IMG/VR virus record: IMGVR_UViG_3300042291_001547
Coordinates: 1-52,394 of that record
Direction: 5' to 3' (one strand)
Source of the DNA: a virus
Length of the DNA stretch: 52,394 nucleotides
Part shown: positions 1 to 52,394 of the stretch, piece by piece
Position numbering within the stretch: position 1 is the stretch's first letter
Layout: every line of letters starts with the position of its first letter
Translations under genes and position numbers: made by a program
The notes under the pieces: generated by a model
Told to the model about the DNA's origin: nothing
Databases searched by the model: none
The model's input: only the letters and a program-made list of their open reading frames with translations

Positions 1-261
1 GTGGGCAGGGAGAGGTCCCTGGAGAACAAGCGCAAGTCCCAGGTTGAGGAGCAGGGCGGGTTGTATTTTAAGCAGAAGGGATTGCCCGGGGTGCCTGATC
101 GGTTGTTGCTGATGCCGGTGCCAGAGGAGCACCGGGAGCTGGTGTCGAGGTACGTGAGGTTCGAGGAGTTGAAGTCCAGTGTCGGCAAGTTGTCGCCGAT
201 TCAAGAGCGGGTCATTGGGTGGCTGAGGAAGCGGGGGTATGTCGTCGATGTTGTTGCGTGA
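1..261 (+). CDS. VRR-NUC domain nuclease (3' part; gene crosses the contig ends)
   Basis: Small stand-alone VRR-NUC endonuclease of the PD-(D/E)xK superfamily, usually a structure-specific nuclease in phage replication/recombination modules. Counting from the GTG at base 1, the pattern is GVPDR (D33), then E56-L-K58, then 'SPIQERVIGWLRKRGY', the normal order of the family. The window opens inside the gene: the last 49 bases of the window (from GTG 52346) encode the same N-terminal residues plus seven more, behind a good ribosome-binding site, so the real start is probably 52346 across the junction. The 3' end overlaps the helicase gene by 23 nt, suggesting translational coupling. Family call is firm; the biological substrate is inference. 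Confidence 0.85.
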   Translation: MGRERSLENKRKSQVEEQGGLYFKQKGLPGVPDRLLLMPVPEEHRELVSRYVRFEELKSSVGKLSPIQERVIGWLRKRGYVVDVVA

Positions 262-1558
262 TTTTCAGATCGAAGCGATCAGGCGAGGGGCGCAGGGTAA
301 TTTGTACCTGGCGGCTAAGCCTGGGTCGGGTAAGACTGCGGTCGCCGTGCACCTGGCTACGGGTAAGACGTTGGTCGTCACGCCTAAGCGCGTGGTGCCA
401 CAGTTTGAGATTGAGGCGCGCAAGTGGGGGCTGAATTTGACGTTTGCGCATTGCATGGGCAAGGAGGATGCCCGTAAGGCTGCGCTGGAGGCTGATGCTG
501 ACGTGATCGTGGTGTCCCATGACCACTTCCCTTGGTTAGTGAAGAACGTTCCCCTAAAGGCCTGGCAATTCGATCTGGTGGTGTTCGACGAGGCCAGTCG
601 TCTTCGCAATGGCGGGCGACAGGGTGCGGTTGGCTGGAAAGTTATGAACGAGATCCGGCGTAAAACAAAGTCCAGGTTTTTGCTGATGAGCGGGTCCCCG
701 AGACCCGGCACAGCGCATGAGTTGTTTGCACCGGTGTTTTTGTTAGACGGTGGGGTTCGCCTGGGCAACACGCTGGGCGGGTTTCGCACGGCGTACCTTG
801 AGCCGGCGAAGGTGGATCGATACACCGGCCAGGTGTTCAGCTGGCGCCTTCGCGAGGGCAAGGAGGCAGAGCTGTATGAGCGGATACGTGATCTGTTTTA
901 CGCGGTGTCTCCCGATCTTGGGCTGACGTATACCGAGATCGACCGGTGGGTGACGTTGCCTGCGTCGGTGGCCAGCCAGTGCCAGAAGATGGCCAGGTTT
1001 ATGACTGCGGATTTTTTCGACGATGAGATTACCGCGGGCAGCCTGGGCGTTGTTGCCGGCAAGCTGGTCCAGATGTGTTCAGGCGAGGTGTTCAACGATG
1101 CCGGGGGTACCAGCGTTATCCACGATCAGAAGATCCAGGAGCTGCGAAGCATTATCGATGAGATGGACGGCGAGCCGTTGATGGTCGGGTATTGGTATAC
1201 CCATGAGCGGGAACGGCTGCTGCGAGAGTTTCCAGGCGCGGTTGATATCACTACCGACGAGGGGCTTGAGGCGGCGAAGGCGGGCAAGGTGTCTGTCGCG
1301 CTGATCCATCCCCAGTCCGCTGGCCACGGGATCGATGGACTGCAGCAGCACTTCAGCGCCCTGGCGTTTTACACGTGTCCGCACAGCTACGAGTATTACG
1401 ACCAGCTGATCAAGCGGATTGCGCGAAGCGGGCAGAGGGAGACGGTGAGGGTGTTCCGGATTGTGGCGAGTAACGGGATTGCGGACGTCCGTGTCCTTGA
1501 GGCGCTGGGGAGGAAGGAGCAAGAGCAGGAAGCGTTTTACGGTTTTCTTAACACCTGA
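239..1558 (+). CDS. SNF2-like superfamily 2 DNA helicase/translocase
   Basis: ATP-dependent SF2 enzyme of the compact phage SNF2-like type, 439 aa. Motifs in order: Q-like 'LRDFQIEAI' near the N-terminus, Walker A A26-K-P-G-S-G-K-T33, motif Ia 'LVVTPKRVV', Walker B D117-E-A-S120, motif III S151-G-S-P154, and C-terminal motif VI Q389-LIKR-IARSGQ399, so both RecA lobes are present. ATG 239 overlaps the upstream VRR-NUC gene; ATG 248 is an alternative. VRR-NUC next to an SNF2 helicase is a common phage pair thought to act on branched or replicating DNA. The 3' end overlaps the convergent HTH gene by 22 nt, so no intergenic terminator separates the two units. Confidence 0.9.
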   Translation: MSSMLLRDFQIEAIRRGAQGNLYLAAKPGSGKTAVAVHLATGKTLVVTPKRVVPQFEIEARKWGLNLTFAHCMGKEDARKAALEADADVIVVSHDHFPWLVKNVPLKAWQFDLVVFDEASRLRNGGRQGAVGWKVMNEIRRKTKSRFLLMSGSPRPGTAHELFAPVFLLDGGVRLGNTLGGFRTAYLEPAKVDRYTGQVFSWRLREGKEAELYERIRDLFYAVSPDLGLTYTEIDRWVTLPASVASQCQKMARFMTADFFDDEITAGSLGVVAGKLVQMCSGEVFNDAGGTSVIHDQKIQELRSIIDEMDGEPLMVGYWYTHERERLLREFPGAVDITTDEGLEAAKAGKVSVALIHPQSAGHGIDGLQQHFSALAFYTCPHSYEYYDQLIKRIARSGQRETVRVFRIVASNGIADVRVLEALGRKEQEQEAFYGFLNT

Positions 1559-1926
1559 TTGCAGGCTGGGCAGATTGACTTGCCGCGTCGCCTGGATACC
1601 GCCCTGGATATCGCGGCCTGGCTGATGCCGACAAATTTGGCTGCCCGGTAAGCCGTCCAGCCTTTGTCCTGCATCAGGCGTAGCGCCTGGTCGGTTCGGT
1701 AGAAGGGCGAGCCTGTCGCCACCTCGATTTCGGATTCCGGTTCGGCGACTACGTAGACGTGTTCGGTGTCCCATTCGCCTGGGTTATTAGCCCAGACCTG
1801 AGCCTTCCACCGGCCGTCTTCCAGAGTGGCCGAGTACGCCTCGGCCTCCCCGGTTTCCATGTGAGCAATCAGTTTCTCGCGTACGTTGTCAGACCAAGGC
1901 AGGTCTAAAAATTCCTGTCGGTTCAC
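1537..1926 (-). CDS. Small HTH protein, putative DNA-binding regulator
   Basis: 129-aa protein, last gene of the leftward regulatory unit. Start chosen at GTG 1926, which overlaps the TGA of the DUF932 gene in a GTGA junction and has AAAGGAG seven bases upstream; the longer frame to 1971 lacks such a site. The C-terminal third contains a probable helix-turn-helix ('AYRAAKFVGISQAAISRAV') followed by an Arg-rich segment and a CPAC motif that could bind metal with another ligand. The first 70 residues are not recognised. Probably a transcription regulator (inference); the target is unknown. Confidence 0.75.
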   Translation of the reverse strand: MNRQEFLDLPWSDNVREKLIAHMETGEAEAYSATLEDGRWKAQVWANNPGEWDTEHVYVVAEPESEIEVATGSPFYRTDQALRLMQDKGWTAYRAAKFVGISQAAISRAVSRRRGKSICPACNQVLRKP

Positions 1927-2750
1927 GCGGCGACTCCTTTGAGCTGGCGCATACCTTCGGCCAACTGCCACAGCGCGCGGTTAAGCTTGACGTCCTGCTG
2001 AACGCCAGTAACCGGGCGGGTAGTCAACCGGCGTCCGGTCGAAGCACGTCCACCCTGGCCGCCTTTGATCAGGTTTTCCTGGACCACGTTGAAGGTGTTC
2101 CAGAGTGTAGGGGCGGCGTCTTGATGTCTGTGCGGCACCAGGATGCGTTCAGCAGATACCGGAGCGTTGTCGTCCCAACGCAGTTTCAAAGCTTCAGCAG
2201 CAAACAGGCGGCGTTCAGCTGGCAGCAGCTCGATGCCTTTGAACGCCTGCTTGCGGTCTTCGATCTCCTGCACGTTGCGTAGGATCTCGTAACTGCCTTC
2301 GATGACGTTGTCGACGACGTTGCCTGAATGGCGCACACGGACGTCTGTGTTGATGTCGCCGGCGATCAGGCCGTTGCTGCAGACAAAGCGGAAGTACCCT
2401 GCCAGGAGTTGATAAGAGCTGGCGCCGTCGTGACTGTTGATCAGGATGATCTCCGGCACTTCGCCTTCGCTAGTCAGCAGGCTGCGGTGACGCAGGCGCA
2501 CCATGTGACGGGTAAATTCACGCTTACCGACGTCGCGAGTGCGGGACTGGCGAACCTCGTAAGGCGCGAAGCCTTCTTTCCACATACCGCGCAGCACGTC
2601 GATCGTGGGGATGAAGGTGTACTTATCCGAGCGGCTGTGATGCGCTTCGGTGGCCAGCACTGACGGAGCGTAGCGAGCGAACTGTTCGCCAGTGATAGGG
2701 GCGTTGCTGCGAAAAGCGTTGTCTTTCTGGCTGGACGAATATCTGTACAT
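1923..2750 (-). CDS. DUF932 (phage/plasmid-like) protein
   Basis: 275-aa protein of the DUF932 family, common in phages and plasmids, function unknown. The signature 'ILINSHDGASSYQL' and the following 'FVCSNGLIAGD' are clearly visible in the middle third. Start at ATG 2750: AGGAGG lies five bases upstream, whereas the longer frame to 2786 would run back through the hammerhead motif. The mRNA leader of this gene is the 3' product of the putative ribozyme at 2767-2817. Stop overlaps the next start (GTGA). Such proteins often sit with recombination/SSB genes; no enzymatic motif is evident. Confidence 0.85.
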   Translation of the reverse strand: MYRYSSSQKDNAFRSNAPITGEQFARYAPSVLATEAHHSRSDKYTFIPTIDVLRGMWKEGFAPYEVRQSRTRDVGKREFTRHMVRLRHRSLLTSEGEVPEIILINSHDGASSYQLLAGYFRFVCSNGLIAGDINTDVRVRHSGNVVDNVIEGSYEILRNVQEIEDRKQAFKGIELLPAERRLFAAEALKLRWDDNAPVSAERILVPHRHQDAAPTLWNTFNVVQENLIKGGQGGRASTGRRLTTRPVTGVQQDVKLNRALWQLAEGMRQLKGVAA

Positions 2751-2766
2751 GGTGACCTCCTGGGTC

Positions 2767-2817
2767 GGACTCATCAGTACCGGCACATACCGGCAGACGC
2801 CTCGCGGCGTTTCGTCC
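2767..2817 (-). ncRNA. Type II hammerhead ribozyme (candidate self-cleaving RNA)
   Basis: Read on the minus strand from 2817 to 2767, every conserved hammerhead position is present. Stem II 5' strand GGAC (2817-2814); core GAA (2813-2811); stem III ACGCC/GGCGT closed by a GCGA tetraloop (2810-2797); cleavage nucleotide C 2796; stem I TGCCGG/CCGGTA with loop TATGTG (2795-2778, one G.U pair); core CTGATGA (2777-2771); stem II 3' strand GTCC (2770-2767). Stem II is the open helix, so this is the type II permutation. It fills the gap between the stop codon of the 99-aa gene (TAA 2820-2818, directly abutting) and the Shine-Dalgarno of DUF932 (2759-2755). Predicted cut is between 2796 and 2795. The structure fit is seen; activity is inferred. 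Confidence 0.85.
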
Positions 2818-3117
2818 TTATGCTGCGACCTGCTTACGTGCGGTCAGGCGGATAACGGTTGAGCCTTCGCCGATGACGGTGTTGGCTTCGACAGCGCTGC
2901 GGAATGCAAAGTTGTCCCAGAGAACGTCTTTCACAGCTGACCAGTTGGTCTGTTTGCGGCCGACTTGCTGGCTGACGGTAACGCGGAACATGTCTGAGTC
3001 GATCTCAGTCAAGCCGGTGGCCAGGATCTGAGCCTTGATTGCGTCTTCCTGATCTTTCAGGTCGGCGATTGCTGAGCGGAGCTGGGCTAACTTGTCTACC
3101 AAAGTTGTTGCTTTCAT
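2818..3117 (-). CDS. Hypothetical 99-aa protein with N-terminal coiled coil
   Basis: Not recognised by family. The first 40 residues ('LVDKLAQLRSAIADLKDQEDAIKAQI') form a likely amphipathic coiled coil; the remainder is a short mixed alpha/beta region with Q-Q-V-G-R-K-Q and a final 'VIRLTARKQVAA'. ATG 3117 is preceded by AGGAGG at five bases, within the recurrent leader GTCCCAGGAGGAC. It is the first gene after promoter P1 (3157-3185). Its stop codon directly abuts the 5' end of the putative type II hammerhead, so a terminating ribosome would sit on the ribozyme. Coding confidence is good, function unknown. Confidence 0.8.
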   Translation of the reverse strand: MKATTLVDKLAQLRSAIADLKDQEDAIKAQILATGLTEIDSDMFRVTVSQQVGRKQTNWSAVKDVLWDNFAFRSAVEANTVIGEGSTVIRLTARKQVAA

Positions 3118-3120
3118 GCT

Positions 3121-3133
3121 GTCCTCCTGGGAC
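3121..3133 (-). promoter_or_regulatory. Start-associated leader GTCCCAGGAGGAC, copy 1
   Basis: 13-mer containing the Shine-Dalgarno of the 99-aa gene; it is bounded by GTCC/GGAC arms that can pair, with the AGGA in the loop. The same 13-mer precedes the genes starting at 3769 and 4046, and one-base or slightly diverged copies precede 45144 and 2750. Confidence 0.7.
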
Positions 3134-3156
3134 TCGTTGTTGGGTGGAGCGAGGTC

Positions 3157-3185
3157 ATTAAACTATGCTTGACAGTAACTGTCAA
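3157..3185 (-). promoter_or_regulatory. Promoter P1 with overlapping 17-bp palindromic operator
   Basis: On the minus strand there is a consensus -35 TTGACA (3185-3180), a 17-nt spacer and a -10 TTTAAT (3162-3157), reading into the 99-aa gene 40 nt downstream. The -35 box is the first half of a perfect palindrome, TTGACAGT-A-ACTGTCAA (plus strand, 3169-3185), so a dimeric repressor bound there would cover -35 and spacer. A near-copy with the same geometry is at 4201-4229. The element lies inside the last codons of the lipoprotein gene. Promoter geometry and palindrome are seen; repression, possibly by the XRE protein at 3321-3584, is inference. Confidence 0.8.
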
Positions 3186-3324
3186 CTGTTTTGTTGTAAT
3201 CTGGCCAGCCCAGTTCTCCGTTTGATTCCTCCCACAGCGCGACCATCTCGCAGTGGTGGTTCTGGGCAAGTTCCTGGTCGCCGGCACATGCGGTGAGCAG
3301 GATGAGCAGGGGCAGCAGTTTCAC
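3163..3324 (-). CDS. Small phage lipoprotein
   Basis: 53-aa protein with a compact type II signal peptide: a hydrophobic run 'KLLPLLILLTAC' ending in lipobox L-T-A-C (Cys13), so the mature protein would be a lipid-anchored peptide of about 41 residues in the periplasm. Start at GTG 3324 overlaps the TGA of the XRE gene in a GTGA junction. The mature part has 'HHCEMVALWE' and 'GWPDY', a pattern I associate with unassigned small lipoproteins of Pseudomonas-type phages. It could be a superinfection-exclusion factor or an unusual outer spanin; neither is supported directly. Promoter P1 is embedded in its 3' end. Confidence 0.75.
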   Translation of the reverse strand: MKLLPLLILLTACAGDQELAQNHHCEMVALWEESNGELGWPDYNKTVDSYCQA

Positions 3325-3584
3325 TTTACACTCCGTAGGTGCTTCGGCACCGGCTGTTTGGTTTTCTCCAACACGATGTTGTACCCGAGTACCCGGGCAA
3401 CCGGCGCCAGCTTGTCTATCCTCGGCGCGCCTGTCTTGCCTGCCTTCCAGTTGTACAGCGTGCCCCAGTGGCACCCGGCTTGGGTTGCGATATCACGCAG
3501 CCCTTCGTCGCTGTATTTCCACAATTCGTGGATGATATCCACGAATATTGCTTCCCGAGTGTCTTCGTTGAGTTTAAGTTTCAT
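3321..3584 (-). CDS. XRE-type HTH regulator, candidate repressor
   Basis: 87-aa protein with a likely lambda-repressor-type helix-turn-helix: 'EGLRDIATQAGCHWGTLYNWKAGKT' (helix 2, turn, recognition helix) after an N-terminal helix, and 'RIDKLAPVARVLGYNIVL', which is typical of HTH_3 domains. There is no separate C-terminal dimerisation or peptidase domain. Start ATG 3584 overlaps the preceding stop (ATGA), with GGGGAAG upstream. It lies between two near-identical palindrome-containing promoters (P1 at 3157-3185, P2 at 4201-4229) and is transcribed from P2, so autoregulation is a plausible inference. No integrase is present, so a lysogeny role is unproven. Confidence 0.8.
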   Translation of the reverse strand: MKLKLNEDTREAIFVDIIHELWKYSDEGLRDIATQAGCHWGTLYNWKAGKTGAPRIDKLAPVARVLGYNIVLEKTKQPVPKHLRSVK

Positions 3585-3769
3585 CGTGCTTCCCCTAACC
3601 GTCGGTAGTCAGTGTTTTCCTGCCAGGATGGAGTCCTGGATAGGGTTTGCCATTCGCCTGGACGGTGCGACAAACCTTTGTCGCGGAACTCCCACAGCGT
3701 CCAGGGCGTACTTGTGGTCATCGCGTCGGCCGCGTAAGCGGCCATCAATTCTGCGTGTGCGTGTTTCAT
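3581..3769 (-). CDS. Small conserved phage protein
   Basis: 62-aa protein starting at ATG 3769, with AGGAGG in the GTCCCAGGAGGAC leader. The sequence 'KHAHAELMAAYAADA' followed by W-rich 'PWTLWEF' and 'PSWQENTDYR' resembles small proteins found in many phage early regions ('...W...PSW....YR'), function unknown. Stop overlaps the XRE start by 4 nt. No catalytic motif. Confidence 0.75.
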   Translation of the reverse strand: MKHAHAELMAAYAADAMTTSTPWTLWEFRDKGLSHRPGEWQTLSRTPSWQENTDYRRLGEAR

Positions 3770-3775
3770 GTTTGT

Positions 3776-3788
3776 GTCCTCCTGGGAC
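3776..3788 (-). promoter_or_regulatory. Start-associated leader GTCCCAGGAGGAC, copy 2
   Basis: Exact copy of the 13-mer, carrying the Shine-Dalgarno of the 62-aa gene (start 3769). Confidence 0.7.
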
Positions 3789-3797
3789 TGGTGGTGG

Positions 3798-4046
3798 TTA
3801 AGCTAAAACTTGTACTTTGCCCAGCAGCTTGACTGCGCCCACTTCGCGCAAAGCGACACCGCCCACGTTGTACTGCTGCCGCTTTGCCCCGGTGCGGCTG
3901 CCATACCCGGTAGCGCCGTTGCCGCCGATGTCGATGACCTTAACCACACGCAGCCGCTTCGGGCTGATCGCCTCGGCCTGAGCCGTCACGACTTCTGAGC
4001 GCCAGCCTGCTGGCGTGTATACTGCAGTGTTGTATCTGATTTGCAT
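3798..4046 (-). CDS. Hypothetical 82-aa protein
   Basis: Starts at ATG 4046 behind AGGAGG; first gene downstream of promoter P2, with the type III hammerhead as most of its proximal leader. The protein is basic and Gly-rich in the middle ('DIGGNGATGYGSRTGAKRQQYNVGG') and begins with a beta-rich 'QIRYNTAVYTPAGW'. Not recognised. The frame stays open upstream to 4388, but those codons cover the ribozyme and promoter, so the short start is preferred. Confidence 0.75.
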   Translation of the reverse strand: MQIRYNTAVYTPAGWRSEVVTAQAEAISPKRLRVVKVIDIGGNGATGYGSRTGAKRQQYNVGGVALREVGAVKLLGKVQVLA

Positions 4047-4051
4047 TTTGT

Positions 4052-4064
4052 GTCCTCCTGGGAC
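4052..4064 (-). promoter_or_regulatory. Start-associated leader GTCCCAGGAGGAC, copy 3
   Basis: Exact copy with the Shine-Dalgarno of the 82-aa gene. Its first two bases are the last bases of hammerhead stem III, so the ribozyme fold and the ribosome-binding site are contiguous. Confidence 0.7.
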
Positions 4065-4117
4065 TTGTTTCGGCCTGCTGAGCCTCGTCAGTAGCGCAGC
4101 GTCAGCGCTATACAAGT
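4063..4117 (-). ncRNA. Type III hammerhead ribozyme (candidate self-cleaving RNA)
   Basis: Minus strand, 4117 to 4063: stem III 5' part ACTTGT (4117-4112); cleavage nucleotide A 4111; stem I TAGCGC/GCGCTA (4110-4105 and 4097-4092), perfect 6 bp with loop TGACGCT; core CTGACGA (4091-4085); stem II GGCT/GGCC (4084-4072) with loop CAGCA and one U.G pair; core GAA (4071-4069); stem III 3' part ACAAGT (4068-4063), a perfect 6-bp match. All conserved core bases and the A15.1-U16.1 pair are present. Stem III is the open helix (type III). Predicted cut is between 4111 and 4110. It lies in the P2 transcript and stops 4 nt before AGGAGG of the 82-aa gene. Structure is seen; cleavage is inferred. Confidence 0.88.
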
Positions 4118-4140
4118 TGCCGGTTTGTCCTGAGAGGCAT
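4108..4140 (-). CDS. Possible 10-residue leader peptide
   Basis: ATG 4140 with CAGGAG nine bases upstream opens a frame MPLRTNRQLV that ends at TAG (4110-4108). The predicted hammerhead cut (4111/4110) falls exactly between the last sense codon and the stop, so ribosome passage could affect ribozyme folding or cleavage could produce a non-stop mRNA. Very short and unproven; coincidence is possible. Confidence 0.3.
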   Translation of the reverse strand: MPLRTNRQLV

Positions 4141-4200
4141 CCGCCCCGGCTCCTGGTGTTTGGTCTGCGCCAGTCCGCAGTTGTTCGGTGTTGCAAGGCC

Positions 4201-4229
4201 ATTACATAGTACTTAACAGTAACTGTCAA
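4201..4229 (-). promoter_or_regulatory. Promoter P2 with overlapping palindromic operator
   Basis: Minus strand: -35 TTGACA (4229-4224), 17-nt spacer, -10 TGTAAT (4206-4201). The -35 region is part of an imperfect palindrome, TTAACAGT-A-ACTGTCAA on the plus strand (4213-4229), differing from the P1 palindrome by one base. Expected start of transcription is near 4194, giving a leader of about 150 nt that contains the hammerhead. It would drive the genes at 4046, 3769, 3584 and 3324. Confidence 0.8.
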
Positions 4230-4249
4230 GCAATGTTTATTGATAATAA

Positions 4250-4279
4250 TTTCTATCGATAAAGCAAAAACGATAGAAA
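4250..4279. repeat. 9-bp inverted repeat TTTCTATCG / CGATAGAAA
   Basis: Perfect arms at 4250-4258 and 4271-4279 separated by 12 A-rich bases. One arm, CGATAGAAA, recurs at 10174-10182 overlapping the start codon of a small gene. Could be a regulator site; no direct support. Confidence 0.45.
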
Positions 4280-4334
4280 AAAGCGAATTTAAAAACTGTT
4301 TTACTTCGCGCAAGGCTTGCATTTGCCCATTGAC

Positions 4335-4353
4335 TCGGAGAAACTCCGATTTT
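4335..4353 (+). terminator. Terminator-like hairpin before the structural unit
   Basis: TCGGAG-AAA-CTCCGA followed by TTTT. Six-bp stem with a three-base loop. The T run is short and it precedes rather than follows a gene, so it may be a 5' stem-loop of the structural mRNA instead of a terminator. Confidence 0.4.
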
Positions 4354-4381
4354 GGGAGACCCCTTGTTGAGGACACACAAA

Positions 4382-4603
4382 ATGGCACAAAGAATTGAGA
4401 TCGAGATCGCTGACGACGGCGCTACATCCGTCACTGTGATGATGGACGGCGGAGATCCGCAGATGATGGAGTTCGCCAGCACCGACGAAGCGCTTGACGC
4501 GCTTGGTCAGTTGCTCGCCGGTGAAGAGCCAGGCGAAGACGAGATGTGGAACGAAGAAGCCGCGGCGCGTGAAGCCCAACCAATGATGGAGGAGATGATG
4601 TGA
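4382..4603 (+). CDS. Acidic hypothetical protein, first gene of structural unit
   Basis: 73-aa, strongly acidic and Met/Glu-rich protein ('MMDGGDPQMMEFAS', 'GEEPGEDEMWNEE') beginning 'MAQRIEIEIADDG'. ATG 4382 has GAGGA about nine bases upstream; the in-frame TTG at 4352 is inside the hairpin region and is less likely. No recognised family. Its position directly upstream of the terminase genes suggests a packaging- or head-associated accessory, which is inference only. Confidence 0.7.
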   Translation: MAQRIEIEIADDGATSVTVMMDGGDPQMMEFASTDEALDALGQLLAGEEPGEDEMWNEEAAAREAQPMMEEMM

Positions 4604-4803
4604 TGAAGCAGAAAGACGTTTTCCGTATGGGCAGTGGTGGTCCTACTGGCAGCAACCAGACTCAAGGCAAGGGCGAGATCCCAGGCAAGGTCAGCGTGCC
4701 GATGCCAGGCACTAACGCAACGCAACCTGCGTACAAAAAAATTGGCAACACCGTTAAGTCCGTTCCTGGGTTCAGCGGTGGCGTGATTCCTGGCAAGGTG
4801 TAA
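4603..4803 (+). CDS. Small Gly/Pro/Lys-rich hypothetical protein
   Basis: 66-aa basic, low-complexity protein ('GSGGPTGSNQTQGKGEIPGKV') with few hydrophobic residues, so probably disordered. ATG 4603 overlaps the previous stop (TGATG) with GGAGGAG eight bases upstream; GTG 4600 is an alternative start. Function unknown; between the acidic protein and the small terminase candidate. Confidence 0.65.
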   Translation: MKQKDVFRMGSGGPTGSNQTQGKGEIPGKVSVPMPGTNATQPAYKKIGNTVKSVPGFSGGVIPGKV

Positions 4804-4806
4804 CGC

Positions 4807-5292
4807 ATGGCCGGTCTGATACGTGACGCAGATCGCCGGCAGCACAACCGCAGCGCCGAAGTCGATGACGACGGCGCTCCGCTGCTCGCGACGATAAATG
4901 CTTTTGACGAGCCGATGACGCCCACGCGCGCAGACGGCCGAGGTCATGCAGGCCTGGTATCGGCTAAGCGTCCTGGCACGATCAACCTGAAGTCAGTCGC
5001 CCAGGCGTGTATCGACGCAGGGCTTGACCCGGCGCTGGAGATCGCCCGGGTGCTGTCGACGAAGGTGCCTGTGCTGGACAACAACGGCAACCCGAAGAAA
5101 GACAAAGACGGTCAGCCGATGATGGTCGACCTGATCGACCCGGACACAAAGCTTCGCACGCTGACGCAGCTGCTGGAGTACAACCAGCCTAAGCTTAAGG
5201 CGGTCGAGATGAAGATCTCAGGCACGCTGGATCTGACCAGCGAAGAGCTTGACCAGCGCCTGACAGCGATGCTGTCAAGGGCTAGAAAGTGA
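4807..5292 (+). CDS. Putative terminase small subunit
   Basis: 161 aa directly upstream of the large terminase and overlapping it in a GTGA junction. Size, position and the helical 'LKSVAQACIDAGLDPALEIARVL' region fit a DNA-recognition small subunit, but I recognise no specific terminase-S family. The N-terminus is polar and disordered-looking; the C-terminus ('DLTSEELDQRLTAMLSRARK') is a predicted helix with a basic end. Called mostly from context. Confidence 0.6.
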   Translation: MAGLIRDADRRQHNRSAEVDDDGAPLLATINAFDEPMTPTRADGRGHAGLVSAKRPGTINLKSVAQACIDAGLDPALEIARVLSTKVPVLDNNGNPKKDKDGQPMMVDLIDPDTKLRTLTQLLEYNQPKLKAVEMKISGTLDLTSEELDQRLTAMLSRARK

Positions 5293-6749
5293 ATGCCGTT
5301 CTGCAGGACATAGACATCACGCTGCTCAGTATCGATGAGCGCCGTGAGGTCTATGACCTGTTGAAGGAAAAGGATCTGCGCGAGAGGCGCAATCGCCTGG
5401 CCAGTTACAAGCCCTACGGCAAACAGCTGGAGTTCCACAACGCCGGGGCGGCGTACCGAGAGCGGCTGTTCATGGCCGCGAACCAGTCGGGCAAGACGTA
5501 CAGCGGCGCCTTCGAGGTTGCCATGCACGCAACCGGTCGTTACCCGGACTGGTGGGCAGGTCTTCGATTTCCCCGGGCTACTCGCTGGATCGTTGGATCC
5601 GAATCTGCAGAACTCACACGTAAAGGCCAGCAGCGCCTGCTGCTCGGACCACCAGAGCTGCGCGAAGAGTGGGGAACCGGGGCAATACCGTACGCGTGCC
5701 TGGTAGACACTAGCACCCGGCAAGGCGTCGCTGACGCAGTGGCCAGCTGTGTCGTCAAGCATGTGTCTGGTGAGAACTCAGTGATCCAGTTCAACAGCTA
5801 CGATCAGGGGCGCAGCAAGTGGCAGGCCGATACAGTTGACGGCGTGTGGATGGACGAAGAGCCACCGCAAACCATCTACTCCGAAGCACTGACGCGCACC
5901 AACGCCACCGGCGGGGTCGCGTTTGTAACGTTCACTCCGCTCATGGGTATGTCGGACGTCGTGCGTCGGTTCCTGCTCGACAAGCCGGACGGCACGACAG
6001 TTACCAACATGACCGTGCACGACGTCGAGCACTACAGCGTCGAAGAGCGTGAGCGGATCATCGCCAGCTACCCGGAGCATGAGCGCGACGCACGTACCAA
6101 GGGCATACCATCGATGGGTTCTGGCCGGGTGTTCCCCCTGGCGGAAGAGGCCGTCGCGATATCAGCTTTTTCCATACCTGATCACTGGCCGCGTATCGTC
6201 GGTATCGACTTCGGTATCGACCACCCAACGGCAGCAGTGTGGATGGCCTGGGATCGTGACGCTGACATCCTGTACGTCACCGACTGTTACCGGGTCAAGG
6301 ACACCGGCATTGTCACTCATGCTGCGTCGATACGCTCTCGAGGCGACTGGGTACCGGTAGCCTGGCCGCATGACGGCTTGCAGCGTGACAAAGGATCAGG
6401 CCAACAGCTGGCCGCACAGTACAAGACGCAAGGCCTGGCCATGCTGAAAGACCGTGCCACTTTCGAGGATGGCAGCAATGGCCTGGAAGCGGGCGTTGCG
6501 CAGATGCTGGAGAGAATGCAGACCCGGCGCCTGCGCGTGTTCAGTCACCTGAGCGAGTGGTTCGAGGAGTTCCGCCTGTACCACCGCAAGGACGGTTTGA
6601 TTGTCGCTAAGATCGACGACCTGCTTGCCGCAACCCGCTATGCTATGATGATGCGCAGGCACGCTAAAACCCAATCAGAAGCATCGTCCCGAGGGTTCTC
6701 CGCTCCGGTAATACCCTTCGACGTTTTCGACCCAGTGACAGGATATTGA
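5289..6749 (+). CDS. terL: Terminase large subunit (ATPase/nuclease)
   Basis: 486-aa packaging motor. The N-terminal ATPase has Walker A A63-A-N-Q-S-G-K-T70 and Walker B 'GVWMDEE' with D189/E190. The C-terminal RNase H-like nuclease has the 'VGIDFG' strand with D307, 'WPHDG' with D362, and 'KIDDLLAATRYA' with D443/D444, the three expected acidic positions. GTG 5289 overlaps the upstream stop. No frameshift or intron. Headful packaging is compatible with the near-repeated contig ends, but the packaging mode cannot be read from the gene. Confidence 0.93.
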   Translation: MNAVLQDIDITLLSIDERREVYDLLKEKDLRERRNRLASYKPYGKQLEFHNAGAAYRERLFMAANQSGKTYSGAFEVAMHATGRYPDWWAGLRFPRATRWIVGSESAELTRKGQQRLLLGPPELREEWGTGAIPYACLVDTSTRQGVADAVASCVVKHVSGENSVIQFNSYDQGRSKWQADTVDGVWMDEEPPQTIYSEALTRTNATGGVAFVTFTPLMGMSDVVRRFLLDKPDGTTVTNMTVHDVEHYSVEERERIIASYPEHERDARTKGIPSMGSGRVFPLAEEAVAISAFSIPDHWPRIVGIDFGIDHPTAAVWMAWDRDADILYVTDCYRVKDTGIVTHAASIRSRGDWVPVAWPHDGLQRDKGSGQQLAAQYKTQGLAMLKDRATFEDGSNGLEAGVAQMLERMQTRRLRVFSHLSEWFEEFRLYHRKDGLIVAKIDDLLAATRYAMMMRRHAKTQSEASSRGFSAPVIPFDVFDPVTGY

Positions 6750-6753
6750 TGAC

Positions 6754-8961
6754 ATGCAGACACCCGAAGAGATGGAGCAGGACGGCACAGACGAGCGCAT
6801 CAACCGCTTGCAGTCCTTTGGTCAAGCCCTCGGTCGGCAGAGAGATAACTGGATACGCGCCCGGTACGCACTGGGCGTCGACAAGCGCTGGGTCGAAGAC
6901 GAAGACCAGTACAACAGCAAAGACAACGTAAACCGCGCAGCGTCACAGATGATGACCAGCGTGGAGCAGGGCTACCCGGTCACCACCAATCACGCCAAAG
7001 CGCATCGCTCTACCGTGTATATCGGGTTGACCCGGCAGAAGACCAATGCCGCTGAGGCGCGCATAGCAGACATATTGATCCCCACTGATGACCGTAACTG
7101 GGGCATCAAGCCCACACCAGATCCGACAATCAGTGAGCTGATCCGCGACAAGCAGATAGCGGTAGACCCATCAACCGGGCAGCCGGTCACTGACCAGGAA
7201 GGCAACCCGGTGCCAATGAAGATGGTCGCCCGGGCAATCCTGCGTGACGCGTCAGACAAAGCAAAGGCCATGCAGCTGGAGATCGAAGACCAGCTGGTCG
7301 AGTGCGACTACCTCGGTGAGCTACGCAAAGTTATCCATGACTCAGCCAAGCTGGGCACCGGCGTGATCAAAGGGCCGGTTGTGATGAACCGCATTCGCAA
7401 GGCCTGGAAAGAGATCGTTGACCCGGCTACCGGGGAAAGCGTCCAGGCGATGGTCATCGTTGAGGAAGAGGGTCCAGCCAGCGTGCAGATAGACCCGCGC
7501 AACGTGTTCCCTGATCCGGGCTGTGGCACCAACGTGCAGAACGGCAGGGGCATATACGAGCGCGAAGAGATGACGTCGCGCCGGGTAAAGGAGCTGGCCA
7601 AGCAGCCAGGCTACATGCCCGAACAGTTGCGCAAGGTGCTGGAGGAAGGCCCTAAGCGCAGCCACGCGATGCAAGAGATCCGCGACGAAGAGCAGCGCGA
7701 CATTGCCGAAGACCTGTTTGAGCGCTGGGAGTACACCGGCGACGTAGACCACGACGACCTGGCCGCAGCGGGTATTCAGCTGCCCGAGAAGGACGTGCTC
7801 CGGACAATCAGCGCCACAGTGGTGATGATCAACAACACCGTCGTTAAGGCGTTCCTGAATCCGCTCGAAGACGGCTCACTGCCCTACGACTTCTTTGTGT
7901 GGGAAAAGTCTGGCAACAGTGTCTGGGGCTACGGCGTGCCGTACCTGATGCGTGCTCAGCAGAGAGTGCTCAACGCAGCCTGGCGGCAGATGATGGACAA
8001 CTCTGGCGTGACCAGTGGTCCTCAGATCGTCGTCAAGCCCAGCGTCATCCAGCCCGCTGACAAGCAGTGGCAGCTGTCCTCGCGCAAGATCTGGTACGCC
8101 ACAGACGACCTGGACGACGTGCGCAAAGCGTTTGCGTCGTTCGAGTTCAACAGCCACCAGGCTGAGCTGGCCAACATTATTGAGATGGCGATGGGGCTGG
8201 CGGACGCCGAGACTGGCGTGCCAACGCTGATGCAGGGCGAGAAAGGCACCGCTCCGGATACGGTCGGCGGCATGCAGATGCTGATGACCTCGGCCAACGT
8301 TGTACTTAAACGCCTGGTCAAGCAGTTCGACGACATGGTGACCAAACCGCACATCCGTCGGTACTACGACTGGAACATGCTGTACAACGAGGACAGCGCG
8401 ATCAAGGGCGACTTCTCAGTCGACGCCAGAGGCAGCTCAACGCTGGTCGTGCGCGACATCCAGAACCAGGCGTTCCTACAGCTGCTGGCTGCAGGGGCTA
8501 ACCCGGTGTACGGCAAGTACCTTGATCCTAAGAAACTGTTTGAGCGTGCGCTCCAGGCGCAGCACATTGACCCGGCAGAAGTGTTTAAGACTGACGAGCA
8601 GATCGAGGCGATTGAAGACGCTGAGCGTCAGGCGGCTGAGCAAGGGCAGAGCGAAGATCCACGTATTGCCGCGGCTAAGATCCGGGCGCAGACTGATGTC
8701 CAGCGCGTCCAGGCGCAGAACGAAGGCGACATGATGGAGCTGCAGACACGCCTGGATATTGCCCAGCAGCAGATAACTGCACGCCGGGAAGAGCGCGGGC
8801 AGATGATCGAGCTGGAGATGTTGAAATTGGCCAACGCGCAGAACATGTCGCTGGAACAGATCAAAGCCAAGCTTGGTGAGACCGCGATAAAAGAGCGTAG
8901 CAAACAAAGCTTGTTTGCTGCTGAGCGTAGACTGAAGATGCAGATGGGTAGCGGAATATGA
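6754..8961 (+). CDS. Portal (head-tail connector) protein
   Basis: 735 aa, in the podovirus size range for portals with a long C-terminal barrel. Starts four bases after the TerL stop at ATG 6754. The central region 'FVWEKSGNSVWGYGVPYLMRAQQRVLNAAWRQMMDN' and 'IEMAMGLADAETGVPTLMQGE' fit the P22/N4-type portal core; the C-terminal 150 residues are long amphipathic helices rich in Gln/Glu/Arg, as expected for a barrel projecting into the head. Stop overlaps the next gene (ATGA). Confidence 0.88.
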   Translation: MQTPEEMEQDGTDERINRLQSFGQALGRQRDNWIRARYALGVDKRWVEDEDQYNSKDNVNRAASQMMTSVEQGYPVTTNHAKAHRSTVYIGLTRQKTNAAEARIADILIPTDDRNWGIKPTPDPTISELIRDKQIAVDPSTGQPVTDQEGNPVPMKMVARAILRDASDKAKAMQLEIEDQLVECDYLGELRKVIHDSAKLGTGVIKGPVVMNRIRKAWKEIVDPATGESVQAMVIVEEEGPASVQIDPRNVFPDPGCGTNVQNGRGIYEREEMTSRRVKELAKQPGYMPEQLRKVLEEGPKRSHAMQEIRDEEQRDIAEDLFERWEYTGDVDHDDLAAAGIQLPEKDVLRTISATVVMINNTVVKAFLNPLEDGSLPYDFFVWEKSGNSVWGYGVPYLMRAQQRVLNAAWRQMMDNSGVTSGPQIVVKPSVIQPADKQWQLSSRKIWYATDDLDDVRKAFASFEFNSHQAELANIIEMAMGLADAETGVPTLMQGEKGTAPDTVGGMQMLMTSANVVLKRLVKQFDDMVTKPHIRRYYDWNMLYNEDSAIKGDFSVDARGSSTLVVRDIQNQAFLQLLAAGANPVYGKYLDPKKLFERALQAQHIDPAEVFKTDEQIEAIEDAERQAAEQGQSEDPRIAAAKIRAQTDVQRVQAQNEGDMMELQTRLDIAQQQITARREERGQMIELEMLKLANAQNMSLEQIKAKLGETAIKERSKQSLFAAERRLKMQMGSGI

Positions 8962-9209
8962 GCAAGGGCATTATCCGAAGCGAGATGAAATGCAACGCAC
9001 CTCGCTCGACGCCTGACCACCCTAAGAAAAGTCACGTCGTCAAAGCGTGTGCAGATGGAAAAGAGAAGGTTATCCGGTTCGGCCAGAAGGGCGTCAAAGG
9101 CTCCCCGGATGGCTCGGCCAGGAACAAGGCGTTCAAGGCGCGACACGCCAAGAACATTGCTAAGGGCAAGATGAGCGCAGCCTACTGGGCGGATAAGGTG
9201 AAGTGGTGA
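8958..9209 (+). CDS. Small basic conserved phage protein
   Basis: 83 aa, Lys/Arg-rich, with 'HPKKSHVVKACADGKEKVIRFGQKGVKG' and 'FKARHAKNIAKGKMSAAYWADKVKW', a conserved pattern in several marine and podovirus genomes next to portal genes (possibly DUF6321; number from memory). Probably nucleic-acid- or head-associated; function unknown. Overlaps portal (ATGA) and the next gene (GTGA). Confidence 0.75.
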   Translation: MSKGIIRSEMKCNAPRSTPDHPKKSHVVKACADGKEKVIRFGQKGVKGSPDGSARNKAFKARHAKNIAKGKMSAAYWADKVKW

Positions 9210-9388
9210 GCAAAGGTCTGTACGCGAACATCCACGCCAAACGTGATCGAATTAAACAGGGCAGCGGCGAGAGAATGCGCACACCTGGCGACGAAGGTGC
9301 ACCAACCGCCAGCGCGTTTAAAGAGGCTGCCAAGACAACCAAACAGGCTAAGCGCACAGGCTTGCTTAGCAAAGCGATGAGGAGCTAG
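9206..9388 (+). CDS. Small basic 'KGLYANIHAKR' protein
   Basis: 60-aa Lys/Arg-rich protein. The N-terminal 'SKGLYANIHAKRDRI' is a recurring motif in small virion-associated proteins of large and podo-like phages. GTG 9206 overlaps the upstream TGA; an adjacent GTG at 9203 is an alternative. The remainder is Ala/Lys-rich and probably disordered. Function unknown. Confidence 0.7.
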   Translation: MSKGLYANIHAKRDRIKQGSGERMRTPGDEGAPTASAFKEAAKTTKQAKRTGLLSKAMRS

Positions 9389-9390
9389 TG

Positions 9391-9753
9391 ATGGCGACAG
9401 TACAGTTTTCAAGCACCAGAGATGGCGCGATTGTGGTGACGTGGGCAGCGATGGGCGGCACAGACGACGGCTCGCCGTTCCGTTTACCGAGCATGACAGA
9501 CCTGACGTTTCAAGTGTCCGGCACTTTCGGCGGCGCAACTTGCACACTGCAAGGGTCTAACGACGGCACCACCTGGTCCACACTAACGCAAAGAGGCGGC
9601 TCTGGCGGCACGGCTATGGCGTATACGTCGGCGACAATGCACGCGTGTAACGAGAACCCTATGTTTGTGCGCCCTAACATTACCGGCGGCACGGGCAGCA
9701 GTATCAAGGTCGTTCTGGCGGCGTTCCCGCAATACGCTAAGACGGGGTACTGA
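9391..9753 (+). CDS. Putative head decoration/structural beta protein
   Basis: 120 aa, Gly/Thr/Ser-rich beta protein with 'GATCTLQGSNDGTTWSTLT', a pattern seen in discoidin-like or Ig-like phage structural domains. Start ATG 9391 with GAGGAG eight bases upstream (GTG 9388 overlaps the previous stop). Located between portal accessories and scaffold, so a capsid decoration or stabilising role is likely but inferred. Confidence 0.65.
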   Translation: MATVQFSSTRDGAIVVTWAAMGGTDDGSPFRLPSMTDLTFQVSGTFGGATCTLQGSNDGTTWSTLTQRGGSGGTAMAYTSATMHACNENPMFVRPNITGGTGSSIKVVLAAFPQYAKTGY

Positions 9754-9755
9754 GT

Positions 9756-10121
9756 ATGAAACAAACGGGAATGATGGTCGCCATGATCTTTGTAGGACGA
9801 GATCTTGCGCACCGGCAGCACCTGCGCACCGGGTCTTACGCGGAGCACGTGGCGCTTGGCGCATTTTATGAGGGGGTGATCCCGCTGGTCGACGGTTTTG
9901 TCGAGGCGTACCAAGGGCGGTTCAATGAGCTGCTGGATATACCCCTGGTCGACAACGAATTTGAAGGCGAGATCAGCGACATCCTGGAACAGCAGATGGC
10001 GTGGATCGAAGACAACCGGGAGAAGATATGCCCCAGGAAGGAATCAGCGCTGAACAACGAGCTTGACACAATAGTGACTCTGTACCAGACCACTCTGTAT
10101 AAGCTGAGGTTCTTAGCTTGA
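9756..10121 (+). CDS. Dps/ferritin-like four-helix protein of unknown role
   Basis: 121 aa, all-helical, with 'RDLAHRQHLRTGSYAEHVALGAFYEGVIPLVDGFVEAYQGRF', which matches a widespread phage family with ferritin/Dps-like character (His-x-x-His, E...). Similar genes sit among head genes in T7- and N4-like phages. No signal or membrane segment. The four-helix reading is from pattern recognition, not alignment. Confidence 0.6.
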   Translation: MKQTGMMVAMIFVGRDLAHRQHLRTGSYAEHVALGAFYEGVIPLVDGFVEAYQGRFNELLDIPLVDNEFEGEISDILEQQMAWIEDNREKICPRKESALNNELDTIVTLYQTTLYKLRFLA

Positions 10122-10181
10122 CCTTCTCAAAGCATGTCTTTACCATTGATTTCAACTATCAAAACATAGAAAACGATAGAA

Positions 10182-10388
10182 ATGATTAATCTACCGCCAG
10201 CTGAGTGGGCTAAGGTCGAGGCCTGGGCTAACAAAGAACTAGACAGCGTGCGCGTGAAGAACGATTCAATCGGTCTATCGCCGGAGGAGACGGCCGCATA
10301 TCGCGGAGAGATACGTCTTCTTAAGAGAATAATCGACTTGCCCAACCGGGTGACTCGAGAAGTGGAGGCACCGCCGACGTCATTCTGA
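10182..10388 (+). CDS. Small hypothetical protein
   Basis: 68 aa: 'LPPAEWAKVEAWANKELDSVR' then 'LSPEETAAYRGEIRLLKRIIDLP', two predicted helices, a common small phage protein upstream of scaffold/capsid genes, function unknown. ATG 10182 has no evident Shine-Dalgarno; the upstream 60 nt are A+T-rich and include a CGATAGAAA copy that overlaps the start codon. Confidence 0.65.
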   Translation: MINLPPAEWAKVEAWANKELDSVRVKNDSIGLSPEETAAYRGEIRLLKRIIDLPNRVTREVEAPPTSF

Positions 10389-10450
10389 CATCGCCGGGCC
10401 AGTTAGAGGTGGTTTAAAGCCACCCAATGACGAGATGACGGAGATACAAA

Positions 10451-11305
10451 GTGGCAAATGATGAGCAGTTGAGCGCGCAAGACGCGCAAAAGGCGTGGGA
10501 CGAGGAAGCTAACCGAACGGACCCAGTAGAGCTGGCTCCAGACGCGCAACCGGAACCTGAACCTGATCTTGAACCAGAAGATCCTTTTGCTGGGTTGCCC
10601 CCGGCACTGATGGAGAAACTTAACAAGATCGACGATCTTCAGAGAGCCAACGAGGATCTCAAGAATCACGTTAAAGCAGCTGAGGGTCGAGTGGCCGCAT
10701 GGCAGCGCGAACGGGATCAACAACGTCAGCAAGCTGAGATTGTTGCCCCAACGAAAGCTGAAGTGAGCACGGCCAGTGCAAACCCGGAGAAGTGGAATCA
10801 ACTTAAAGATGATTTCCCTGAGTGGGCTGAAGCAATGGAGGAGTACGTCTCTTCTCGCGTAGGACAGACTGGGCAGAACGTTTCGTCCGATCAAATAAAC
10901 ACTTTGATCGAGCAACGTACTGAGCAGATCCGTAACGAAACGAGAGAAGCCGTTGAGTACGCCAAACTAGAGACCAAGCACGAAGACTGGAAGGAAACCG
11001 TTAACAGCCCAGAGTTCTTGAGCTGGATGAACGAACAGCCGGTCAGCGTGTACAACCTGATTGACAGCCCCAAGGCTGCCGACGCGGTTAAGATTCTTGA
11101 TCTCTACAAAGGCGCGAAGAAGACTCCGGTATTGTCTACAGTTGACCAGATTAAAAATCAACGTAAGGCCACGCTTTCCAATGCGCTATCGACCAAGCCC
11201 GGGGTGTCACGCCAGTCTAAGACCATTGACTCAATGACCCCAGAAGAACTTTGGAACTACGAAGCCAGGCAGCTTAAGAAACGTCAAGAGCAGCAGGGTT
11301 TTTAA
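10451..11305 (+). CDS. Putative scaffolding protein
   Basis: 284 aa, directly upstream of the major capsid gene. Acidic, Pro/Glu-rich N-terminus ('PEPEPDLEPEDPFAGLPPALMEKL'), then a long coiled coil ('DDLQRANEDLKNHVKAAEGRVAAWQRERDQQRQQ') and a basic C-terminal end ('EARQLKKRQEQQGF'), the usual architecture of phage scaffolds whose C-terminus contacts capsid. GTG start at 10451 with GGAG upstream. Family by architecture and position. Confidence 0.75.
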   Translation: MANDEQLSAQDAQKAWDEEANRTDPVELAPDAQPEPEPDLEPEDPFAGLPPALMEKLNKIDDLQRANEDLKNHVKAAEGRVAAWQRERDQQRQQAEIVAPTKAEVSTASANPEKWNQLKDDFPEWAEAMEEYVSSRVGQTGQNVSSDQINTLIEQRTEQIRNETREAVEYAKLETKHEDWKETVNSPEFLSWMNEQPVSVYNLIDSPKAADAVKILDLYKGAKKTPVLSTVDQIKNQRKATLSNALSTKPGVSRQSKTIDSMTPEELWNYEARQLKKRQEQQGF

Positions 11306-11330
11306 CAATCAATCATAGGAGTCTTGCCAA

Positions 11331-12389
11331 ATGGCAATCCAAAATTACGGTACAGTCGCGTCGCGTAACCTTATTCGCGCCGCTCAAGGTATGCTCGAAC
11401 ACGCTCAACCCATCACAGTGCTTGGTGACTTCGGTACCCAGCGCGAGATGCCAATGAACAGCACTGACACGCTGGTCTTCCGTCGTACGCTGCCGTTCGG
11501 CGCGTCTGCTGTTGGTACCACAATTGAAGGCACTCAGCGTTACGCTGGCACGCCGAACATTGACGCTACTAACTTCGTCCTGTCTGAAGGCGTAACGCCA
11601 AACAGCAACACTATCAGTTTCCAGGACGTAACCGTCCAGCTGCAACAGTACGGTATTCTGTTTAAGTACAGCTCCAAAGTTGAACAGCTGTACGAAGACG
11701 ACATCCCTGGCGAGATGGTTAAGCTGACCGGCGAGACCATGGCAGAAGTCATGGAGATGGTTCGTTACGGCGTACTGAAAGCCGGCTCCACGGTGATCTA
11801 CGCTAACGGCACTACCCGTGCTGGCATCAACACCGCTATCAGCCTGAACGCTATTCGTAAGGCTGCGCGTACTCTCGAGAGCAACCGTGCTCGCCGAGTG
11901 ACCAGCCGTCTGGCTCCTGGCGTTAACTTCGGCACCCGTGCCGTGCAGCCCGCGTTCATCGTGTTCTGCCACACTGACGCTGTTGCTGACGTGCGTAACC
12001 TGCCAGGCTTTACCCGCGTGGAAGAGTACGGCAGCTTCAAGCCTATCCACGACCGTGAGATCGGCGCTTGCGAAGACTTCCGTTTCATCAGCTCTCCGCT
12101 GCTGAAGTCTTTCCTGGCTGCTGGCTCTGGCACGCTCAACGGTATGCTGTCTATCGCCAACGCCAACGTTGACGTATATCCGTTCCTGGTGATCGGTGAA
12201 GATGCATGGGGACAAGTTGCACTCAAAGGCATGTCCGCGATCAAGCCTGTAGTTCTCAAGGCTTCTCAGACCAACCACGCTAACCCGCTTGGCCAGTTTG
12301 GCTACGTGGGCGCTTCGACTTGGTTTGCCAGCGTGCGTCTGAACGACGCGTTCATGGCGCGTATCGAAGCCGGCGTAACTGCCCTCTAA
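11331..12389 (+). CDS. Major capsid protein, N4 gp56 family
   Basis: 352 aa, HK97-fold family typified by N4 gp56. Recognisable segments are 'VLGDFGTQREMPMNSTDTLVFRRTLPF', 'QLQQYGILFKYSSKVEQLYEDDIP' and the C-terminal 'FGYVGASTWFASVRLNDAFMARIE'. AGGAG precedes ATG 11331. Codon choice is noticeably more uniform (AAC, CGT, CTG, GGC) than in neighbours, as expected for the most highly expressed gene. Scaffold lies immediately upstream and two small head proteins follow. Confidence 0.92.
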   Translation: MAIQNYGTVASRNLIRAAQGMLEHAQPITVLGDFGTQREMPMNSTDTLVFRRTLPFGASAVGTTIEGTQRYAGTPNIDATNFVLSEGVTPNSNTISFQDVTVQLQQYGILFKYSSKVEQLYEDDIPGEMVKLTGETMAEVMEMVRYGVLKAGSTVIYANGTTRAGINTAISLNAIRKAARTLESNRARRVTSRLAPGVNFGTRAVQPAFIVFCHTDAVADVRNLPGFTRVEEYGSFKPIHDREIGACEDFRFISSPLLKSFLAAGSGTLNGMLSIANANVDVYPFLVIGEDAWGQVALKGMSAIKPVVLKASQTNHANPLGQFGYVGASTWFASVRLNDAFMARIEAGVTAL

Positions 12390-12395
12390 CCCCTG

Positions 12396-12417
12396 GGGCG
12401 CTTTTAACTGAGCGCCC
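12396..12417 (+). terminator. Hairpin after the capsid gene
   Basis: GGGCGCT (12396-12402) and AGCGCCC (12411-12417), 7-bp perfect stem with an 8-nt loop, just after the capsid stop. No T run follows, so it is more likely an mRNA 3'-end stabiliser or weak pause than a full terminator. Confidence 0.5.
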
Positions 12418-12440
12418 TGCCTTAATTTGAGGATCGCAAC

Positions 12441-12635
12441 ATGGCAGAAAGTATTAAACAACGTATGCCGAAGATTCCGGATCTGCTCACCTCGCGTGAA
12501 CTGACTCCCTTGCTTCTGGCAATGCAAGCTGACATCGCCGCACTGTCTACATCGTTGAATCAGTTGCGTACTGACTACAACGCTGCGACGGTTCCTACCA
12601 CGGCGACGGCAGTCACCCCTAACATCACTGCATAA
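12441..12635 (+). CDS. Small head-region hypothetical protein
   Basis: 64 aa. N-terminal helix 'KQRMPKIPDLLTSRELTPLLLAMQADIAALSTSLNQLRTDY', then a Thr/Ala-rich tail. GAGGA precedes ATG 12441. The size and helix-plus-flexible-tail form suggest a capsid-associated minor protein or head-fibre anchor; not recognised. Confidence 0.65.
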   Translation: MAESIKQRMPKIPDLLTSRELTPLLLAMQADIAALSTSLNQLRTDYNAATVPTTATAVTPNITA

Positions 12636-12647
12636 GGAGACACTTTC

Positions 12648-13085
12648 ATGTCTTATAATATTGAACAGATTAACAGTGGCTACGTGTCGCTGATTTCCGG
12701 AGCGATTGCTGCCGGTACTAACGCAGGTACTTTTAAGACTACTGTTGCGGTGACGTACACCAACAACGGTATTTTTAAATCCAAAGCAATCACTGACAAC
12801 TTGGCGTTTTCCGCTGGCCACACGGCTCTCGGCAATAGCCAGGCTTGTTTGTTCGGTTTGTTCCTGGACACTAGCGGCAACGTGACTACCTCACAGGGTA
12901 TGATCGTAGCAGCTGGCGACCCTTGCCCGGTGCCAAACGCCCCGGCTTCTAACCTGACTCCGTTCGGTTTGATCAAGGTTAGCACCAGTTCCAGTCAGAC
13001 CTTTACCCCGGGCACTACAGTACTCGGCACTGGCAACACTGCGACGTTTACCAACATCGCATCAATGCCAGGCAGCGCGCAGTAA
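12648..13085 (+). CDS. Putative head decoration protein
   Basis: 145-aa Ala/Gly/Thr/Ser-rich beta protein without charged clusters, well expressed to judge from AAGGAG at eight bases and capsid-like codon use. 'AGTFKTTVAVTYTNNGIFKSKAI' and 'GNVTTSQGMIVAAGDPCPVPN' look like a beta-sandwich. Last gene before two strong terminators, so it is co-transcribed with capsid. Decoration function is inferred from place, composition and size. Confidence 0.6.
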   Translation: MSYNIEQINSGYVSLISGAIAAGTNAGTFKTTVAVTYTNNGIFKSKAITDNLAFSAGHTALGNSQACLFGLFLDTSGNVTTSQGMIVAAGDPCPVPNAPASNLTPFGLIKVSTSSSQTFTPGTTVLGTGNTATFTNIASMPGSAQ

Positions 13086-13098
13086 CAAACGCCGTCAG

Positions 13099-13136
13099 CT
13101 CTCCCCCTTTTTTCCCTTTTAGGGGGGAGAGTTTTT
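13099..13136 (+). terminator. Strong rho-independent terminator 1
   Basis: CTCTCCCCC (13099-13107) pairs perfectly with GGGGGAGAG (13123-13131), 15-nt T/C-rich loop, followed by TTTTT. Ends the capsid block. Confidence 0.9.
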
Positions 13137-13170
13137 GACGAGTCATTGGTAACGGTGACTCGTCCTTTTT
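13137..13170 (+). terminator. Strong rho-independent terminator 2
   Basis: GACGAGTCA (13137-13145) pairs perfectly with TGACTCGTC (13156-13164), 10-nt loop, followed by CTTTTT. It begins right after the T run of terminator 1, forming a tandem pair. Confidence 0.88.
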
Positions 13171-13204
13171 GATGGCAATTCCTATAACAACGGAGAATGC
13201 AACG

Positions 13205-13615
13205 ATGGCGAACAATAAGATTGATATAATTGATGACAGTGAGATCGTAGAGTCGGTCACCGGCAACCGCGATTTTAAACAATTGTTGAAAGACGAACAG
13301 TTTATGGAAGAGATGGTGGTCGTTATGATCCACCCAACGAGTGCCGAGAACGACGTGCCCTACGCGCACTTAAACGTAAACGGCATGAACCAAATTGTAC
13401 CTCGGGGTCAAAATGTAGCGATTCGACGAAAGTATGTTGAAGTTTTGGCGCGCATGAAAGAAACTCGATACAGTCAGGTAACGCCTAATCTTTCTGAACC
13501 AGACAAATCACACTTGATCCCAAGGCACGGCCTGGTGTTTCCTTTTGTGATCGTCGACGACAAGAATCCGAAAGGTCGGCCTTGGTTAGACCACATACTT
13601 GCTGAGCGTGATTAA
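13205..13615 (+). CDS. Hypothetical head/neck protein
   Basis: 136 aa from ATG 13205 (GGAGA upstream; the longer frame from 13169 starts inside terminator 2). N-terminal acidic 'KIDIIDDSEIVESV'; middle 'HPTSAENDVPYAHLNVNGMNQIVPRGQNVAIRRKYVEVL', a pattern found after capsid genes in N4-gp56-type podoviruses; function unknown. Stop overlaps the adaptor gene (TAATG). First gene after the tandem terminators. Confidence 0.7.
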   Translation: MANNKIDIIDDSEIVESVTGNRDFKQLLKDEQFMEEMVVVMIHPTSAENDVPYAHLNVNGMNQIVPRGQNVAIRRKYVEVLARMKETRYSQVTPNLSEPDKSHLIPRHGLVFPFVIVDDKNPKGRPWLDHILAERD

Positions 13616-14298
13616 TGAATTTTTTGCAGCTGATAAACCGAGCAAGACAAGAGTGTGGCGTTACAGGTCCTGACCTGACGACGGTCACCGGCTTGACCGG
13701 CGAATCGCAGCGATTCTATAACTGGATAAACTCAGCTTGGGTTGATATCCAGACCGCGCACGAAGACTGGCAGTACATGCGCCAGACTTTTCAGTTTAAT
13801 ACTGTCGGTGGCCAGTGGCAGTACACGGCGGCTGAGGCTGGCGTAGGTTCAACGTTTGCTAACTGGAAGCGAGACAGCTTCAGAGCCAGCTCGGTAGGTG
13901 CCAACTACGGCGACGAGCAGCTGCTGAACTTTATGGAATGGAACACGTTCCGTAATTTGTACCAGTACGCGAATATGCGAAACACGCAAGCCCGGCCGGT
14001 CGTGGTAACCATCGTTCCGCCAAACAAAGACCTCGGGTTTGGATCAATTCCAAACCAGCCGTTTGTTATCGTCGGAGAGTATTACCGTAAGCCCACTGAG
14101 TTTACTACCGCTACTTCTGAGCCAGACTTGCCTTTGCGTTTTCACGCCATGATTGTTTACCGGGCGATGATGTTCTACGCCGGGTACGAGTCTGCCCCTG
14201 AAGTTTATCAGCGGGGAGAGCTGGAATTTAAACGGCTCATGAACCGCCTTGAAATTGACCAGCTGCCCGATATGGTCAGCGGTCCTCCTTTGGCTTAA
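13615..14298 (+). CDS. Head-to-tail adaptor-like protein
   Basis: 227 aa beginning 'MNFLQLINRARQECGVTGPDL' with a later 'RFYNWINSAWVDIQTAHEDWQYMR', the pattern of phage neck adaptors (gp4/gp11-like) that bind under the portal. The central part is beta-rich, ending with a helical 'ALMIVYRAMM..YAGYESAPEVYQRGELEFKRLMNRLE'-type region. Position between head and tail nozzle supports the call. Confidence 0.75.
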   Translation: MNFLQLINRARQECGVTGPDLTTVTGLTGESQRFYNWINSAWVDIQTAHEDWQYMRQTFQFNTVGGQWQYTAAEAGVGSTFANWKRDSFRASSVGANYGDEQLLNFMEWNTFRNLYQYANMRNTQARPVVVTIVPPNKDLGFGSIPNQPFVIVGEYYRKPTEFTTATSEPDLPLRFHAMIVYRAMMFYAGYESAPEVYQRGELEFKRLMNRLEIDQLPDMVSGPPLA

Positions 14299-14308
14299 GG
14301 AGCACTTC

Positions 14309-16360
14309 GTGTCCACCCTGCCCACAATGCCTAAAGTCCAGTACGACCTGATTAGGTTGCAGGGCGGGTTCGACCAGGCCACGCCTACGCTGTCTTTGCC
14401 TCCCGGGTTTGTCAGACGAGCGGCAAACTTCGAGGCGGCTATCACCGGCGGGTACACGCGCATTGCCGGCTACGAAAGGTTCGACGGGCGCCCGCGCCCC
14501 TCTGACGCTATCTACGACGTGTTCGAGTGCACCCTTACAACCACCGTCGCGGTAGGCGCTGTCTTGACCGGGGTCACTTCAACTCGAACGGCAGTGGTTA
14601 TCGCGGTAGACGGATCCAATTTAATTGTCACCAAAGAGAGCGGCGACTTTACGGACGGCGAAGCGCTTACCGTATCGGCGGCGCCCGTTGGTACGCTGAT
14701 TGGCCAGATAGGTATCGTGGCGGATGGTTTAACCGACGCCACGTACCGTAACCTGGCGGCCGGTGCGTACCGCAGCGACATAACTGTTGTGCCGGGCGAA
14801 GGTCCAATTCGCGGCGTTTTCCTGTACGAAGGCACGGTGTACGCGTTCCGTAACAACGTCGGCAGCACCGCACTGGCCCTGTACGAGTCAAGCGCGAGCG
14901 GGTGGACTGCTGTACCCTTTGGCTTTGAGCTGGGGTTCAACACAGGCACCGCTGAGATCTTCGTGGGTAACACGGTCACAGGGCAGACTAGCGGAGCCAC
15001 CGGAGTGGTGGCAAAAGTTATTATTGAGTCTGGGAGTTGGCTGACCAGCGACGCTGCGGGCAGGCTGATACTTAGCTCCACAACCGGGACTTTTGTAGCG
15101 CCTGAACACCTACGAGTTGGCGGGGTAACAAAAGCCCACGCCACCGGTGCGGCGACGGCTATAACCCTGGCGCCTAATGGGCGCGTTGAGGTTGTTATCG
15201 GCAACATAGGCGGAGGCGTAGCTAACTACCTGGCCTACGGCTGCGATGGCGTAAACCGCGCCTGGGAGTTTAACGGCACTACGCTGGCGCCTATTAACAC
15301 CGGCATGGCTGTTGACACCCCTGGGCACATTGCAGTGCACCGGCAACACCTGTTCCTTACATTCGGCGCGTCGCTGCAGTTCTCTGGACTCGGGTTACCG
15401 TTCCAGTGGTCTCCTATACTGGGCGCGGGCGAGATCGCCATGAACGCCGTGATCACAAACCTGCTGCCTTTGCCGGGCGACCAGTCGAGCGGATCGTTGG
15501 CCGTGTACACCCGTAGAGACACCTCGGTGTTGTACGGCACGTCGTCGGCTAACTTTGCGCTTAGCACGTTCAACACGGGCACCGGCGCAGTGGCTTACAC
15601 TGCGCAGACGATGGACCAGGCGTACGTGCTGGACGACCGCGGCGTGATAAGCCTGAACACCAGTTTAAACTTCGGCAACTTTTTGCCCGCGTCATTGACC
15701 ATGAACATCCGCCCGTTCATGCAGCCCCGTATTAACTTGGCTACAGCCAGCACGGTGAACCGAGAGAAGGGGCAGTACCGGATGTTTTTCAGTGACGGGT
15801 ACGGACTGTACCTGACTATCTTGAACGGCCGCTTGCTGGGCGCTATGCCCGTGCAGTACCCACATGTGGTTAACTGCGCCTTTGAAGGCGAAGACCAAGC
15901 AGGCGGGGCGCGTATGTTCTTGGGCGCTACAAACGGTTTTGTTTACGAACTTGATAGAGGCACCAGCTTTGATGGCAGTGCCATCGCGGCGTCCATTGGT
16001 CTGCCATTCAACAGCATTAACTCGCCCAGAATTTTAAAGCGGTACAGAAAAGCCAGTGTTGAAGTCACCGGCGACGCGTACGCGGAGTTCCAGTTTGGCT
16101 ACGACCTGGGGTATCGGAGCCGATACTTCACCCAGGACAGCGACTCGTCGCATGAGAACGACCTACGGGCTAGTTACTGGGACGAGTGGATCTGGGACGA
16201 ATTCGTGTGGGACGGGTCTGACATCGCCCCGTCTGAAGTTGAAGTTCGCGGCACCGCGGAGAACATAGCTATTCGGGTATCCAGTGTGTCGGAGCTGCTC
16301 GAGCCTTTTACTGTTAACAGCATAATTGTCCACTACACCCTTCGCCGAGGTCTGCGATGA
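14309..16360 (+). CDS. Tail nozzle/tubular-like structural protein
   Basis: 683 aa from GTG 14309 (AAGGAG six bases upstream; the open frame to 14249 overlaps the adaptor). Starts 'YDLIRLQGGFDQATPTLSLPPGFVRRAANFEA', then repeated beta strands throughout, consistent with the beta-propeller nozzle proteins (T7 gp12/P22 gp10 type). Follows the adaptor directly. Not aligned, so the exact family is uncertain. Confidence 0.7.
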   Translation: MSTLPTMPKVQYDLIRLQGGFDQATPTLSLPPGFVRRAANFEAAITGGYTRIAGYERFDGRPRPSDAIYDVFECTLTTTVAVGAVLTGVTSTRTAVVIAVDGSNLIVTKESGDFTDGEALTVSAAPVGTLIGQIGIVADGLTDATYRNLAAGAYRSDITVVPGEGPIRGVFLYEGTVYAFRNNVGSTALALYESSASGWTAVPFGFELGFNTGTAEIFVGNTVTGQTSGATGVVAKVIIESGSWLTSDAAGRLILSSTTGTFVAPEHLRVGGVTKAHATGAATAITLAPNGRVEVVIGNIGGGVANYLAYGCDGVNRAWEFNGTTLAPINTGMAVDTPGHIAVHRQHLFLTFGASLQFSGLGLPFQWSPILGAGEIAMNAVITNLLPLPGDQSSGSLAVYTRRDTSVLYGTSSANFALSTFNTGTGAVAYTAQTMDQAYVLDDRGVISLNTSLNFGNFLPASLTMNIRPFMQPRINLATASTVNREKGQYRMFFSDGYGLYLTILNGRLLGAMPVQYPHVVNCAFEGEDQAGGARMFLGATNGFVYELDRGTSFDGSAIAASIGLPFNSINSPRILKRYRKASVEVTGDAYAEFQFGYDLGYRSRYFTQDSDSSHENDLRASYWDEWIWDEFVWDGSDIAPSEVEVRGTAENIAIRVSSVSELLEPFTVNSIIVHYTLRRGLR

Positions 16361-18195
16361 CAAACAGTTATTACAACGGCGGCACGGTTCCTGCGCCCAA
16401 CGCCCCTGGCGCGTCTGTTGCTATCCGAAACGAATTCAGCCTTATCACCCAGGCGTTCAATAAGCTGCCTCCGTTAAGCGGCGGTGGAATCGCTGGGCAA
16501 GTATTGATCATTAACCCGGCAGGTACCGGGGTGATTACGACAGGCACGATAACCACGGTCAACATCAGTGGGGTGCAGATTAACAACACGACAATCGGTG
16601 CGACGACGCCCAACTCCGGCGCGTTTACGACGCTGTCGTCTACGCTGGGATACACCGGTAACGTAGTGGGCAACATTACGTCAGTAGGGGCGTCGTCTTT
16701 TTCGTCGGCCACTATCACCGGCGGTACCATCAACGGGGTGCCCATTGGCGCAACCACGGCGTCGACGCTTAGAGGCACCAACGTTACCGCTACGGTGGGG
16801 TTCTCGGGTCCTTTGACAGGCAATGTTACCGGTAACGTTACCGGAGATCTGCTTGGTAATGTCACCGGTAACGTTACCGGAGACTTAACCGGTAATGTCA
16901 CCGGTAATGTCACCGCGGCCAGTGGGACGTCAACGTTTACCAACGTCACTATTAACGGCACGCTGGATATGAACAGCGGCACGGCCGGCACTATAACCGG
17001 GCTTGCCACACCGGTTAACAACAGCGACGCCGCGAATAAACTGTACGTCGATAACTCCGTCCAGGGGCTAGACGCCAAAGCGTCTTGCCGGGCTGCAACG
17101 ACCGCGAATATTACGTTGAGTGGAACGCAAACGATAGACGCCGTGGCGGTAACGGCCGGCCAGAGAGTGTTGGTCAAAGACCAGAGCACGGCGTCTCAGA
17201 ACGGCATTTACTTGGCTGACGCTGGCCCCTGGACCAGGGCGCCTGACGCGGACACCTGGGACGAACTGGTGCATGCGTTTACCTTTATTGAGGGTGGCAC
17301 GGCCAACGGCAATAACGGTTTTGTGTGCACCGTGGCGCCAGGCGGCACGCTGGGTTCTACCGCGGTAACGTGGGTGCAGTTCAGCGGCGCCGGGCAGATC
17401 ACTGCTGGCACGGGTATGTCGAAGACCGGCAACACGCTAAACGTAAACACTGCGTCCGCGTCCAGGATTGTAGTGAACGCCGACGACATCGATTTGGCGG
17501 CAACAGCAATTACGCCTGGCACGTATAAGTCCTTGACGATCGATGCGTACGGCCGTGCTACCGGAGGCACTAACCCTACCACCCTGGCCGGGTTTGGTAT
17601 TACCGACGCGTACACGATCACGCAGATCGACAACTTGTTCGGCAGCACAACCGCAGCGGCTGCTTCTGCGGCAGCGGCAGCGGCTTCTGCAGTAGCGGCT
17701 TTAGCCAGCGAAGGCGCAGCAGCTGGCAGCGCCAGTGCGGCGGCAGGCAGCGCCAGTGCGGCGCTGACGAGCGCGAACAACGCTGCGGCAAGCTATGACG
17801 CGTTTGATGACAGATACCTTGGCGAAAAAGCAAGCGACCCCTCCGTAGACAACGACGGCAATCCGCTGATCACGGGGGCGTTGTATTTCAACAACGTCTC
17901 AAACGCGATGAAGGTTTACAACGGCGTATCCTGGCAAAACGTTGCCCCGGTAGCTACAAGCATAAATGTGGGCACCCAGGTTACTGGCATCCTAAATGTC
18001 GTCAACGGCGGCACAGGCGCGTCTACGCTTACAGCCAACAACGTGATCTTAGGTAACGGCGCTTCGGCGGTTAACTTTGTTGCGCCGGGTACTATAGGCA
18101 ACATCCTGACGTCTGACGGCACAACGTGGGCTTCGGCACCGCCGTCCGCATCAGGGGTCTCTACCGCTAAAGCATATTTCTTTTCTGGGTTTTGA
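16357..18195 (+). CDS. Tail fibre protein with GNVTG repeats
   Basis: 612-aa fibre, overlapping the nozzle gene (ATGA). The N-terminal quarter contains 'GNVTGNVTGDL' repeats (about residues 154-186), typical of elongated trimeric beta-helix fibres. Middle: 'NKLYVDNSVQGLDAKASCRAAT' and 'GQRVLVKDQSTASQNGIYL', a common marine/podovirus fibre module. Then comes an Ala/Ser-rich coiled stretch (about 430-470) and 'FDDRYLGEKASDPSVDNDG', frequent in fibre C-terminal halves. No chaperone cleavage motif noticed. Role: host recognition or fibre shaft. Confidence 0.85.
   Translation: MTNSYYNGGTVPAPNAPGASVAIRNEFSLITQAFNKLPPLSGGGIAGQVLIINPAGTGVITTGTITTVNISGVQINNTTIGATTPNSGAFTTLSSTLGYTGNVVGNITSVGASSFSSATITGGTINGVPIGATTASTLRGTNVTATVGFSGPLTGNVTGNVTGDLLGNVTGNVTGDLTGNVTGNVTAASGTSTFTNVTINGTLDMNSGTAGTITGLATPVNNSDAANKLYVDNSVQGLDAKASCRAATTANITLSGTQTIDAVAVTAGQRVLVKDQSTASQNGIYLADAGPWTRAPDADTWDELVHAFTFIEGGTANGNNGFVCTVAPGGTLGSTAVTWVQFSGAGQITAGTGMSKTGNTLNVNTASASRIVVNADDIDLAATAITPGTYKSLTIDAYGRATGGTNPTTLAGFGITDAYTITQIDNLFGSTTAAAASAAAAAASAVAALASEGAAAGSASAAAGSASAALTSANNAAASYDAFDDRYLGEKASDPSVDNDGNPLITGALYFNNVSNAMKVYNGVSWQNVAPVATSINVGTQVTGILNVVNGGTGASTLTANNVILGNGASAVNFVAPGTIGNILTSDGTTWASAPPSASGVSTAKAYFFSGF
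16818..16914 (+). repeat. Tandem GGTAAYGTYACCGG repeats in fibre gene
   Basis: Seven near-identical 12-21 bp units built on the palindrome GGTAACGTTACC, encoding GNVTG. Synonymous third-position changes show that the protein repeat is selected. Could support in-frame length variation by recombination. Confidence 0.7.
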
Positions 18196-18205
18196 GGATT
18201 AACAA

Positions 18206-18520
18206 ATGCCATCTGGAACATTAGGTCAGGCTTCACTAGCCGCAGATACAAACACTACTGTTTACACGGTTCCTGCGTCAAAAGTAGGGTCTGTTTCAGT
18301 TACAATATCCAACACGAACCCATTTACGCCAGCGGTAATTCGGCTTGCGGTTGCGGCGGCATCTACGCCATCTGCGGCTGAGTACCTTGAGTTCGACACC
18401 GTTCTGCCTGCTGGGTCAGAGTTTGAGAAAACAGGGGTGGTGCTGTCTGCCAATAAGAACCTTGTGGCGTACTCAACGACAGGCAACGTATCTGTGAATG
18501 TCTACGGTTTTGAGGAATAA
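18206..18520 (+). CDS. Small tail/fibre-associated beta protein
   Basis: 104 aa, 'TVYTVPASKVGSVSVTISNTNPFTPAVIRLAVA' and 'EYLEFDTVLPAGSEFEKTGVVLSANKNLVAYS', a pattern of small phage tail-spike/fibre accessory proteins with a single beta-sandwich. GAGGA precedes ATG 18206. It marks the start of a more A+T-rich stretch. Likely fibre adaptor; function inferred. Confidence 0.65.
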   Translation: MPSGTLGQASLAADTNTTVYTVPASKVGSVSVTISNTNPFTPAVIRLAVAAASTPSAAEYLEFDTVLPAGSEFEKTGVVLSANKNLVAYSTTGNVSVNVYGFEE

Positions 18521-18523
18521 AAA

Positions 18524-20194
18524 ATGACTACTACGATTACACAAAATTCCAATCAATCGGTTATCCCTGTAACGGTGACAAACAATGTGACCAAAGGGGA
18601 CTATGTATATCAGTACGGGGCTAATATTGGCTGGCCTAAGCCAACAAACGTGGGTGCTGGGCCTACTACTTTTTTGCTAAACCCAACGCTGCAGTCATCA
18701 AATGTTGCCACAGCCAATGCTAAGTCTATAACTACAAGCCCAATGGCTGAGGTGTATACATACACGGGTTCAACTCTGGCTCAGAACGCAGTAACCACAG
18801 CAACAACACAAGTAGACGCAAGCGCAACCCAGGTGTCAAAAAGCTTTGGTTTGGTCAGCGGTAATTTTGTAAGCCTGTTTATGTCCGCAACAAACACTCT
18901 AAGCGCAAAGGTGTTTAATGAGGCTGGAGTGCAGCAGGGATCGACACTAACTTTAGCAACCGACTGCACTGCATCAGGAACAGGCCGAACGGCAGCAAAT
19001 AGGTTTTCAGGCTGTGGGATGGCAGACGGCGGCTACGTTGTTGTGTATAAAAATACGTCCACCTTTGTTGGCATCGTAAGAGTTAACTCTAGCGGCGCGA
19101 TTACGTTTGGCCCAGTGGTTATTAGTCCATCTCACCAAGTAAACGCGGAGATACCCAAAGTATGCCCTACTATCGCTGGGGGATATTTAATAACTTTTAT
19201 GAATGGCAATAGTACCGTAGGAACTGCAATGTATTCAGCCAGCAACGTGTACAACACTGGGTCACCATCTACATTTAACCTTAGTAGCTATAGCCCAAGC
19301 TACGGTATGGGGCAGGTAAACGAGGCTTTTCAAGTACCGTTAATTTTGCAAAACGGTGCTATTTTAATTTTATTTAACGCCAGTGGGTGGGAAAGCGGCT
19401 ACAGCTATACCTATAACCTGTTTATGTCTTTTGTCCTTAACGGCACTGCTACATCAGTGGTTAACTCCGCTGCAACGGCTAGTGTGCAAACTGGAAATGG
19501 AGCACTTGATCCTTTCCTTGCGGCTTGCGGATCAGTAACAGACCCGTCTAGGTGGTTTGCTTTTGGCTCGTTTGATTGGGCTTCGCAGCCTTACTTTTAT
19601 TCTGGGACTACAACAGGAGTAACCGCTAGTATCTCTTCTAGTGCTAATTTGCTCGGACAATTTGGCCAAGTTCAACGACAAACAGGGATTGCGCCAACTG
19701 TTGATGGGAACGTAAATGTATATGCGTGGAACGTCTCAAATCAAATGCAAGTCGGTAGATACAATACGGGAGGGGCAGCAGTCTCCGGCGGGTATGTGGT
19801 TTTAACTACCGTTGGTACAAGTTCTACGTATTCCTTAGACGTCTTTAATATTGGGTGGAAAACTTTAGTCAACTTCACCCCAAATACAACTAGCATACCG
19901 TCTTTCTTGATTCACCAGACTCAGAATCTGGCTAACGGAATCTCATTTGCAAGTACGCCTTATACCCCAGCGCAGAATTATTACCTGATCGGTGTGGCGC
20001 AAAACACGGCGACTTCTGGGAACACGTGCTGGGTGCAGACAGAAGGGGTTGCACAGCTTGGCGCAGGCTTTGCGTCAGGTAACCTGCTGTTTGATTATGT
20101 CGGAAGCCCGACTAACTCAACAGCTAAGAGCGCGATTAAAGGTAACTCAGGCACTACATCAGGAACCTCTGTAATTCTAAAAGGGCTTAAATAA
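18524..20194 (+). CDS. Putative receptor-binding tail fibre/beta-propeller protein
   Basis: 556 aa, Ser/Thr/Asn/Gly-rich beta protein with repeated 'GGYVVVYKN'-, 'GGYLITFMNGN'- and 'LQNGAILILFNASG'-like blade segments, suggesting a beta-propeller or repeat fibre. No recognised enzyme motif. The gene is visibly richer in A+T and in TTT/AAT codons than the neighbouring structural genes, with the start preceded by GAGGAA. Probably horizontally acquired host-range module together with the next gene. Confidence 0.65.
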   Translation: MTTTITQNSNQSVIPVTVTNNVTKGDYVYQYGANIGWPKPTNVGAGPTTFLLNPTLQSSNVATANAKSITTSPMAEVYTYTGSTLAQNAVTTATTQVDASATQVSKSFGLVSGNFVSLFMSATNTLSAKVFNEAGVQQGSTLTLATDCTASGTGRTAANRFSGCGMADGGYVVVYKNTSTFVGIVRVNSSGAITFGPVVISPSHQVNAEIPKVCPTIAGGYLITFMNGNSTVGTAMYSASNVYNTGSPSTFNLSSYSPSYGMGQVNEAFQVPLILQNGAILILFNASGWESGYSYTYNLFMSFVLNGTATSVVNSAATASVQTGNGALDPFLAACGSVTDPSRWFAFGSFDWASQPYFYSGTTTGVTASISSSANLLGQFGQVQRQTGIAPTVDGNVNVYAWNVSNQMQVGRYNTGGAAVSGGYVVLTTVGTSSTYSLDVFNIGWKTLVNFTPNTTSIPSFLIHQTQNLANGISFASTPYTPAQNYYLIGVAQNTATSGNTCWVQTEGVAQLGAGFASGNLLFDYVGSPTNSTAKSAIKGNSGTTSGTSVILKGLK

Positions 20195-20955
20195 TGTCTA
20201 TAAGCAATCCTATCACTGGAACATTTGGTACGGGTAACGTCAGATTCTTTGCAGGGTTACCCAGAGTCGCTGGTGCTTCGGTTTCAAACTTTGTAGTGCC
20301 AAGCGGAATTTCGTCTGTGCGAGTCAGGCTCTGGGGGGCGGGTAATCAGAATGGAACCTCCAGCGGTTTTGCTATCAAAACAATTTATGGGTTGACCGAG
20401 GGTCAGACAATAGTTGTTACCGCTGCTAATGCGCCTTCTGGGTCAACGGTAAGGTCAGACTCATCGTTTGGTTCGTTTGTTTCCGTTACCGGCGGCGAGG
20501 CATTTGCTACAGGTCTTAGAGGGACTGGGGTTGGCGGGGACATAAATTATCTCGGTGGTTTGCCTTTTGCTTCTGGTCAAGCAGCCGCAGGAACGGCTAA
20601 CGTATTTGGCAACGCATCTGATGGCGCTAACGTAAGTAATGGCGTAGCTGGCGTATCTGGAGCTGGGTCTGTTCAAGGCACAGATTCCAACCCATCTCAG
20701 GGCGGGGACGGTATATACGGGCGAGGCGGGTTTACTTATTTTGCCAGCAGTTTTGGTGCAAGTTTTACACTGCCAACATCAGGGCTTGATTCGACAGTGC
20801 TAAACCTTGACGCAATAGGCACTGGCGGCGGCGGCGCAAATAGACAGAATGGCATAAACGGCGGCGGTGGTGGCAATAACGGCATGGGCGGGTTCCCTGG
20901 CGGCGGCGGTGCAGGCACTACTGCTGGCTCTGGTCTTGTAATAGTGGAGTGGTAA
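20194..20955 (+). CDS. Glycine-rich fibre-tip adhesin
   Basis: 253 aa starting at TAATG overlap with the preceding gene. The C-terminal half contains glycine-rich motifs ('GTGGGGANRQNG', 'GGGGGNNGMGG', 'FPGGGGAG') like those forming polyglycine-helix sandwiches in adhesins of the T-even gp38 type and in many podovirus tips. The N-terminal half is a beta domain ('SNFVVPSGISSVRVRLWGAG'). Likely receptor-contacting protein; variable loops would be between the Gly motifs. Confidence 0.7.
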   Translation: MSISNPITGTFGTGNVRFFAGLPRVAGASVSNFVVPSGISSVRVRLWGAGNQNGTSSGFAIKTIYGLTEGQTIVVTAANAPSGSTVRSDSSFGSFVSVTGGEAFATGLRGTGVGGDINYLGGLPFASGQAAAGTANVFGNASDGANVSNGVAGVSGAGSVQGTDSNPSQGGDGIYGRGGFTYFASSFGASFTLPTSGLDSTVLNLDAIGTGGGGANRQNGINGGGGGNNGMGGFPGGGGAGTTAGSGLVIVEW

Positions 20956-20957
20956 AC

Positions 20958-21176
20958 ATGAGATACGCAAAAGCGGTAAATAACATTATTGTTGGTATTT
21001 ATGATTCACCAGCCGGATTTACAATTTACGATTGTTTCCACCCATCGTTGGCCTGTGAGTATTTTGAAGCTGACGAATCTATCCAGCTTGATTATGTCTT
21101 GCAGGAAGATGGCACTTGGGCTGCGCCTCCTGTCGTAGAAGAAACGCCTGTCGTAGAAGAAACGCAACCAGAGTGA
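20958..21176 (+). CDS. Small hypothetical tail-region protein
   Basis: 72 aa from ATG 20958 (the frame also opens at GTG 20949, which overlaps the adhesin). 'RYAKAVNNIIVGIYDSPAGFTIYDCFHPSLACEYFEA' then a C-terminal tandem 'VVEETPVVEETQPE' from a 15-bp DNA repeat. A common small protein after fibre genes; possibly a fibre assembly factor. Unproven. Confidence 0.65.
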   Translation: MRYAKAVNNIIVGIYDSPAGFTIYDCFHPSLACEYFEADESIQLDYVLQEDGTWAAPPVVEETPVVEETQPE

Positions 21177-21184
21177 GGTAGATC

Positions 21185-21427
21185 ATGCCTGAATCAACCA
21201 TCATTGACGCATTGATCGCAGCAGCCGGCGCCGTGGTTGCGTGGTTTGTGAAGTCCACGCGCGAGGACAACCGAGAGCAAGATCGCAAGATTGAAACTCT
21301 ACAGCGGGAACAAGCTGCTTTGTTGAGCCGAGAAGAATTCAGGCAGGACATGCACATGCTGCGCCAAGAGATGAATGCCAATTTCGACAAGGTCTTTTCC
21401 AAGCTGGATAAGAAGGCTGATAAGTAA
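21185..21427 (+). CDS. Membrane-anchored coiled-coil protein, lysis-region
   Basis: 80 aa: an N-terminal hydrophobic segment 'IIDALIAAAGAVVAWFV' followed by a charged coiled coil to the end ('REQDRKIETLQREQAALLSREEF'). The orientation resembles an inner-membrane spanin or small holin accessory, but there is no typical spanin partner. GAGGT upstream; TAATG overlap with the next gene. Part of a four-gene block ending with the endolysin. Confidence 0.7.
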   Translation: MPESTIIDALIAAAGAVVAWFVKSTREDNREQDRKIETLQREQAALLSREEFRQDMHMLRQEMNANFDKVFSKLDKKADK

Positions 21428-21903
21428 TGATTGATCCTGTCTCCGCGTTAGCCATAGCAACATCTGCCTACAAAGTCCTGAAAAAGGGCATTGAGATGGG
21501 CCGTGAGCTGGAGGATATGGGCGGTCAGCTTGGCACATGGTTCAAAGCCGTCAGCGATGTTAAGAACGCTGAGGAGGAGGCCAAAGACCCGCCGCTTTTT
21601 AAGAAACTAATCTTCAGCGGGAGTGTCGAGCAAGAGGCGATGCAAGCCCTGCTTGCTCGCAAGAAGATTGAGCAACAGGAAAAAGAGCTGCGCGAGTTAA
21701 TTGTCTGGCGGTGGGGTGTCGAAGAATACACCGCCATGATGCGCGACCGCGCAAAGATTAAAGATACGCGGGAGAGAGCGGTACTGAACCAGCGGCGCAA
21801 GATGCGCAAGCTCATCCAGAACACGCTGACGATCGGCGCCATACTGGGTTTGGTGGGCGCAATAGTGGCATTTGGGGTTGGCATAATTTTAAACTTGGGG
21901 TAA
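21427..21903 (+). CDS. Conserved phage protein with C-terminal transmembrane segment
   Basis: 158 aa. Begins 'DPVSALAIATSAYKVLKKGIEMGRELEDMGGQLGTWFKAV', a pattern I recognise from many marine phage proteins of unknown function, then basic coiled coil, ending with one hydrophobic segment 'TIGAILGLVGAIVAFGVGIIL'. The lysis-block context suggests a membrane or lysis role; the family is functionally unassigned. Confidence 0.75.
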   Translation: MIDPVSALAIATSAYKVLKKGIEMGRELEDMGGQLGTWFKAVSDVKNAEEEAKDPPLFKKLIFSGSVEQEAMQALLARKKIEQQEKELRELIVWRWGVEEYTAMMRDRAKIKDTRERAVLNQRRKMRKLIQNTLTIGAILGLVGAIVAFGVGIILNLG

Positions 21904-21909
21904 CACATC

Positions 21910-22395
21910 ATGATGACATTAGTATCTACGCTTCTGGGCTTTGCCTCGGGCGGCCTGCCGAAAGTGCTGGACTTTGTTCAAGACCGCGGCGACAAGAAGC
22001 ATGAGCTGGCTCTGATGGCCGCACAGCGTGAACGTGAGCTTGCCCTTGCCAAAGAGGGATTCATCGCGCAAGCCCGCGTAGAAGAGATCAAGACCGAACA
22101 GATCGCGATGCAGACCCAGACTCAAGAGCGTCTCGGTATGTACAAGCACGATATGAAGATCGGTGAAGGCGCCAGCACCTGGGTGATTAACCTTCGTGCC
22201 AGCGTGCGGCCGGTGGTCACCTACTTGTTTGTTGGCCTGCTTATCGTCGTTGACGTAGCTGGAATCTGGTACGCGTACAGCACCGGCGTCGCGTTTGCCG
22301 AAGCGATGGACATGGTCTTCAGTGACGACGAAATGTCGATCCTTGCGGCCATCATTGCATTTTGGTTCGGCAGCCAGGCGTTCGCTAAAAAATGA
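21910..22395 (+). CDS. Holin of the 3-TM family
   Basis: 161 aa. N-terminal amphipathic region and a long charged helix ('HELALMAAQRERELALAKEGF'), then membrane segments 'RPVVTYLFVGLLIVVDVAGIWYAY' and the terminal 'ILAAIIAFWFGSQAF', which is characteristic of the 3TM holin family first noted in gene-transfer agents. ATG 21910 (tandem ATGATG). Overlaps the lysozyme start (ATGA), confirming the holin-endolysin pair. Confidence 0.8.
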   Translation: MMTLVSTLLGFASGGLPKVLDFVQDRGDKKHELALMAAQRERELALAKEGFIAQARVEEIKTEQIAMQTQTQERLGMYKHDMKIGEGASTWVINLRASVRPVVTYLFVGLLIVVDVAGIWYAYSTGVAFAEAMDMVFSDDEMSILAAIIAFWFGSQAFAKK

Positions 22396-22877
22396 CAATA
22401 TCCGAAGCGGGTATCCAGCTAATCAAATCTTTCGAGGGCTGTCACAACAGCCCCTATAAGTGCCCTGCTGCGCTGTGGACAATTGGGTATGGCCGTGTTC
22501 TGTACCCAGACCAAGCGCGGCTGAAGAACAACGAGAGAGCCGGCTACCCACTACGCGCAGAGCACAACCGGGTGTTTGCTAATGATGAGATTGATGCGTT
22601 ACTTGAGGCGGATCTACAACGCTTTTCGGACGGGGTACTACGACTATGTCCTGCTACTGCTAATAATCAGTGCCACCTGGACGCAATTACGAGCCTTGCT
22701 TTCAATATTGGATTAGGTAACTTACAGTCAAGTACCCTAAGAATGAAGTACAATCGCGAGGATTACGAGGGCGCAGCCGACGAATTCCTCAAGTGGCGCA
22801 AAGCAAACGGTGTTGTGCTAAGAGGACTGGAGCGGCGCAGAGAAGCCGAGCGAGCACTGTTCTTAGCCGGCGGGTAA
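22392..22877 (+). CDS. Endolysin, GH24 lysozyme
   Basis: 161-aa muramidase. The catalytic triad reads E15, C24, T30 (E-8-C-5-T spacing within 'FEGCHNSPYKCPAALWTIGYG'), the Cys-containing GH24 form. 'AITSLAFNIGLGNLQSSTL' and the terminal 'GLERRREAERALF' are diagnostic. No N-terminal signal or SAR segment, so release depends on the adjacent holin. Cleaves the N-acetylmuramic acid-N-acetylglucosamine bond of peptidoglycan. Confidence 0.92.
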   Translation: MTISEAGIQLIKSFEGCHNSPYKCPAALWTIGYGRVLYPDQARLKNNERAGYPLRAEHNRVFANDEIDALLEADLQRFSDGVLRLCPATANNQCHLDAITSLAFNIGLGNLQSSTLRMKYNREDYEGAADEFLKWRKANGVVLRGLERRREAERALFLAGG

Positions 22878-22905
22878 CCTTAAACAAAATACGAGTGAAC
22901 ACATT

Positions 22906-24897
22906 ATGGCCGCACAAAACCCGTACCAATTAACAAGCGCCGAGCAACAAGAGATTCGTTCCTGGGCGACTAACCGCGGGCTAGATCCGACCGCGCAGTT
23001 GAACGAGGCCAACCAGCTCTTTATCGGCAATCGACTGGCGTCGGCCAATCAGCTGCGCGATCTTGTTGAATCGCAGATGGCTAAGGACCCGACTGGAAAA
23101 GCGGGCATCTCCGACATGTACGGGGCGGCTAACGCAGTCTCAAGTTACTCCCCTACGCTGGTGGACACGTCTAAGATCAAAGCCGCTACGACCACTAATC
23201 GCACGCCCACTACGCTTGATACATCTACGATGAAAGCTGCGGATGTCTCGGGCTACGACCCCACCACAATTGACACCAGCAAGATTGGTAAAGCCCAGGT
23301 CAAGGATTACACGCCTACTACGGTTAACCCTGCGGACATCGCTACTGCGGCGACTGTAAAAGCAGGGGTCCAAGGTTACGACGCGACCGGGTACACGTCT
23401 AAGAGCTACACGCCGGAGACGTACACCGCCGAAGGGTATGACCCGACAAGCCGAGAATACAAGACTTACGACGCCAAGCAAGCTGACCAGACAATGTTAA
23501 ATGTAACACCTGACCAGCTGGTAGAAGACCGCATTCAGGGTCTGCTCAAGAAAGGCTCTCCGCTGCTTACGCTGCAGGAAACAAAAGCCCGGCAAGGTAT
23601 GGCTGGCCGTGGACTGCTCAGCTCCAGCATGGCGGAGGGCGAGGCACTGCGGGCGGTAACAGAGAGCGCGCGAGACATCGCTACGTCAGACGCGGCCACG
23701 GTAGCTAGGGCTGCGCAGATTAACACCGAACAGGCTAACACCCTGGCGCAGTTTAACGCCCTGCAAATAAATGCGGCTGAGTCTTTTAATGCGAACGCCG
23801 CTAACCAGGCTTTGTCGGACAATCAGCGGGTCATCAACAGTGCAGCTGAATTCCTGGCTAACTCCAGGAATGCGGCCGCCGCGAATAATGCTACCTCCAG
23901 AAACAACGCGTACGCGTTTGCAGCGCAGGCGGCTAACGAGGCAAGCGCTGCTTTGGCCTTGGCGACAAACAACGCCAACGCGTTTAAGGCGCAAGCGGCC
24001 AACGCGGCCAGTGCTGCGGAAGCCCAGGCTATTAACGCTGCTGCGGCCGACGCGACAAATGCAGCTAACCGTGCCAGAGAGCTTAACGCTGCGGCGCAGA
24101 CTGAAGCAGCCAGAACCAAAACAATTGCGCTTAACGCCGCTGAGGCTGATTTGGTCTCGGCGACTAATCGTGCAGCAGAGCTTAACGCCGCCGCCAAAAC
24201 CGACGCGGATAGGGTTAAAGCTGACGCTCTCAACGCCGCTGCGCGGGAGGCTACATCCGCGCTTAACCGGGCTAACGAGGTTAACGTTCTGGCGCAAAAC
24301 GATGCCAGTGCGGCCAACATTGACGCTAAGAACAGAGCTGAAGCCGACGCATTACTCGCGGTCAACCGTGCCAATGAGCTTAACGCTGCTGCGCAAACAG
24401 CTGCAGCTCAAAGCAAGACAGAGGCAGAAAACAAAGCAGCAGATACGGCGCGCTTAATCGCGGCCGACAAAGAAGTTGCTGCGTTAAACACCAAAGCCCA
24501 GCAGCTCTCTACGGCCACTACGCAATCGGTAGCCGTCATAGAGAGCATGGCCGACAACATCACTAAACTGAAAACGTCTGGCGACTTTGACACGACTACC
24601 GCTGAGGGTCGAGCAGCTTTAGACGCTGCGGTTAAAGAACAAAAGGACAACGCGAAGACCACATTAACGTTGCTGGAAAAGCTGACCAGCGTTCCAGGTT
24701 TGTCTGATCTCGTAAAGTTTGATACGCCGGCGGCTAACAACACTGCTGCTGCTAACAACACTGCTGCTGCTAACAACACTGCTGCTCAGGCTGCTGCTCA
24801 GGCTGCTGCTCAGGCTGCTGCTGCTGCGGGGGACTATGACGCCGCGGGCGTAGACGCTACCGACAGCGGGCTGATTAGAGCGGGTATGCGCCCCTGA
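22906..24897 (+). CDS. Ala/Asn-rich internal virion protein
   Basis: 663 aa. The N-terminal 200 residues have repeated 'YxPTTxDTSKI / YTPETY'-type units; residues about 240-530 are a very long Ala-rich helix with recurrent 'NRAxELNAAAxT'; the C-terminal region contains the AANNT repeats and Ala/Gln run. Resembles podovirus ejection proteins (T7 gp14/gp15 functional class) in composition and place, followed by other internal proteins. ATG 22906 has only a weak ribosome site. TGATGA overlap with the next gene. Confidence 0.7.
   Translation: MAAQNPYQLTSAEQQEIRSWATNRGLDPTAQLNEANQLFIGNRLASANQLRDLVESQMAKDPTGKAGISDMYGAANAVSSYSPTLVDTSKIKAATTTNRTPTTLDTSTMKAADVSGYDPTTIDTSKIGKAQVKDYTPTTVNPADIATAATVKAGVQGYDATGYTSKSYTPETYTAEGYDPTSREYKTYDAKQADQTMLNVTPDQLVEDRIQGLLKKGSPLLTLQETKARQGMAGRGLLSSSMAEGEALRAVTESARDIATSDAATVARAAQINTEQANTLAQFNALQINAAESFNANAANQALSDNQRVINSAAEFLANSRNAAAANNATSRNNAYAFAAQAANEASAALALATNNANAFKAQAANAASAAEAQAINAAAADATNAANRARELNAAAQTEAARTKTIALNAAEADLVSATNRAAELNAAAKTDADRVKADALNAAAREATSALNRANEVNVLAQNDASAANIDAKNRAEADALLAVNRANELNAAAQTAAAQSKTEAENKAADTARLIAADKEVAALNTKAQQLSTATTQSVAVIESMADNITKLKTSGDFDTTTAEGRAALDAAVKEQKDNAKTTLTLLEKLTSVPGLSDLVKFDTPAANNTAAANNTAAANNTAAQAAAQAAAQAAAAAGDYDAAGVDATDSGLIRAGMRP
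24733..24836 (+). repeat. Trinucleotide-based microrepeats (AANNTA / QAAA)
   Basis: Tandem 18-bp units (AACAACACTGCTGCTGCT) three times, then 12-bp units (GCTGCTGCTCAG) three times, encoding alternating ANNTAA and AQAA. Such tracts can slip; length variation of the internal protein tail is likely. Confidence 0.75.
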
Positions 24898-25259
24898 TGA
24901 AACTAACCAGGAAGCAGCTTCTAGCCCCGTTGGATTTGCCGTATGGTTCTCTGGACGAGTGGGACGCGGTGCCACTGTTAATCGATAACAAGCACGCCGG
25001 TACGTTGATCGTGCGAGGGATGGAGGTTCACTTTGCTTTTACAAAGAAACCTACTATCTGTGTTCGACGAGCTGGGCGGGAGATGCTGGCACCGGTGCTT
25101 GATAAGTTCGGCATGCTAACCACCAAGGTGCCAAAAGACATGACCGATTCAAAGAAGTTTGTGCAAAGGGTGGGGTTTAAACCTACCTGGCAAGACGAGG
25201 ATTTTGACTACTACCTGCTCACCACGTTACCGTGGGAGCGCAAAACAAAGGAGGCTTAA
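24897..25259 (+). CDS. GNAT-like internal virion protein (gp13-type)
   Basis: 120 aa. 'GRTLIVRGMEVHFAF'-like strands, then 'TKVPKDMTDSKKFVQRVGFKPTWQDEDFDYYLLT', which is the C-terminal half of the small GNAT-like proteins found before internal virion proteins in podoviruses ('..FVxRLGFxxTW..'). The acetyl-CoA-binding motif is not clear, so catalysis is doubtful. Starts by ATGA overlap and ends two bases before AAAGGAGG-led 25261. Confidence 0.7.
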   Translation: MKLTRKQLLAPLDLPYGSLDEWDAVPLLIDNKHAGTLIVRGMEVHFAFTKKPTICVRRAGREMLAPVLDKFGMLTTKVPKDMTDSKKFVQRVGFKPTWQDEDFDYYLLTTLPWERKTKEA

Positions 25260-25260
25260 C

Positions 25261-26028
25261 ATGCCACCCATAGTCGCTGCTGCTGCGGCAGCATTTACCA
25301 CCGTACAAGGCGCCGTTGCCGCCGCTGGAATTATGAAAAGCATGGCTGTGGCGGGCACCGCTATGTCCGCTTTGGGCGCGGTAACCAAGAATGAAAAGCT
25401 GATGAAGATCGGTGCGGTGGTAGGCACGGTCGGCTCCTTGGGCACCATGGGCGCATTCGGCCAGGGCGCCAAAACGCTTGGCATGAACAGTAGCGCAAGA
25501 GCTGCAGCCAACGCTGCTGCTGCCGCTCCGGCCGCTACGCAGACTCTATCCAGACAAGCGCTGAAACCTGGCGCTGGCGTTCTGGACCCGGCCTTTGGCG
25601 GAGGAGCGGTTCAGCAGCCCGGGCTGTTAAGCCAGACCATGCAGGGGCTGTCAACGGTTAACCTACCGCCGGCAGGTCCACCCCCCACTATGCTGCAAAA
25701 GTTCGGCGGAGCGCTTAGCTCTGGCGCGCAGATGGTCAAGGATAACCCCGAGGTGGCCATAGTGTTAGCCCAGGGCGGCGCCGAGCTGGCTAACTACCTC
25801 AGCGGTAAGACAGACGCGCAGATCCGCGAGCTGGAGTCTAGCATCAACGCCAACGACGCCAACGCGCAGAGAACGTTGTTTACCATCGCGGAAGAAAAAC
25901 GCCGACGAGCTAATATCCAGGGCGCGTATCTGCCGGCACAAGTAACCCCGGCTCAGCCAGCACCGATGCAGAGTAATCCTTACCAGCCAGCCGGGCTAAT
26001 AGCCGGTGCGATGCCAAGAGGTGTTTGA
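25261..26028 (+). CDS. Ala/Gly-rich internal virion protein
   Basis: 255 aa from ATG 25261 with an ideal AAAGGAGG six bases upstream; the longer frame overlaps the GNAT-like gene. The first 80 residues are hydrophobic Ala/Gly/Met-rich ('MKSMAVAGTAMSALGAV', 'IGAVVGTVGSLGTMGAFG'), probably membrane-active; the rest is flexible and ends Pro/Gln-rich. Fits a protein ejected with DNA to form the channel; inferred from composition and context. Confidence 0.7.
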   Translation: MPPIVAAAAAAFTTVQGAVAAAGIMKSMAVAGTAMSALGAVTKNEKLMKIGAVVGTVGSLGTMGAFGQGAKTLGMNSSARAAANAAAAAPAATQTLSRQALKPGAGVLDPAFGGGAVQQPGLLSQTMQGLSTVNLPPAGPPPTMLQKFGGALSSGAQMVKDNPEVAIVLAQGGAELANYLSGKTDAQIRELESSINANDANAQRTLFTIAEEKRRRANIQGAYLPAQVTPAQPAPMQSNPYQPAGLIAGAMPRGV

Positions 26029-26444
26029 TGAATATCGACGAAATCCAAAGCAAAATACAACTTCCGCCTGAGCTTCAGGACGCATACACTCGCGTTGTAG
26101 CCGCCGGGATGAAAGTGCTTTTTTCTAAGCAAACGCACGATTTGATGCTGGAACAACTGAACGCTCCCGGCGATAATGCTACCAAGCTTGGTCAAGGTAT
26201 CGCCCGGGTGATTGTGTTCCTTTTCAATGAGTCGAACGGCACTATGCCACAAGACGTCATTGTGCCAGCGGCCATGTTGCTGCTGATGAAAGCGGCGGAC
26301 TTTATCAATAAGTCAGGCAAGGGGCAGGTCTCCGACGAAGAGATAGGGCAGGCCATGGAGATTTTGATCGATTCACTGTTTGAAGGTTTCGGTGCTGACC
26401 GGTCTGAATTAGACGCGGCCATGAGCCAGGAGATGCAAGCATGA
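26028..26444 (+). CDS. Helical internal virion-region protein
   Basis: 138 aa, alpha-helical with hydrophobic faces ('VVAAGMKVLFSKQTHDLMLEQL', 'DVIVPAAMLLLMKAADF'). I associate this type with small proteins between internal virion genes in several podoviruses. Start ATG 26028 overlaps the upstream TGA; stop overlaps the next ATG. Function unknown; may be a chaperone for the giant protein. Confidence 0.7.
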   Translation: MNIDEIQSKIQLPPELQDAYTRVVAAGMKVLFSKQTHDLMLEQLNAPGDNATKLGQGIARVIVFLFNESNGTMPQDVIVPAAMLLLMKAADFINKSGKGQVSDEEIGQAMEILIDSLFEGFGADRSELDAAMSQEMQA

Positions 26445-27325
26445 GAGGATTGATTGCAGCCGCGCTTGGTGGAGTATCCAGAGGCGTCGGTCAAGTAGCC
26501 GAGAAACAGATTGAAGTTAACTCTCGAAAGGCTTTGATGGAAGCCGAAGAAGAGATGAACGCGCGCCTGGCCGAGGCTGCCGAAGGTCGCGCGATTGCCG
26601 CTGAAGGCCGAGCTGAAACCCGCCTGCTTGCTGCTGAAGGCCGAGCTGATGCTCGCGCGATTGCCGCTGAAGGCCGTTTGGATCCTGTTGAGCGAGAACA
26701 ACTGAGTCTGCTTCAAGCGCAGGTCTCTGGGGTTAGACGTGACAGCGCTTGGACGGAGAAAGAGCAAGGCATTAGAACGCGGCTTGGCGATGCGGTTTTT
26801 GGTTCGGAAGATTATAATACCGCACAGCAAGAACTTGACGCCATGCTGACTACGGGCACCCGCGCGCAACGCGCGCAAGACAACGTTGCTGCGGGCGCCA
26901 GATATGTAGACCTGGCTGAGTTAAATTTTGATCAGGCTGAACAGCTCAGAAAAGACCTTCGCGATGGAAACATTTTTGAGCCAGATGACGTTGCCGACGC
27001 TAATGAACGGATAATTCAGCTTCAAAGAAACGCAGAACGGGCGATGATGGACGCGAACGACTTGCTGTCTGGTGGAGGCAGCGGCGCGCGGCAGACGCCG
27101 ACGCAACCGCGAGTGCCCCTGGGGGCGCAACCGCAAAGCGCTCCGCAACCGCAGAGCGCTCCGCAACCGCAGAGCGCTCCGGGGGTGTCGTCCAGAGGGA
27201 TTATCTCTACGCAACAACTGCTAGGGATTACCCCTTCGCAACCAAGAGACCTTACTTTGTTTTTCAGACCGGGGACTACTATTCCCGTACGGCCGAGAGG
27301 AGAAATGATTAGTGGAGTCTTTTAA
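26441..27325 (+). CDS. Internal virion-region protein with AEGRA repeats
   Basis: 294 aa. N-terminal half is a charged helix with recurring 'AAEGRAxxRxL' units (residues about 40-85); the middle helical region 'QRAQDNVAAGARYVDLAELNF'; then a Gln/Pro/Ser tandem repeat (PQSAPQ) and a C-terminal 'LFFRPGTTIPVRPRGEMI'. Overlaps the giant gene by 14 nt. Probably packaged or chaperoning the giant protein; not recognised by family. Confidence 0.7.
   Translation: MRGLIAAALGGVSRGVGQVAEKQIEVNSRKALMEAEEEMNARLAEAAEGRAIAAEGRAETRLLAAEGRADARAIAAEGRLDPVEREQLSLLQAQVSGVRRDSAWTEKEQGIRTRLGDAVFGSEDYNTAQQELDAMLTTGTRAQRAQDNVAAGARYVDLAELNFDQAEQLRKDLRDGNIFEPDDVADANERIIQLQRNAERAMMDANDLLSGGGSGARQTPTQPRVPLGAQPQSAPQPQSAPQPQSAPGVSSRGIISTQQLLGITPSQPRDLTLFFRPGTTIPVRPRGEMISGVF
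27128..27181 (+). repeat. 18-bp tandem repeat x3 (QPQSAP)
   Basis: CAACCGCARAGCGCTCCG three times in frame, encoding QPQSAP, with one base difference in the first unit. Confidence 0.8.
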
Positions 27326-30300
27326 TTACTTAGCCGCCCGCCAGGCGGGGTATTCTGAAGAAGAGATTGGTCGTTTTCTTGCAAACCAATATTCTTTTGA
27401 CTATGACGGCGCGGTAGCAGAGGGGTACAAGCCTCAAGAGATCGTAGACTTTTTGTCTATCCGAGAAACGAAACCTGTGGCTGCTCCTGAAGTAGAAGAG
27501 CGCACGGTAGGTAATGCTGTCCAGGATTTAGCCGCGTCGTTTGGCGTCGGCACCGGGCAGCTGGTTGGCCTGCTGGGTTCAGCTTACGGCTTGACCACCG
27601 GGGACATGGACAACAGAGCCACTCGATTTGGCGCCAACACTGCTGAGTTCTGGGAGGCGCGTAAAACGCCTATACTCAAAGCCGCTGAAGATTTGCGCCA
27701 GGCCAGGGTTGACGCTGCTGAAGGTGAGTTTGAAAAAGCCGGCGTCGCCATTTGGGAGACTATTAAAAACCCAATGCTGCTTGTCAGCGAAGTCACCAAA
27801 CAGGTGCCTAACTTAGCGGTGGGCGGCCTTGCTGGTTTAGGTGCTAAGACGGTTGGCAAAGTAGGCGCAGCAACTCTTGGCAAAGAACTTAGTGAGCAGG
27901 CGGTAACCAAAATTGGTGTAGGCGCCGCTACGGGCAGTGAGCTTGGTTTGTCTTCGGCTGATTTTGGTCAGTCCGCGTACGACCAGTTGATGGCAATACC
28001 TGACGAGGTGTGGGCTGCAAACCCTGACCTGCAGGAAAGAACCGGTGGAAACCCTGACTTGTTCTTTAGGGTCAAGCGGGAGATGGCCACTGAGCTTGCG
28101 CAGAACAGCGCGATCGCCGGCGGCATTGTAACGTTCGGCCTGAATAAGTTACCCGGCGCAAAGACCATTGAAAAAGTATTGGGTGGCGACGCGTTAACCG
28201 GCACAAGAACTCGACGTGCACTCACGGGTCTCGCAGGCGAAACGGTATCTGAGGGCGCTGAAGAAGTGGCCACACAGCTGTCCGCTAATATCGCTCAAGC
28301 CCAGATAGATCCCAACACTGATTTGACCGCCGGTCTTGGCCAGGCGGGTGGCCTTGGCGCGTTAGTCGGCGGCGCCTTTGGTGCTGGTGCTGGCGCTCTG
28401 TCCCCGCAGAGAGCAGAGGCTCTAGCCCCGTCAGGCTTAGAAAGCCTGTCCGTCGGGCAGACAGACACTATAAACGGCAACATTGTCTCTAGAACCCAAT
28501 CCGGTTTTGACATAACCACTCCGACCGGCATGCGCATTCAGACTGATCTTAGTGGCGCGAACACTATACTTAACCGCCCGGTCGAGGAGCAACGGCCGCG
28601 CGGACTCCTACGCGACGCAACCAACGCCGGTGAAGCGGTATCCGCTGCAGAAGATATTATTGGCAGCATCGACGCAGACATCGAAGCCTTGGAAAGAGAA
28701 GTAGACCTGGCGTCGACTGACGCAATCGTTGAGTCGATTACCCCTGCTCCGATTACCCCTGCTCCGATTACCCCTGCTCCGCAGGAGACCCTTCAGTCTG
28801 GTCGAGGCCTGCTCGCTCAAGAGATGACCGGTACCGCGTCTGTTACCTTGCCTCCGGTTGAACCTGCGCCTACGTTAACCCTGGAGGCATTGGCGTCGGC
28901 TGACATCTCCAGTATGCCCGCGCCTGAGCGACAAGAGTTTTTAGCGGATCTAAATTTTGCCCGTACGGCAGAGCTGCCCGCTCAGCGTCAGAGCGCGCTC
29001 ACCCGTGCAGCAGAGACCTACGGCAGAACAGTTGGTCCTATTCAGCAGCCCGTAGCTCGAGCAACGCCTGAAGAAGCCCTGCAGGCCACCAGGCAGCCTA
29101 CTGCTGAACGTCTGACCACCGCTGCGCCAGACATAGACGCGCTGTTAGGCGCCGACACCCGCGGCCTGGATCAGGAAGACCGTGCAGACTTTAACGCTCA
29201 GCTGGCCATGGCACGCACCGCAGAGCCTGGTCCAGTTCAGACCGCTGCACTTAACCGTGCCGCTGAGATTTACGGCCGAGCGATAGGACCTATCCAGCCG
29301 CGCACACAAGCGCTTGCTGCGGAAAGGGTGACCACTGCAGCGCCTGATTTAGACGCACTGTTGACCGCGGATACCCGCGCCCTGCCACAGGAAGATCGAG
29401 ACGACTTTAACGCTCAGCTGGCTATGGCGCGCACCACAGAGCCTGGCCCCGCGCAGACCGCTGCACTTAACCGTGCTGCCGAGATTTACGGCCGGACGAT
29501 AGGGCCTATTCAGCCGCGCACACAAGGCAGCGCTCGACCCGAAGCGCCAAGACCGACCCGGTTGTTAGGACGAGCCACTGAAACATACACCGCGCCTGAG
29601 CTGCAAAGCTTAGCGGACAACACCAAATTGCCGGAGATTACTCGCCGAGGCGCTCAGATTGAGCTGCGTGCGCGTTCTGATTTCGCGACGTCCTTTAATC
29701 CCACAATGGCGCCCATGCGCACGCAACCTTTAGAGGTGTCAACGAATGTCGAAATCACCAGAGCAGCCCCAGCGACGCTTCAGCAAGGAGGCGCTGCGTC
29801 ATTGCCTGACGCCGCTGTTAACGTACCGACTAGAGCAGATGAAAGACGTGCAGCCTTCCAGCCAATCCTCGACTCCGTCCTGCGCCCCGGCGACCCCAAA
29901 ATAACTCTGGGCGCTCCGACGCCTGAAGCAGAAGCCCAGATCCAGGAGATGAGCAGCATCCTTGGCAGCGCGTTTGGCCAGGATCTGCCCGTGGTGGCGT
30001 TCTCTGATCCTTCGCCAGAATCGCCAAACGGTTTTGCGCTTAAAGGCCAGGCGTTTGTTAACGTGTCCGGGTTGCAGATCTCTGCCCCGCGCACAACGCT
30101 GCATGAGTTTAAACACGTTGTCGAGCAGATTGCACTTGCTGAGCGCGCGGCGGGGCTTACCGACACCGCCGCCCAGGAGTTTACCGAGCAGATAGAAAGC
30201 ATTTTCGACGACATGAGCGAGGAGGGTAAACGCAGCTACGCTGAGAAGCTGTTGTTCACCGCAGAACTTGAAGGCCTTTCTGGCGCTGAGCGGGAGACCC

Positions 30301-33300
30301 GGCTTCAAGAGCTGTTGGCTGACCCACTGCTGCGCTCAGAGATGACCGCTGACTTCCTGGGCAACCGTGCGCAGGATAAAAAGTTTTGGACTGACCTGGC
30401 CGCGGCAGATCCGCAAGGGTTTACCGGGTTCGTTGAGCGCTGGCTGGCCGTTGTTAATAACCTGCTGGCGCAACTACGCGGCGCTAAGAACCAGGGGACT
30501 AAAGAGTCTGCCAGGGTCGACAAGTATATCAAAGACTTGAACAGAGCCAAGCTGACCGCGCAGAGCGCGCTGATTAATTACCGCAAGGCCACTGGCCAGG
30601 CGCCCGTTGCTACGCCTGCCGCAGCCGCAGCGCCTCAGTTCTCTATAAAAGAAGGCGCCTCGTTGGCGGACACTGCATCCTTAGCCGGTGCTAACCGAGT
30701 CTCATCGTCGCAGACCTGGCGAAAGGGGCGGGACTTGAAGGTCGCGCTCCAGCAGCGCGTGATTGACGCAGCTGCCGCGCGGGGCATAGACGTCTCCACC
30801 GATAGCCCCGAGACCCGTGAGTACCTGCGCGAAGTAGGTATGAAAGACGCACTGGCCGCGCTAAACCAAAACCCCAACGCCATTGGCTGGTACGACATTA
30901 AAACGCGCCAGGCCTTAGCCGTGATGTCTCTGGTTCACCCAGAGATCGCACGCGATGAGAACGCCCGGTTTGCGTTTACCTGGGCTTTGGCCGTTACTTC
31001 AAACGGCATGAAGGTAGAGCAGAATTTTGAGTTAGCTGAGAAGGCGTACGATCGGTACAAGCGCGACGGCGTAATGCCGTCAAACTTGGGGGCGGGTACC
31101 GCTGGAAAAGCGATTAACCAATCGCTCGCAATGTTCAACGAACTGCGCGACGCGTGGGGCATCGACAACCTACGCCAGTTCATGCAGACCAATTTTACGG
31201 TTAGCGAGATCACCGGCCTGAGCAAAGACCTGACCCCGGGCGGCGAGTTTGCAAACACCACGGTTAAAGGCGCTGCTATCCTTGGCCCTAAGATCGGCAA
31301 CGGGTTCTTCTCTAACCTGTACGGAGACTTCACCAGCCTGACCATGGATCGATGGCTTATCCGCACCTGGGGACGCTGGACGGGGACGCTTATCAAAGCG
31401 ATGCCTGAGCAGACCGCTCTGGCACGCACCCGGTTATCCAACAACGTGAAGGCTATAGTAGCGAACAAACAAGAGGCCGCTCGGTTAGAGGCGCTCATCG
31501 GCGCTGAGATCACCGCCGACATGGACGTTGATCAGTTGTCCGCGGTGGTACAAAAAGCGTCTATGGATCCTAAGATCCGAGCAAAGCTTAACGAGACTGA
31601 TCTAGGGCAGACCCTGCGACTGGCCGGCAATAGCCTGGCCAAGTATCTCGACGGGCAAAAAGAAGCGCCATCTGGGCCAGAAGAGCGTCAGTACATCCGT
31701 GCCGTGTTTAATGATATACTTGACGAGCTGAATCAGACAGACCAGTATAAAGACCTCATGATGGCAGATCTCCAGGCTGTCCTGTGGTATGCTGAAAAAC
31801 GGCTATACGAAACTGCTAAAGACGACCCAAATCAACTTGCCGCAGACGAAGGCGTCGAAGGTTATGACGACGAGTCTGCGCCAGACTACGCTAACGCCGC
31901 CGCGCGTATAGCTCGTCAGAAGGGCGTCACAGACAAGCGTATTAATGCGACATTAAAGAGAATAGAAAATGAACGATCAACAGCAGCACGATCTGAAGAT
32001 GGCGTCTCGCAAGACGCTGGAGACAGGCAGCCGGCAACAGGTAGAGGCTTTACTCGCCAAGAAAAACGCAAGTTCATTGGAGAGCGAGCCGTCCTCAGAG
32101 TCAGGGCCGATCGAATGGGCGATGCGCAATCACCCGGGTCTTACTCGTCAAAAGGCCAACCAGATGGCGGACGCGTTCGGGTTCTAAAATCTTTAGGTGT
32201 CTCGTACACCAACGAGTGGAAGTTAAACCGAGACGCCGCCACGGCGTTCAGGGCTAATAAGATGCCTGCTCCAGAGTTCCTGGAGTTGGCATCAACTGCA
32301 GAAAATGCTCAGAAATTTGCCGAAAGCATCTCAGAAAATAAAGCCACACATCCTTTTGGCGCAGCTGTTTACGTGTACTCTCCTGAAGAGTACCGAGACA
32401 TGCGCCTGTTCCTTACTGAAGACGGCAAGTCTGGCGTAGCAATCAAGCCTGACGGGGACATCGTTTCTGTGTTCAGTACCGGTGGCGCCGGACGAGCTGT
32501 AATGGAGCTGGCGGTGGCCGCGGGCGGAAGAAAGCTAGACGCCTTTGACACCATCCTCCCAAAGTTCTACGCACCGCATGGATTCCGAGCCGTTGCTCGA
32601 ACCCGGTGGAACGACGAGTTTGCACCAGAAGAGTGGAACAAAGACACGTTCGAAGAGTTTAACAACGGCGAACCCGACGTTGTATTCATGGTTTACGACC
32701 CCGCTAAGATGGACGCCGAGTACAGCGCTAAAGACGGCAAAGTCATGGCTGAGTACGACCGTGCGGTAAGTCTTCAGAACCGTGAGATGAAGCGGTTAAC
32801 GCCGCAGTTCAGCCGCAAGCAGGGCGACGTCCTGGCCAGAGATCCTCGTCTGGAGCAAGCCGCTCAGGGGATGAAGGAAGGTACGGTTACAAGCGCTGAG
32901 TACCGCGAGCTGGTAAATGCAATCAAGCCGGTTACCCCGTATACGGAAGCCCCAGATCCAGCCAAGCCCGAGGACATTCGACGCGCGCTGACGTCTGACA
33001 AACTTGATCGGATCGGCGTGCCCAGTAAAACGCTTAAGGCCGGAGACCCGGTCGGTCTGCGCCTGGATATCCCAGCCTACGCCAACCACGGCGTGTGGGT
33101 TGTCTCTGTTCACGATCAGATACCAGGCTTTGCTGCCGGCAAGTCGATCGGCTACGAGAGCGTGGCTTCGGTTACAAACCCCACCTTTGGCGTCGTTGAA
33201 AGCGCAGCGCTCAACATTGCCTCCGGGAAACCGAAAGCCACCATCGCGGTAATGAAGGGCGACTGGAAACCAATCACTCCTAAGCAAGCATCTGCTACCG

Positions 33301-36300
33301 CCAAGCTTGCTATGGATTCAAAGAGCTGGGCACAGGTGGGCATGGACCCTACCCGGCACGCGTACTTCTACGACCGCGCCACGCTCCAGCCAGTTGTGTC
33401 CGCTGACGAAGCAATCCAGGTGGGACCTCTCGTTCTTGCTAAGAACCCGGTGTACGGTAACAAAGAGGATTTTCATTTTAGCCGTAAGCAGGCCGATGAC
33501 ACCGACGAGCCGGTCAGGATTCGACTGGGTCGAACCGATAACACGGCTGCTAATAAGGCCTTGGATTCTCTCCAGGCTAAGCTTGCGGCCAACCCGCTAA
33601 ACGATAGAGAGCTTACGCGCAAAGGCGCAGCGGTTAACCTGTCCGTGGACAACGGGGCGCTACGCATATCCGATATTCGCAGCACATCACCCGGCCAAGG
33701 CGAGGCTTCAGAGCTGTTGGATATGGTGCTCGCCGAAGCAGACACCGCTGGCACAAAGGTTACGCTTTTCGCAGACAGCTACGTCGAAGACAGCGGGCTT
33801 AACACCGATGCCCTGGTCGATTGGTATTCTCGCCGTGGGTTTGAAGAGGTGCGACGAGACGAAGACGGCGTAGAAATGCGTCGGTACCCTGCTAATCTGC
33901 AGTTCAGCCGTAAGCAGGGCGGCGACGAGGTTGCAGACATCCGCGATGCCCGTGAAGAGCGGAACCTGCGAATGTTCTCTCAAGATTTACGGTCTCGAAT
34001 TTCAGATTCAGTTAAAACTCGCGCCGAGAATACCCGTAAAGTCGATGCTGAGGGGGGTTTCCTGGGCTTAGAAGTAGGAGACACTTTCTTGACCCAGGGG
34101 GCGGGAGGGCGCCGCTGGCGTAATAAGGTTATCGCTAAAAGTTTATCGCGTGTCGGTCCCTCTATGCGTAGGCCTACAGGTAACCTGAACCCTATATCTT
34201 CTGAATTTGAATATACTTTCGACAATACGGTTTACACCCCTGCCTTGTACGTAGAGACCATTGGTCCTGACGGAGACGTGTCGCAGACTACAAACCTGCT
34301 CTATCTCTTGGACCAGACCGGCTACACTAAAATGGGAGGGCCGAAGTTCAGCCGTAAGCAGACAGACACGCCCGACATCCGATTCAGCCTCAAGCAGCAG
34401 CCGTTTTACAGCAGCCTTAAAAGGGCTGTGGGTGATATGCCTGAGCGTATGCGCACGCAGCCTGCTAAACAGTGGGTGCAGTGGCTCACCTCGCCATCGA
34501 ATCAGAGCCGCTTCGGGTTTAAGAAAGACGAGGTCAGCTGGTCAGGCGTTGAGGATTACCTCAACCTACGCGGCAAGGATAAGGTCACTGCTGACGACAT
34601 CATCCAGTACCTGAACGAAAACAACGTGGTTGTACAGGACGTTGTGCTCGGTGGTACGCCGGTAGAAGAAAGCGCATACCCTGCCGGCACGTTCATGCTT
34701 CCGGAGTCTGGAGAGACTGGCGACATGGCGTATTGGCGCGAAGAGCTACAGCGCATTGCCGAGGAAGAAGAACTAGACGTTGATACTTTAATGGATGAGC
34801 TGGAGGATGTATCCGGTGAATCTATGCCTGTCGATGCTCCCGAAGACTCTGTTCAATACTCGCAGTACGTGGCAGGGCAGGGCGAAAATTACCGTGAAGT
34901 GCTGATCACTCTACCTGTCAAACAGGTTACAAAAACCTGGGTTGCTGACGACACTAAGAATGGTTGGCGGGTAAAAGACCAAGACGGATTGTATCTAGGC
35001 ACTATCCGTAAAGATAACGCCAAGACCGCGGAAGAAGCTATCGCCGAAGCCGCGCTTACGTTTCGAGGACGCAAACGTGCAGAGGAGGTGGACTATAAAT
35101 CTAGCCACTGGAGCGCGCCCAACGTTCTAGCCCATTTACGCGTGGATGACCGGTTTACATTAACGCCGTTGACGCCTGATGAAATAGCCAAGTTAGAGCT
35201 AATAGGCAAGGCTGAACCTAAGTTGAGCGCTGCGCGAAATAGATTAAGAGTTGCGCGGCGCGGTGCTGCTTTACGCCGCGACGTTCGTATCGATGCCCTT
35301 AAAGATGAGCTGCGGCCACTGGTGCGCGCGGGGCAGCTGCCCTTATCAGAGATGATTGCCAGACTGGATGAGGTGTCTAGCGAAGAAGATCCTTTAGTTA
35401 AAAAAGCAGCTGAAGAATTTCGCCAGTTGCAGGACTCTCTTTCAATTCCAAATACCCCTGTTCAAAATCGACAGAGCGTATTGTTCGTCAACGAAGTCCA
35501 GTCCGACTGGGGACAAGATGCTCGTAAAAAGGGTGTCCGGTCAGAGACTTTTGTAAAAGATGACAGATCAGTGTGGTCGGCTTTTGACGAATATACCGAC
35601 ACTCTTTACAGCGGCCGTTTTGACCGGGCGCTGGACTACTTAAGAATCAGATCTATAAATCCTGTGAGTTTTTTAAGGAATTCGTCTACTGATGAAATAA
35701 AAACGTTCTTCAACAAGTACGAACCTGAAAACGCAGCCGAGATAATTCCTTTGGCGGAGACTTATAAAAACGTAAGCGCGTTGCGTGAATCCCAGGCGGT
35801 GTCTTCTAAAGGCGTGTCCCCTGCACCGTTCATAGGCGACACCGAATCCTGGGCTACCTTGGCTATCAAGCGCGCGGTAATCCTGGCGGTGGACGGTGGC
35901 TACGATAAGTTGGCTTTCGTCAACGGCGAGCAAGCTGCTGAGATGTTTGATCTAAGTAAGCGCGTGGGAGAGATCTTATACAATGAGGGAGACGGTCGAT
36001 ACTCGTTAGTAATATACAGCCCTGACAATGACTTAATTCATAAGCAGGATAACGCCTCCCCAGACGATGTCGCTAACCTAATTGGTAAAGACCTGGCTAA
36101 TAAAATAGTCAACGGTGAAGGGGTGTACAGTGATAGTTACGGCGCCACGGTTATCTCGGGACTCGACCTGAAAGTCGGCGGTGAAGGCATGGCCGGTTTC
36201 TACGACGGCATCGTGCCTAACATCCTGCGTAAACTTGCCAAGAAGTTCGGCGGCACGGTAGCTGTTGAGCCAGTCCAGGTCAGCCCGGGACGTAGCAAGA

Positions 36301-39053
36301 CCAATGATCAGCTGACCTTAACCATCACCGACGATCTGCGTAAGCAGGTTGAGGGTGTCGGCCTGCCTTTGTTTAGCCGCAAGCAGAACATTTTCGGGCA
36401 GCCTTTGCCAGCCAGCAACTGGTCTGTCGAAGACGGCAAGATGGACGAAACGATCTACAATCTGCAGGACAAGCTGGTCGACACCAAGCGTGTGCTCCAG
36501 GGCATACGTAAAGCCAGCAACACTGTCGCCGACAGGTGGGACGGGTATCTGCAGGAGACGTTGTACCACGGTCGCACCGCTAAGCGCACAACCGACTTTA
36601 TTGATGACGAGCTGTCGCCTTTGATCAAGGGTATGGGCGCTGCCAACGTCAGCATGAAGGAGTTCGACACATACCTGCATAATCGCCACGCTCAAGAGCG
36701 TAACGCTGTAATAGCCCAGAGAAACCCAGCGCTGCCAGACGCCGGCTCGGGCATAAAAAGCGGTGACGCGCGTGCGTACCTGGCGGCTATGGATCCAAAT
36801 CGACGGGCGACTCTCGAGGCTCTTGCTCAGAAAGTAGACGCCATAACTGAGAAGACCCGCCAGGCGCTACTGGCCGGCGGTCTTGAGAGCCAGGCGGCCA
36901 TCGACGCGTGGGAGGCCACCTACAGTCAGTACGTGCCGCTCATGCGGGAAGAGCTAGACTTCGACCCCAGCAGTGGCTCAGGTGGCTCAGGCGCCGGGTT
37001 CGACGTTAAAGGCAGCTCGTCCAGGCGCGCCGTTGGATCTTCCTCAAGAGCGGTGGTGGACATCCTGGCCAACATCGCTATGCAGCGTGAGCGTGCTATC
37101 GTGCGTGCTGAGAAGAACCGAGTCAGCCAGGCTATGTACGGGCTGGCCATACAGAATCCGAACCCTGGCTTCTGGCTGCCGATAAACCCCGAAGCGATTA
37201 AAGACAAGACGGCTTTGGCAGCAGAGCTGGTGTCGATGGGCATAAACCCTTTGCAAGCGCAGAACATCGCCGAGCAACCAAAACAGACCTACGTTGACCC
37301 ACGCAGCGGGCGTGTTACTACCCGGCTAAAATCCTTCCTGGCAGACAATCCAAACGTGCTCGTAACCCGGGTTAATGGCAAAGACAGGTTCCTGCTCTTT
37401 AACAGCCAGGACGAGCGCGCCAACCGCATGGTCAAAGCCTTGAAGAACCTGGACGCGGATCAGCTTGGCCGCGCTTTGTCTACGGTCGCGGTAGGCACCC
37501 GGTGGTTCGCCAGCGTGAACACCCAGTACAACCCTATCTTCGGCGCGATCAACTTTACCCGCGACGTACAGGGCGGCATGCTTAACCTGTCAACTACACA
37601 AATCGCAGGCAAGCAGAAGGACGTTGCAAAAAACACCATGCCCGCGCTGATCGGGATCTATCGAGACCTGCGCAGTGGCACGCCAAGCCAGTGGGCTACT
37701 CTGTGGGAAGACTTCCAGCAGGCGGGCGGTCAGACCGGGTTCCGTGACCAGTTCAGCCAGAGCGAAGAGCGCGGCAAGGCTTTGCAAAAAGAACTTGACG
37801 CGCTGCGCGACGGGTCGGCTAAGAAAGCTGGTAAGGCTGTTCTTAACTGGTTGTCTGACTACAACACTGCTATGGAAAACGCGGTGCGACTGTCTGCGTA
37901 CAAGGTGGCGCTGGACAACGGCGTCTCTAAAGAGCAGGCCGCGTCATTAGCTAAAAACTTGACGGTCAACTTCAACAAAAAAGGCCAGGTCGCAACGCAG
38001 ATGGGCGCCTTGTTCGCGTTCTTTAACGCCAGCGTGCAGGGTTCTGCCCGGTTGTTGGAGACACTGAAAGGTCCAGCCGGCAAGAAGATTGTCTACGGCG
38101 GGCTGCTCCTTGGCTCCGCCCAGGCGCTGGCTATGGCTGCGGCTGGATTTGATGAAGACGAGCCGCCGCAGTTCCTGCGCGAGCGCAACATCATCATCCC
38201 AATCGGGGACAAGAAGTACCTGGCCGTGCCAATGCCACTGGGCTTTAACGTAATCCCCAACACCGGCCGCGTGGTAACCGAGTGGGCGATGTCTGGCTTT
38301 GAGAACACCGGCGCAAGGATGTTTGACTTACTCGGGTCTTTCGTTGACATGTTTAACCCGGTCGGCAACGCCGGGTTCTCCACGCAGACAATTCTACCTA
38401 CCGTTGCAGATCCGGTTGGGGCGCTGTTTGAAAACAAAGACTGGTCAGGCAACCCGATTGCAAAAGAACAATTTAGCGGTCTTGCTCCTACACCCGGTTA
38501 CACTCGCGCAAAAGACACGGCCAGTTGGTTATCCAAAGAGCTGTCTTACTATCTGAACCTGGCGTCCGGGGGCACAGAGTTTGCTCCTGGCGCGCTAAGC
38601 CCCACACCAGACCAGCTTGATTACCTGTTTAGTCAAATTACCGGCGGTCTGGGTAGAGAGATCATGAAGACCGAACAAACCGCCACGGCGTTAATAACCG
38701 GTGAGGATTTGCCACCGTTCAAGATACCGTTGTTTGGGCGATTGTACGGGGACACTAGCACCAGCGCTGCGGATGCTAACCGGTTCTACGAAAACATCCG
38801 GCGGATGAACATCCACAAGGAAGAGATCGATGGTCGCCAGAAATCTCGCAGGCCAGTAGGTGAGTACCTGCGAGAAAACCCTGAAGCCAGACTGGTCACC
38901 GCTGCGTCAAGTACTTACCGCGAGGTGCAGCAGATGCGCAATCGTAAGCGCGAGATGGTGGAGCGGGGCGCGTCGCGAGAGTCTGTCCGGATAATGGAGC
39001 AGCGAATAGCCTCTCGCATGAGGCAGTTCAACGATCGATTGGATCGTATGTAA
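27312..39053 (+). CDS. Giant polyvalent virion protein (3913 aa) with LPD38-like C-terminus
   Basis: GTG 27312, GAGAGGAGA upstream, one uninterrupted frame. Order: two N-terminal 'GYxxxEIxxFL' units; Gly/Ala-rich membrane-active region (about 85-360); three approximately 58-aa repeats (524-735); zincin-like H931-EFK-H935; a 'MDRWLIRTWGR' domain (about 1125-1370); a possible GNAT-like domain (1626-1803); an unassigned 'ANHGVWVVSVHDQ' domain (1884-2053); a second GNAT-like domain 'SPGQGEASELLDM' (2065-2195); the widespread 'GENYREVLITLP ... VLFVNEVQSDWGQD ... SWATLAIKRA' domain (2366-3014); and a C-terminal LPD38-like region. Seven FS[RIL]K[QE] motifs separate the segments. Polyvalent proteins are ejected with DNA and are thought to act against host defences; domain assignments are from pattern memory. 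Confidence 0.85.
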   Translation: MESFNYLAARQAGYSEEEIGRFLANQYSFDYDGAVAEGYKPQEIVDFLSIRETKPVAAPEVEERTVGNAVQDLAASFGVGTGQLVGLLGSAYGLTTGDMDNRATRFGANTAEFWEARKTPILKAAEDLRQARVDAAEGEFEKAGVAIWETIKNPMLLVSEVTKQVPNLAVGGLAGLGAKTVGKVGAATLGKELSEQAVTKIGVGAATGSELGLSSADFGQSAYDQLMAIPDEVWAANPDLQERTGGNPDLFFRVKREMATELAQNSAIAGGIVTFGLNKLPGAKTIEKVLGGDALTGTRTRRALTGLAGETVSEGAEEVATQLSANIAQAQIDPNTDLTAGLGQAGGLGALVGGAFGAGAGALSPQRAEALAPSGLESLSVGQTDTINGNIVSRTQSGFDITTPTGMRIQTDLSGANTILNRPVEEQRPRGLLRDATNAGEAVSAAEDIIGSIDADIEALEREVDLASTDAIVESITPAPITPAPITPAPQETLQSGRGLLAQEMTGTASVTLPPVEPAPTLTLEALASADISSMPAPERQEFLADLNFARTAELPAQRQSALTRAAETYGRTVGPIQQPVARATPEEALQATRQPTAERLTTAAPDIDALLGADTRGLDQEDRADFNAQLAMARTAEPGPVQTAALNRAAEIYGRAIGPIQPRTQALAAERVTTAAPDLDALLTADTRALPQEDRDDFNAQLAMARTTEPGPAQTAALNRAAEIYGRTIGPIQPRTQGSARPEAPRPTRLLGRATETYTAPELQSLADNTKLPEITRRGAQIELRARSDFATSFNPTMAPMRTQPLEVSTNVEITRAAPATLQQGGAASLPDAAVNVPTRADERRAAFQPILDSVLRPGDPKITLGAPTPEAEAQIQEMSSILGSAFGQDLPVVAFSDPSPESPNGFALKGQAFVNVSGLQISAPRTTLHEFKHVVEQIALAERAAGLTDTAAQEFTEQIESIFDDMSEEGKRSYAEKLLFTAELEGLSGAERETRLQELLADPLLRSEMTADFLGNRAQDKKFWTDLAAADPQGFTGFVERWLAVVNNLLAQLRGAKNQGTKESARVDKYIKDLNRAKLTAQSALINYRKATGQAPVATPAAAAAPQFSIKEGASLADTASLAGANRVSSSQTWRKGRDLKVALQQRVIDAAAARGIDVSTDSPETREYLREVGMKDALAALNQNPNAIGWYDIKTRQALAVMSLVHPEIARDENARFAFTWALAVTSNGMKVEQNFELAEKAYDRYKRDGVMPSNLGAGTAGKAINQSLAMFNELRDAWGIDNLRQFMQTNFTVSEITGLSKDLTPGGEFANTTVKGAAILGPKIGNGFFSNLYGDFTSLTMDRWLIRTWGRWTGTLIKAMPEQTALARTRLSNNVKAIVANKQEAARLEALIGAEITADMDVDQLSAVVQKASMDPKIRAKLNETDLGQTLRLAGNSLAKYLDGQKEAPSGPEERQYIRAVFNDILDELNQTDQYKDLMMADLQAVLWYAEKRLYETAKDDPNQLAADEGVEGYDDESAPDYANAAARIARQKGVTDKRINATLKRIENERSTAARSEDGVSQDAGDRQPATGRGFTRQEKRKFIGERAVLRVRADRMGDAQSPGSYSSKGQPDGGRVRVLKSLGVSYTNEWKLNRDAATAFRANKMPAPEFLELASTAENAQKFAESISENKATHPFGAAVYVYSPEEYRDMRLFLTEDGKSGVAIKPDGDIVSVFSTGGAGRAVMELAVAAGGRKLDAFDTILPKFYAPHGFRAVARTRWNDEFAPEEWNKDTFEEFNNGEPDVVFMVYDPAKMDAEYSAKDGKVMAEYDRAVSLQNREMKRLTPQFSRKQGDVLARDPRLEQAAQGMKEGTVTSAEYRELVNAIKPVTPYTEAPDPAKPEDIRRALTSDKLDRIGVPSKTLKAGDPVGLRLDIPAYANHGVWVVSVHDQIPGFAAGKSIGYESVASVTNPTFGVVESAALNIASGKPKATIAVMKGDWKPITPKQASATAKLAMDSKSWAQVGMDPTRHAYFYDRATLQPVVSADEAIQVGPLVLAKNPVYGNKEDFHFSRKQADDTDEPVRIRLGRTDNTAANKALDSLQAKLAANPLNDRELTRKGAAVNLSVDNGALRISDIRSTSPGQGEASELLDMVLAEADTAGTKVTLFADSYVEDSGLNTDALVDWYSRRGFEEVRRDEDGVEMRRYPANLQFSRKQGGDEVADIRDAREERNLRMFSQDLRSRISDSVKTRAENTRKVDAEGGFLGLEVGDTFLTQGAGGRRWRNKVIAKSLSRVGPSMRRPTGNLNPISSEFEYTFDNTVYTPALYVETIGPDGDVSQTTNLLYLLDQTGYTKMGGPKFSRKQTDTPDIRFSLKQQPFYSSLKRAVGDMPERMRTQPAKQWVQWLTSPSNQSRFGFKKDEVSWSGVEDYLNLRGKDKVTADDIIQYLNENNVVVQDVVLGGTPVEESAYPAGTFMLPESGETGDMAYWREELQRIAEEEELDVDTLMDELEDVSGESMPVDAPEDSVQYSQYVAGQGENYREVLITLPVKQVTKTWVADDTKNGWRVKDQDGLYLGTIRKDNAKTAEEAIAEAALTFRGRKRAEEVDYKSSHWSAPNVLAHLRVDDRFTLTPLTPDEIAKLELIGKAEPKLSAARNRLRVARRGAALRRDVRIDALKDELRPLVRAGQLPLSEMIARLDEVSSEEDPLVKKAAEEFRQLQDSLSIPNTPVQNRQSVLFVNEVQSDWGQDARKKGVRSETFVKDDRSVWSAFDEYTDTLYSGRFDRALDYLRIRSINPVSFLRNSSTDEIKTFFNKYEPENAAEIIPLAETYKNVSALRESQAVSSKGVSPAPFIGDTESWATLAIKRAVILAVDGGYDKLAFVNGEQAAEMFDLSKRVGEILYNEGDGRYSLVIYSPDNDLIHKQDNASPDDVANLIGKDLANKIVNGEGVYSDSYGATVISGLDLKVGGEGMAGFYDGIVPNILRKLAKKFGGTVAVEPVQVSPGRSKTNDQLTLTITDDLRKQVEGVGLPLFSRKQNIFGQPLPASNWSVEDGKMDETIYNLQDKLVDTKRVLQGIRKASNTVADRWDGYLQETLYHGRTAKRTTDFIDDELSPLIKGMGAANVSMKEFDTYLHNRHAQERNAVIAQRNPALPDAGSGIKSGDARAYLAAMDPNRRATLEALAQKVDAITEKTRQALLAGGLESQAAIDAWEATYSQYVPLMREELDFDPSSGSGGSGAGFDVKGSSSRRAVGSSSRAVVDILANIAMQRERAIVRAEKNRVSQAMYGLAIQNPNPGFWLPINPEAIKDKTALAAELVSMGINPLQAQNIAEQPKQTYVDPRSGRVTTRLKSFLADNPNVLVTRVNGKDRFLLFNSQDERANRMVKALKNLDADQLGRALSTVAVGTRWFASVNTQYNPIFGAINFTRDVQGGMLNLSTTQIAGKQKDVAKNTMPALIGIYRDLRSGTPSQWATLWEDFQQAGGQTGFRDQFSQSEERGKALQKELDALRDGSAKKAGKAVLNWLSDYNTAMENAVRLSAYKVALDNGVSKEQAASLAKNLTVNFNKKGQVATQMGALFAFFNASVQGSARLLETLKGPAGKKIVYGGLLLGSAQALAMAAAGFDEDEPPQFLRERNIIIPIGDKKYLAVPMPLGFNVIPNTGRVVTEWAMSGFENTGARMFDLLGSFVDMFNPVGNAGFSTQTILPTVADPVGALFENKDWSGNPIAKEQFSGLAPTPGYTRAKDTASWLSKELSYYLNLASGGTEFAPGALSPTPDQLDYLFSQITGGLGREIMKTEQTATALITGEDLPPFKIPLFGRLYGDTSTSAADANRFYENIRRMNIHKEEIDGRQKSRRPVGEYLRENPEARLVTAASSTYREVQQMRNRKREMVERGASRESVRIMEQRIASRMRQFNDRLDRM
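28736..28780 (+). repeat. 15-bp tandem repeat x3 (ITPAP)
   Basis: GATTACCCCTGCTCC three times perfectly, in frame in the giant gene, encoding a flexible ITPAP linker. Confidence 0.85.
29190..29526 (+). repeat. Duplicated 121-bp segment in giant gene
   Basis: 29190-29310 and 29406-29526 are near-identical 121-bp copies (a handful of mostly synonymous differences), each encoding the second half of the approximately 58-aa 'FNAQLAMARTxEPGP..TAALNRAAEIYGRxIGPIQPRTQ' repeat. A third, older copy of the protein repeat lies at about 28881-29050. Confidence 0.8.
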
Positions 39054-39663
39054 ACCCAACGTCACCGCCGAGGCGCCACTTGCTTTTATCCTCGACGGTG
39101 TACTTGTGGGTGGCGACCTCGAAGTCCGGGCGCATCAAGGTGTCGTGGGCTAAGGATGTGTCGTAGAACAAGCACCGGTTATTCGGCTGCAACGCGTACT
39201 GCCCGTTGTCCAGCCGGATAAGGTTGTAGCTCTTGTGCTCGTCTGGCGTTTGCGTAAACGTGAAGTCCGGTATCCTGGGGTCGGGTTGCGCGCCGTCGAG
39301 CGTGAGAACATACACGCCGCCGCGCAGCACCTTGTCCTTGCAATAGACGTCGGCTCGAAGGCCGGTCAGTAGCGGCTTTTCAATCACCTCAACGTGGTAG
39401 CCCAGGCAGTCCCAGATCTGCAACACGTCCAGCGGCTGGTCGTCCTCGATAGCTTCTTTCCAGGCGAAGGCGCTGATTGGCAACTTGTCGTACAGCGCGC
39501 CGTACTGCGGCAGATACGTCTCAAACCTAAACGCTTCGCCGCGGATAGACTTAACGCTGCACCACACGCCTTCTACAAATTCGCCATGGCCGCGCTGGTG
39601 GTCGTACAAATATTCAGCTCTTACGTAAACTTTGATCGGTGGTAGCGGGCATACAAAACTCAT
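39028..39663 (-). CDS. Hypothetical protein, last gene of leftward replication unit
   Basis: 211 aa from ATG 39663 (GGAGA upstream, 1 nt after the preceding stop). Beta-rich with many aromatic residues ('VRAEYLYDHQRGHGEFVEGVWCSVKSIRGEAFRFE', 'WDCLGYHVEVIEKPLL'). I have seen this type near phage polymerase genes but know no function. The 3' end overlaps the end of the giant gene by 26 nt, convergently. Confidence 0.75.
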   Translation of the reverse strand: MSFVCPLPPIKVYVRAEYLYDHQRGHGEFVEGVWCSVKSIRGEAFRFETYLPQYGALYDKLPISAFAWKEAIEDDQPLDVLQIWDCLGYHVEVIEKPLLTGLRADVYCKDKVLRGGVYVLTLDGAQPDPRIPDFTFTQTPDEHKSYNLIRLDNGQYALQPNNRCLFYDTSLAHDTLMRPDFEVATHKYTVEDKSKWRLGGDVGFTYDPIDR

Positions 39664-39664
39664 A

Positions 39665-39868
39665 TTAATCTCCAAACTTGCGTTTACGCGACTCTTCGAT
39701 CCAGCTACGCATAGGTTGAGCGCTGTATTTTGAGTAACCCTTGGGTATTTGCTGTATCTGTTTGCCGGCAGCAAGGTACTTCTTGATGTCGTCGGCTATC
39801 TTCCTGCGCTGGTCAGCCAGTTCAGGTGAAGTCTCTTCCACCAGCCGGTAGTATTTCTGTGACCTCAT
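39665..39868 (-). CDS. Small regulator-like protein with 'KYLAAGKQI' motif
   Basis: 67 aa from ATG 39868 with AGGGGGA close upstream (the longer frame to 39934 runs into the HTH gene). 'DDIKKYLAAGKQIQQIPKG' resembles 'LAxGxxIxxxPPG' seen in small phage transcription-associated proteins, and is shared with the gene at 42294-42497. Basic C-terminus. Function unknown. Confidence 0.7.
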   Translation of the reverse strand: MRSQKYYRLVEETSPELADQRRKIADDIKKYLAAGKQIQQIPKGYSKYSAQPMRSWIEESRKRKFGD

Positions 39869-39876
39869 AGATCCCC

Positions 39877-40086
39877 CTAGCTCTTTGGCATCGAGTGCTT
39901 TAAGAGCCACTCGTCTACGTCCGCTTTCCTCCACAGGATTCGATTAGAACCTGGGCGATTGAACCGCGGGGGTAACTTTTCCGGATTGCGCCGGGCGTCC
40001 GCCTTAACCGTTTCAGGCGACAGCCTGAGCAATTCAGCAAGGTCGTGTGGCGTTAATAGTTTATCTGTCATTTTAAACAGCTCCAT
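39877..40086 (-). CDS. MerR/excisionase-like HTH_17 protein
   Basis: 69 aa with a winged-helix pattern: 'LLTPHDLAELLRLSPETVKADARRNPEKLPPRFNRPGSNRILWRKADVDEWL', which is the AlpA/excisionase-type HTH_17 fold. Overlaps the polymerase stop (TAATG at 40086). Without an integrase in the window it is more likely a transcription regulator than an excisionase. Confidence 0.85.
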   Translation of the reverse strand: MELFKMTDKLLTPHDLAELLRLSPETVKADARRNPEKLPPRFNRPGSNRILWRKADVDEWLLKHSMPKS

Positions 40087-42080
40087 TAGTCAATCTCTTT
40101 CATGTAGTAGTCAGTTATAAATCCGTCAGCCCGCAGAGGTAGCCCGGGCGCCCAGTCAATCGCACGCCCCATGATCTCCTCCATCTCCTTAAGCCTATCC
40201 GTTCGCTCTTCCGAGACGTCTTCGTCGTGCACCGTAAACATCTGGTTAAAGCCCGCCTGGTCGAGCGCAAGCATCGATTCAGCCAGGCAGTCCCGGGCGA
40301 TAGCCTGCACCAGGTTCTCTACCGCACGCCCGCCGAAGGTCGACATGCGGCACCAGCGCCGCGTCGTCTGGTCGATACCCTTGTAGGTAACCGAGCCTTC
40401 GCGCGCCACTATAAAGTCCCCGTTCTTCAGGTCTTGCGTCTCTATGCGCGCGCTCGCGTAGAAGAGTTCTCGCCCACTCGGCAGCGTAACGATCAGATAC
40501 CCACTCGCGTACCGGTATTTAATCGTGCTCTGGCCAAAGGCTATCTTTATCTCGACGGCCGTCTTGCGGCGTATCGCCTCCTTCATGGCCGTCTCTACGG
40601 TGTACCAAAGCCGTACGATCTCAGGGTTAGCCAGCCGCCAGGCGTCCTTGATAGGGCCTAGCTCTTCCTCCGGTATCCCCATGTCCAGCGCGCCCATGTT
40701 AATCAGCGCGTTAACGCCGCCCTGAAACCCCAGCGCCAGCTCAGCGATCTTACCCTTCTGTCGGTAGGGAGACTTCTTCGTCACGCTCCCCGCGGGCAAC
40801 TTAAACATCTGCTCTGCCGACGCTTCGTAAATCTTGCCGTGCGTTTTAAACACGTCGATGCGCCACTGGCACCCGGCCATCCACGCGATAACCCGAGCCT
40901 CGATCGCGCTGAAGTCAGAGATCACAAGGAGGTGGCCGGCCTTTGGCACCAGAGCCGTACGTATTAACTGAGACAACGTATCGGGCACCGAGCCGAACAA
41001 CAGTTCAATCAGTTCTACCTCTCTCTTAATGACCAAGCGCCGGGCTAAATCAAGATCCAACAATTTATTCTGTGGCAGGTTCTGCAGCTGCACCATCCGC
41101 CCTGCCCAGCGTCCGGTTCTGTTAGCCCCGTAGAACTGCGTTACTCCGCGCAGGCGGCCGTCGCTGCACACACCCCGGCGCATCGCCTGGTATTTATTAA
41201 CCGAGGTCTTGGACATCTCCTGCCTCAGTCTCAGCACGTCTTCAACGACGCCTGGTCCTGCTTTCTCAAGCAGTTTGGGCACGCTCGTTTTGCGCAGGTC
41301 AGTCACGTCTTCGCCGGTCTCTTTCTCCAGCCACCGTATTAACTGCGACACGCTGTTCGGGTTACTAAGCCCGGTGATCCGGGTCGCCTCTGCGCGCATC
41401 GTCTTCTTGACCACCTCGTCGCAGTAGATCGCCGCGTCAATCAGTTCTATGTCCACGCCCACACCGTGCCGAAACATCTTCTGGTCCAGCAGCCACAGCT
41501 TGCGCTCTTTGGGCGGTACTGGGAACGTTGCAAGTTTTCCGCACACGTATCGCTCTGACTTCACGTCCCCTGCGCAGTAGCTCTTAAACAGCTGCCACTT
41601 CTGTGGCTCATGGTGCGGGCGGTTTCGAGTTCTGCCGCCGTTGGTTTTAGTCGGCCGGCAGGGAAGGCAGAACACCCTGATTAACGCGTGACCCGCGCGC
41701 TGCTTGTGGTACTCGTCCGGCGCCTTGATCGCGGTGCACACTCCGGCCAGATCGTTGGGCAGCCCGAGGTATAGCGCGTGTACGCTGGTGCATTCCCACT
41801 GGTCAGCCGGCAAATCTTTGCCCAGCATTTTGGATAAGCACGTCATCTCGAACTGCGCATTAAATGCTTTCTTACGCACGTTGGCGTCGAACAAGGCGGC
41901 CAGGACAGCGGCAGGTATCTGCTCACCCGAGGCCAAGTCAATGACTATCACTGGACCACTGTCCAACGCGTACCCAAACAGCAGCACCTCAAACTCAGGC
42001 GACTCTGCATACCTTGCGACGCCGCACTTCTTCAGATCGACGTCGCTGTAGGTCTCTATGTCAACGTGCATGGTTCTCAT
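40086..42080 (-). CDS. Family A DNA polymerase with 3'-5' exonuclease
   Basis: 664 aa from ATG 42080 (overlaps the upstream stop, ATGA). Exonuclease: D7-I-E9 (Exo I), 'AFNAQFE' (Exo II, Glu where Asp is usual), 'YCAGDVKSE' (Exo III). Polymerase: motif A 'DFSAIEARVIAWMAG' with D389, motif B-like 'RQKGKIAELALGFQGG', motif C H618-D-E-D621. The DFSAIEARV/GKIAELALG signature is the phage PolA subgroup of temperate-like and podo/siphophages rather than T7 Pol. No thioredoxin-binding insertion seen. Replicates phage DNA with the primase-helicase and SSB. Confidence 0.93.
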   Translation of the reverse strand: MRTMHVDIETYSDVDLKKCGVARYAESPEFEVLLFGYALDSGPVIVIDLASGEQIPAAVLAALFDANVRKKAFNAQFEMTCLSKMLGKDLPADQWECTSVHALYLGLPNDLAGVCTAIKAPDEYHKQRAGHALIRVFCLPCRPTKTNGGRTRNRPHHEPQKWQLFKSYCAGDVKSERYVCGKLATFPVPPKERKLWLLDQKMFRHGVGVDIELIDAAIYCDEVVKKTMRAEATRITGLSNPNSVSQLIRWLEKETGEDVTDLRKTSVPKLLEKAGPGVVEDVLRLRQEMSKTSVNKYQAMRRGVCSDGRLRGVTQFYGANRTGRWAGRMVQLQNLPQNKLLDLDLARRLVIKREVELIELLFGSVPDTLSQLIRTALVPKAGHLLVISDFSAIEARVIAWMAGCQWRIDVFKTHGKIYEASAEQMFKLPAGSVTKKSPYRQKGKIAELALGFQGGVNALINMGALDMGIPEEELGPIKDAWRLANPEIVRLWYTVETAMKEAIRRKTAVEIKIAFGQSTIKYRYASGYLIVTLPSGRELFYASARIETQDLKNGDFIVAREGSVTYKGIDQTTRRWCRMSTFGGRAVENLVQAIARDCLAESMLALDQAGFNQMFTVHDEDVSEERTDRLKEMEEIMGRAIDWAPGLPLRADGFITDYYMKEID

Positions 42081-42316
42081 TTGTCGTGCAACAACGCTGG
42101 GGTGCGCTCGCCAAAGTACGCGCACGCTATGTTGAAATCGTAGTACTCAAGCGCTTCTTCGTGCGACATGCTCTCTTCCGGGATCTCGATAATCTTGGCG
42201 GTGTCGTAGACCACAATGTCCCCGCCGGCAACCGAAGCAACGCCAATGATCGCCTCGTCGAAACCGTCCAGGGTTATCGCGCCTTCGTACCGCTCATTTA
42301 TCTCGCTTATGTGCAT
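42077..42316 (-). CDS. Conserved small protein linked to phage PolA
   Basis: 79 aa from ATG 42316 with GAGGAGG seven bases upstream. 'EINERYEGAITLDGFDEAIIGVASVAGGD' and 'SHEEALEYYDFNIACAYFGERTPALL' is a highly recurrent small protein beside phage polymerase genes, function unknown. Overlaps PolA start. Confidence 0.8.
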   Translation of the reverse strand: MHISEINERYEGAITLDGFDEAIIGVASVAGGDIVVYDTAKIIEIPEESMSHEEALEYYDFNIACAYFGERTPALLHDK

Positions 42317-42497
42317 ATGCAATCCTCCTCGCCAGGTTAGCGTCTCGCTCTTTGTAATTGCTTGGACTCTTAATGCCGAGCGACAACCCCGTCTCTAACG
42401 TGAGTCCGGACTCGCCTGGCTTGGCATAATAAATTTTGTTTCCCGCCGCCAGGTATTTAGCCACCTGGTCGGCGAGGTCTTCAGAGGTAATCGTCAC
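42294..42497 (-). CDS. Small protein, possible paralogue of 39665-39868
   Basis: 67 aa, GTG start 42497 in a GTGA overlap. 'VAKYLAAGNKIYYAKPGESG' matches the core of the 39665 gene product; the rest is polar with a basic end. Function unknown. Confidence 0.7.
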   Translation of the reverse strand: MTITSEDLADQVAKYLAAGNKIYYAKPGESGLTLETGLSLGIKSPSNYKERDANLARRIAYAHKRDK

Positions 42498-42676
42498 TTT
42501 CGTTTCGAGTATCTGCCGTCTTTGCCACGGGTATCGTTTTTCCTGGCTTCATCCAGTTCTTCCAGCAGCATATTCTGCGTCTTCTCAAGCCTGGCGACCT
42601 CCGCTTTTAACGTGCTCACTTCTTGCCGGGCAGCAGCCAGGGCAGACCACGGGTTAACCATCTCACGTATATTCAT
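42494..42676 (-). CDS. Small leucine-zipper-like coiled-coil protein
   Basis: 60 aa from ATG 42676 (AGAAGG upstream). A single amphipathic heptad helix 'SALAAARQEVSTLKAEVARLEKTQNMLLEEL' and basic C-terminus. May be an oligomerisation or adaptor peptide; not recognised. Confidence 0.7.
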   Translation of the reverse strand: MNIREMVNPWSALAAARQEVSTLKAEVARLEKTQNMLLEELDEARKNDTRGKDGRYSKRK

Positions 42677-42688
42677 AATCAATGCCTT

Positions 42689-42832
42689 CTACTGTAGTTT
42701 TGAGATCTCTATGCGCCTCAGATAGGCGAGGTACTTACCGTACACTTCCCCACTGGTCGCTCCATAAAACACAAGATTACATTCGTTGTACGAGGTGCGC
42801 AGGCACCAAAAGTTTTTACTAACGCGCGTCAT
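42689..42832 (-). CDS. 47-aa hypothetical protein
   Basis: A clear short gene: ATG 42832, AGGAG seven bases upstream, stop TAG at 42691-42689. Sequence begins MTRVSKNFWCLRTSYNEC, continues 'NLVFYGATSGEVYGKYLAYLRR' and ends 'IEISKLQ'. It fills the interval between SSB and the coiled-coil gene in the same orientation. Compact, with two Cys and aromatic residues. Unknown function. Confidence 0.7.
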   Translation of the reverse strand: MTRVSKNFWCLRTSYNECNLVFYGATSGEVYGKYLAYLRRIEISKLQ

Positions 42833-42849
42833 ATTTTCGCTCCTGAAGA

Positions 42850-42872
42850 CCCCCCGCCTTTACGGCGGAGGG
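42850..42872 (-). terminator. GC-rich hairpin after SSB gene
   Basis: CCGCC/GGCGG stem extended by three more G-C pairs beyond one C.A mismatch, loop of five. No T run on the leftward strand, so it is probably a pause or mRNA stabiliser, allowing high SSB expression with reduced readthrough. Confidence 0.45.
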
Positions 42873-42880
42873 CTTGTTTA

Positions 42881-43423
42881 TCAAGCCAGGATGTCGTCGT
42901 CTTCTTCGACACCGAACACGTCGTCAACGTTGACCCCGCCGCCTGACAGTCGCACGCCGTCGCTCTTCTTCTGAATCGCTTCAAGCCCAGGGCTAACCCC
43001 TTTGTTCTGCGCGCTGGCGTAAGCGTAGAAGTTTATCACCACGTTCGCGTAGCAGCCGCTATAGAGCTGGTCGTCATCGAAGATCTCCTGCTTTTGCTGG
43101 TCAACAACCTTTGGCATACGGTTGTAGTTGGCGCAGCGTATCAGGTACATGCCACGGTTCTCTTCGCCGGCGTACTTGAACTGTCCGTCTTCCTTCGCGT
43201 CTCCGTCCAACAGCGGAGATTTGCTAGGACCTTTGCCAAGCTTTGCCGCGCCCGCCTCTTTAGCCGCCGCAATCGCCGCCCGGATCTCATCGAGCTGCGG
43301 GTGGTTCTTGGGAACTAAACAGGTGGTCGACCAAACGCGTTGGCCTTTATCGTTCAGCTTGCCTTTAACAGCAAAGCAGTAGGACAGTCGTGTGTTTCTT
43401 AATACGATTTGCGTGTTACTCAT
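42881..43423 (-). CDS. Single-stranded DNA-binding protein, DUF2815/Enc34 type
   Basis: 180 aa. 'QIVLRNTRLSYCFAVKGKLNDKGQRVWSTTCLVPKNHPQLDEIRAAI', 'GEENRGMYLIRCANYNRMPKVVD', 'LYSGCYANVVINFYAY...NKGVSPGLEAIQ' is the DUF2815 family (Enc34-like OB-fold SSB). The acidic C-terminal tail 'DVFGVEEDDDILA' is the protein-interaction tip of such SSBs. Overlaps the Cas4-like gene (ATGA). Confidence 0.88.
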   Translation of the reverse strand: MSNTQIVLRNTRLSYCFAVKGKLNDKGQRVWSTTCLVPKNHPQLDEIRAAIAAAKEAGAAKLGKGPSKSPLLDGDAKEDGQFKYAGEENRGMYLIRCANYNRMPKVVDQQKQEIFDDDQLYSGCYANVVINFYAYASAQNKGVSPGLEAIQKKSDGVRLSGGGVNVDDVFGVEEDDDILA

Positions 43424-44574
43424 AAGCCCTCCTGGGGCGTCTCGTCGTTGAAATAAGCCAGCGCGTCGTACGCTGGCCTCTTATCGGATTCCGGTACAAG
43501 CGTTGGCTTGCCAGCCGGTTTCTCGATTAGTGTGCCGAGTATTTCGGCGAATGCTTTCTTACCTAACAGTTTTTCCATGGCCGTTATGCCCAGCAAACTG
43601 TGCTCATATATCAGCGCAGCGTCATAACCTTTTTCTATCAATGCCTCAGCAACGGCGTCCTGGTCAACGTACCTTCTGTTGCTGCGTCCTTCAACAAGTT
43701 TAAAGCCGGGTATTGGTTTGCCAGACTCAAGCCTTTTAAAGCCCCAGTCCTTTACATCACTCAGCCACTTAATGACTTGATCCGCTCGCGCCAGGACTTG
43801 CGCCATCTGCTTGTCGGTCAGCATGTCAGGCGGCTCAAACGCGAAGGCCGTGTCGACCAACTCTTGCGCCGCTTGGTTACGCTTTGGACAGGTGAACCTT
43901 GCCCGGCAAAAATAGCTGTGGCAGTGATCGCCTGCGACCATCTCGCCCTGGCCTTCCCAGGCGATCAACGCTTTGGGCACCACGACGTTCTCTGCCCACA
44001 ACAGCAGATCCTCGACGGTCATCTCTTCATAGCCCCAGTTATCAAGCCGTGGCTGCAAGACGTGGGTGCGCACCCGACGTATGTCGTACAGGTGGTTCAT
44101 CTCGTTGTACGCGCCCAGCCCGTATAGCCGCATCTGACTATTACCGGTAGGCGACACACCAACACCTTTGCCGTACTTCAGATCTGCAATCTCAACCAGG
44201 TCGTCAGTGATGATGACCAGGTCTCCGGTGCCAAAGCCTTCGGGTACCCAAGGGCTGAAGTCAAGCTTGCGCTCGACGTAGATGACCGGGTCTGCGCAGC
44301 GCTCACGCGCTTGCTCGATCAGCGTCACCGCGTAGTCCACGGCGCACTGGACGTGATCCATCATGTCCACCGTGATGCCTTCGGGCACAGCACTGCCCGG
44401 CACGCCCAGATAGATGTTCAACATCTGCTCAAAGACCTCATGCGCCAGGGTGCCCTCCGCCGCGAACGCGCTGTCCTCGTCGACGAACTTGTCTTCGAGT
44501 TGCGCGCTTGGCGTGCAGACCAGCCACTTGCCGCTGCTTGAGGCAGAGAGCACGGCGTGCTTACGTTCACTCAT
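43420..44574 (-). CDS. DUF2800 Cas4/RecB-like nuclease
   Basis: 384 aa PD-(D/E)xK nuclease of the DUF2800 family. Motifs: H45 in 'EGTLAHE'; D118 in 'GTGDLV'; D131-L-K133 in 'VEIADLKYGKG'; Q in 'NSQMRLYGLGA'. C20 and the C-terminal cysteines in 'DHCHSYFCRARFTC' match the 4Fe-4S ligands of Cas4/AddB-type exonucleases. In phages this gene sits with DUF2815 SSB and PolA, as here, and probably acts in replication/recombination (inference). Confidence 0.87.
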   Translation of the reverse strand: MSERKHAVLSASSSGKWLVCTPSAQLEDKFVDEDSAFAAEGTLAHEVFEQMLNIYLGVPGSAVPEGITVDMMDHVQCAVDYAVTLIEQARERCADPVIYVERKLDFSPWVPEGFGTGDLVIITDDLVEIADLKYGKGVGVSPTGNSQMRLYGLGAYNEMNHLYDIRRVRTHVLQPRLDNWGYEEMTVEDLLLWAENVVVPKALIAWEGQGEMVAGDHCHSYFCRARFTCPKRNQAAQELVDTAFAFEPPDMLTDKQMAQVLARADQVIKWLSDVKDWGFKRLESGKPIPGFKLVEGRSNRRYVDQDAVAEALIEKGYDAALIYEHSLLGITAMEKLLGKKAFAEILGTLIEKPAGKPTLVPESDKRPAYDALAYFNDETPQEGL

Positions 44575-44782
44575 CGTGCAGCACCTTTGGCACCCTGGAG
44601 AACATCTCGGTTTTAAACCAAACCTGCGCGTTCTGACAGATCTCTTCGACGTGGGTGTTCATGTAGGCGAACATGATCTGCGCGCCGCTGGGCATCGTGT
44701 CTGGCGGTAGTCCGTCAACAGTGCCTGTAATATCAACCGCTCCGGTGTCCAGGTTATCTTCAAATATTATTGTTGCTCGCAC
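44567..44782 (-). CDS. Small protein linked to DUF2800
   Basis: 71 aa from GTG 44782, overlapping the preceding gene by 16 nt. 'RATIIFEDNLDTGAVDITGTVDGLPPDTMPSGAQIMFAYMNTHVEEIC' is a recurring small protein next to DUF2800, function unknown. Confidence 0.75.
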   Translation of the reverse strand: MRATIIFEDNLDTGAVDITGTVDGLPPDTMPSGAQIMFAYMNTHVEEICQNAQVWFKTEMFSRVPKVLHDE

Positions 44783-45144
44783 AGTGCCAGTCCTCTTGAG
44801 TAGATTTCGTCTAGTTTATCCGTGGGTATGCTTTTTAGATTTGTTGCCCCGTATTCAGCAAACAGCGCCGTTATCGGCTTTTTATCTTTGAGTGTTGCAA
44901 ACAACGCGCGAACCTCTTCAAGCGTTCTCGTCGGTTCTGCCGGCGGATGTTTAAGTTCTGCCGGCGGATGTTTAAGTTCTGCCGGCGTCAGCGTAACGTT
45001 CTCAAGCGTCGGCGGCGTAACTGCTACTGACGCCGGTGGCTTAACAGTCACGCCGTCCGGATCTGCTTCAGCCAGGTGAAGCAGCATGGCCGCAAGGGCG
45101 CGCAGCTGTGCAGGGTGTTCTCTTCCGTCTATTTCTATCTTCAT
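44767..45144 (-). CDS. Hypothetical protein with AELKHPP repeats
   Basis: 125 aa from ATG 45144 with GGGAGGAC upstream in the diverged start-associated leader; the frame to 45321 has no such site. N-terminal helix 'HPAQLRALAAMLLHLAEA', a Pro-rich linker with tandem 'AELKHPP', and a C-terminal helical domain 'LEEVRALFATLKDKKPITALFAEYGATNLKSIPTDKL', similar to modules in phage regulators. First gene of the leftward replication unit. Function unknown. Confidence 0.75.
   Translation of the reverse strand: MKIEIDGREHPAQLRALAAMLLHLAEADPDGVTVKPPASVAVTPPTLENVTLTPAELKHPPAELKHPPAEPTRTLEEVRALFATLKDKKPITALFAEYGATNLKSIPTDKLDEIYSRGLALCEQQ
44935..44987 (-). repeat. 21-bp tandem repeat x2.5 (AELKHPP)
   Basis: TTCTGCCGGCGGATGTTTAAG (plus strand) repeated perfectly at 44935 and 44956, plus 11 bp of a third copy, inside the 44767-45144 gene. 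Confidence 0.85.
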
Positions 45145-45150
45145 GCTTGT

Positions 45151-45163
45151 GTCCTCCCGGGAC
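45151..45163 (-). promoter_or_regulatory. Start-associated leader, diverged copy 4
   Basis: GTCCCGGGAGGAC, one base from the consensus, containing the Shine-Dalgarno of the gene at 45144; it links this unit to the distant leftward early unit. The rest of 45164-45283, between divergent units, is A+T-rich, with no promoter I can defend. Confidence 0.6.
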
Positions 45164-45283
45164 ATGTCTTGAGGTACAAAGACTACATCAACTGGATAAA
45201 CCCGTGCAAGAGGTTTATTTATTACGACAAACGCTTGATTAATTATTCGTGGCCATCGTACTCTATCGCTCCCGAGGTATTTT

Positions 45284-45466
45284 ATGTTGTCACTTGTAAT
45301 CACACCGGAAGCCCTGGCCAAGTTAATCCTTGGTGAGGCTTTAGTATTCCGGCTCCCCGATTCTGGAGAGCCGGTTCAAATCTATGTTTATGAGCAGGGC
45401 TATATCGACGAAAGCGTAGCGGCCGCGATACTGGAAGTCCTGCCTTTTATTGGGGAGAAGCACTGA
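45284..45466 (+). CDS. 60-aa hypothetical protein
   Basis: ATG 45284, GAGG upstream. 'LVITPEALAKLILGEALVFRLPDSGEPVQIYVYEQGYIDESVAAAILEV' looks like a small alpha/beta protein. It opens the rightward accessory cluster. Unknown function. Overlap with the next gene (TGATG). Confidence 0.7.
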   Translation: MLSLVITPEALAKLILGEALVFRLPDSGEPVQIYVYEQGYIDESVAAAILEVLPFIGEKH

Positions 45467-45645
45467 TGTGGATCACATGCACATACGACGACGAGGGGGA
45501 GATTACTAACCCCGAGTACGTCAACGCGCCAGACGATTCGTTCTGGTGGATCGACAAAAGCAACAGACTGCACACGGTGATGATGAAGTCTGCTGTTTGG
45601 TTTCGTCCTGATCGGATCGCGCGCGTAGGTCACCCAGATGAATAA
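45466..45645 (+). CDS. 59-aa hypothetical protein
   Basis: ATG 45466 overlaps the previous TGA; stop TAA at 45643. Begins 'MWITCTYDDEGEITNPEYV', later 'SFWWIDKSNRLHTVMMKSAVWFRPDRIARVGHPDE'. Composition and length fit a real coding gene, with no internal stop and no overlap other than 8 nt with the next. Unknown function. Confidence 0.65.
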   Translation: MWITCTYDDEGEITNPEYVNAPDDSFWWIDKSNRLHTVMMKSAVWFRPDRIARVGHPDE

Positions 45646-45886
45646 GGATAGCGCGGCGGCTCACTGCAAGCGAGTGGGCATCACGGCCAAGGCACTGGCC
45701 GGGCATCACGATGTGCCGGCAGACCGGGTCAGCTACTGGTACCGGGAGAACCGGAAGTTATTTGATCACAAATTGGCAGAGGCGGCGGTGGCCGCGAGGG
45801 GGCGTAATGAAAGCAGAAGAGATACTAACCAAGGCGGCTGGGCACTTGGCAGACCGTGCCAAGACGTACGACAAGCCCGAAGGTGA
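45638..45886 (+). CDS. Small HTH-like protein
   Basis: 82 aa, ATG 45638 overlapping the previous gene by 8 nt. 'CKRVGITAKALAGHHDVPADRVSYWYRENRKLFDHKL' resembles a helix-turn-helix with a phage repressor flavour; the C-terminal 25 residues are coded over the start of the next gene (80-nt overlap), so part of the tail may be incidental. Possibly a regulator. Confidence 0.6.
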   Translation: MNKDSAAAHCKRVGITAKALAGHHDVPADRVSYWYRENRKLFDHKLAEAAVAARGRNESRRDTNQGGWALGRPCQDVRQARR

Positions 45887-46406
45887 GCGCAGCATGGAGA
45901 AGACCGTGCAGATGTTCAACACACTGGCAGGCACGCAGCTGACGACTGAACAAGGCTGGATGTTTATGGTGATCCTGAAGATGGTTCGTTCCCAGCAGGG
46001 TGACTACAAGGCTGATAACTACGAAGACGGCGCTGCTTACTTTGCACTGGCTGGGGAGCGGACGAGTACGCCGAAGAAGCTGAAACTACCGCCTCTATTG
46101 CAATTCGGTGCGCAGCAGTGTTTACGTTGCGGGGCAACTGGAAAAGAGCCACTTGGTCACCATCTAGGTTGTCCGAATGCGCCAGACGAGCGCCCAAGAC
46201 AAACCCGGCGACAGCAGCTCATCTCAGCAGGCATACCCGCGCATGAGTTTGACGGAATAACTGACTCCGACTTGGACGGGATCGCTACCGACGTACCCTC
46301 TAAATCACTGGCCGAGGCGTTCATTTGGGAGGACACCACGCAGGGGAAAGAGCACTGGGAAAAATGGGAATCGTTGCTGGACGGAGAGAACAACAATGAA
46401 AAATGA
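45807..46406 (+). CDS. DUF6378-like protein with C-terminal zinc-ribbon
   Basis: 199 aa from ATG 45807 (GAGGGGG five bases upstream). First 90 residues: 'AEEILTKAAGHLADRAKTYDKPEGERSMEKTVQMFNTLAG...GWMFMVILKMVRSQQGDYKADNYEDGAAYFALAGE', the small helical DUF6378 pattern common in phages (MazG-like helical look, but no confirmed activity). Then 'CLRCGATGKEPLGHHLGC', a likely zinc knuckle. The C-terminal 80 residues are not recognised. Confidence 0.75.
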   Translation: MKAEEILTKAAGHLADRAKTYDKPEGERSMEKTVQMFNTLAGTQLTTEQGWMFMVILKMVRSQQGDYKADNYEDGAAYFALAGERTSTPKKLKLPPLLQFGAQQCLRCGATGKEPLGHHLGCPNAPDERPRQTRRQQLISAGIPAHEFDGITDSDLDGIATDVPSKSLAEAFIWEDTTQGKEHWEKWESLLDGENNNEK

Positions 46407-46554
46407 AGACAAGATTATGGGTTCGATCCTTGTGTTTGTGTTTTGCCTGATCGTAGTGATCATCATAATGCAGCAGCGGGAGGTACCGCAGGTACGCCAC
46501 GCCATGGAAGCATCATACGGTGAAGTACCGAAGCCGCAGAGGCATGGGGAATGA
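46396..46554 (+). CDS. 52-aa single-pass membrane protein
   Basis: ATG 46396, GGAGAG eight bases upstream, stop TGA 46552-46554. N-terminal 'MKNEDKIMGSI' then a strongly hydrophobic 'LVFVFCLIVVIIIM' segment and a polar C-terminus ending PQRHGE. Overlaps the upstream gene by 11 nt and a possible 23-codon frame downstream. Small membrane protein, perhaps for superinfection immunity or membrane remodelling (inference). Confidence 0.7.
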   Translation: MKNEDKIMGSILVFVFCLIVVIIIMQQREVPQVRHAMEASYGEVPKPQRHGE

Positions 46555-46622
46555 AACACAACGCGCATTACATGGCTTGGATACTGCACCGGATCAGGTG
46601 CAGGGAGGTGGGGAATGAGTGA
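46551..46622 (+). CDS. Possible 23-aa micro-ORF
   Basis: ATG 46551 follows GGGGAATGA with GGGGA only a few bases upstream; encodes MKHNAHYMAWILHRIRCREVG and two more residues, overlapping the WDGH gene start. Could be a coupling peptide or non-coding; too short to judge. Confidence 0.3.
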   Translation: MKHNAHYMAWILHRIRCREVGNE

Positions 46623-47478
46623 CAGAGAGTTAATTGCAGCCGCGCAGGCACTGATCGACGGCGACAGAGCTGAGGCATGGAGGTATCCCACTGAGTGGGA
46701 GCTGTTAGTTGCACGTCTTAAGATAGCCGCCCAAGCCCAAGCGGTAAACGGAAGCACCTCGGACGGGTATCACACTTTCGATGAGTTATACGAGTTCCGC
46801 AAGGCATACAACGCTGCATTTTTTAACGAACTTGCAGCAAATAATAGATGCCACGTACACAAGTCTTGGAAACACCATGACGGAGAGCCATGCTTTGGCG
46901 GCGGCTGGTTTATTGTGGTTGCCGTGTTACCAGACGGGCAGATTAGTAATCACTATGAAGCAGCATACTGGGACTTATTTAGGGTTCCTGAGACAGAAAA
47001 AGCATTGTTTGAATTTGATGGGCATACAGGTGCAGATGTTATTGCTCGACTTTGCTCATACAAGCCACAAGCCCAAGTGAGTGACGGGGAGACTCCGGTA
47101 GCATGGCGCACAGATGACTACGCTGACGACTTTTCAGCAACGACATACGACCGTAAATTAGCAGAGGTGTGGAAGAAAAAAGGATGGTGGGTAGGGGCGC
47201 TGTATGCAAGCCCACAACCAGCACAGCCCTGCCCATACATCGTCAACGGCGGCGAAGGCACAAGCTGGTGCAGACTGGCAGCAAGGGCGCAGGTCAATCA
47301 GCAGTTGCTGGAGTCGGAACTGACAGGCGCGCAATGGTCTACTGCCCGCAAAGTGTTTGAGGAATACGCAAACAAAGTGAACAGCGCGGACAAATATGAA
47401 ATGGCTTCTGCTTATATGGATGCAGCGCCTCAAGCAATTTATGATGCCATCGCAGCGGCACAGGAGCAGGGGAAATGA
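46615..47478 (+). CDS. WDGH-domain protein with DUF-type C-terminus
   Basis: 287 aa. Residues about 48-145 match the phage WDGH family: 'SDGYHTFDELYEFRKAYNAAFF', 'VHKSWKHHDGEPCFGGGWFIVVAVLPDGQISNHYEAAYWDLF', 'EFDGHTGADVIARL' (FDGH instead of WDGH). After 'ETPVAWRTDDYADDF...GALYASPQPA', another recurrent phage module, the C-terminal 60 residues are helical. N-terminus 'SDRELIAAAQALI' resembles the start of the gene at 48617. Function unknown for all parts. Confidence 0.75.
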   Translation: MSDRELIAAAQALIDGDRAEAWRYPTEWELLVARLKIAAQAQAVNGSTSDGYHTFDELYEFRKAYNAAFFNELAANNRCHVHKSWKHHDGEPCFGGGWFIVVAVLPDGQISNHYEAAYWDLFRVPETEKALFEFDGHTGADVIARLCSYKPQAQVSDGETPVAWRTDDYADDFSATTYDRKLAEVWKKKGWWVGALYASPQPAQPCPYIVNGGEGTSWCRLAARAQVNQQLLESELTGAQWSTARKVFEEYANKVNSADKYEMASAYMDAAPQAIYDAIAAAQEQGK

Positions 47479-48014
47479 AAACATATTACTTGATCCATGA
47501 GACAACAAAAGAACATGTACTTTGTAAACCCGGCAAACCGTTGCAGTGCATTGGCTACAAGACCGTCGAAGCCGACTCCGAAGGCTGGATCAAGCACACA
47601 GGGGATGAGTGTCCGTTGCCGGATGACGCACCCTGCTTAATCAGATTTAAATCTGACCACGAATCCGGCCGAACGGATGGTACCCACTGGCATTGGGACA
47701 TTGGGACAATAACCCACTACCGCCCCATCCTCACCGAGCAAGCGGAGCCGGTAAAAGAGCCAGACTACGACCCGCGCTCAGTGTCGTTTAACCCCAAGTC
47801 AATAACTGAAATGATTAATGAGTCTGGCGCAAAAGCATCTCCGTGTATAGACGTTATTACTCGGTTGAGCATTGCGCATAGCTCGGCGCAGCAGATACCC
47901 GACCTTGAAGCTGAGTTGCGGGAAGTGCTTGGCAGTATGGGGTATGACCTTGTGGCAAGGAGTCCGTTCACACAGCAGCGCCACGGCGCACAGGAGAATA
48001 ACAATGAAATATAG
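47475..48014 (+). CDS. Hypothetical protein
   Basis: 179 aa, ATGA overlap with the WDGH gene. N-terminal 'TYYLIHETTKEHVLCKPGKPLQCIGYKTVEADSEGWIKHTGDECPLP' looks like a small beta domain seen in phage accessory proteins; the rest is not recognised. The C-terminal 'TQQRHGAQENNNE' is encoded by the repeated CAGCGCCACGGCGCA element, which also precedes the next gene. Confidence 0.7.
   Translation: MKTYYLIHETTKEHVLCKPGKPLQCIGYKTVEADSEGWIKHTGDECPLPDDAPCLIRFKSDHESGRTDGTHWHWDIGTITHYRPILTEQAEPVKEPDYDPRSVSFNPKSITEMINESGAKASPCIDVITRLSIAHSSAQQIPDLEAELREVLGSMGYDLVARSPFTQQRHGAQENNNEI
47976..47990 (+). repeat. CAGCGCCACGGCGCA element, copy 1
   Basis: Fifteen bases with GCGCC/GGCGC arms; followed by CAGGAG and ATG 48004. 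The same element precedes the genes at 48361, 48617 and 49577. Confidence 0.75.
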
Positions 48015-48336
48015 AAAAAGGCCGGTAGTGATTGAAGCAACTCAGTGGTTTAAAAACGGGGATCATCCGCTTGACTATGTCAGCGACCCCGCGTCACACC
48101 GCAAGGCAAATAACTGGGAAGGGGAAGTGGTGCGGTATTTTCGTCATCCGGACAAAGCGTACGCCGGTGAGCGTGAGTGTGAAAAGTGCGGTCAGATAAT
48201 GCACTTGCATGGCTGGATCGACACGCTTGAAGGCGGTCACATTGTCTGCCCCGGCGACTGGATTATCACAGGCGTAAAGGGCGAACACTACCCCTGCAAG
48301 CCAGATATTTTTGAACTGACTTATGAGGCAGTTTAA
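48004..48336 (+). CDS. Conserved phage protein ('KYRKRPVVIEA...GEHYPCKPDIF')
   Basis: 110 aa from ATG 48004 (AGGAGAATAACA upstream). 'MKYRKRPVVIEATQW' and 'HIVCPGDWIITGVKGEHYPCKPDIFELTYEAV' are the two ends of a very common phage beta-protein of unknown function. 'CEKCGQIMHLHGW' may be a zinc site. Starts right after the first repeat element. Confidence 0.85.
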   Translation: MKYRKRPVVIEATQWFKNGDHPLDYVSDPASHRKANNWEGEVVRYFRHPDKAYAGERECEKCGQIMHLHGWIDTLEGGHIVCPGDWIITGVKGEHYPCKPDIFELTYEAV

Positions 48337-48349
48337 GCGCCACGGCGCA
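48336..48349 (+). repeat. AGCGCCACGGCGCA element, copy 2
   Basis: The first base is the last base of the preceding stop codon; AGGGGGAG and the next start (48361) follow. Confidence 0.7.
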
Positions 48350-48360
48350 CAGGGGGAGTG

Positions 48361-48615
48361 ATGGAAACTAAAGAACAAACAACAGCAGCATTTAAAGCAG
48401 AGCTTCAAGCATTGCTCGACAAGTACAGCGCAGAGCTTGAGGCAAAAGACCATTGGGAAGGCTACTCAGAGACCGGGGAGGATGTGCGTATGACAGTAGA
48501 CATTCCGGCGATTTACGATAGCGAACACAACTGCCTGCGTGAGTATACTGAGATTGATCTAGGCTCATACATATGGCCGACTGAGAAACAACAGCGCCAC
48601 GGCGCAGGAGAATGA
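48361..48615 (+). CDS. Hypothetical 84-aa protein
   Basis: ATG 48361 with AGGGGGAG just upstream; GTG 48358 is an alternative. Acidic 'FKAELQALLDKYSAELEAKDHWEGYSETGEDVRMTVDIP', an amphipathic N-terminal helix and beta C-terminus; phage accessory protein of unknown function. Its C-terminal 'QQRHGAGE' is encoded by repeat copy 3. Confidence 0.7.
   Translation: METKEQTTAAFKAELQALLDKYSAELEAKDHWEGYSETGEDVRMTVDIPAIYDSEHNCLREYTEIDLGSYIWPTEKQQRHGAGE
48592..48606 (+). repeat. CAGCGCCACGGCGCA element, copy 3
   Basis: Lies in the last codons of the preceding gene and is immediately followed by GGAGAATGA and the GTG start at 48617. Confidence 0.75.
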
Positions 48616-48616
48616 A

Positions 48617-48928
48617 GTGACAGACAGAGAATTGCTTGAAGCTGCGGCGAAGGCTGTTGGGTATGAAGTAACGTGGGACGAAAAGCTTGGAGACTTTACT
48701 GAAAAAAAGTGGTTTTCGTACACTTGGAACCCGCTCACCTCGGACGAAGATGCATTCAGGCTTATGGTGGATTGTGAGATGGAAGTAACGATTTACATCA
48801 CTAATGTCAGAGTAGAACACCCAGACGCCACGCCACGCGGGGCGGTTACCGAGAGATACTCCGACCACAACAACGACAAACACGCTGCAACCCGTCGAGC
48901 AATCGTCAGGGCTGCGGCAGGAGAATGA
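48617..48928 (+). CDS. Conserved small phage protein ('WNPLTSDEDAFRL')
   Basis: 103 aa, GTG 48617 preceded by GGAG. 'TDRELLEAAAKAVGYEV' and 'YTWNPLTSDEDAFRLMVD' then 'ATRRAIVRAAAGE' match a frequent phage family (similar to DUF2591-type proteins) of unknown function. Confidence 0.8.
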   Translation: MTDRELLEAAAKAVGYEVTWDEKLGDFTEKKWFSYTWNPLTSDEDAFRLMVDCEMEVTIYITNVRVEHPDATPRGAVTERYSDHNNDKHAATRRAIVRAAAGE

Positions 48929-48929
48929 G

Positions 48930-49097
48930 ATGAACTATAAAGAATCAGCCCTGTACGAACGGGGGCAGAAGTACAAACAGTTTGGTGAGATGCTGATGGA
49001 CGAGAACACAACCATCGTGAAGCTGTCGGATTTTGCTTTAGAAAACGGGTTTGAACTTCAACTGCAGGTCAAGCCTGCTACTGAGCCGCAGGAGTAA
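48930..49097 (+). CDS. 55-aa hypothetical protein
   Basis: ATG 48930 directly after the previous gene, GGAG upstream; stop TAA 49095-49097. 'MNYKESALYERGQKYKQFG', then 'TTIVKLSDFALENGFELQLQV'. A plausible small gene with no recognised family. Followed by a short hairpin. Confidence 0.65.
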   Translation: MNYKESALYERGQKYKQFGEMLMDENTTIVKLSDFALENGFELQLQVKPATEPQE

Positions 49098-49098
49098 C

Positions 49099-49119
49099 AC
49101 CGGCAACCCGCTCGCCGGT
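49099..49119 (+). terminator. Hairpin downstream of accessory genes
   Basis: ACCGGC (49099-49104) and GCCGGT (49114-49119), 6-bp stem with a 9-nt loop. Only TT follows, so weak as a terminator. Confidence 0.45.
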
Positions 49120-49150
49120 TTAAGAGCGGAAACTTATGGAGATAAAACCC

Positions 49151-49519
49151 ATGAAAGATGAAGTATTGTCTGAGATGAGCGACTGGAGGAACTGGCGGGA
49201 AGGAGATTGGATAGAATGTCTCTCCAATTTTGATGGAGGGCTTACCGCAGGCATGTTGTATACGTTGTTGAGCGTCGATTACCCTGGTGTGTACGTATTT
49301 CGCGACGACGATGGCGAAGAAAACGGAGCCTTAATAACGGATTTTCGCTGGCACAGTCGGCCAGTTATGCCGTTAACAGCCATGCAAAGTAGAGCTGCGA
49401 TAAAAGTGTTGCTTGAAAAAATTACCAGCGACCTTACCCCGGACGGGGCGCTCAAGTACACGCAGGCGGTGCTGAACCTTACCCACGCCGAGGCGACGCT
49501 GGCGAACATGCGTAAATAA
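49151..49519 (+). CDS. Hypothetical protein with beta-barrel-like start
   Basis: 122 aa from ATG 49151, preceded by GGAGATAAAACCC; ATG 49136 is an alternative with a poorer site. 'NWREGDWIECLSNFDGGLTAGMLYTLLSVDYPGVYVFRDDDGEENG' suggests a small SH3/PilZ-like beta fold, C-terminal 'LKYTQAVLNLTHAEATLANMRK' a helix. Unknown function. Confidence 0.7.
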   Translation: MKDEVLSEMSDWRNWREGDWIECLSNFDGGLTAGMLYTLLSVDYPGVYVFRDDDGEENGALITDFRWHSRPVMPLTAMQSRAAIKVLLEKITSDLTPDGALKYTQAVLNLTHAEATLANMRK

Positions 49520-49547
49520 AACCACGCTGCCATGGACGGCGGCACAA

Positions 49548-49562
49548 CAGCGCCACGGCGCA
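49548..49562 (+). repeat. CAGCGCCACGGCGCA element, copy 4
   Basis: Non-coding copy between two genes; ends 14 nt before ATG 49577, with AGGGAA following. Confidence 0.75.
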
Positions 49563-49576
49563 TAAAGGGAAATAAC

Positions 49577-49753
49577 ATGGACCATCGTGTCAAGTATATG
49601 ATCGATCTGATCGAAGATTGTAAGCAAGCCATGGGTGCTCACACAAACGAGCAAGCTTTTGAGCACCCGCAAGACCGCGCCAGGATAATAGCTGCTCTGG
49701 TAGTCGCCGATAGTTTCAACGGCCTGCGCAAAGCCATGGTCGAGGGGCGGTGA
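49577..49753 (+). CDS. 58-aa hypothetical protein
   Basis: ATG 49577 with AGGGA eight bases upstream. 'VKYMIDLIEDCKQAMGAHTNEQAFEHPQDRARIIAALVVADSFNGLRKAMVEGR', a short helical protein directly before the primase gene and overlapping its alternative GTG. Unknown function. Confidence 0.7.
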   Translation: MDHRVKYMIDLIEDCKQAMGAHTNEQAFEHPQDRARIIAALVVADSFNGLRKAMVEGR

Positions 49754-49755
49754 TT

Positions 49756-52158
49756 ATGTATCTGCCCGAAGCACTGACCGTATTACATGAGTTCGAGCTG
49801 GTGCCTGTTGCGCCTGGTGGCAAGCGGCCAATAGGTGAGAACTGGGAGTCCGGCCTGCCTACCGCCACGCTGCAGGAGATCGCTCGGCGGCACCCAACGG
49901 CTAACGTTGGCGTGCTCGCCAGGCGAAGACCCGCCGTGGACATCGACATCACCGACGAAGCCTGCGCCGAGGCCGTGCAGATGGCCGCCGAGATGGAGCT
50001 GGGCATCGCCCCGGTGCGCGTCGGCCAGGCGCCTAAGCGTCTGCTGATGTACCGCACCGACAAACCTTTTCGCAAGATGAAGGTGTTCCTGACCGCGCCT
50101 GACGGCGCATCGAAGGACGCCGATGGCAAGGAATACGCCGTTGAGTTCCTGGGCGAGGGTCAGCAGTACGTCGTCGAGGGCGTGCACCCATCCGGCAAGG
50201 GCTACGCCTGGGACACCGAGTCCTGGTGGGACCAGCCTCTGTGCGTGGTGAACGAAGACAGCGCCCGGGACTTCCTCGACGTGCTGCCGATCTACCTGCC
50301 GCCCGGCTGGACGGTGCGCTCCAAGGTTGCCCCTGTCACGGGCGGCGACGAAGACGACGACCTGCTGCTGTTAGCCCAGCGTCCGCTCGATGACTGGGAC
50401 ATTAACCGCGTGATCGCTGACATACTGCCCTACCTTGACCCTGACTGCGGGTACGACGAGTGGCTGCGCATTGGCCAGGCGTTGCACCACCAGGGCGAGG
50501 GCGACGCGGAGTGGCTGCAGCTGTGGGACGACTGGTCCTCAGCTGGCGCGAGCTGGGCGGAGGGCGTCTGCAGCGGCAAGTGGGACAGCTTCGGTGGCTA
50601 CTCTCGCCGTCGCGTCACGCTGGCCACGCTTATCTTTGAGACCAAGGCTGCGCGCGACGCTGCTCGGGTGGCCGCGTCCGGGGCAACGGTCGCGACGCTG
50701 CGCGCCCGGGTGGCGTTGGCCACTGACCTGGCTGATCTGGAGGTGACCATCTCCCGCGACGCACGGGGCGTTAAGATGTTAGAGGTCGACCGCGAGGGCC
50801 TGGCCGTGGACATCCGTAACCGGGTGCGCGAGCTGGGCGGTAACATAGGGCTGGGTATCGTCCGAGGCTGGCTTCGGCCGGCGAGGGTGACCCGCGACAA
50901 CGACGCTGCTGCGTTAGACGCTCCGCTGTGGGCTAAGGAGTGGGTGTTCTGCGCCAACGGGGACAAGTTCTTCAGCCTGGTGAACAAGCAGCAGGTCACC
51001 GCGTTTGGCTTTCGAGCCATGCACAACCGGCTGATGCCCGTTGACCTTGACACCGGTGAGCGGGCGCGCGCTGATGTCGCCTGCCTGGAGCAGTGGTCTA
51101 TCCCTGTCGTTGACAACCTGGCCTACGTCCCATGGGCAGGCGCTGTGTTCGAGATGTCAGGCTGCCGCTGGGCTAACCTGTTCAGAGACGATCTGGTGCC
51201 CGAGGTGCCTATCGAGATGACCGAGGAGGACTGGGACGCGGTGCGCGTTGTCCAGGCTCACGCTGCGGTTATGTTCCCCGACGAGCGCGAGCGCGAGCTG
51301 CTGCTGTCCTGGTGCGCATGGCAGGTGCAGAACCCAGGGGTGAAGGTGCGATGGGCGCCTTACCTGTTCGGACTGGAGGGCGACGGTAAGTCGTTCTGGG
51401 GTTCACTGGTCGGCTCTGCCATGGGGTCTATCAACGTGCGATCGATAACCGCCAAAGTGCTGGAGAGTCCGTTCACCGGGTGGACGGTGGGCGCTGCGGT
51501 TATTATGTTGGAGGAGATGAAACAGCATGGCCATAACCGGTTCGATGTGATGAACGCACTCAAGCCGCTGATCACCAATGACGTGGTTGAAGTCCATCCC
51601 AAGGGTCGGGACCCGTACATGGCGCCGAACACGGCCAACTATTTGTTGCTGTCTAACTACATGGACGGGGCGCCGGTGACGGATTCAGACAGGCGGTACC
51701 TGTTCCTGCGTTCGGCAGTTGAGCTGGATGAGGTGCGTAAGATGGACGCCGACGGGTACTTCGGTCGGCTGTTTAACGTTGTGCATAACCGGGCTGGTGC
51801 GATTCGTGCCTGGCTCCTGGGATACGACTTACACCCGGAGTTTTCAGCCAATGGCAGGGCACCCGTGACTGACGTCAGGGGCGCCGTGATCGAGGCAGTG
51901 AAGACAGATTTGGAGTCTGTTCTGGAGGATGTACTTGAAGATGAGGGGTTCGGAGATACGCTTGCGATCGCGGATCTGGTTACCGCTTTGAAATTGGCGG
52001 GGGTTGTTGAGGTGTCGGATCGGGGGATTGCGTCGGCGCTGGGTAAGCTTGGTTACTCTTTTGTTGCGAGAGTTCAGGTGAACGGGAGACGGGCGAGAGT
52101 GTGGAGTCGCAAGATTAGGACGGCGGAAGAGGCAAAAACGTGGGCTGCCCACATCTAA
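49756..52158 (+). CDS. Primase-helicase: PrimPol, PriCT-2 and SF3/D5-like ATPase
   Basis: 800 aa from ATG 49756 (AGGGG upstream; the overlapping GTG 49750 is possible). N-terminal primase-polymerase with catalytic D62-I-D64 in 'AVDIDITDEAC'; PriCT-2 domain about 208-285 ('CGYDEWLRIGQALHHQGEGDAEW...SAGASWAEGVCSGKW'); C-terminal SF3/DUF5906-type helicase with Walker A G539-LEGDGKS546, 'VIMLEEM' as Walker B-like, and 'ANYLLLSNYMDGAPVTDSDRRYLFL' (sensor-1/Arg finger). C-terminal 'LVTALKLAGVVEVSDRGIASALGKLGYSF' resembles a winged helix. The single replicative primase-helicase; origin-like repeats directly follow. Confidence 0.92.
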   Translation: MYLPEALTVLHEFELVPVAPGGKRPIGENWESGLPTATLQEIARRHPTANVGVLARRRPAVDIDITDEACAEAVQMAAEMELGIAPVRVGQAPKRLLMYRTDKPFRKMKVFLTAPDGASKDADGKEYAVEFLGEGQQYVVEGVHPSGKGYAWDTESWWDQPLCVVNEDSARDFLDVLPIYLPPGWTVRSKVAPVTGGDEDDDLLLLAQRPLDDWDINRVIADILPYLDPDCGYDEWLRIGQALHHQGEGDAEWLQLWDDWSSAGASWAEGVCSGKWDSFGGYSRRRVTLATLIFETKAARDAARVAASGATVATLRARVALATDLADLEVTISRDARGVKMLEVDREGLAVDIRNRVRELGGNIGLGIVRGWLRPARVTRDNDAAALDAPLWAKEWVFCANGDKFFSLVNKQQVTAFGFRAMHNRLMPVDLDTGERARADVACLEQWSIPVVDNLAYVPWAGAVFEMSGCRWANLFRDDLVPEVPIEMTEEDWDAVRVVQAHAAVMFPDERERELLLSWCAWQVQNPGVKVRWAPYLFGLEGDGKSFWGSLVGSAMGSINVRSITAKVLESPFTGWTVGAAVIMLEEMKQHGHNRFDVMNALKPLITNDVVEVHPKGRDPYMAPNTANYLLLSNYMDGAPVTDSDRRYLFLRSAVELDEVRKMDADGYFGRLFNVVHNRAGAIRAWLLGYDLHPEFSANGRAPVTDVRGAVIEAVKTDLESVLEDVLEDEGFGDTLAIADLVTALKLAGVVEVSDRGIASALGKLGYSFVARVQVNGRRARVWSRKIRTAEEAKTWAAHI

Positions 52159-52166
52159 GTGGGCAG
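52145..52166. repeat. Inverted repeat CTGCCCAC / GTGGGCAG over primase stop codon
   Basis: Perfect 8-bp arms (52145-52152 and 52159-52166), 6-nt loop; the TAA stop is inside the loop. The right arm is the first of the GTGGGCAG repeats. May be a transcription barrier or replication-protein site. Confidence 0.75.
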
Positions 52167-52371
52167 AAACGCTATGTGGGCAGGGATGTGGGCAGCTGTA
52201 ACCCCCTGATTCTACTCTTCTTATTTATATATATACCCACATACCCACATAAGTATATAAAAGTACGCATATAGGAGAGTGTATATACTGTATAAGTATA
52301 CATATATGTGTTTCTGTAACATAGCGAATAGGAAAGGGGGTTTTTGTGGGCAGGTGGGCAGATGTGGGCAG
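52159..52371. other. Candidate replication origin: iteron-like repeats around an A+T-rich core
   Basis: GTGGGCAG occurs six times on the plus strand: 52159, 52176, 52188, 52346, 52354, 52364. The related heptamer ATGTGGG occurs three times on each strand, including adjacent CCCACAT at 52236 and 52244. Between the two GTGGGCAG groups lies about 130 nt of highly A+T-rich sequence with many TATA/ATATA steps (about 52210-52330). Downstream of a primase-helicase, this is the classical appearance of an iteron and unwinding region. The repeats and A+T bias are seen; origin activity is inference. A rightward promoter for VRR-NUC could also lie here. Confidence 0.6.
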
Positions 52372-52394
52372 GGAGAGTTCCCTGGAGAAAAAGC
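52346..52394 (+). CDS. VRR-NUC nuclease, 5' end (continues at base 32 if circular)
   Basis: GTG 52346 preceded by GGAAAGGGGG and five T's opens a frame MGRWADVGRESSLEKK that matches the start of the 1-261 gene with two substitutions (S/R and K/N). It continues to the end of the window without a stop. Supports circular joining of the contig and gives the true N-terminus of the nuclease. Confidence 0.7.
   Translation, partial: MGRWADVGRESSLEKK
52364..52394 (+). repeat. Terminal 31-bp near-repeat of the contig start
   Basis: 52364-52394 and 1-31 differ at two positions only (equivalent to bases 15 and 27). Consistent with a circular or terminally redundant genome whose contig ends carry sequencing errors or two haplotypes. 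Confidence 0.8.

What the first reader, a model, noticed from the sequence alone, without database searches (positions are those of the whole stretch)
4063..4117. Type III hammerhead ribozyme in the P2 early leader
Seen: minus-strand 4117-4063 meets every hammerhead requirement: CTGACGA and GAA cores, stem I TAGCGC/GCGCTA (6 of 6), stem II GGCT/GGCC (one U.G), stem III ACTTGT/ACAAGT (6 of 6), the A15.1-U16.1 pair and cleavage base A at 4111. Established: these core bases and three helices define the ribozyme, and hammerheads occur in some phage and bacterial genomes. Inference: the P2 leader self-cleaves a few nucleotides before the ribosome-binding site of the 82-aa gene. Independent formation of two perfect 6-bp helices plus a complete core by chance is unlikely.
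Basis: partly seen in the sequence, partly recalled or inferred. Interest (0 to 1): 0.93.

Follow-up and report, generated by a model that had tools for sequence, protein, structure and literature searches.

The report
Hammerhead ribozyme in phage operon leader
An uncultured phage carries a small self-cutting RNA (a hammerhead ribozyme) in the leader of a gene cluster, with a second one downstream and a conserved folded RNA just before the first; phage hammerheads are known, but this one is real, conserved through compensating mutations, and tied to a leader RNA that matches no known family.

Summary
Minus-strand 4117-4063 has a complete type III hammerhead: core, three helices, A17 at 4111. 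Rfam RF00008 hits it at 31.4 bits (E 1.8e-6 in this record), below its 48.5-bit gathering score. A model built from 14 unrelated viral type III hammerheads scores it 40.8 bits. Eight homologous leaders keep all 13 counted pairs, four with changes on both sides; one relative swaps half of stem I with full compensation.

Three additions. (1) The window holds a second hammerhead, type II, at 2817-2767 (-), between the 99-aa gene's stop codon and the ribosome site of a DUF932 gene. Relatives carry one to four hammerheads; more distant relatives place a type I before their DUF932 gene. (2) The type III belongs to the leader, not to the 82-aa gene: 4180-4051 is 80-100% conserved while the first gene differs between relatives. 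(3) Directly upstream (4180-4119) lies a conserved two-hairpin, pseudoknotted RNA with no Rfam match.

Most likely role: cutting transcripts just before ribosome sites, here separating a structured leader from the mRNA. Clustered phage hammerheads of all three types were reported in 2011, so this is a new member of a known kind. The cut lies 51 nt before the Shine-Dalgarno, not 'a few'. Cleavage itself is untested.

The parts
4063..4117 (-). Type III hammerhead ribozyme; predicted cut between A4111 and U4110
4119..4180 (-). Conserved structured leader RNA: hairpin 1 4180-4176/4169-4165, its loop 4173-4170 pairing with 4156-4153 (pseudoknot), hairpin 2 4150-4146/4123-4119 with inner 4145-4143/4138-4136
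   Evidence: no Rfam match
4201..4229 (-). Putative promoter: TTGACA 4229-4224, 17-nt spacer, TGTAAT 4206-4201; start of transcription estimated near 4194
   Evidence: read by eye, same layout in L010, L284 and L020; not listed by the promoter scan
4052..4064 (-). Ribosome-site hairpin GUCC CAGGA GGAC holding the Shine-Dalgarno AGGAGG (4059-4054)
   Evidence: GUCC/GGAC repeated in the lineage, GACC/GGUC before DUF932, AUCC/GGAU in L368
3798..4046 (-). 82-aa gene of unknown function, first gene behind the leader here
   Evidence: no Pfam or PHROG family
2767..2817 (-). Second hammerhead, type II; predicted cut between C2796 and U2795
   Evidence: descriptor; Rfam RF02276 28.4 bits, E 4.8e-4, gathering 37
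1923..2750 (-). DUF932 protein gene directly behind the type II hammerhead
   Evidence: Pfam PF06067 E 1.4e-45
2818..3117 (-). 99-aa gene; its stop codon lies directly before the type II hammerhead

Best explanation
A genuine type III hammerhead ribozyme forms the 3' half of a conserved leader RNA at the start of a leftward phage operon. During transcription the RNA folds and cuts itself after A4111. The upstream piece (about 80 nt, a two-hairpin pseudoknotted element) is released with a 2',3'-cyclic phosphate end, and the mRNA begins with a 5'-OH placed directly on the stem I hairpin, followed by a ribosome site. A type II hammerhead does the same between the 99-aa and DUF932 genes. The probable effect is to divide a polycistronic transcript into units whose 5' ends are a blunt hairpin with a 5'-OH, expected to resist 5'-end-dependent decay, while uncoupling the leader RNA from the mRNA. 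Shown here: sequence, structure, conservation with covariation, and position before ribosome sites. Inferred: cleavage, the fate of the products, and the effect on stability. The confidence given is for this being a genuine hammerhead; the processing role alone is about 0.6.
For: Complete core and helices. RF00008 31.4 bits, E 1.8e-6 in this record. Model R1, trained on 14 viral type III hammerheads outside this lineage, scores the window 40.8 bits, E about 2e-9. In eight homologous leaders 104 of 104 cells pair, 4 pairs change on both sides against 1.2 in shuffles and 0 when slid. L410, L368 and L381 were fetched by the leader pattern, blind to the ribozyme, and all carry it; L410 replaces UAGCGC/GCGCUA by UGCAGC/GCUGCA and A17 by C17. 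Conservation 0.80-1.00 over 4180-4051, falling to 0.17-0.44 just past it in the gene. Second hammerhead in the window. Over 358 distinct viral hammerheads the median distance to the next Shine-Dalgarno start is 32 nt on the same strand against 1216 nt on the opposite strand; all 78 multi-hammerhead loci have one orientation.
Against: The Rfam score is below gathering. In isolation the window sequence folds 1.1 kcal/mol better into a non-hammerhead structure (-18.2 against -17.1), although the energy model omits core and loop contacts and for L284 the hammerhead is the best fold. A17 instead of the commoner C17 may cut more slowly. The loop I-loop II contact is not identified. No RNA data exist, so transcription, cleavage and end protection are unproven. 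The IMG/VR survey is selected by core patterns, so its frequencies are not unbiased.
Confidence: 0.93

Rival explanations
1. Chance resemblance or a decayed hammerhead that keeps the shape but not the activity.
For: Score below the Rfam cut-off; competing fold slightly more stable.
Against: About one match with 16 or more pairs per 73.6 Mb at random; compensatory changes and invariant core in relatives; high conservation with sharp edges; further hammerheads in the same operons.
Confidence: 0.04
2. The conserved structure is mainly a translation or transcription regulator (ribosome-site hairpin, attenuator), and hammerhead cleavage is incidental.
For: Every gene checked in the region has a covarying Shine-Dalgarno hairpin NNCC CAGGA GGNN, with or without a hammerhead; in the window two bases of stem III's 3' strand are shared with that hairpin.
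Against: The shared bases are absent in L410 and L020, and the catalytic core is invariant, which a plain hairpin would not need.
Confidence: 0.1
3. The upstream leader is an aptamer or sensor that controls the ribozyme (a natural allosteric ribozyme), rather than an independent module cut off by it.
For: The leader ends 1-2 nt before stem III and the two are conserved together in eight relatives.
Against: The leader also occurs without a hammerhead in L040, L091 and probably L043, where the contig ends soon after; the spacer to stem III varies.
Confidence: 0.06

Closest known systems
Clustered bacteriophage and prophage hammerheads of types I, II and III (Perreault et al. 2011, PMC3088659)
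   Same: All three circular permutations; several per operon, flanking single genes; processing of long phage transcripts proposed and cleavage shown in vitro and, for A. tumefaciens, in E. coli.
   Different: That paper, as read here, describes no conserved leader RNA fused to the first hammerhead and does not mention DUF932. This lineage has both, and the hammerhead before DUF932 is type II in some relatives and type I in more distant ones.
Rfam RF00008 Hammerhead_3 and RF02276 Hammerhead_II
   Same: Same core, helices and order of strands.
   Different: Both window examples score below the curated cut-offs; loops differ from the model consensus.
HK022 put antiterminator RNA (PMC9378689), compared with the leader element only
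   Same: About 70 nt, two stem-loops, directly behind a phage operon promoter; put works without being tethered through the transcript, so a cut behind it would be tolerated.
   Different: No sequence comparison was made; the leader here has a loop pseudoknot, while put is described with an RNA triplex and no pseudoknot; antitermination is untested.

Membership tests
Hammerhead ribozyme, type III | Invariant core CUGANGA and GAA with A15.1-U16.1 | tested here: met
   invariant in eight leaders
Hammerhead ribozyme, type III | Three helices, stem III open, stems I and II closed by loops | tested here: met
Hammerhead ribozyme, type III | Base 17 is not G | tested here: met
   A4111; C in L410
Hammerhead ribozyme, type III | Score above the curated Rfam gathering threshold | tested here: not met
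   31.4 against 48.5 bits. This is a curation cut-off, not a structural feature of the ribozyme; the E-value is significant.
Hammerhead ribozyme, type III | Tertiary contact between loops I and II | tested here: inconclusive
   loop I UGACGCU and loop II CAGCA conserved in most of the lineage, but no consistent pairing found by inspection
Hammerhead ribozyme, type III | Self-cleavage 3' of base 17 | not testable with these tools
   needs RNA
Hammerhead ribozyme, type II (window 2767-2817 -) | Core plus strand order II-III-I-II with stem II open | tested here: met
   a relative's copy passes Rfam gathering (L284)
HK022 put RNA (leader element) | put sequence and fold, antitermination through the RNA polymerase beta' zinc-binding domain | not tested
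   only size, position and two-hairpin layout compared (PMC9378689)

The most novel reading that the evidence does not exclude
The 62-nt pseudoknotted leader is a new RNA class acting on the phage operon (a put-like antiterminator bound to RNA polymerase, or a small RNA), and the type III hammerhead exists to cut it free from the mRNA while transcription continues: a ribozyme used to separate a regulatory RNA from its message.
Probability: 0.2. Interest if true: 0.78.

Novelty: new member of a known kind. Interest (0 to 1): 0.52.

Why it matters
What bacterial and phage hammerheads do is still called an open question in a 2017 review (PMC6155905). This lineage gives an unusually clear case: a fixed leader-ribozyme-ribosome-site cassette under strong selection, with the gene behind it exchanged between relatives, and a DUF932 gene preceded by a type II hammerhead in some relatives and a type I in others. 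That makes the role directly testable in one small operon. The leader element itself appears to be an undescribed structured RNA.

Tried and rejected
BLASTN of the region against 50,697 phage records gave no close relative, and the leader itself only short chance matches. Homologues of the 82-aa protein outside the lineage (L003-L009, L012-L018) have unrelated leaders without the type III hammerhead, which argues against a tie to that gene. Other weak Rfam matches in the region (pntA, Plastid-rps12, sau-13, RAGATH-25) have E 0.06 or worse within the search, lie well below threshold and were set aside. A mutually exclusive switch between stem III and the Shine-Dalgarno hairpin was considered and dropped, because the overlap is missing in two relatives. 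Model R1 lost stem I when MAFFT misaligned the training set; it still found the window. Six bacterial contigs matching a leader pattern were not confirmed by model R2.

Full report
Observation. One statement needs correction. The predicted cut, 4111/4110, is 51 nt before the Shine-Dalgarno (4059-4054) and 64 nt before the ATG (4046). It is the 3' end of the ribozyme that lies 3 nt from the Shine-Dalgarno.

Not chance. Rfam's type III model hits the place at 31.4 bits: E 1.8e-6 for this record and 1.7e-4 over 1.2 kb and all 4227 families, though under the 48.5-bit gathering score, so a default scan of the window reports nothing. A descriptor for all three permutations found 18 matches with at least 11 helix pairs, and one with at least 16, in 73.6 Mb of random sequence with the composition of these loci. 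The window has two, with 16 and 17. A covariance model trained on 14 viral type III hammerheads from outside the lineage gives the window 40.8 bits, E about 2e-9; its alignment had lost stem I, so the test rests on the core and the other helices.

Homologues. Eight homologous leaders (window, L284, L010, L020, L023, L368, L381, L410) pair in all 104 cells of the 13 counted pairs. Four pairs change on both sides, against 1.2 on average in shuffles and none when the partner is slid. L410 has UGCAGC/GCUGCA in place of UAGCGC/GCGCUA and C17 in place of A17; L010, L368 and L410 change U-A to C-G in stem III. L368, L381 and L410 were retrieved by a pattern in the upstream leader, so they were not chosen for having a hammerhead. 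Across 16 viral type III examples 11 of 16 pairs covary, but those were chosen partly for having stems.

A second hammerhead. The window also has a type II hammerhead at 2817-2767 (-), starting right after the stop codon of the 99-aa gene and ending 5 nt before the Shine-Dalgarno of the next gene (RF02276 28.4 bits, E 4.8e-4). That gene encodes a DUF932 protein (PF06067, E 1.4e-45). Among relatives, L023 has one type III with a type II before DUF932; L284 has one III and two II; L010 and L011 have one III and two to three II. In L284 a type II copy passes the Rfam threshold (37.7 against 37). More distant relatives by terminase (for example L027, L053) carry a type I hammerhead about 40 nt before a 322-aa DUF932 protein. 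So a hammerhead recurs before DUF932 in different permutations; whether this is by descent or by replacement was not tested.

The leader module. Identity to seven relatives is 0.80-1.00 in every 10-nt block from 4180 to 4051, drops to 0.17-0.44 in the gene behind it, and is 0.29-0.70 in front of it. By BLASTN the leader is 85-95% identical while neighbouring coding DNA is mostly 67-77%. The first gene differs among relatives: a homologue of the 82-aa gene in L023, other genes in L284, L010, L020 and L410. The ribozyme therefore belongs to the leader, not to the 82-aa gene.

The element upstream. At 4180-4119 lies a second conserved RNA. Hairpin 1 varies as CUGCG/CGCAG, CUGCU/AGCAG and CAGCU/AGCUG; its loop CYGG pairs with a downstream CCRG, and the variable position co-changes C-G to U-A; hairpin 2 changes G-C to A-U at two positions. 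RNAalifold finds both hairpins unaided. A model of it also finds L040, L043 and L091, which have no type III hammerhead behind the leader, although L043 ends soon after it (these three were among the sequences used to build the model). Rfam has no match. Position, size and two-hairpin layout recall HK022 put RNA, about 70 nt just behind the PL promoter and active without a transcript tether (PMC9378689); this is a resemblance, not a test.

Ribosome-site hairpins. The Shine-Dalgarno sits in a small hairpin that varies as GUCC/GGAC, GACC/GGUC and, in L368, AUCC/GGAU. It is present before genes with and without hammerheads.

Mechanism. Among 358 distinct hammerheads in the fetched viral loci, the next Shine-Dalgarno start lies at a median of 32 nt on the same strand, against 1216 nt on the opposite strand and 461 nt from random same-strand positions; all 78 loci with several hammerheads keep one orientation (the sample was selected by core patterns). 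The best reading is transcript processing just before ribosome sites. In types II and III the 3' product begins exactly at stem I, so the mRNA would start with a 5'-OH on a blunt hairpin. That this protects it from 5'-end-dependent decay is inference from general knowledge of bacterial RNA decay. The upstream product would be the separate leader RNA.

Known or new. Perreault et al. 2011 (PMC3088659) reported hammerheads of all three types clustered around phage genes, proposed transcript processing, and showed cleavage in vitro and in E. coli; reviews agree (PMC6155905, PMC7761336). The finding is a new member of a known kind. What appears not to be described is the leader element and its fixed fusion to a hammerhead; the literature search covered open-access papers only.

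Limits. No RNA data. The competing fold of the isolated window sequence is 1.1 kcal/mol better than the hammerhead, while for L284 the hammerhead is the best fold. The loop-loop contact was not resolved. The promoter was read by eye and was not listed by the scan. The host is unknown.

Noticed in passing
window 4119-4180 (-); L284, L010, L020, L040, L091: Conserved two-hairpin RNA with a covarying loop pseudoknot directly upstream of the type III hammerhead; no Rfam family; also found without the hammerhead in more distant relatives.
   Followed up: partly
window 2767-2817 (-): Second hammerhead, type II, filling the gap between the 99-aa gene's stop codon and the ribosome site of a DUF932 gene.
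   Followed up: yes
L025, L027, L028, L047, L052, L053, L057, L064: Type I hammerheads about 40 nt before a DUF932-type gene, each followed by a short covarying hairpin (CUGCC/GGCAG, CCGCC/GGCGG, CUGCG/CGCAG) in the 3' product.
   Followed up: partly
window 4052-4064, 3121-3133, about 3777-3789 and 2754-2766 (-): Shine-Dalgarno sequences sit in a small covarying hairpin NNCC CAGGA GGNN before several genes of the operon.
   Followed up: partly
window 3169-3185 and 4213-4229 (-): The same near-palindrome TTGACAGTTACTGT(C/T)AA overlaps two putative promoters, possibly an operator for the 87-aa regulator-like gene at 3321-3584 (-).
   Followed up: no
window 27312-39053 (+): A single 3913-aa open frame, apparently a giant virion or internal protein.
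   Followed up: no
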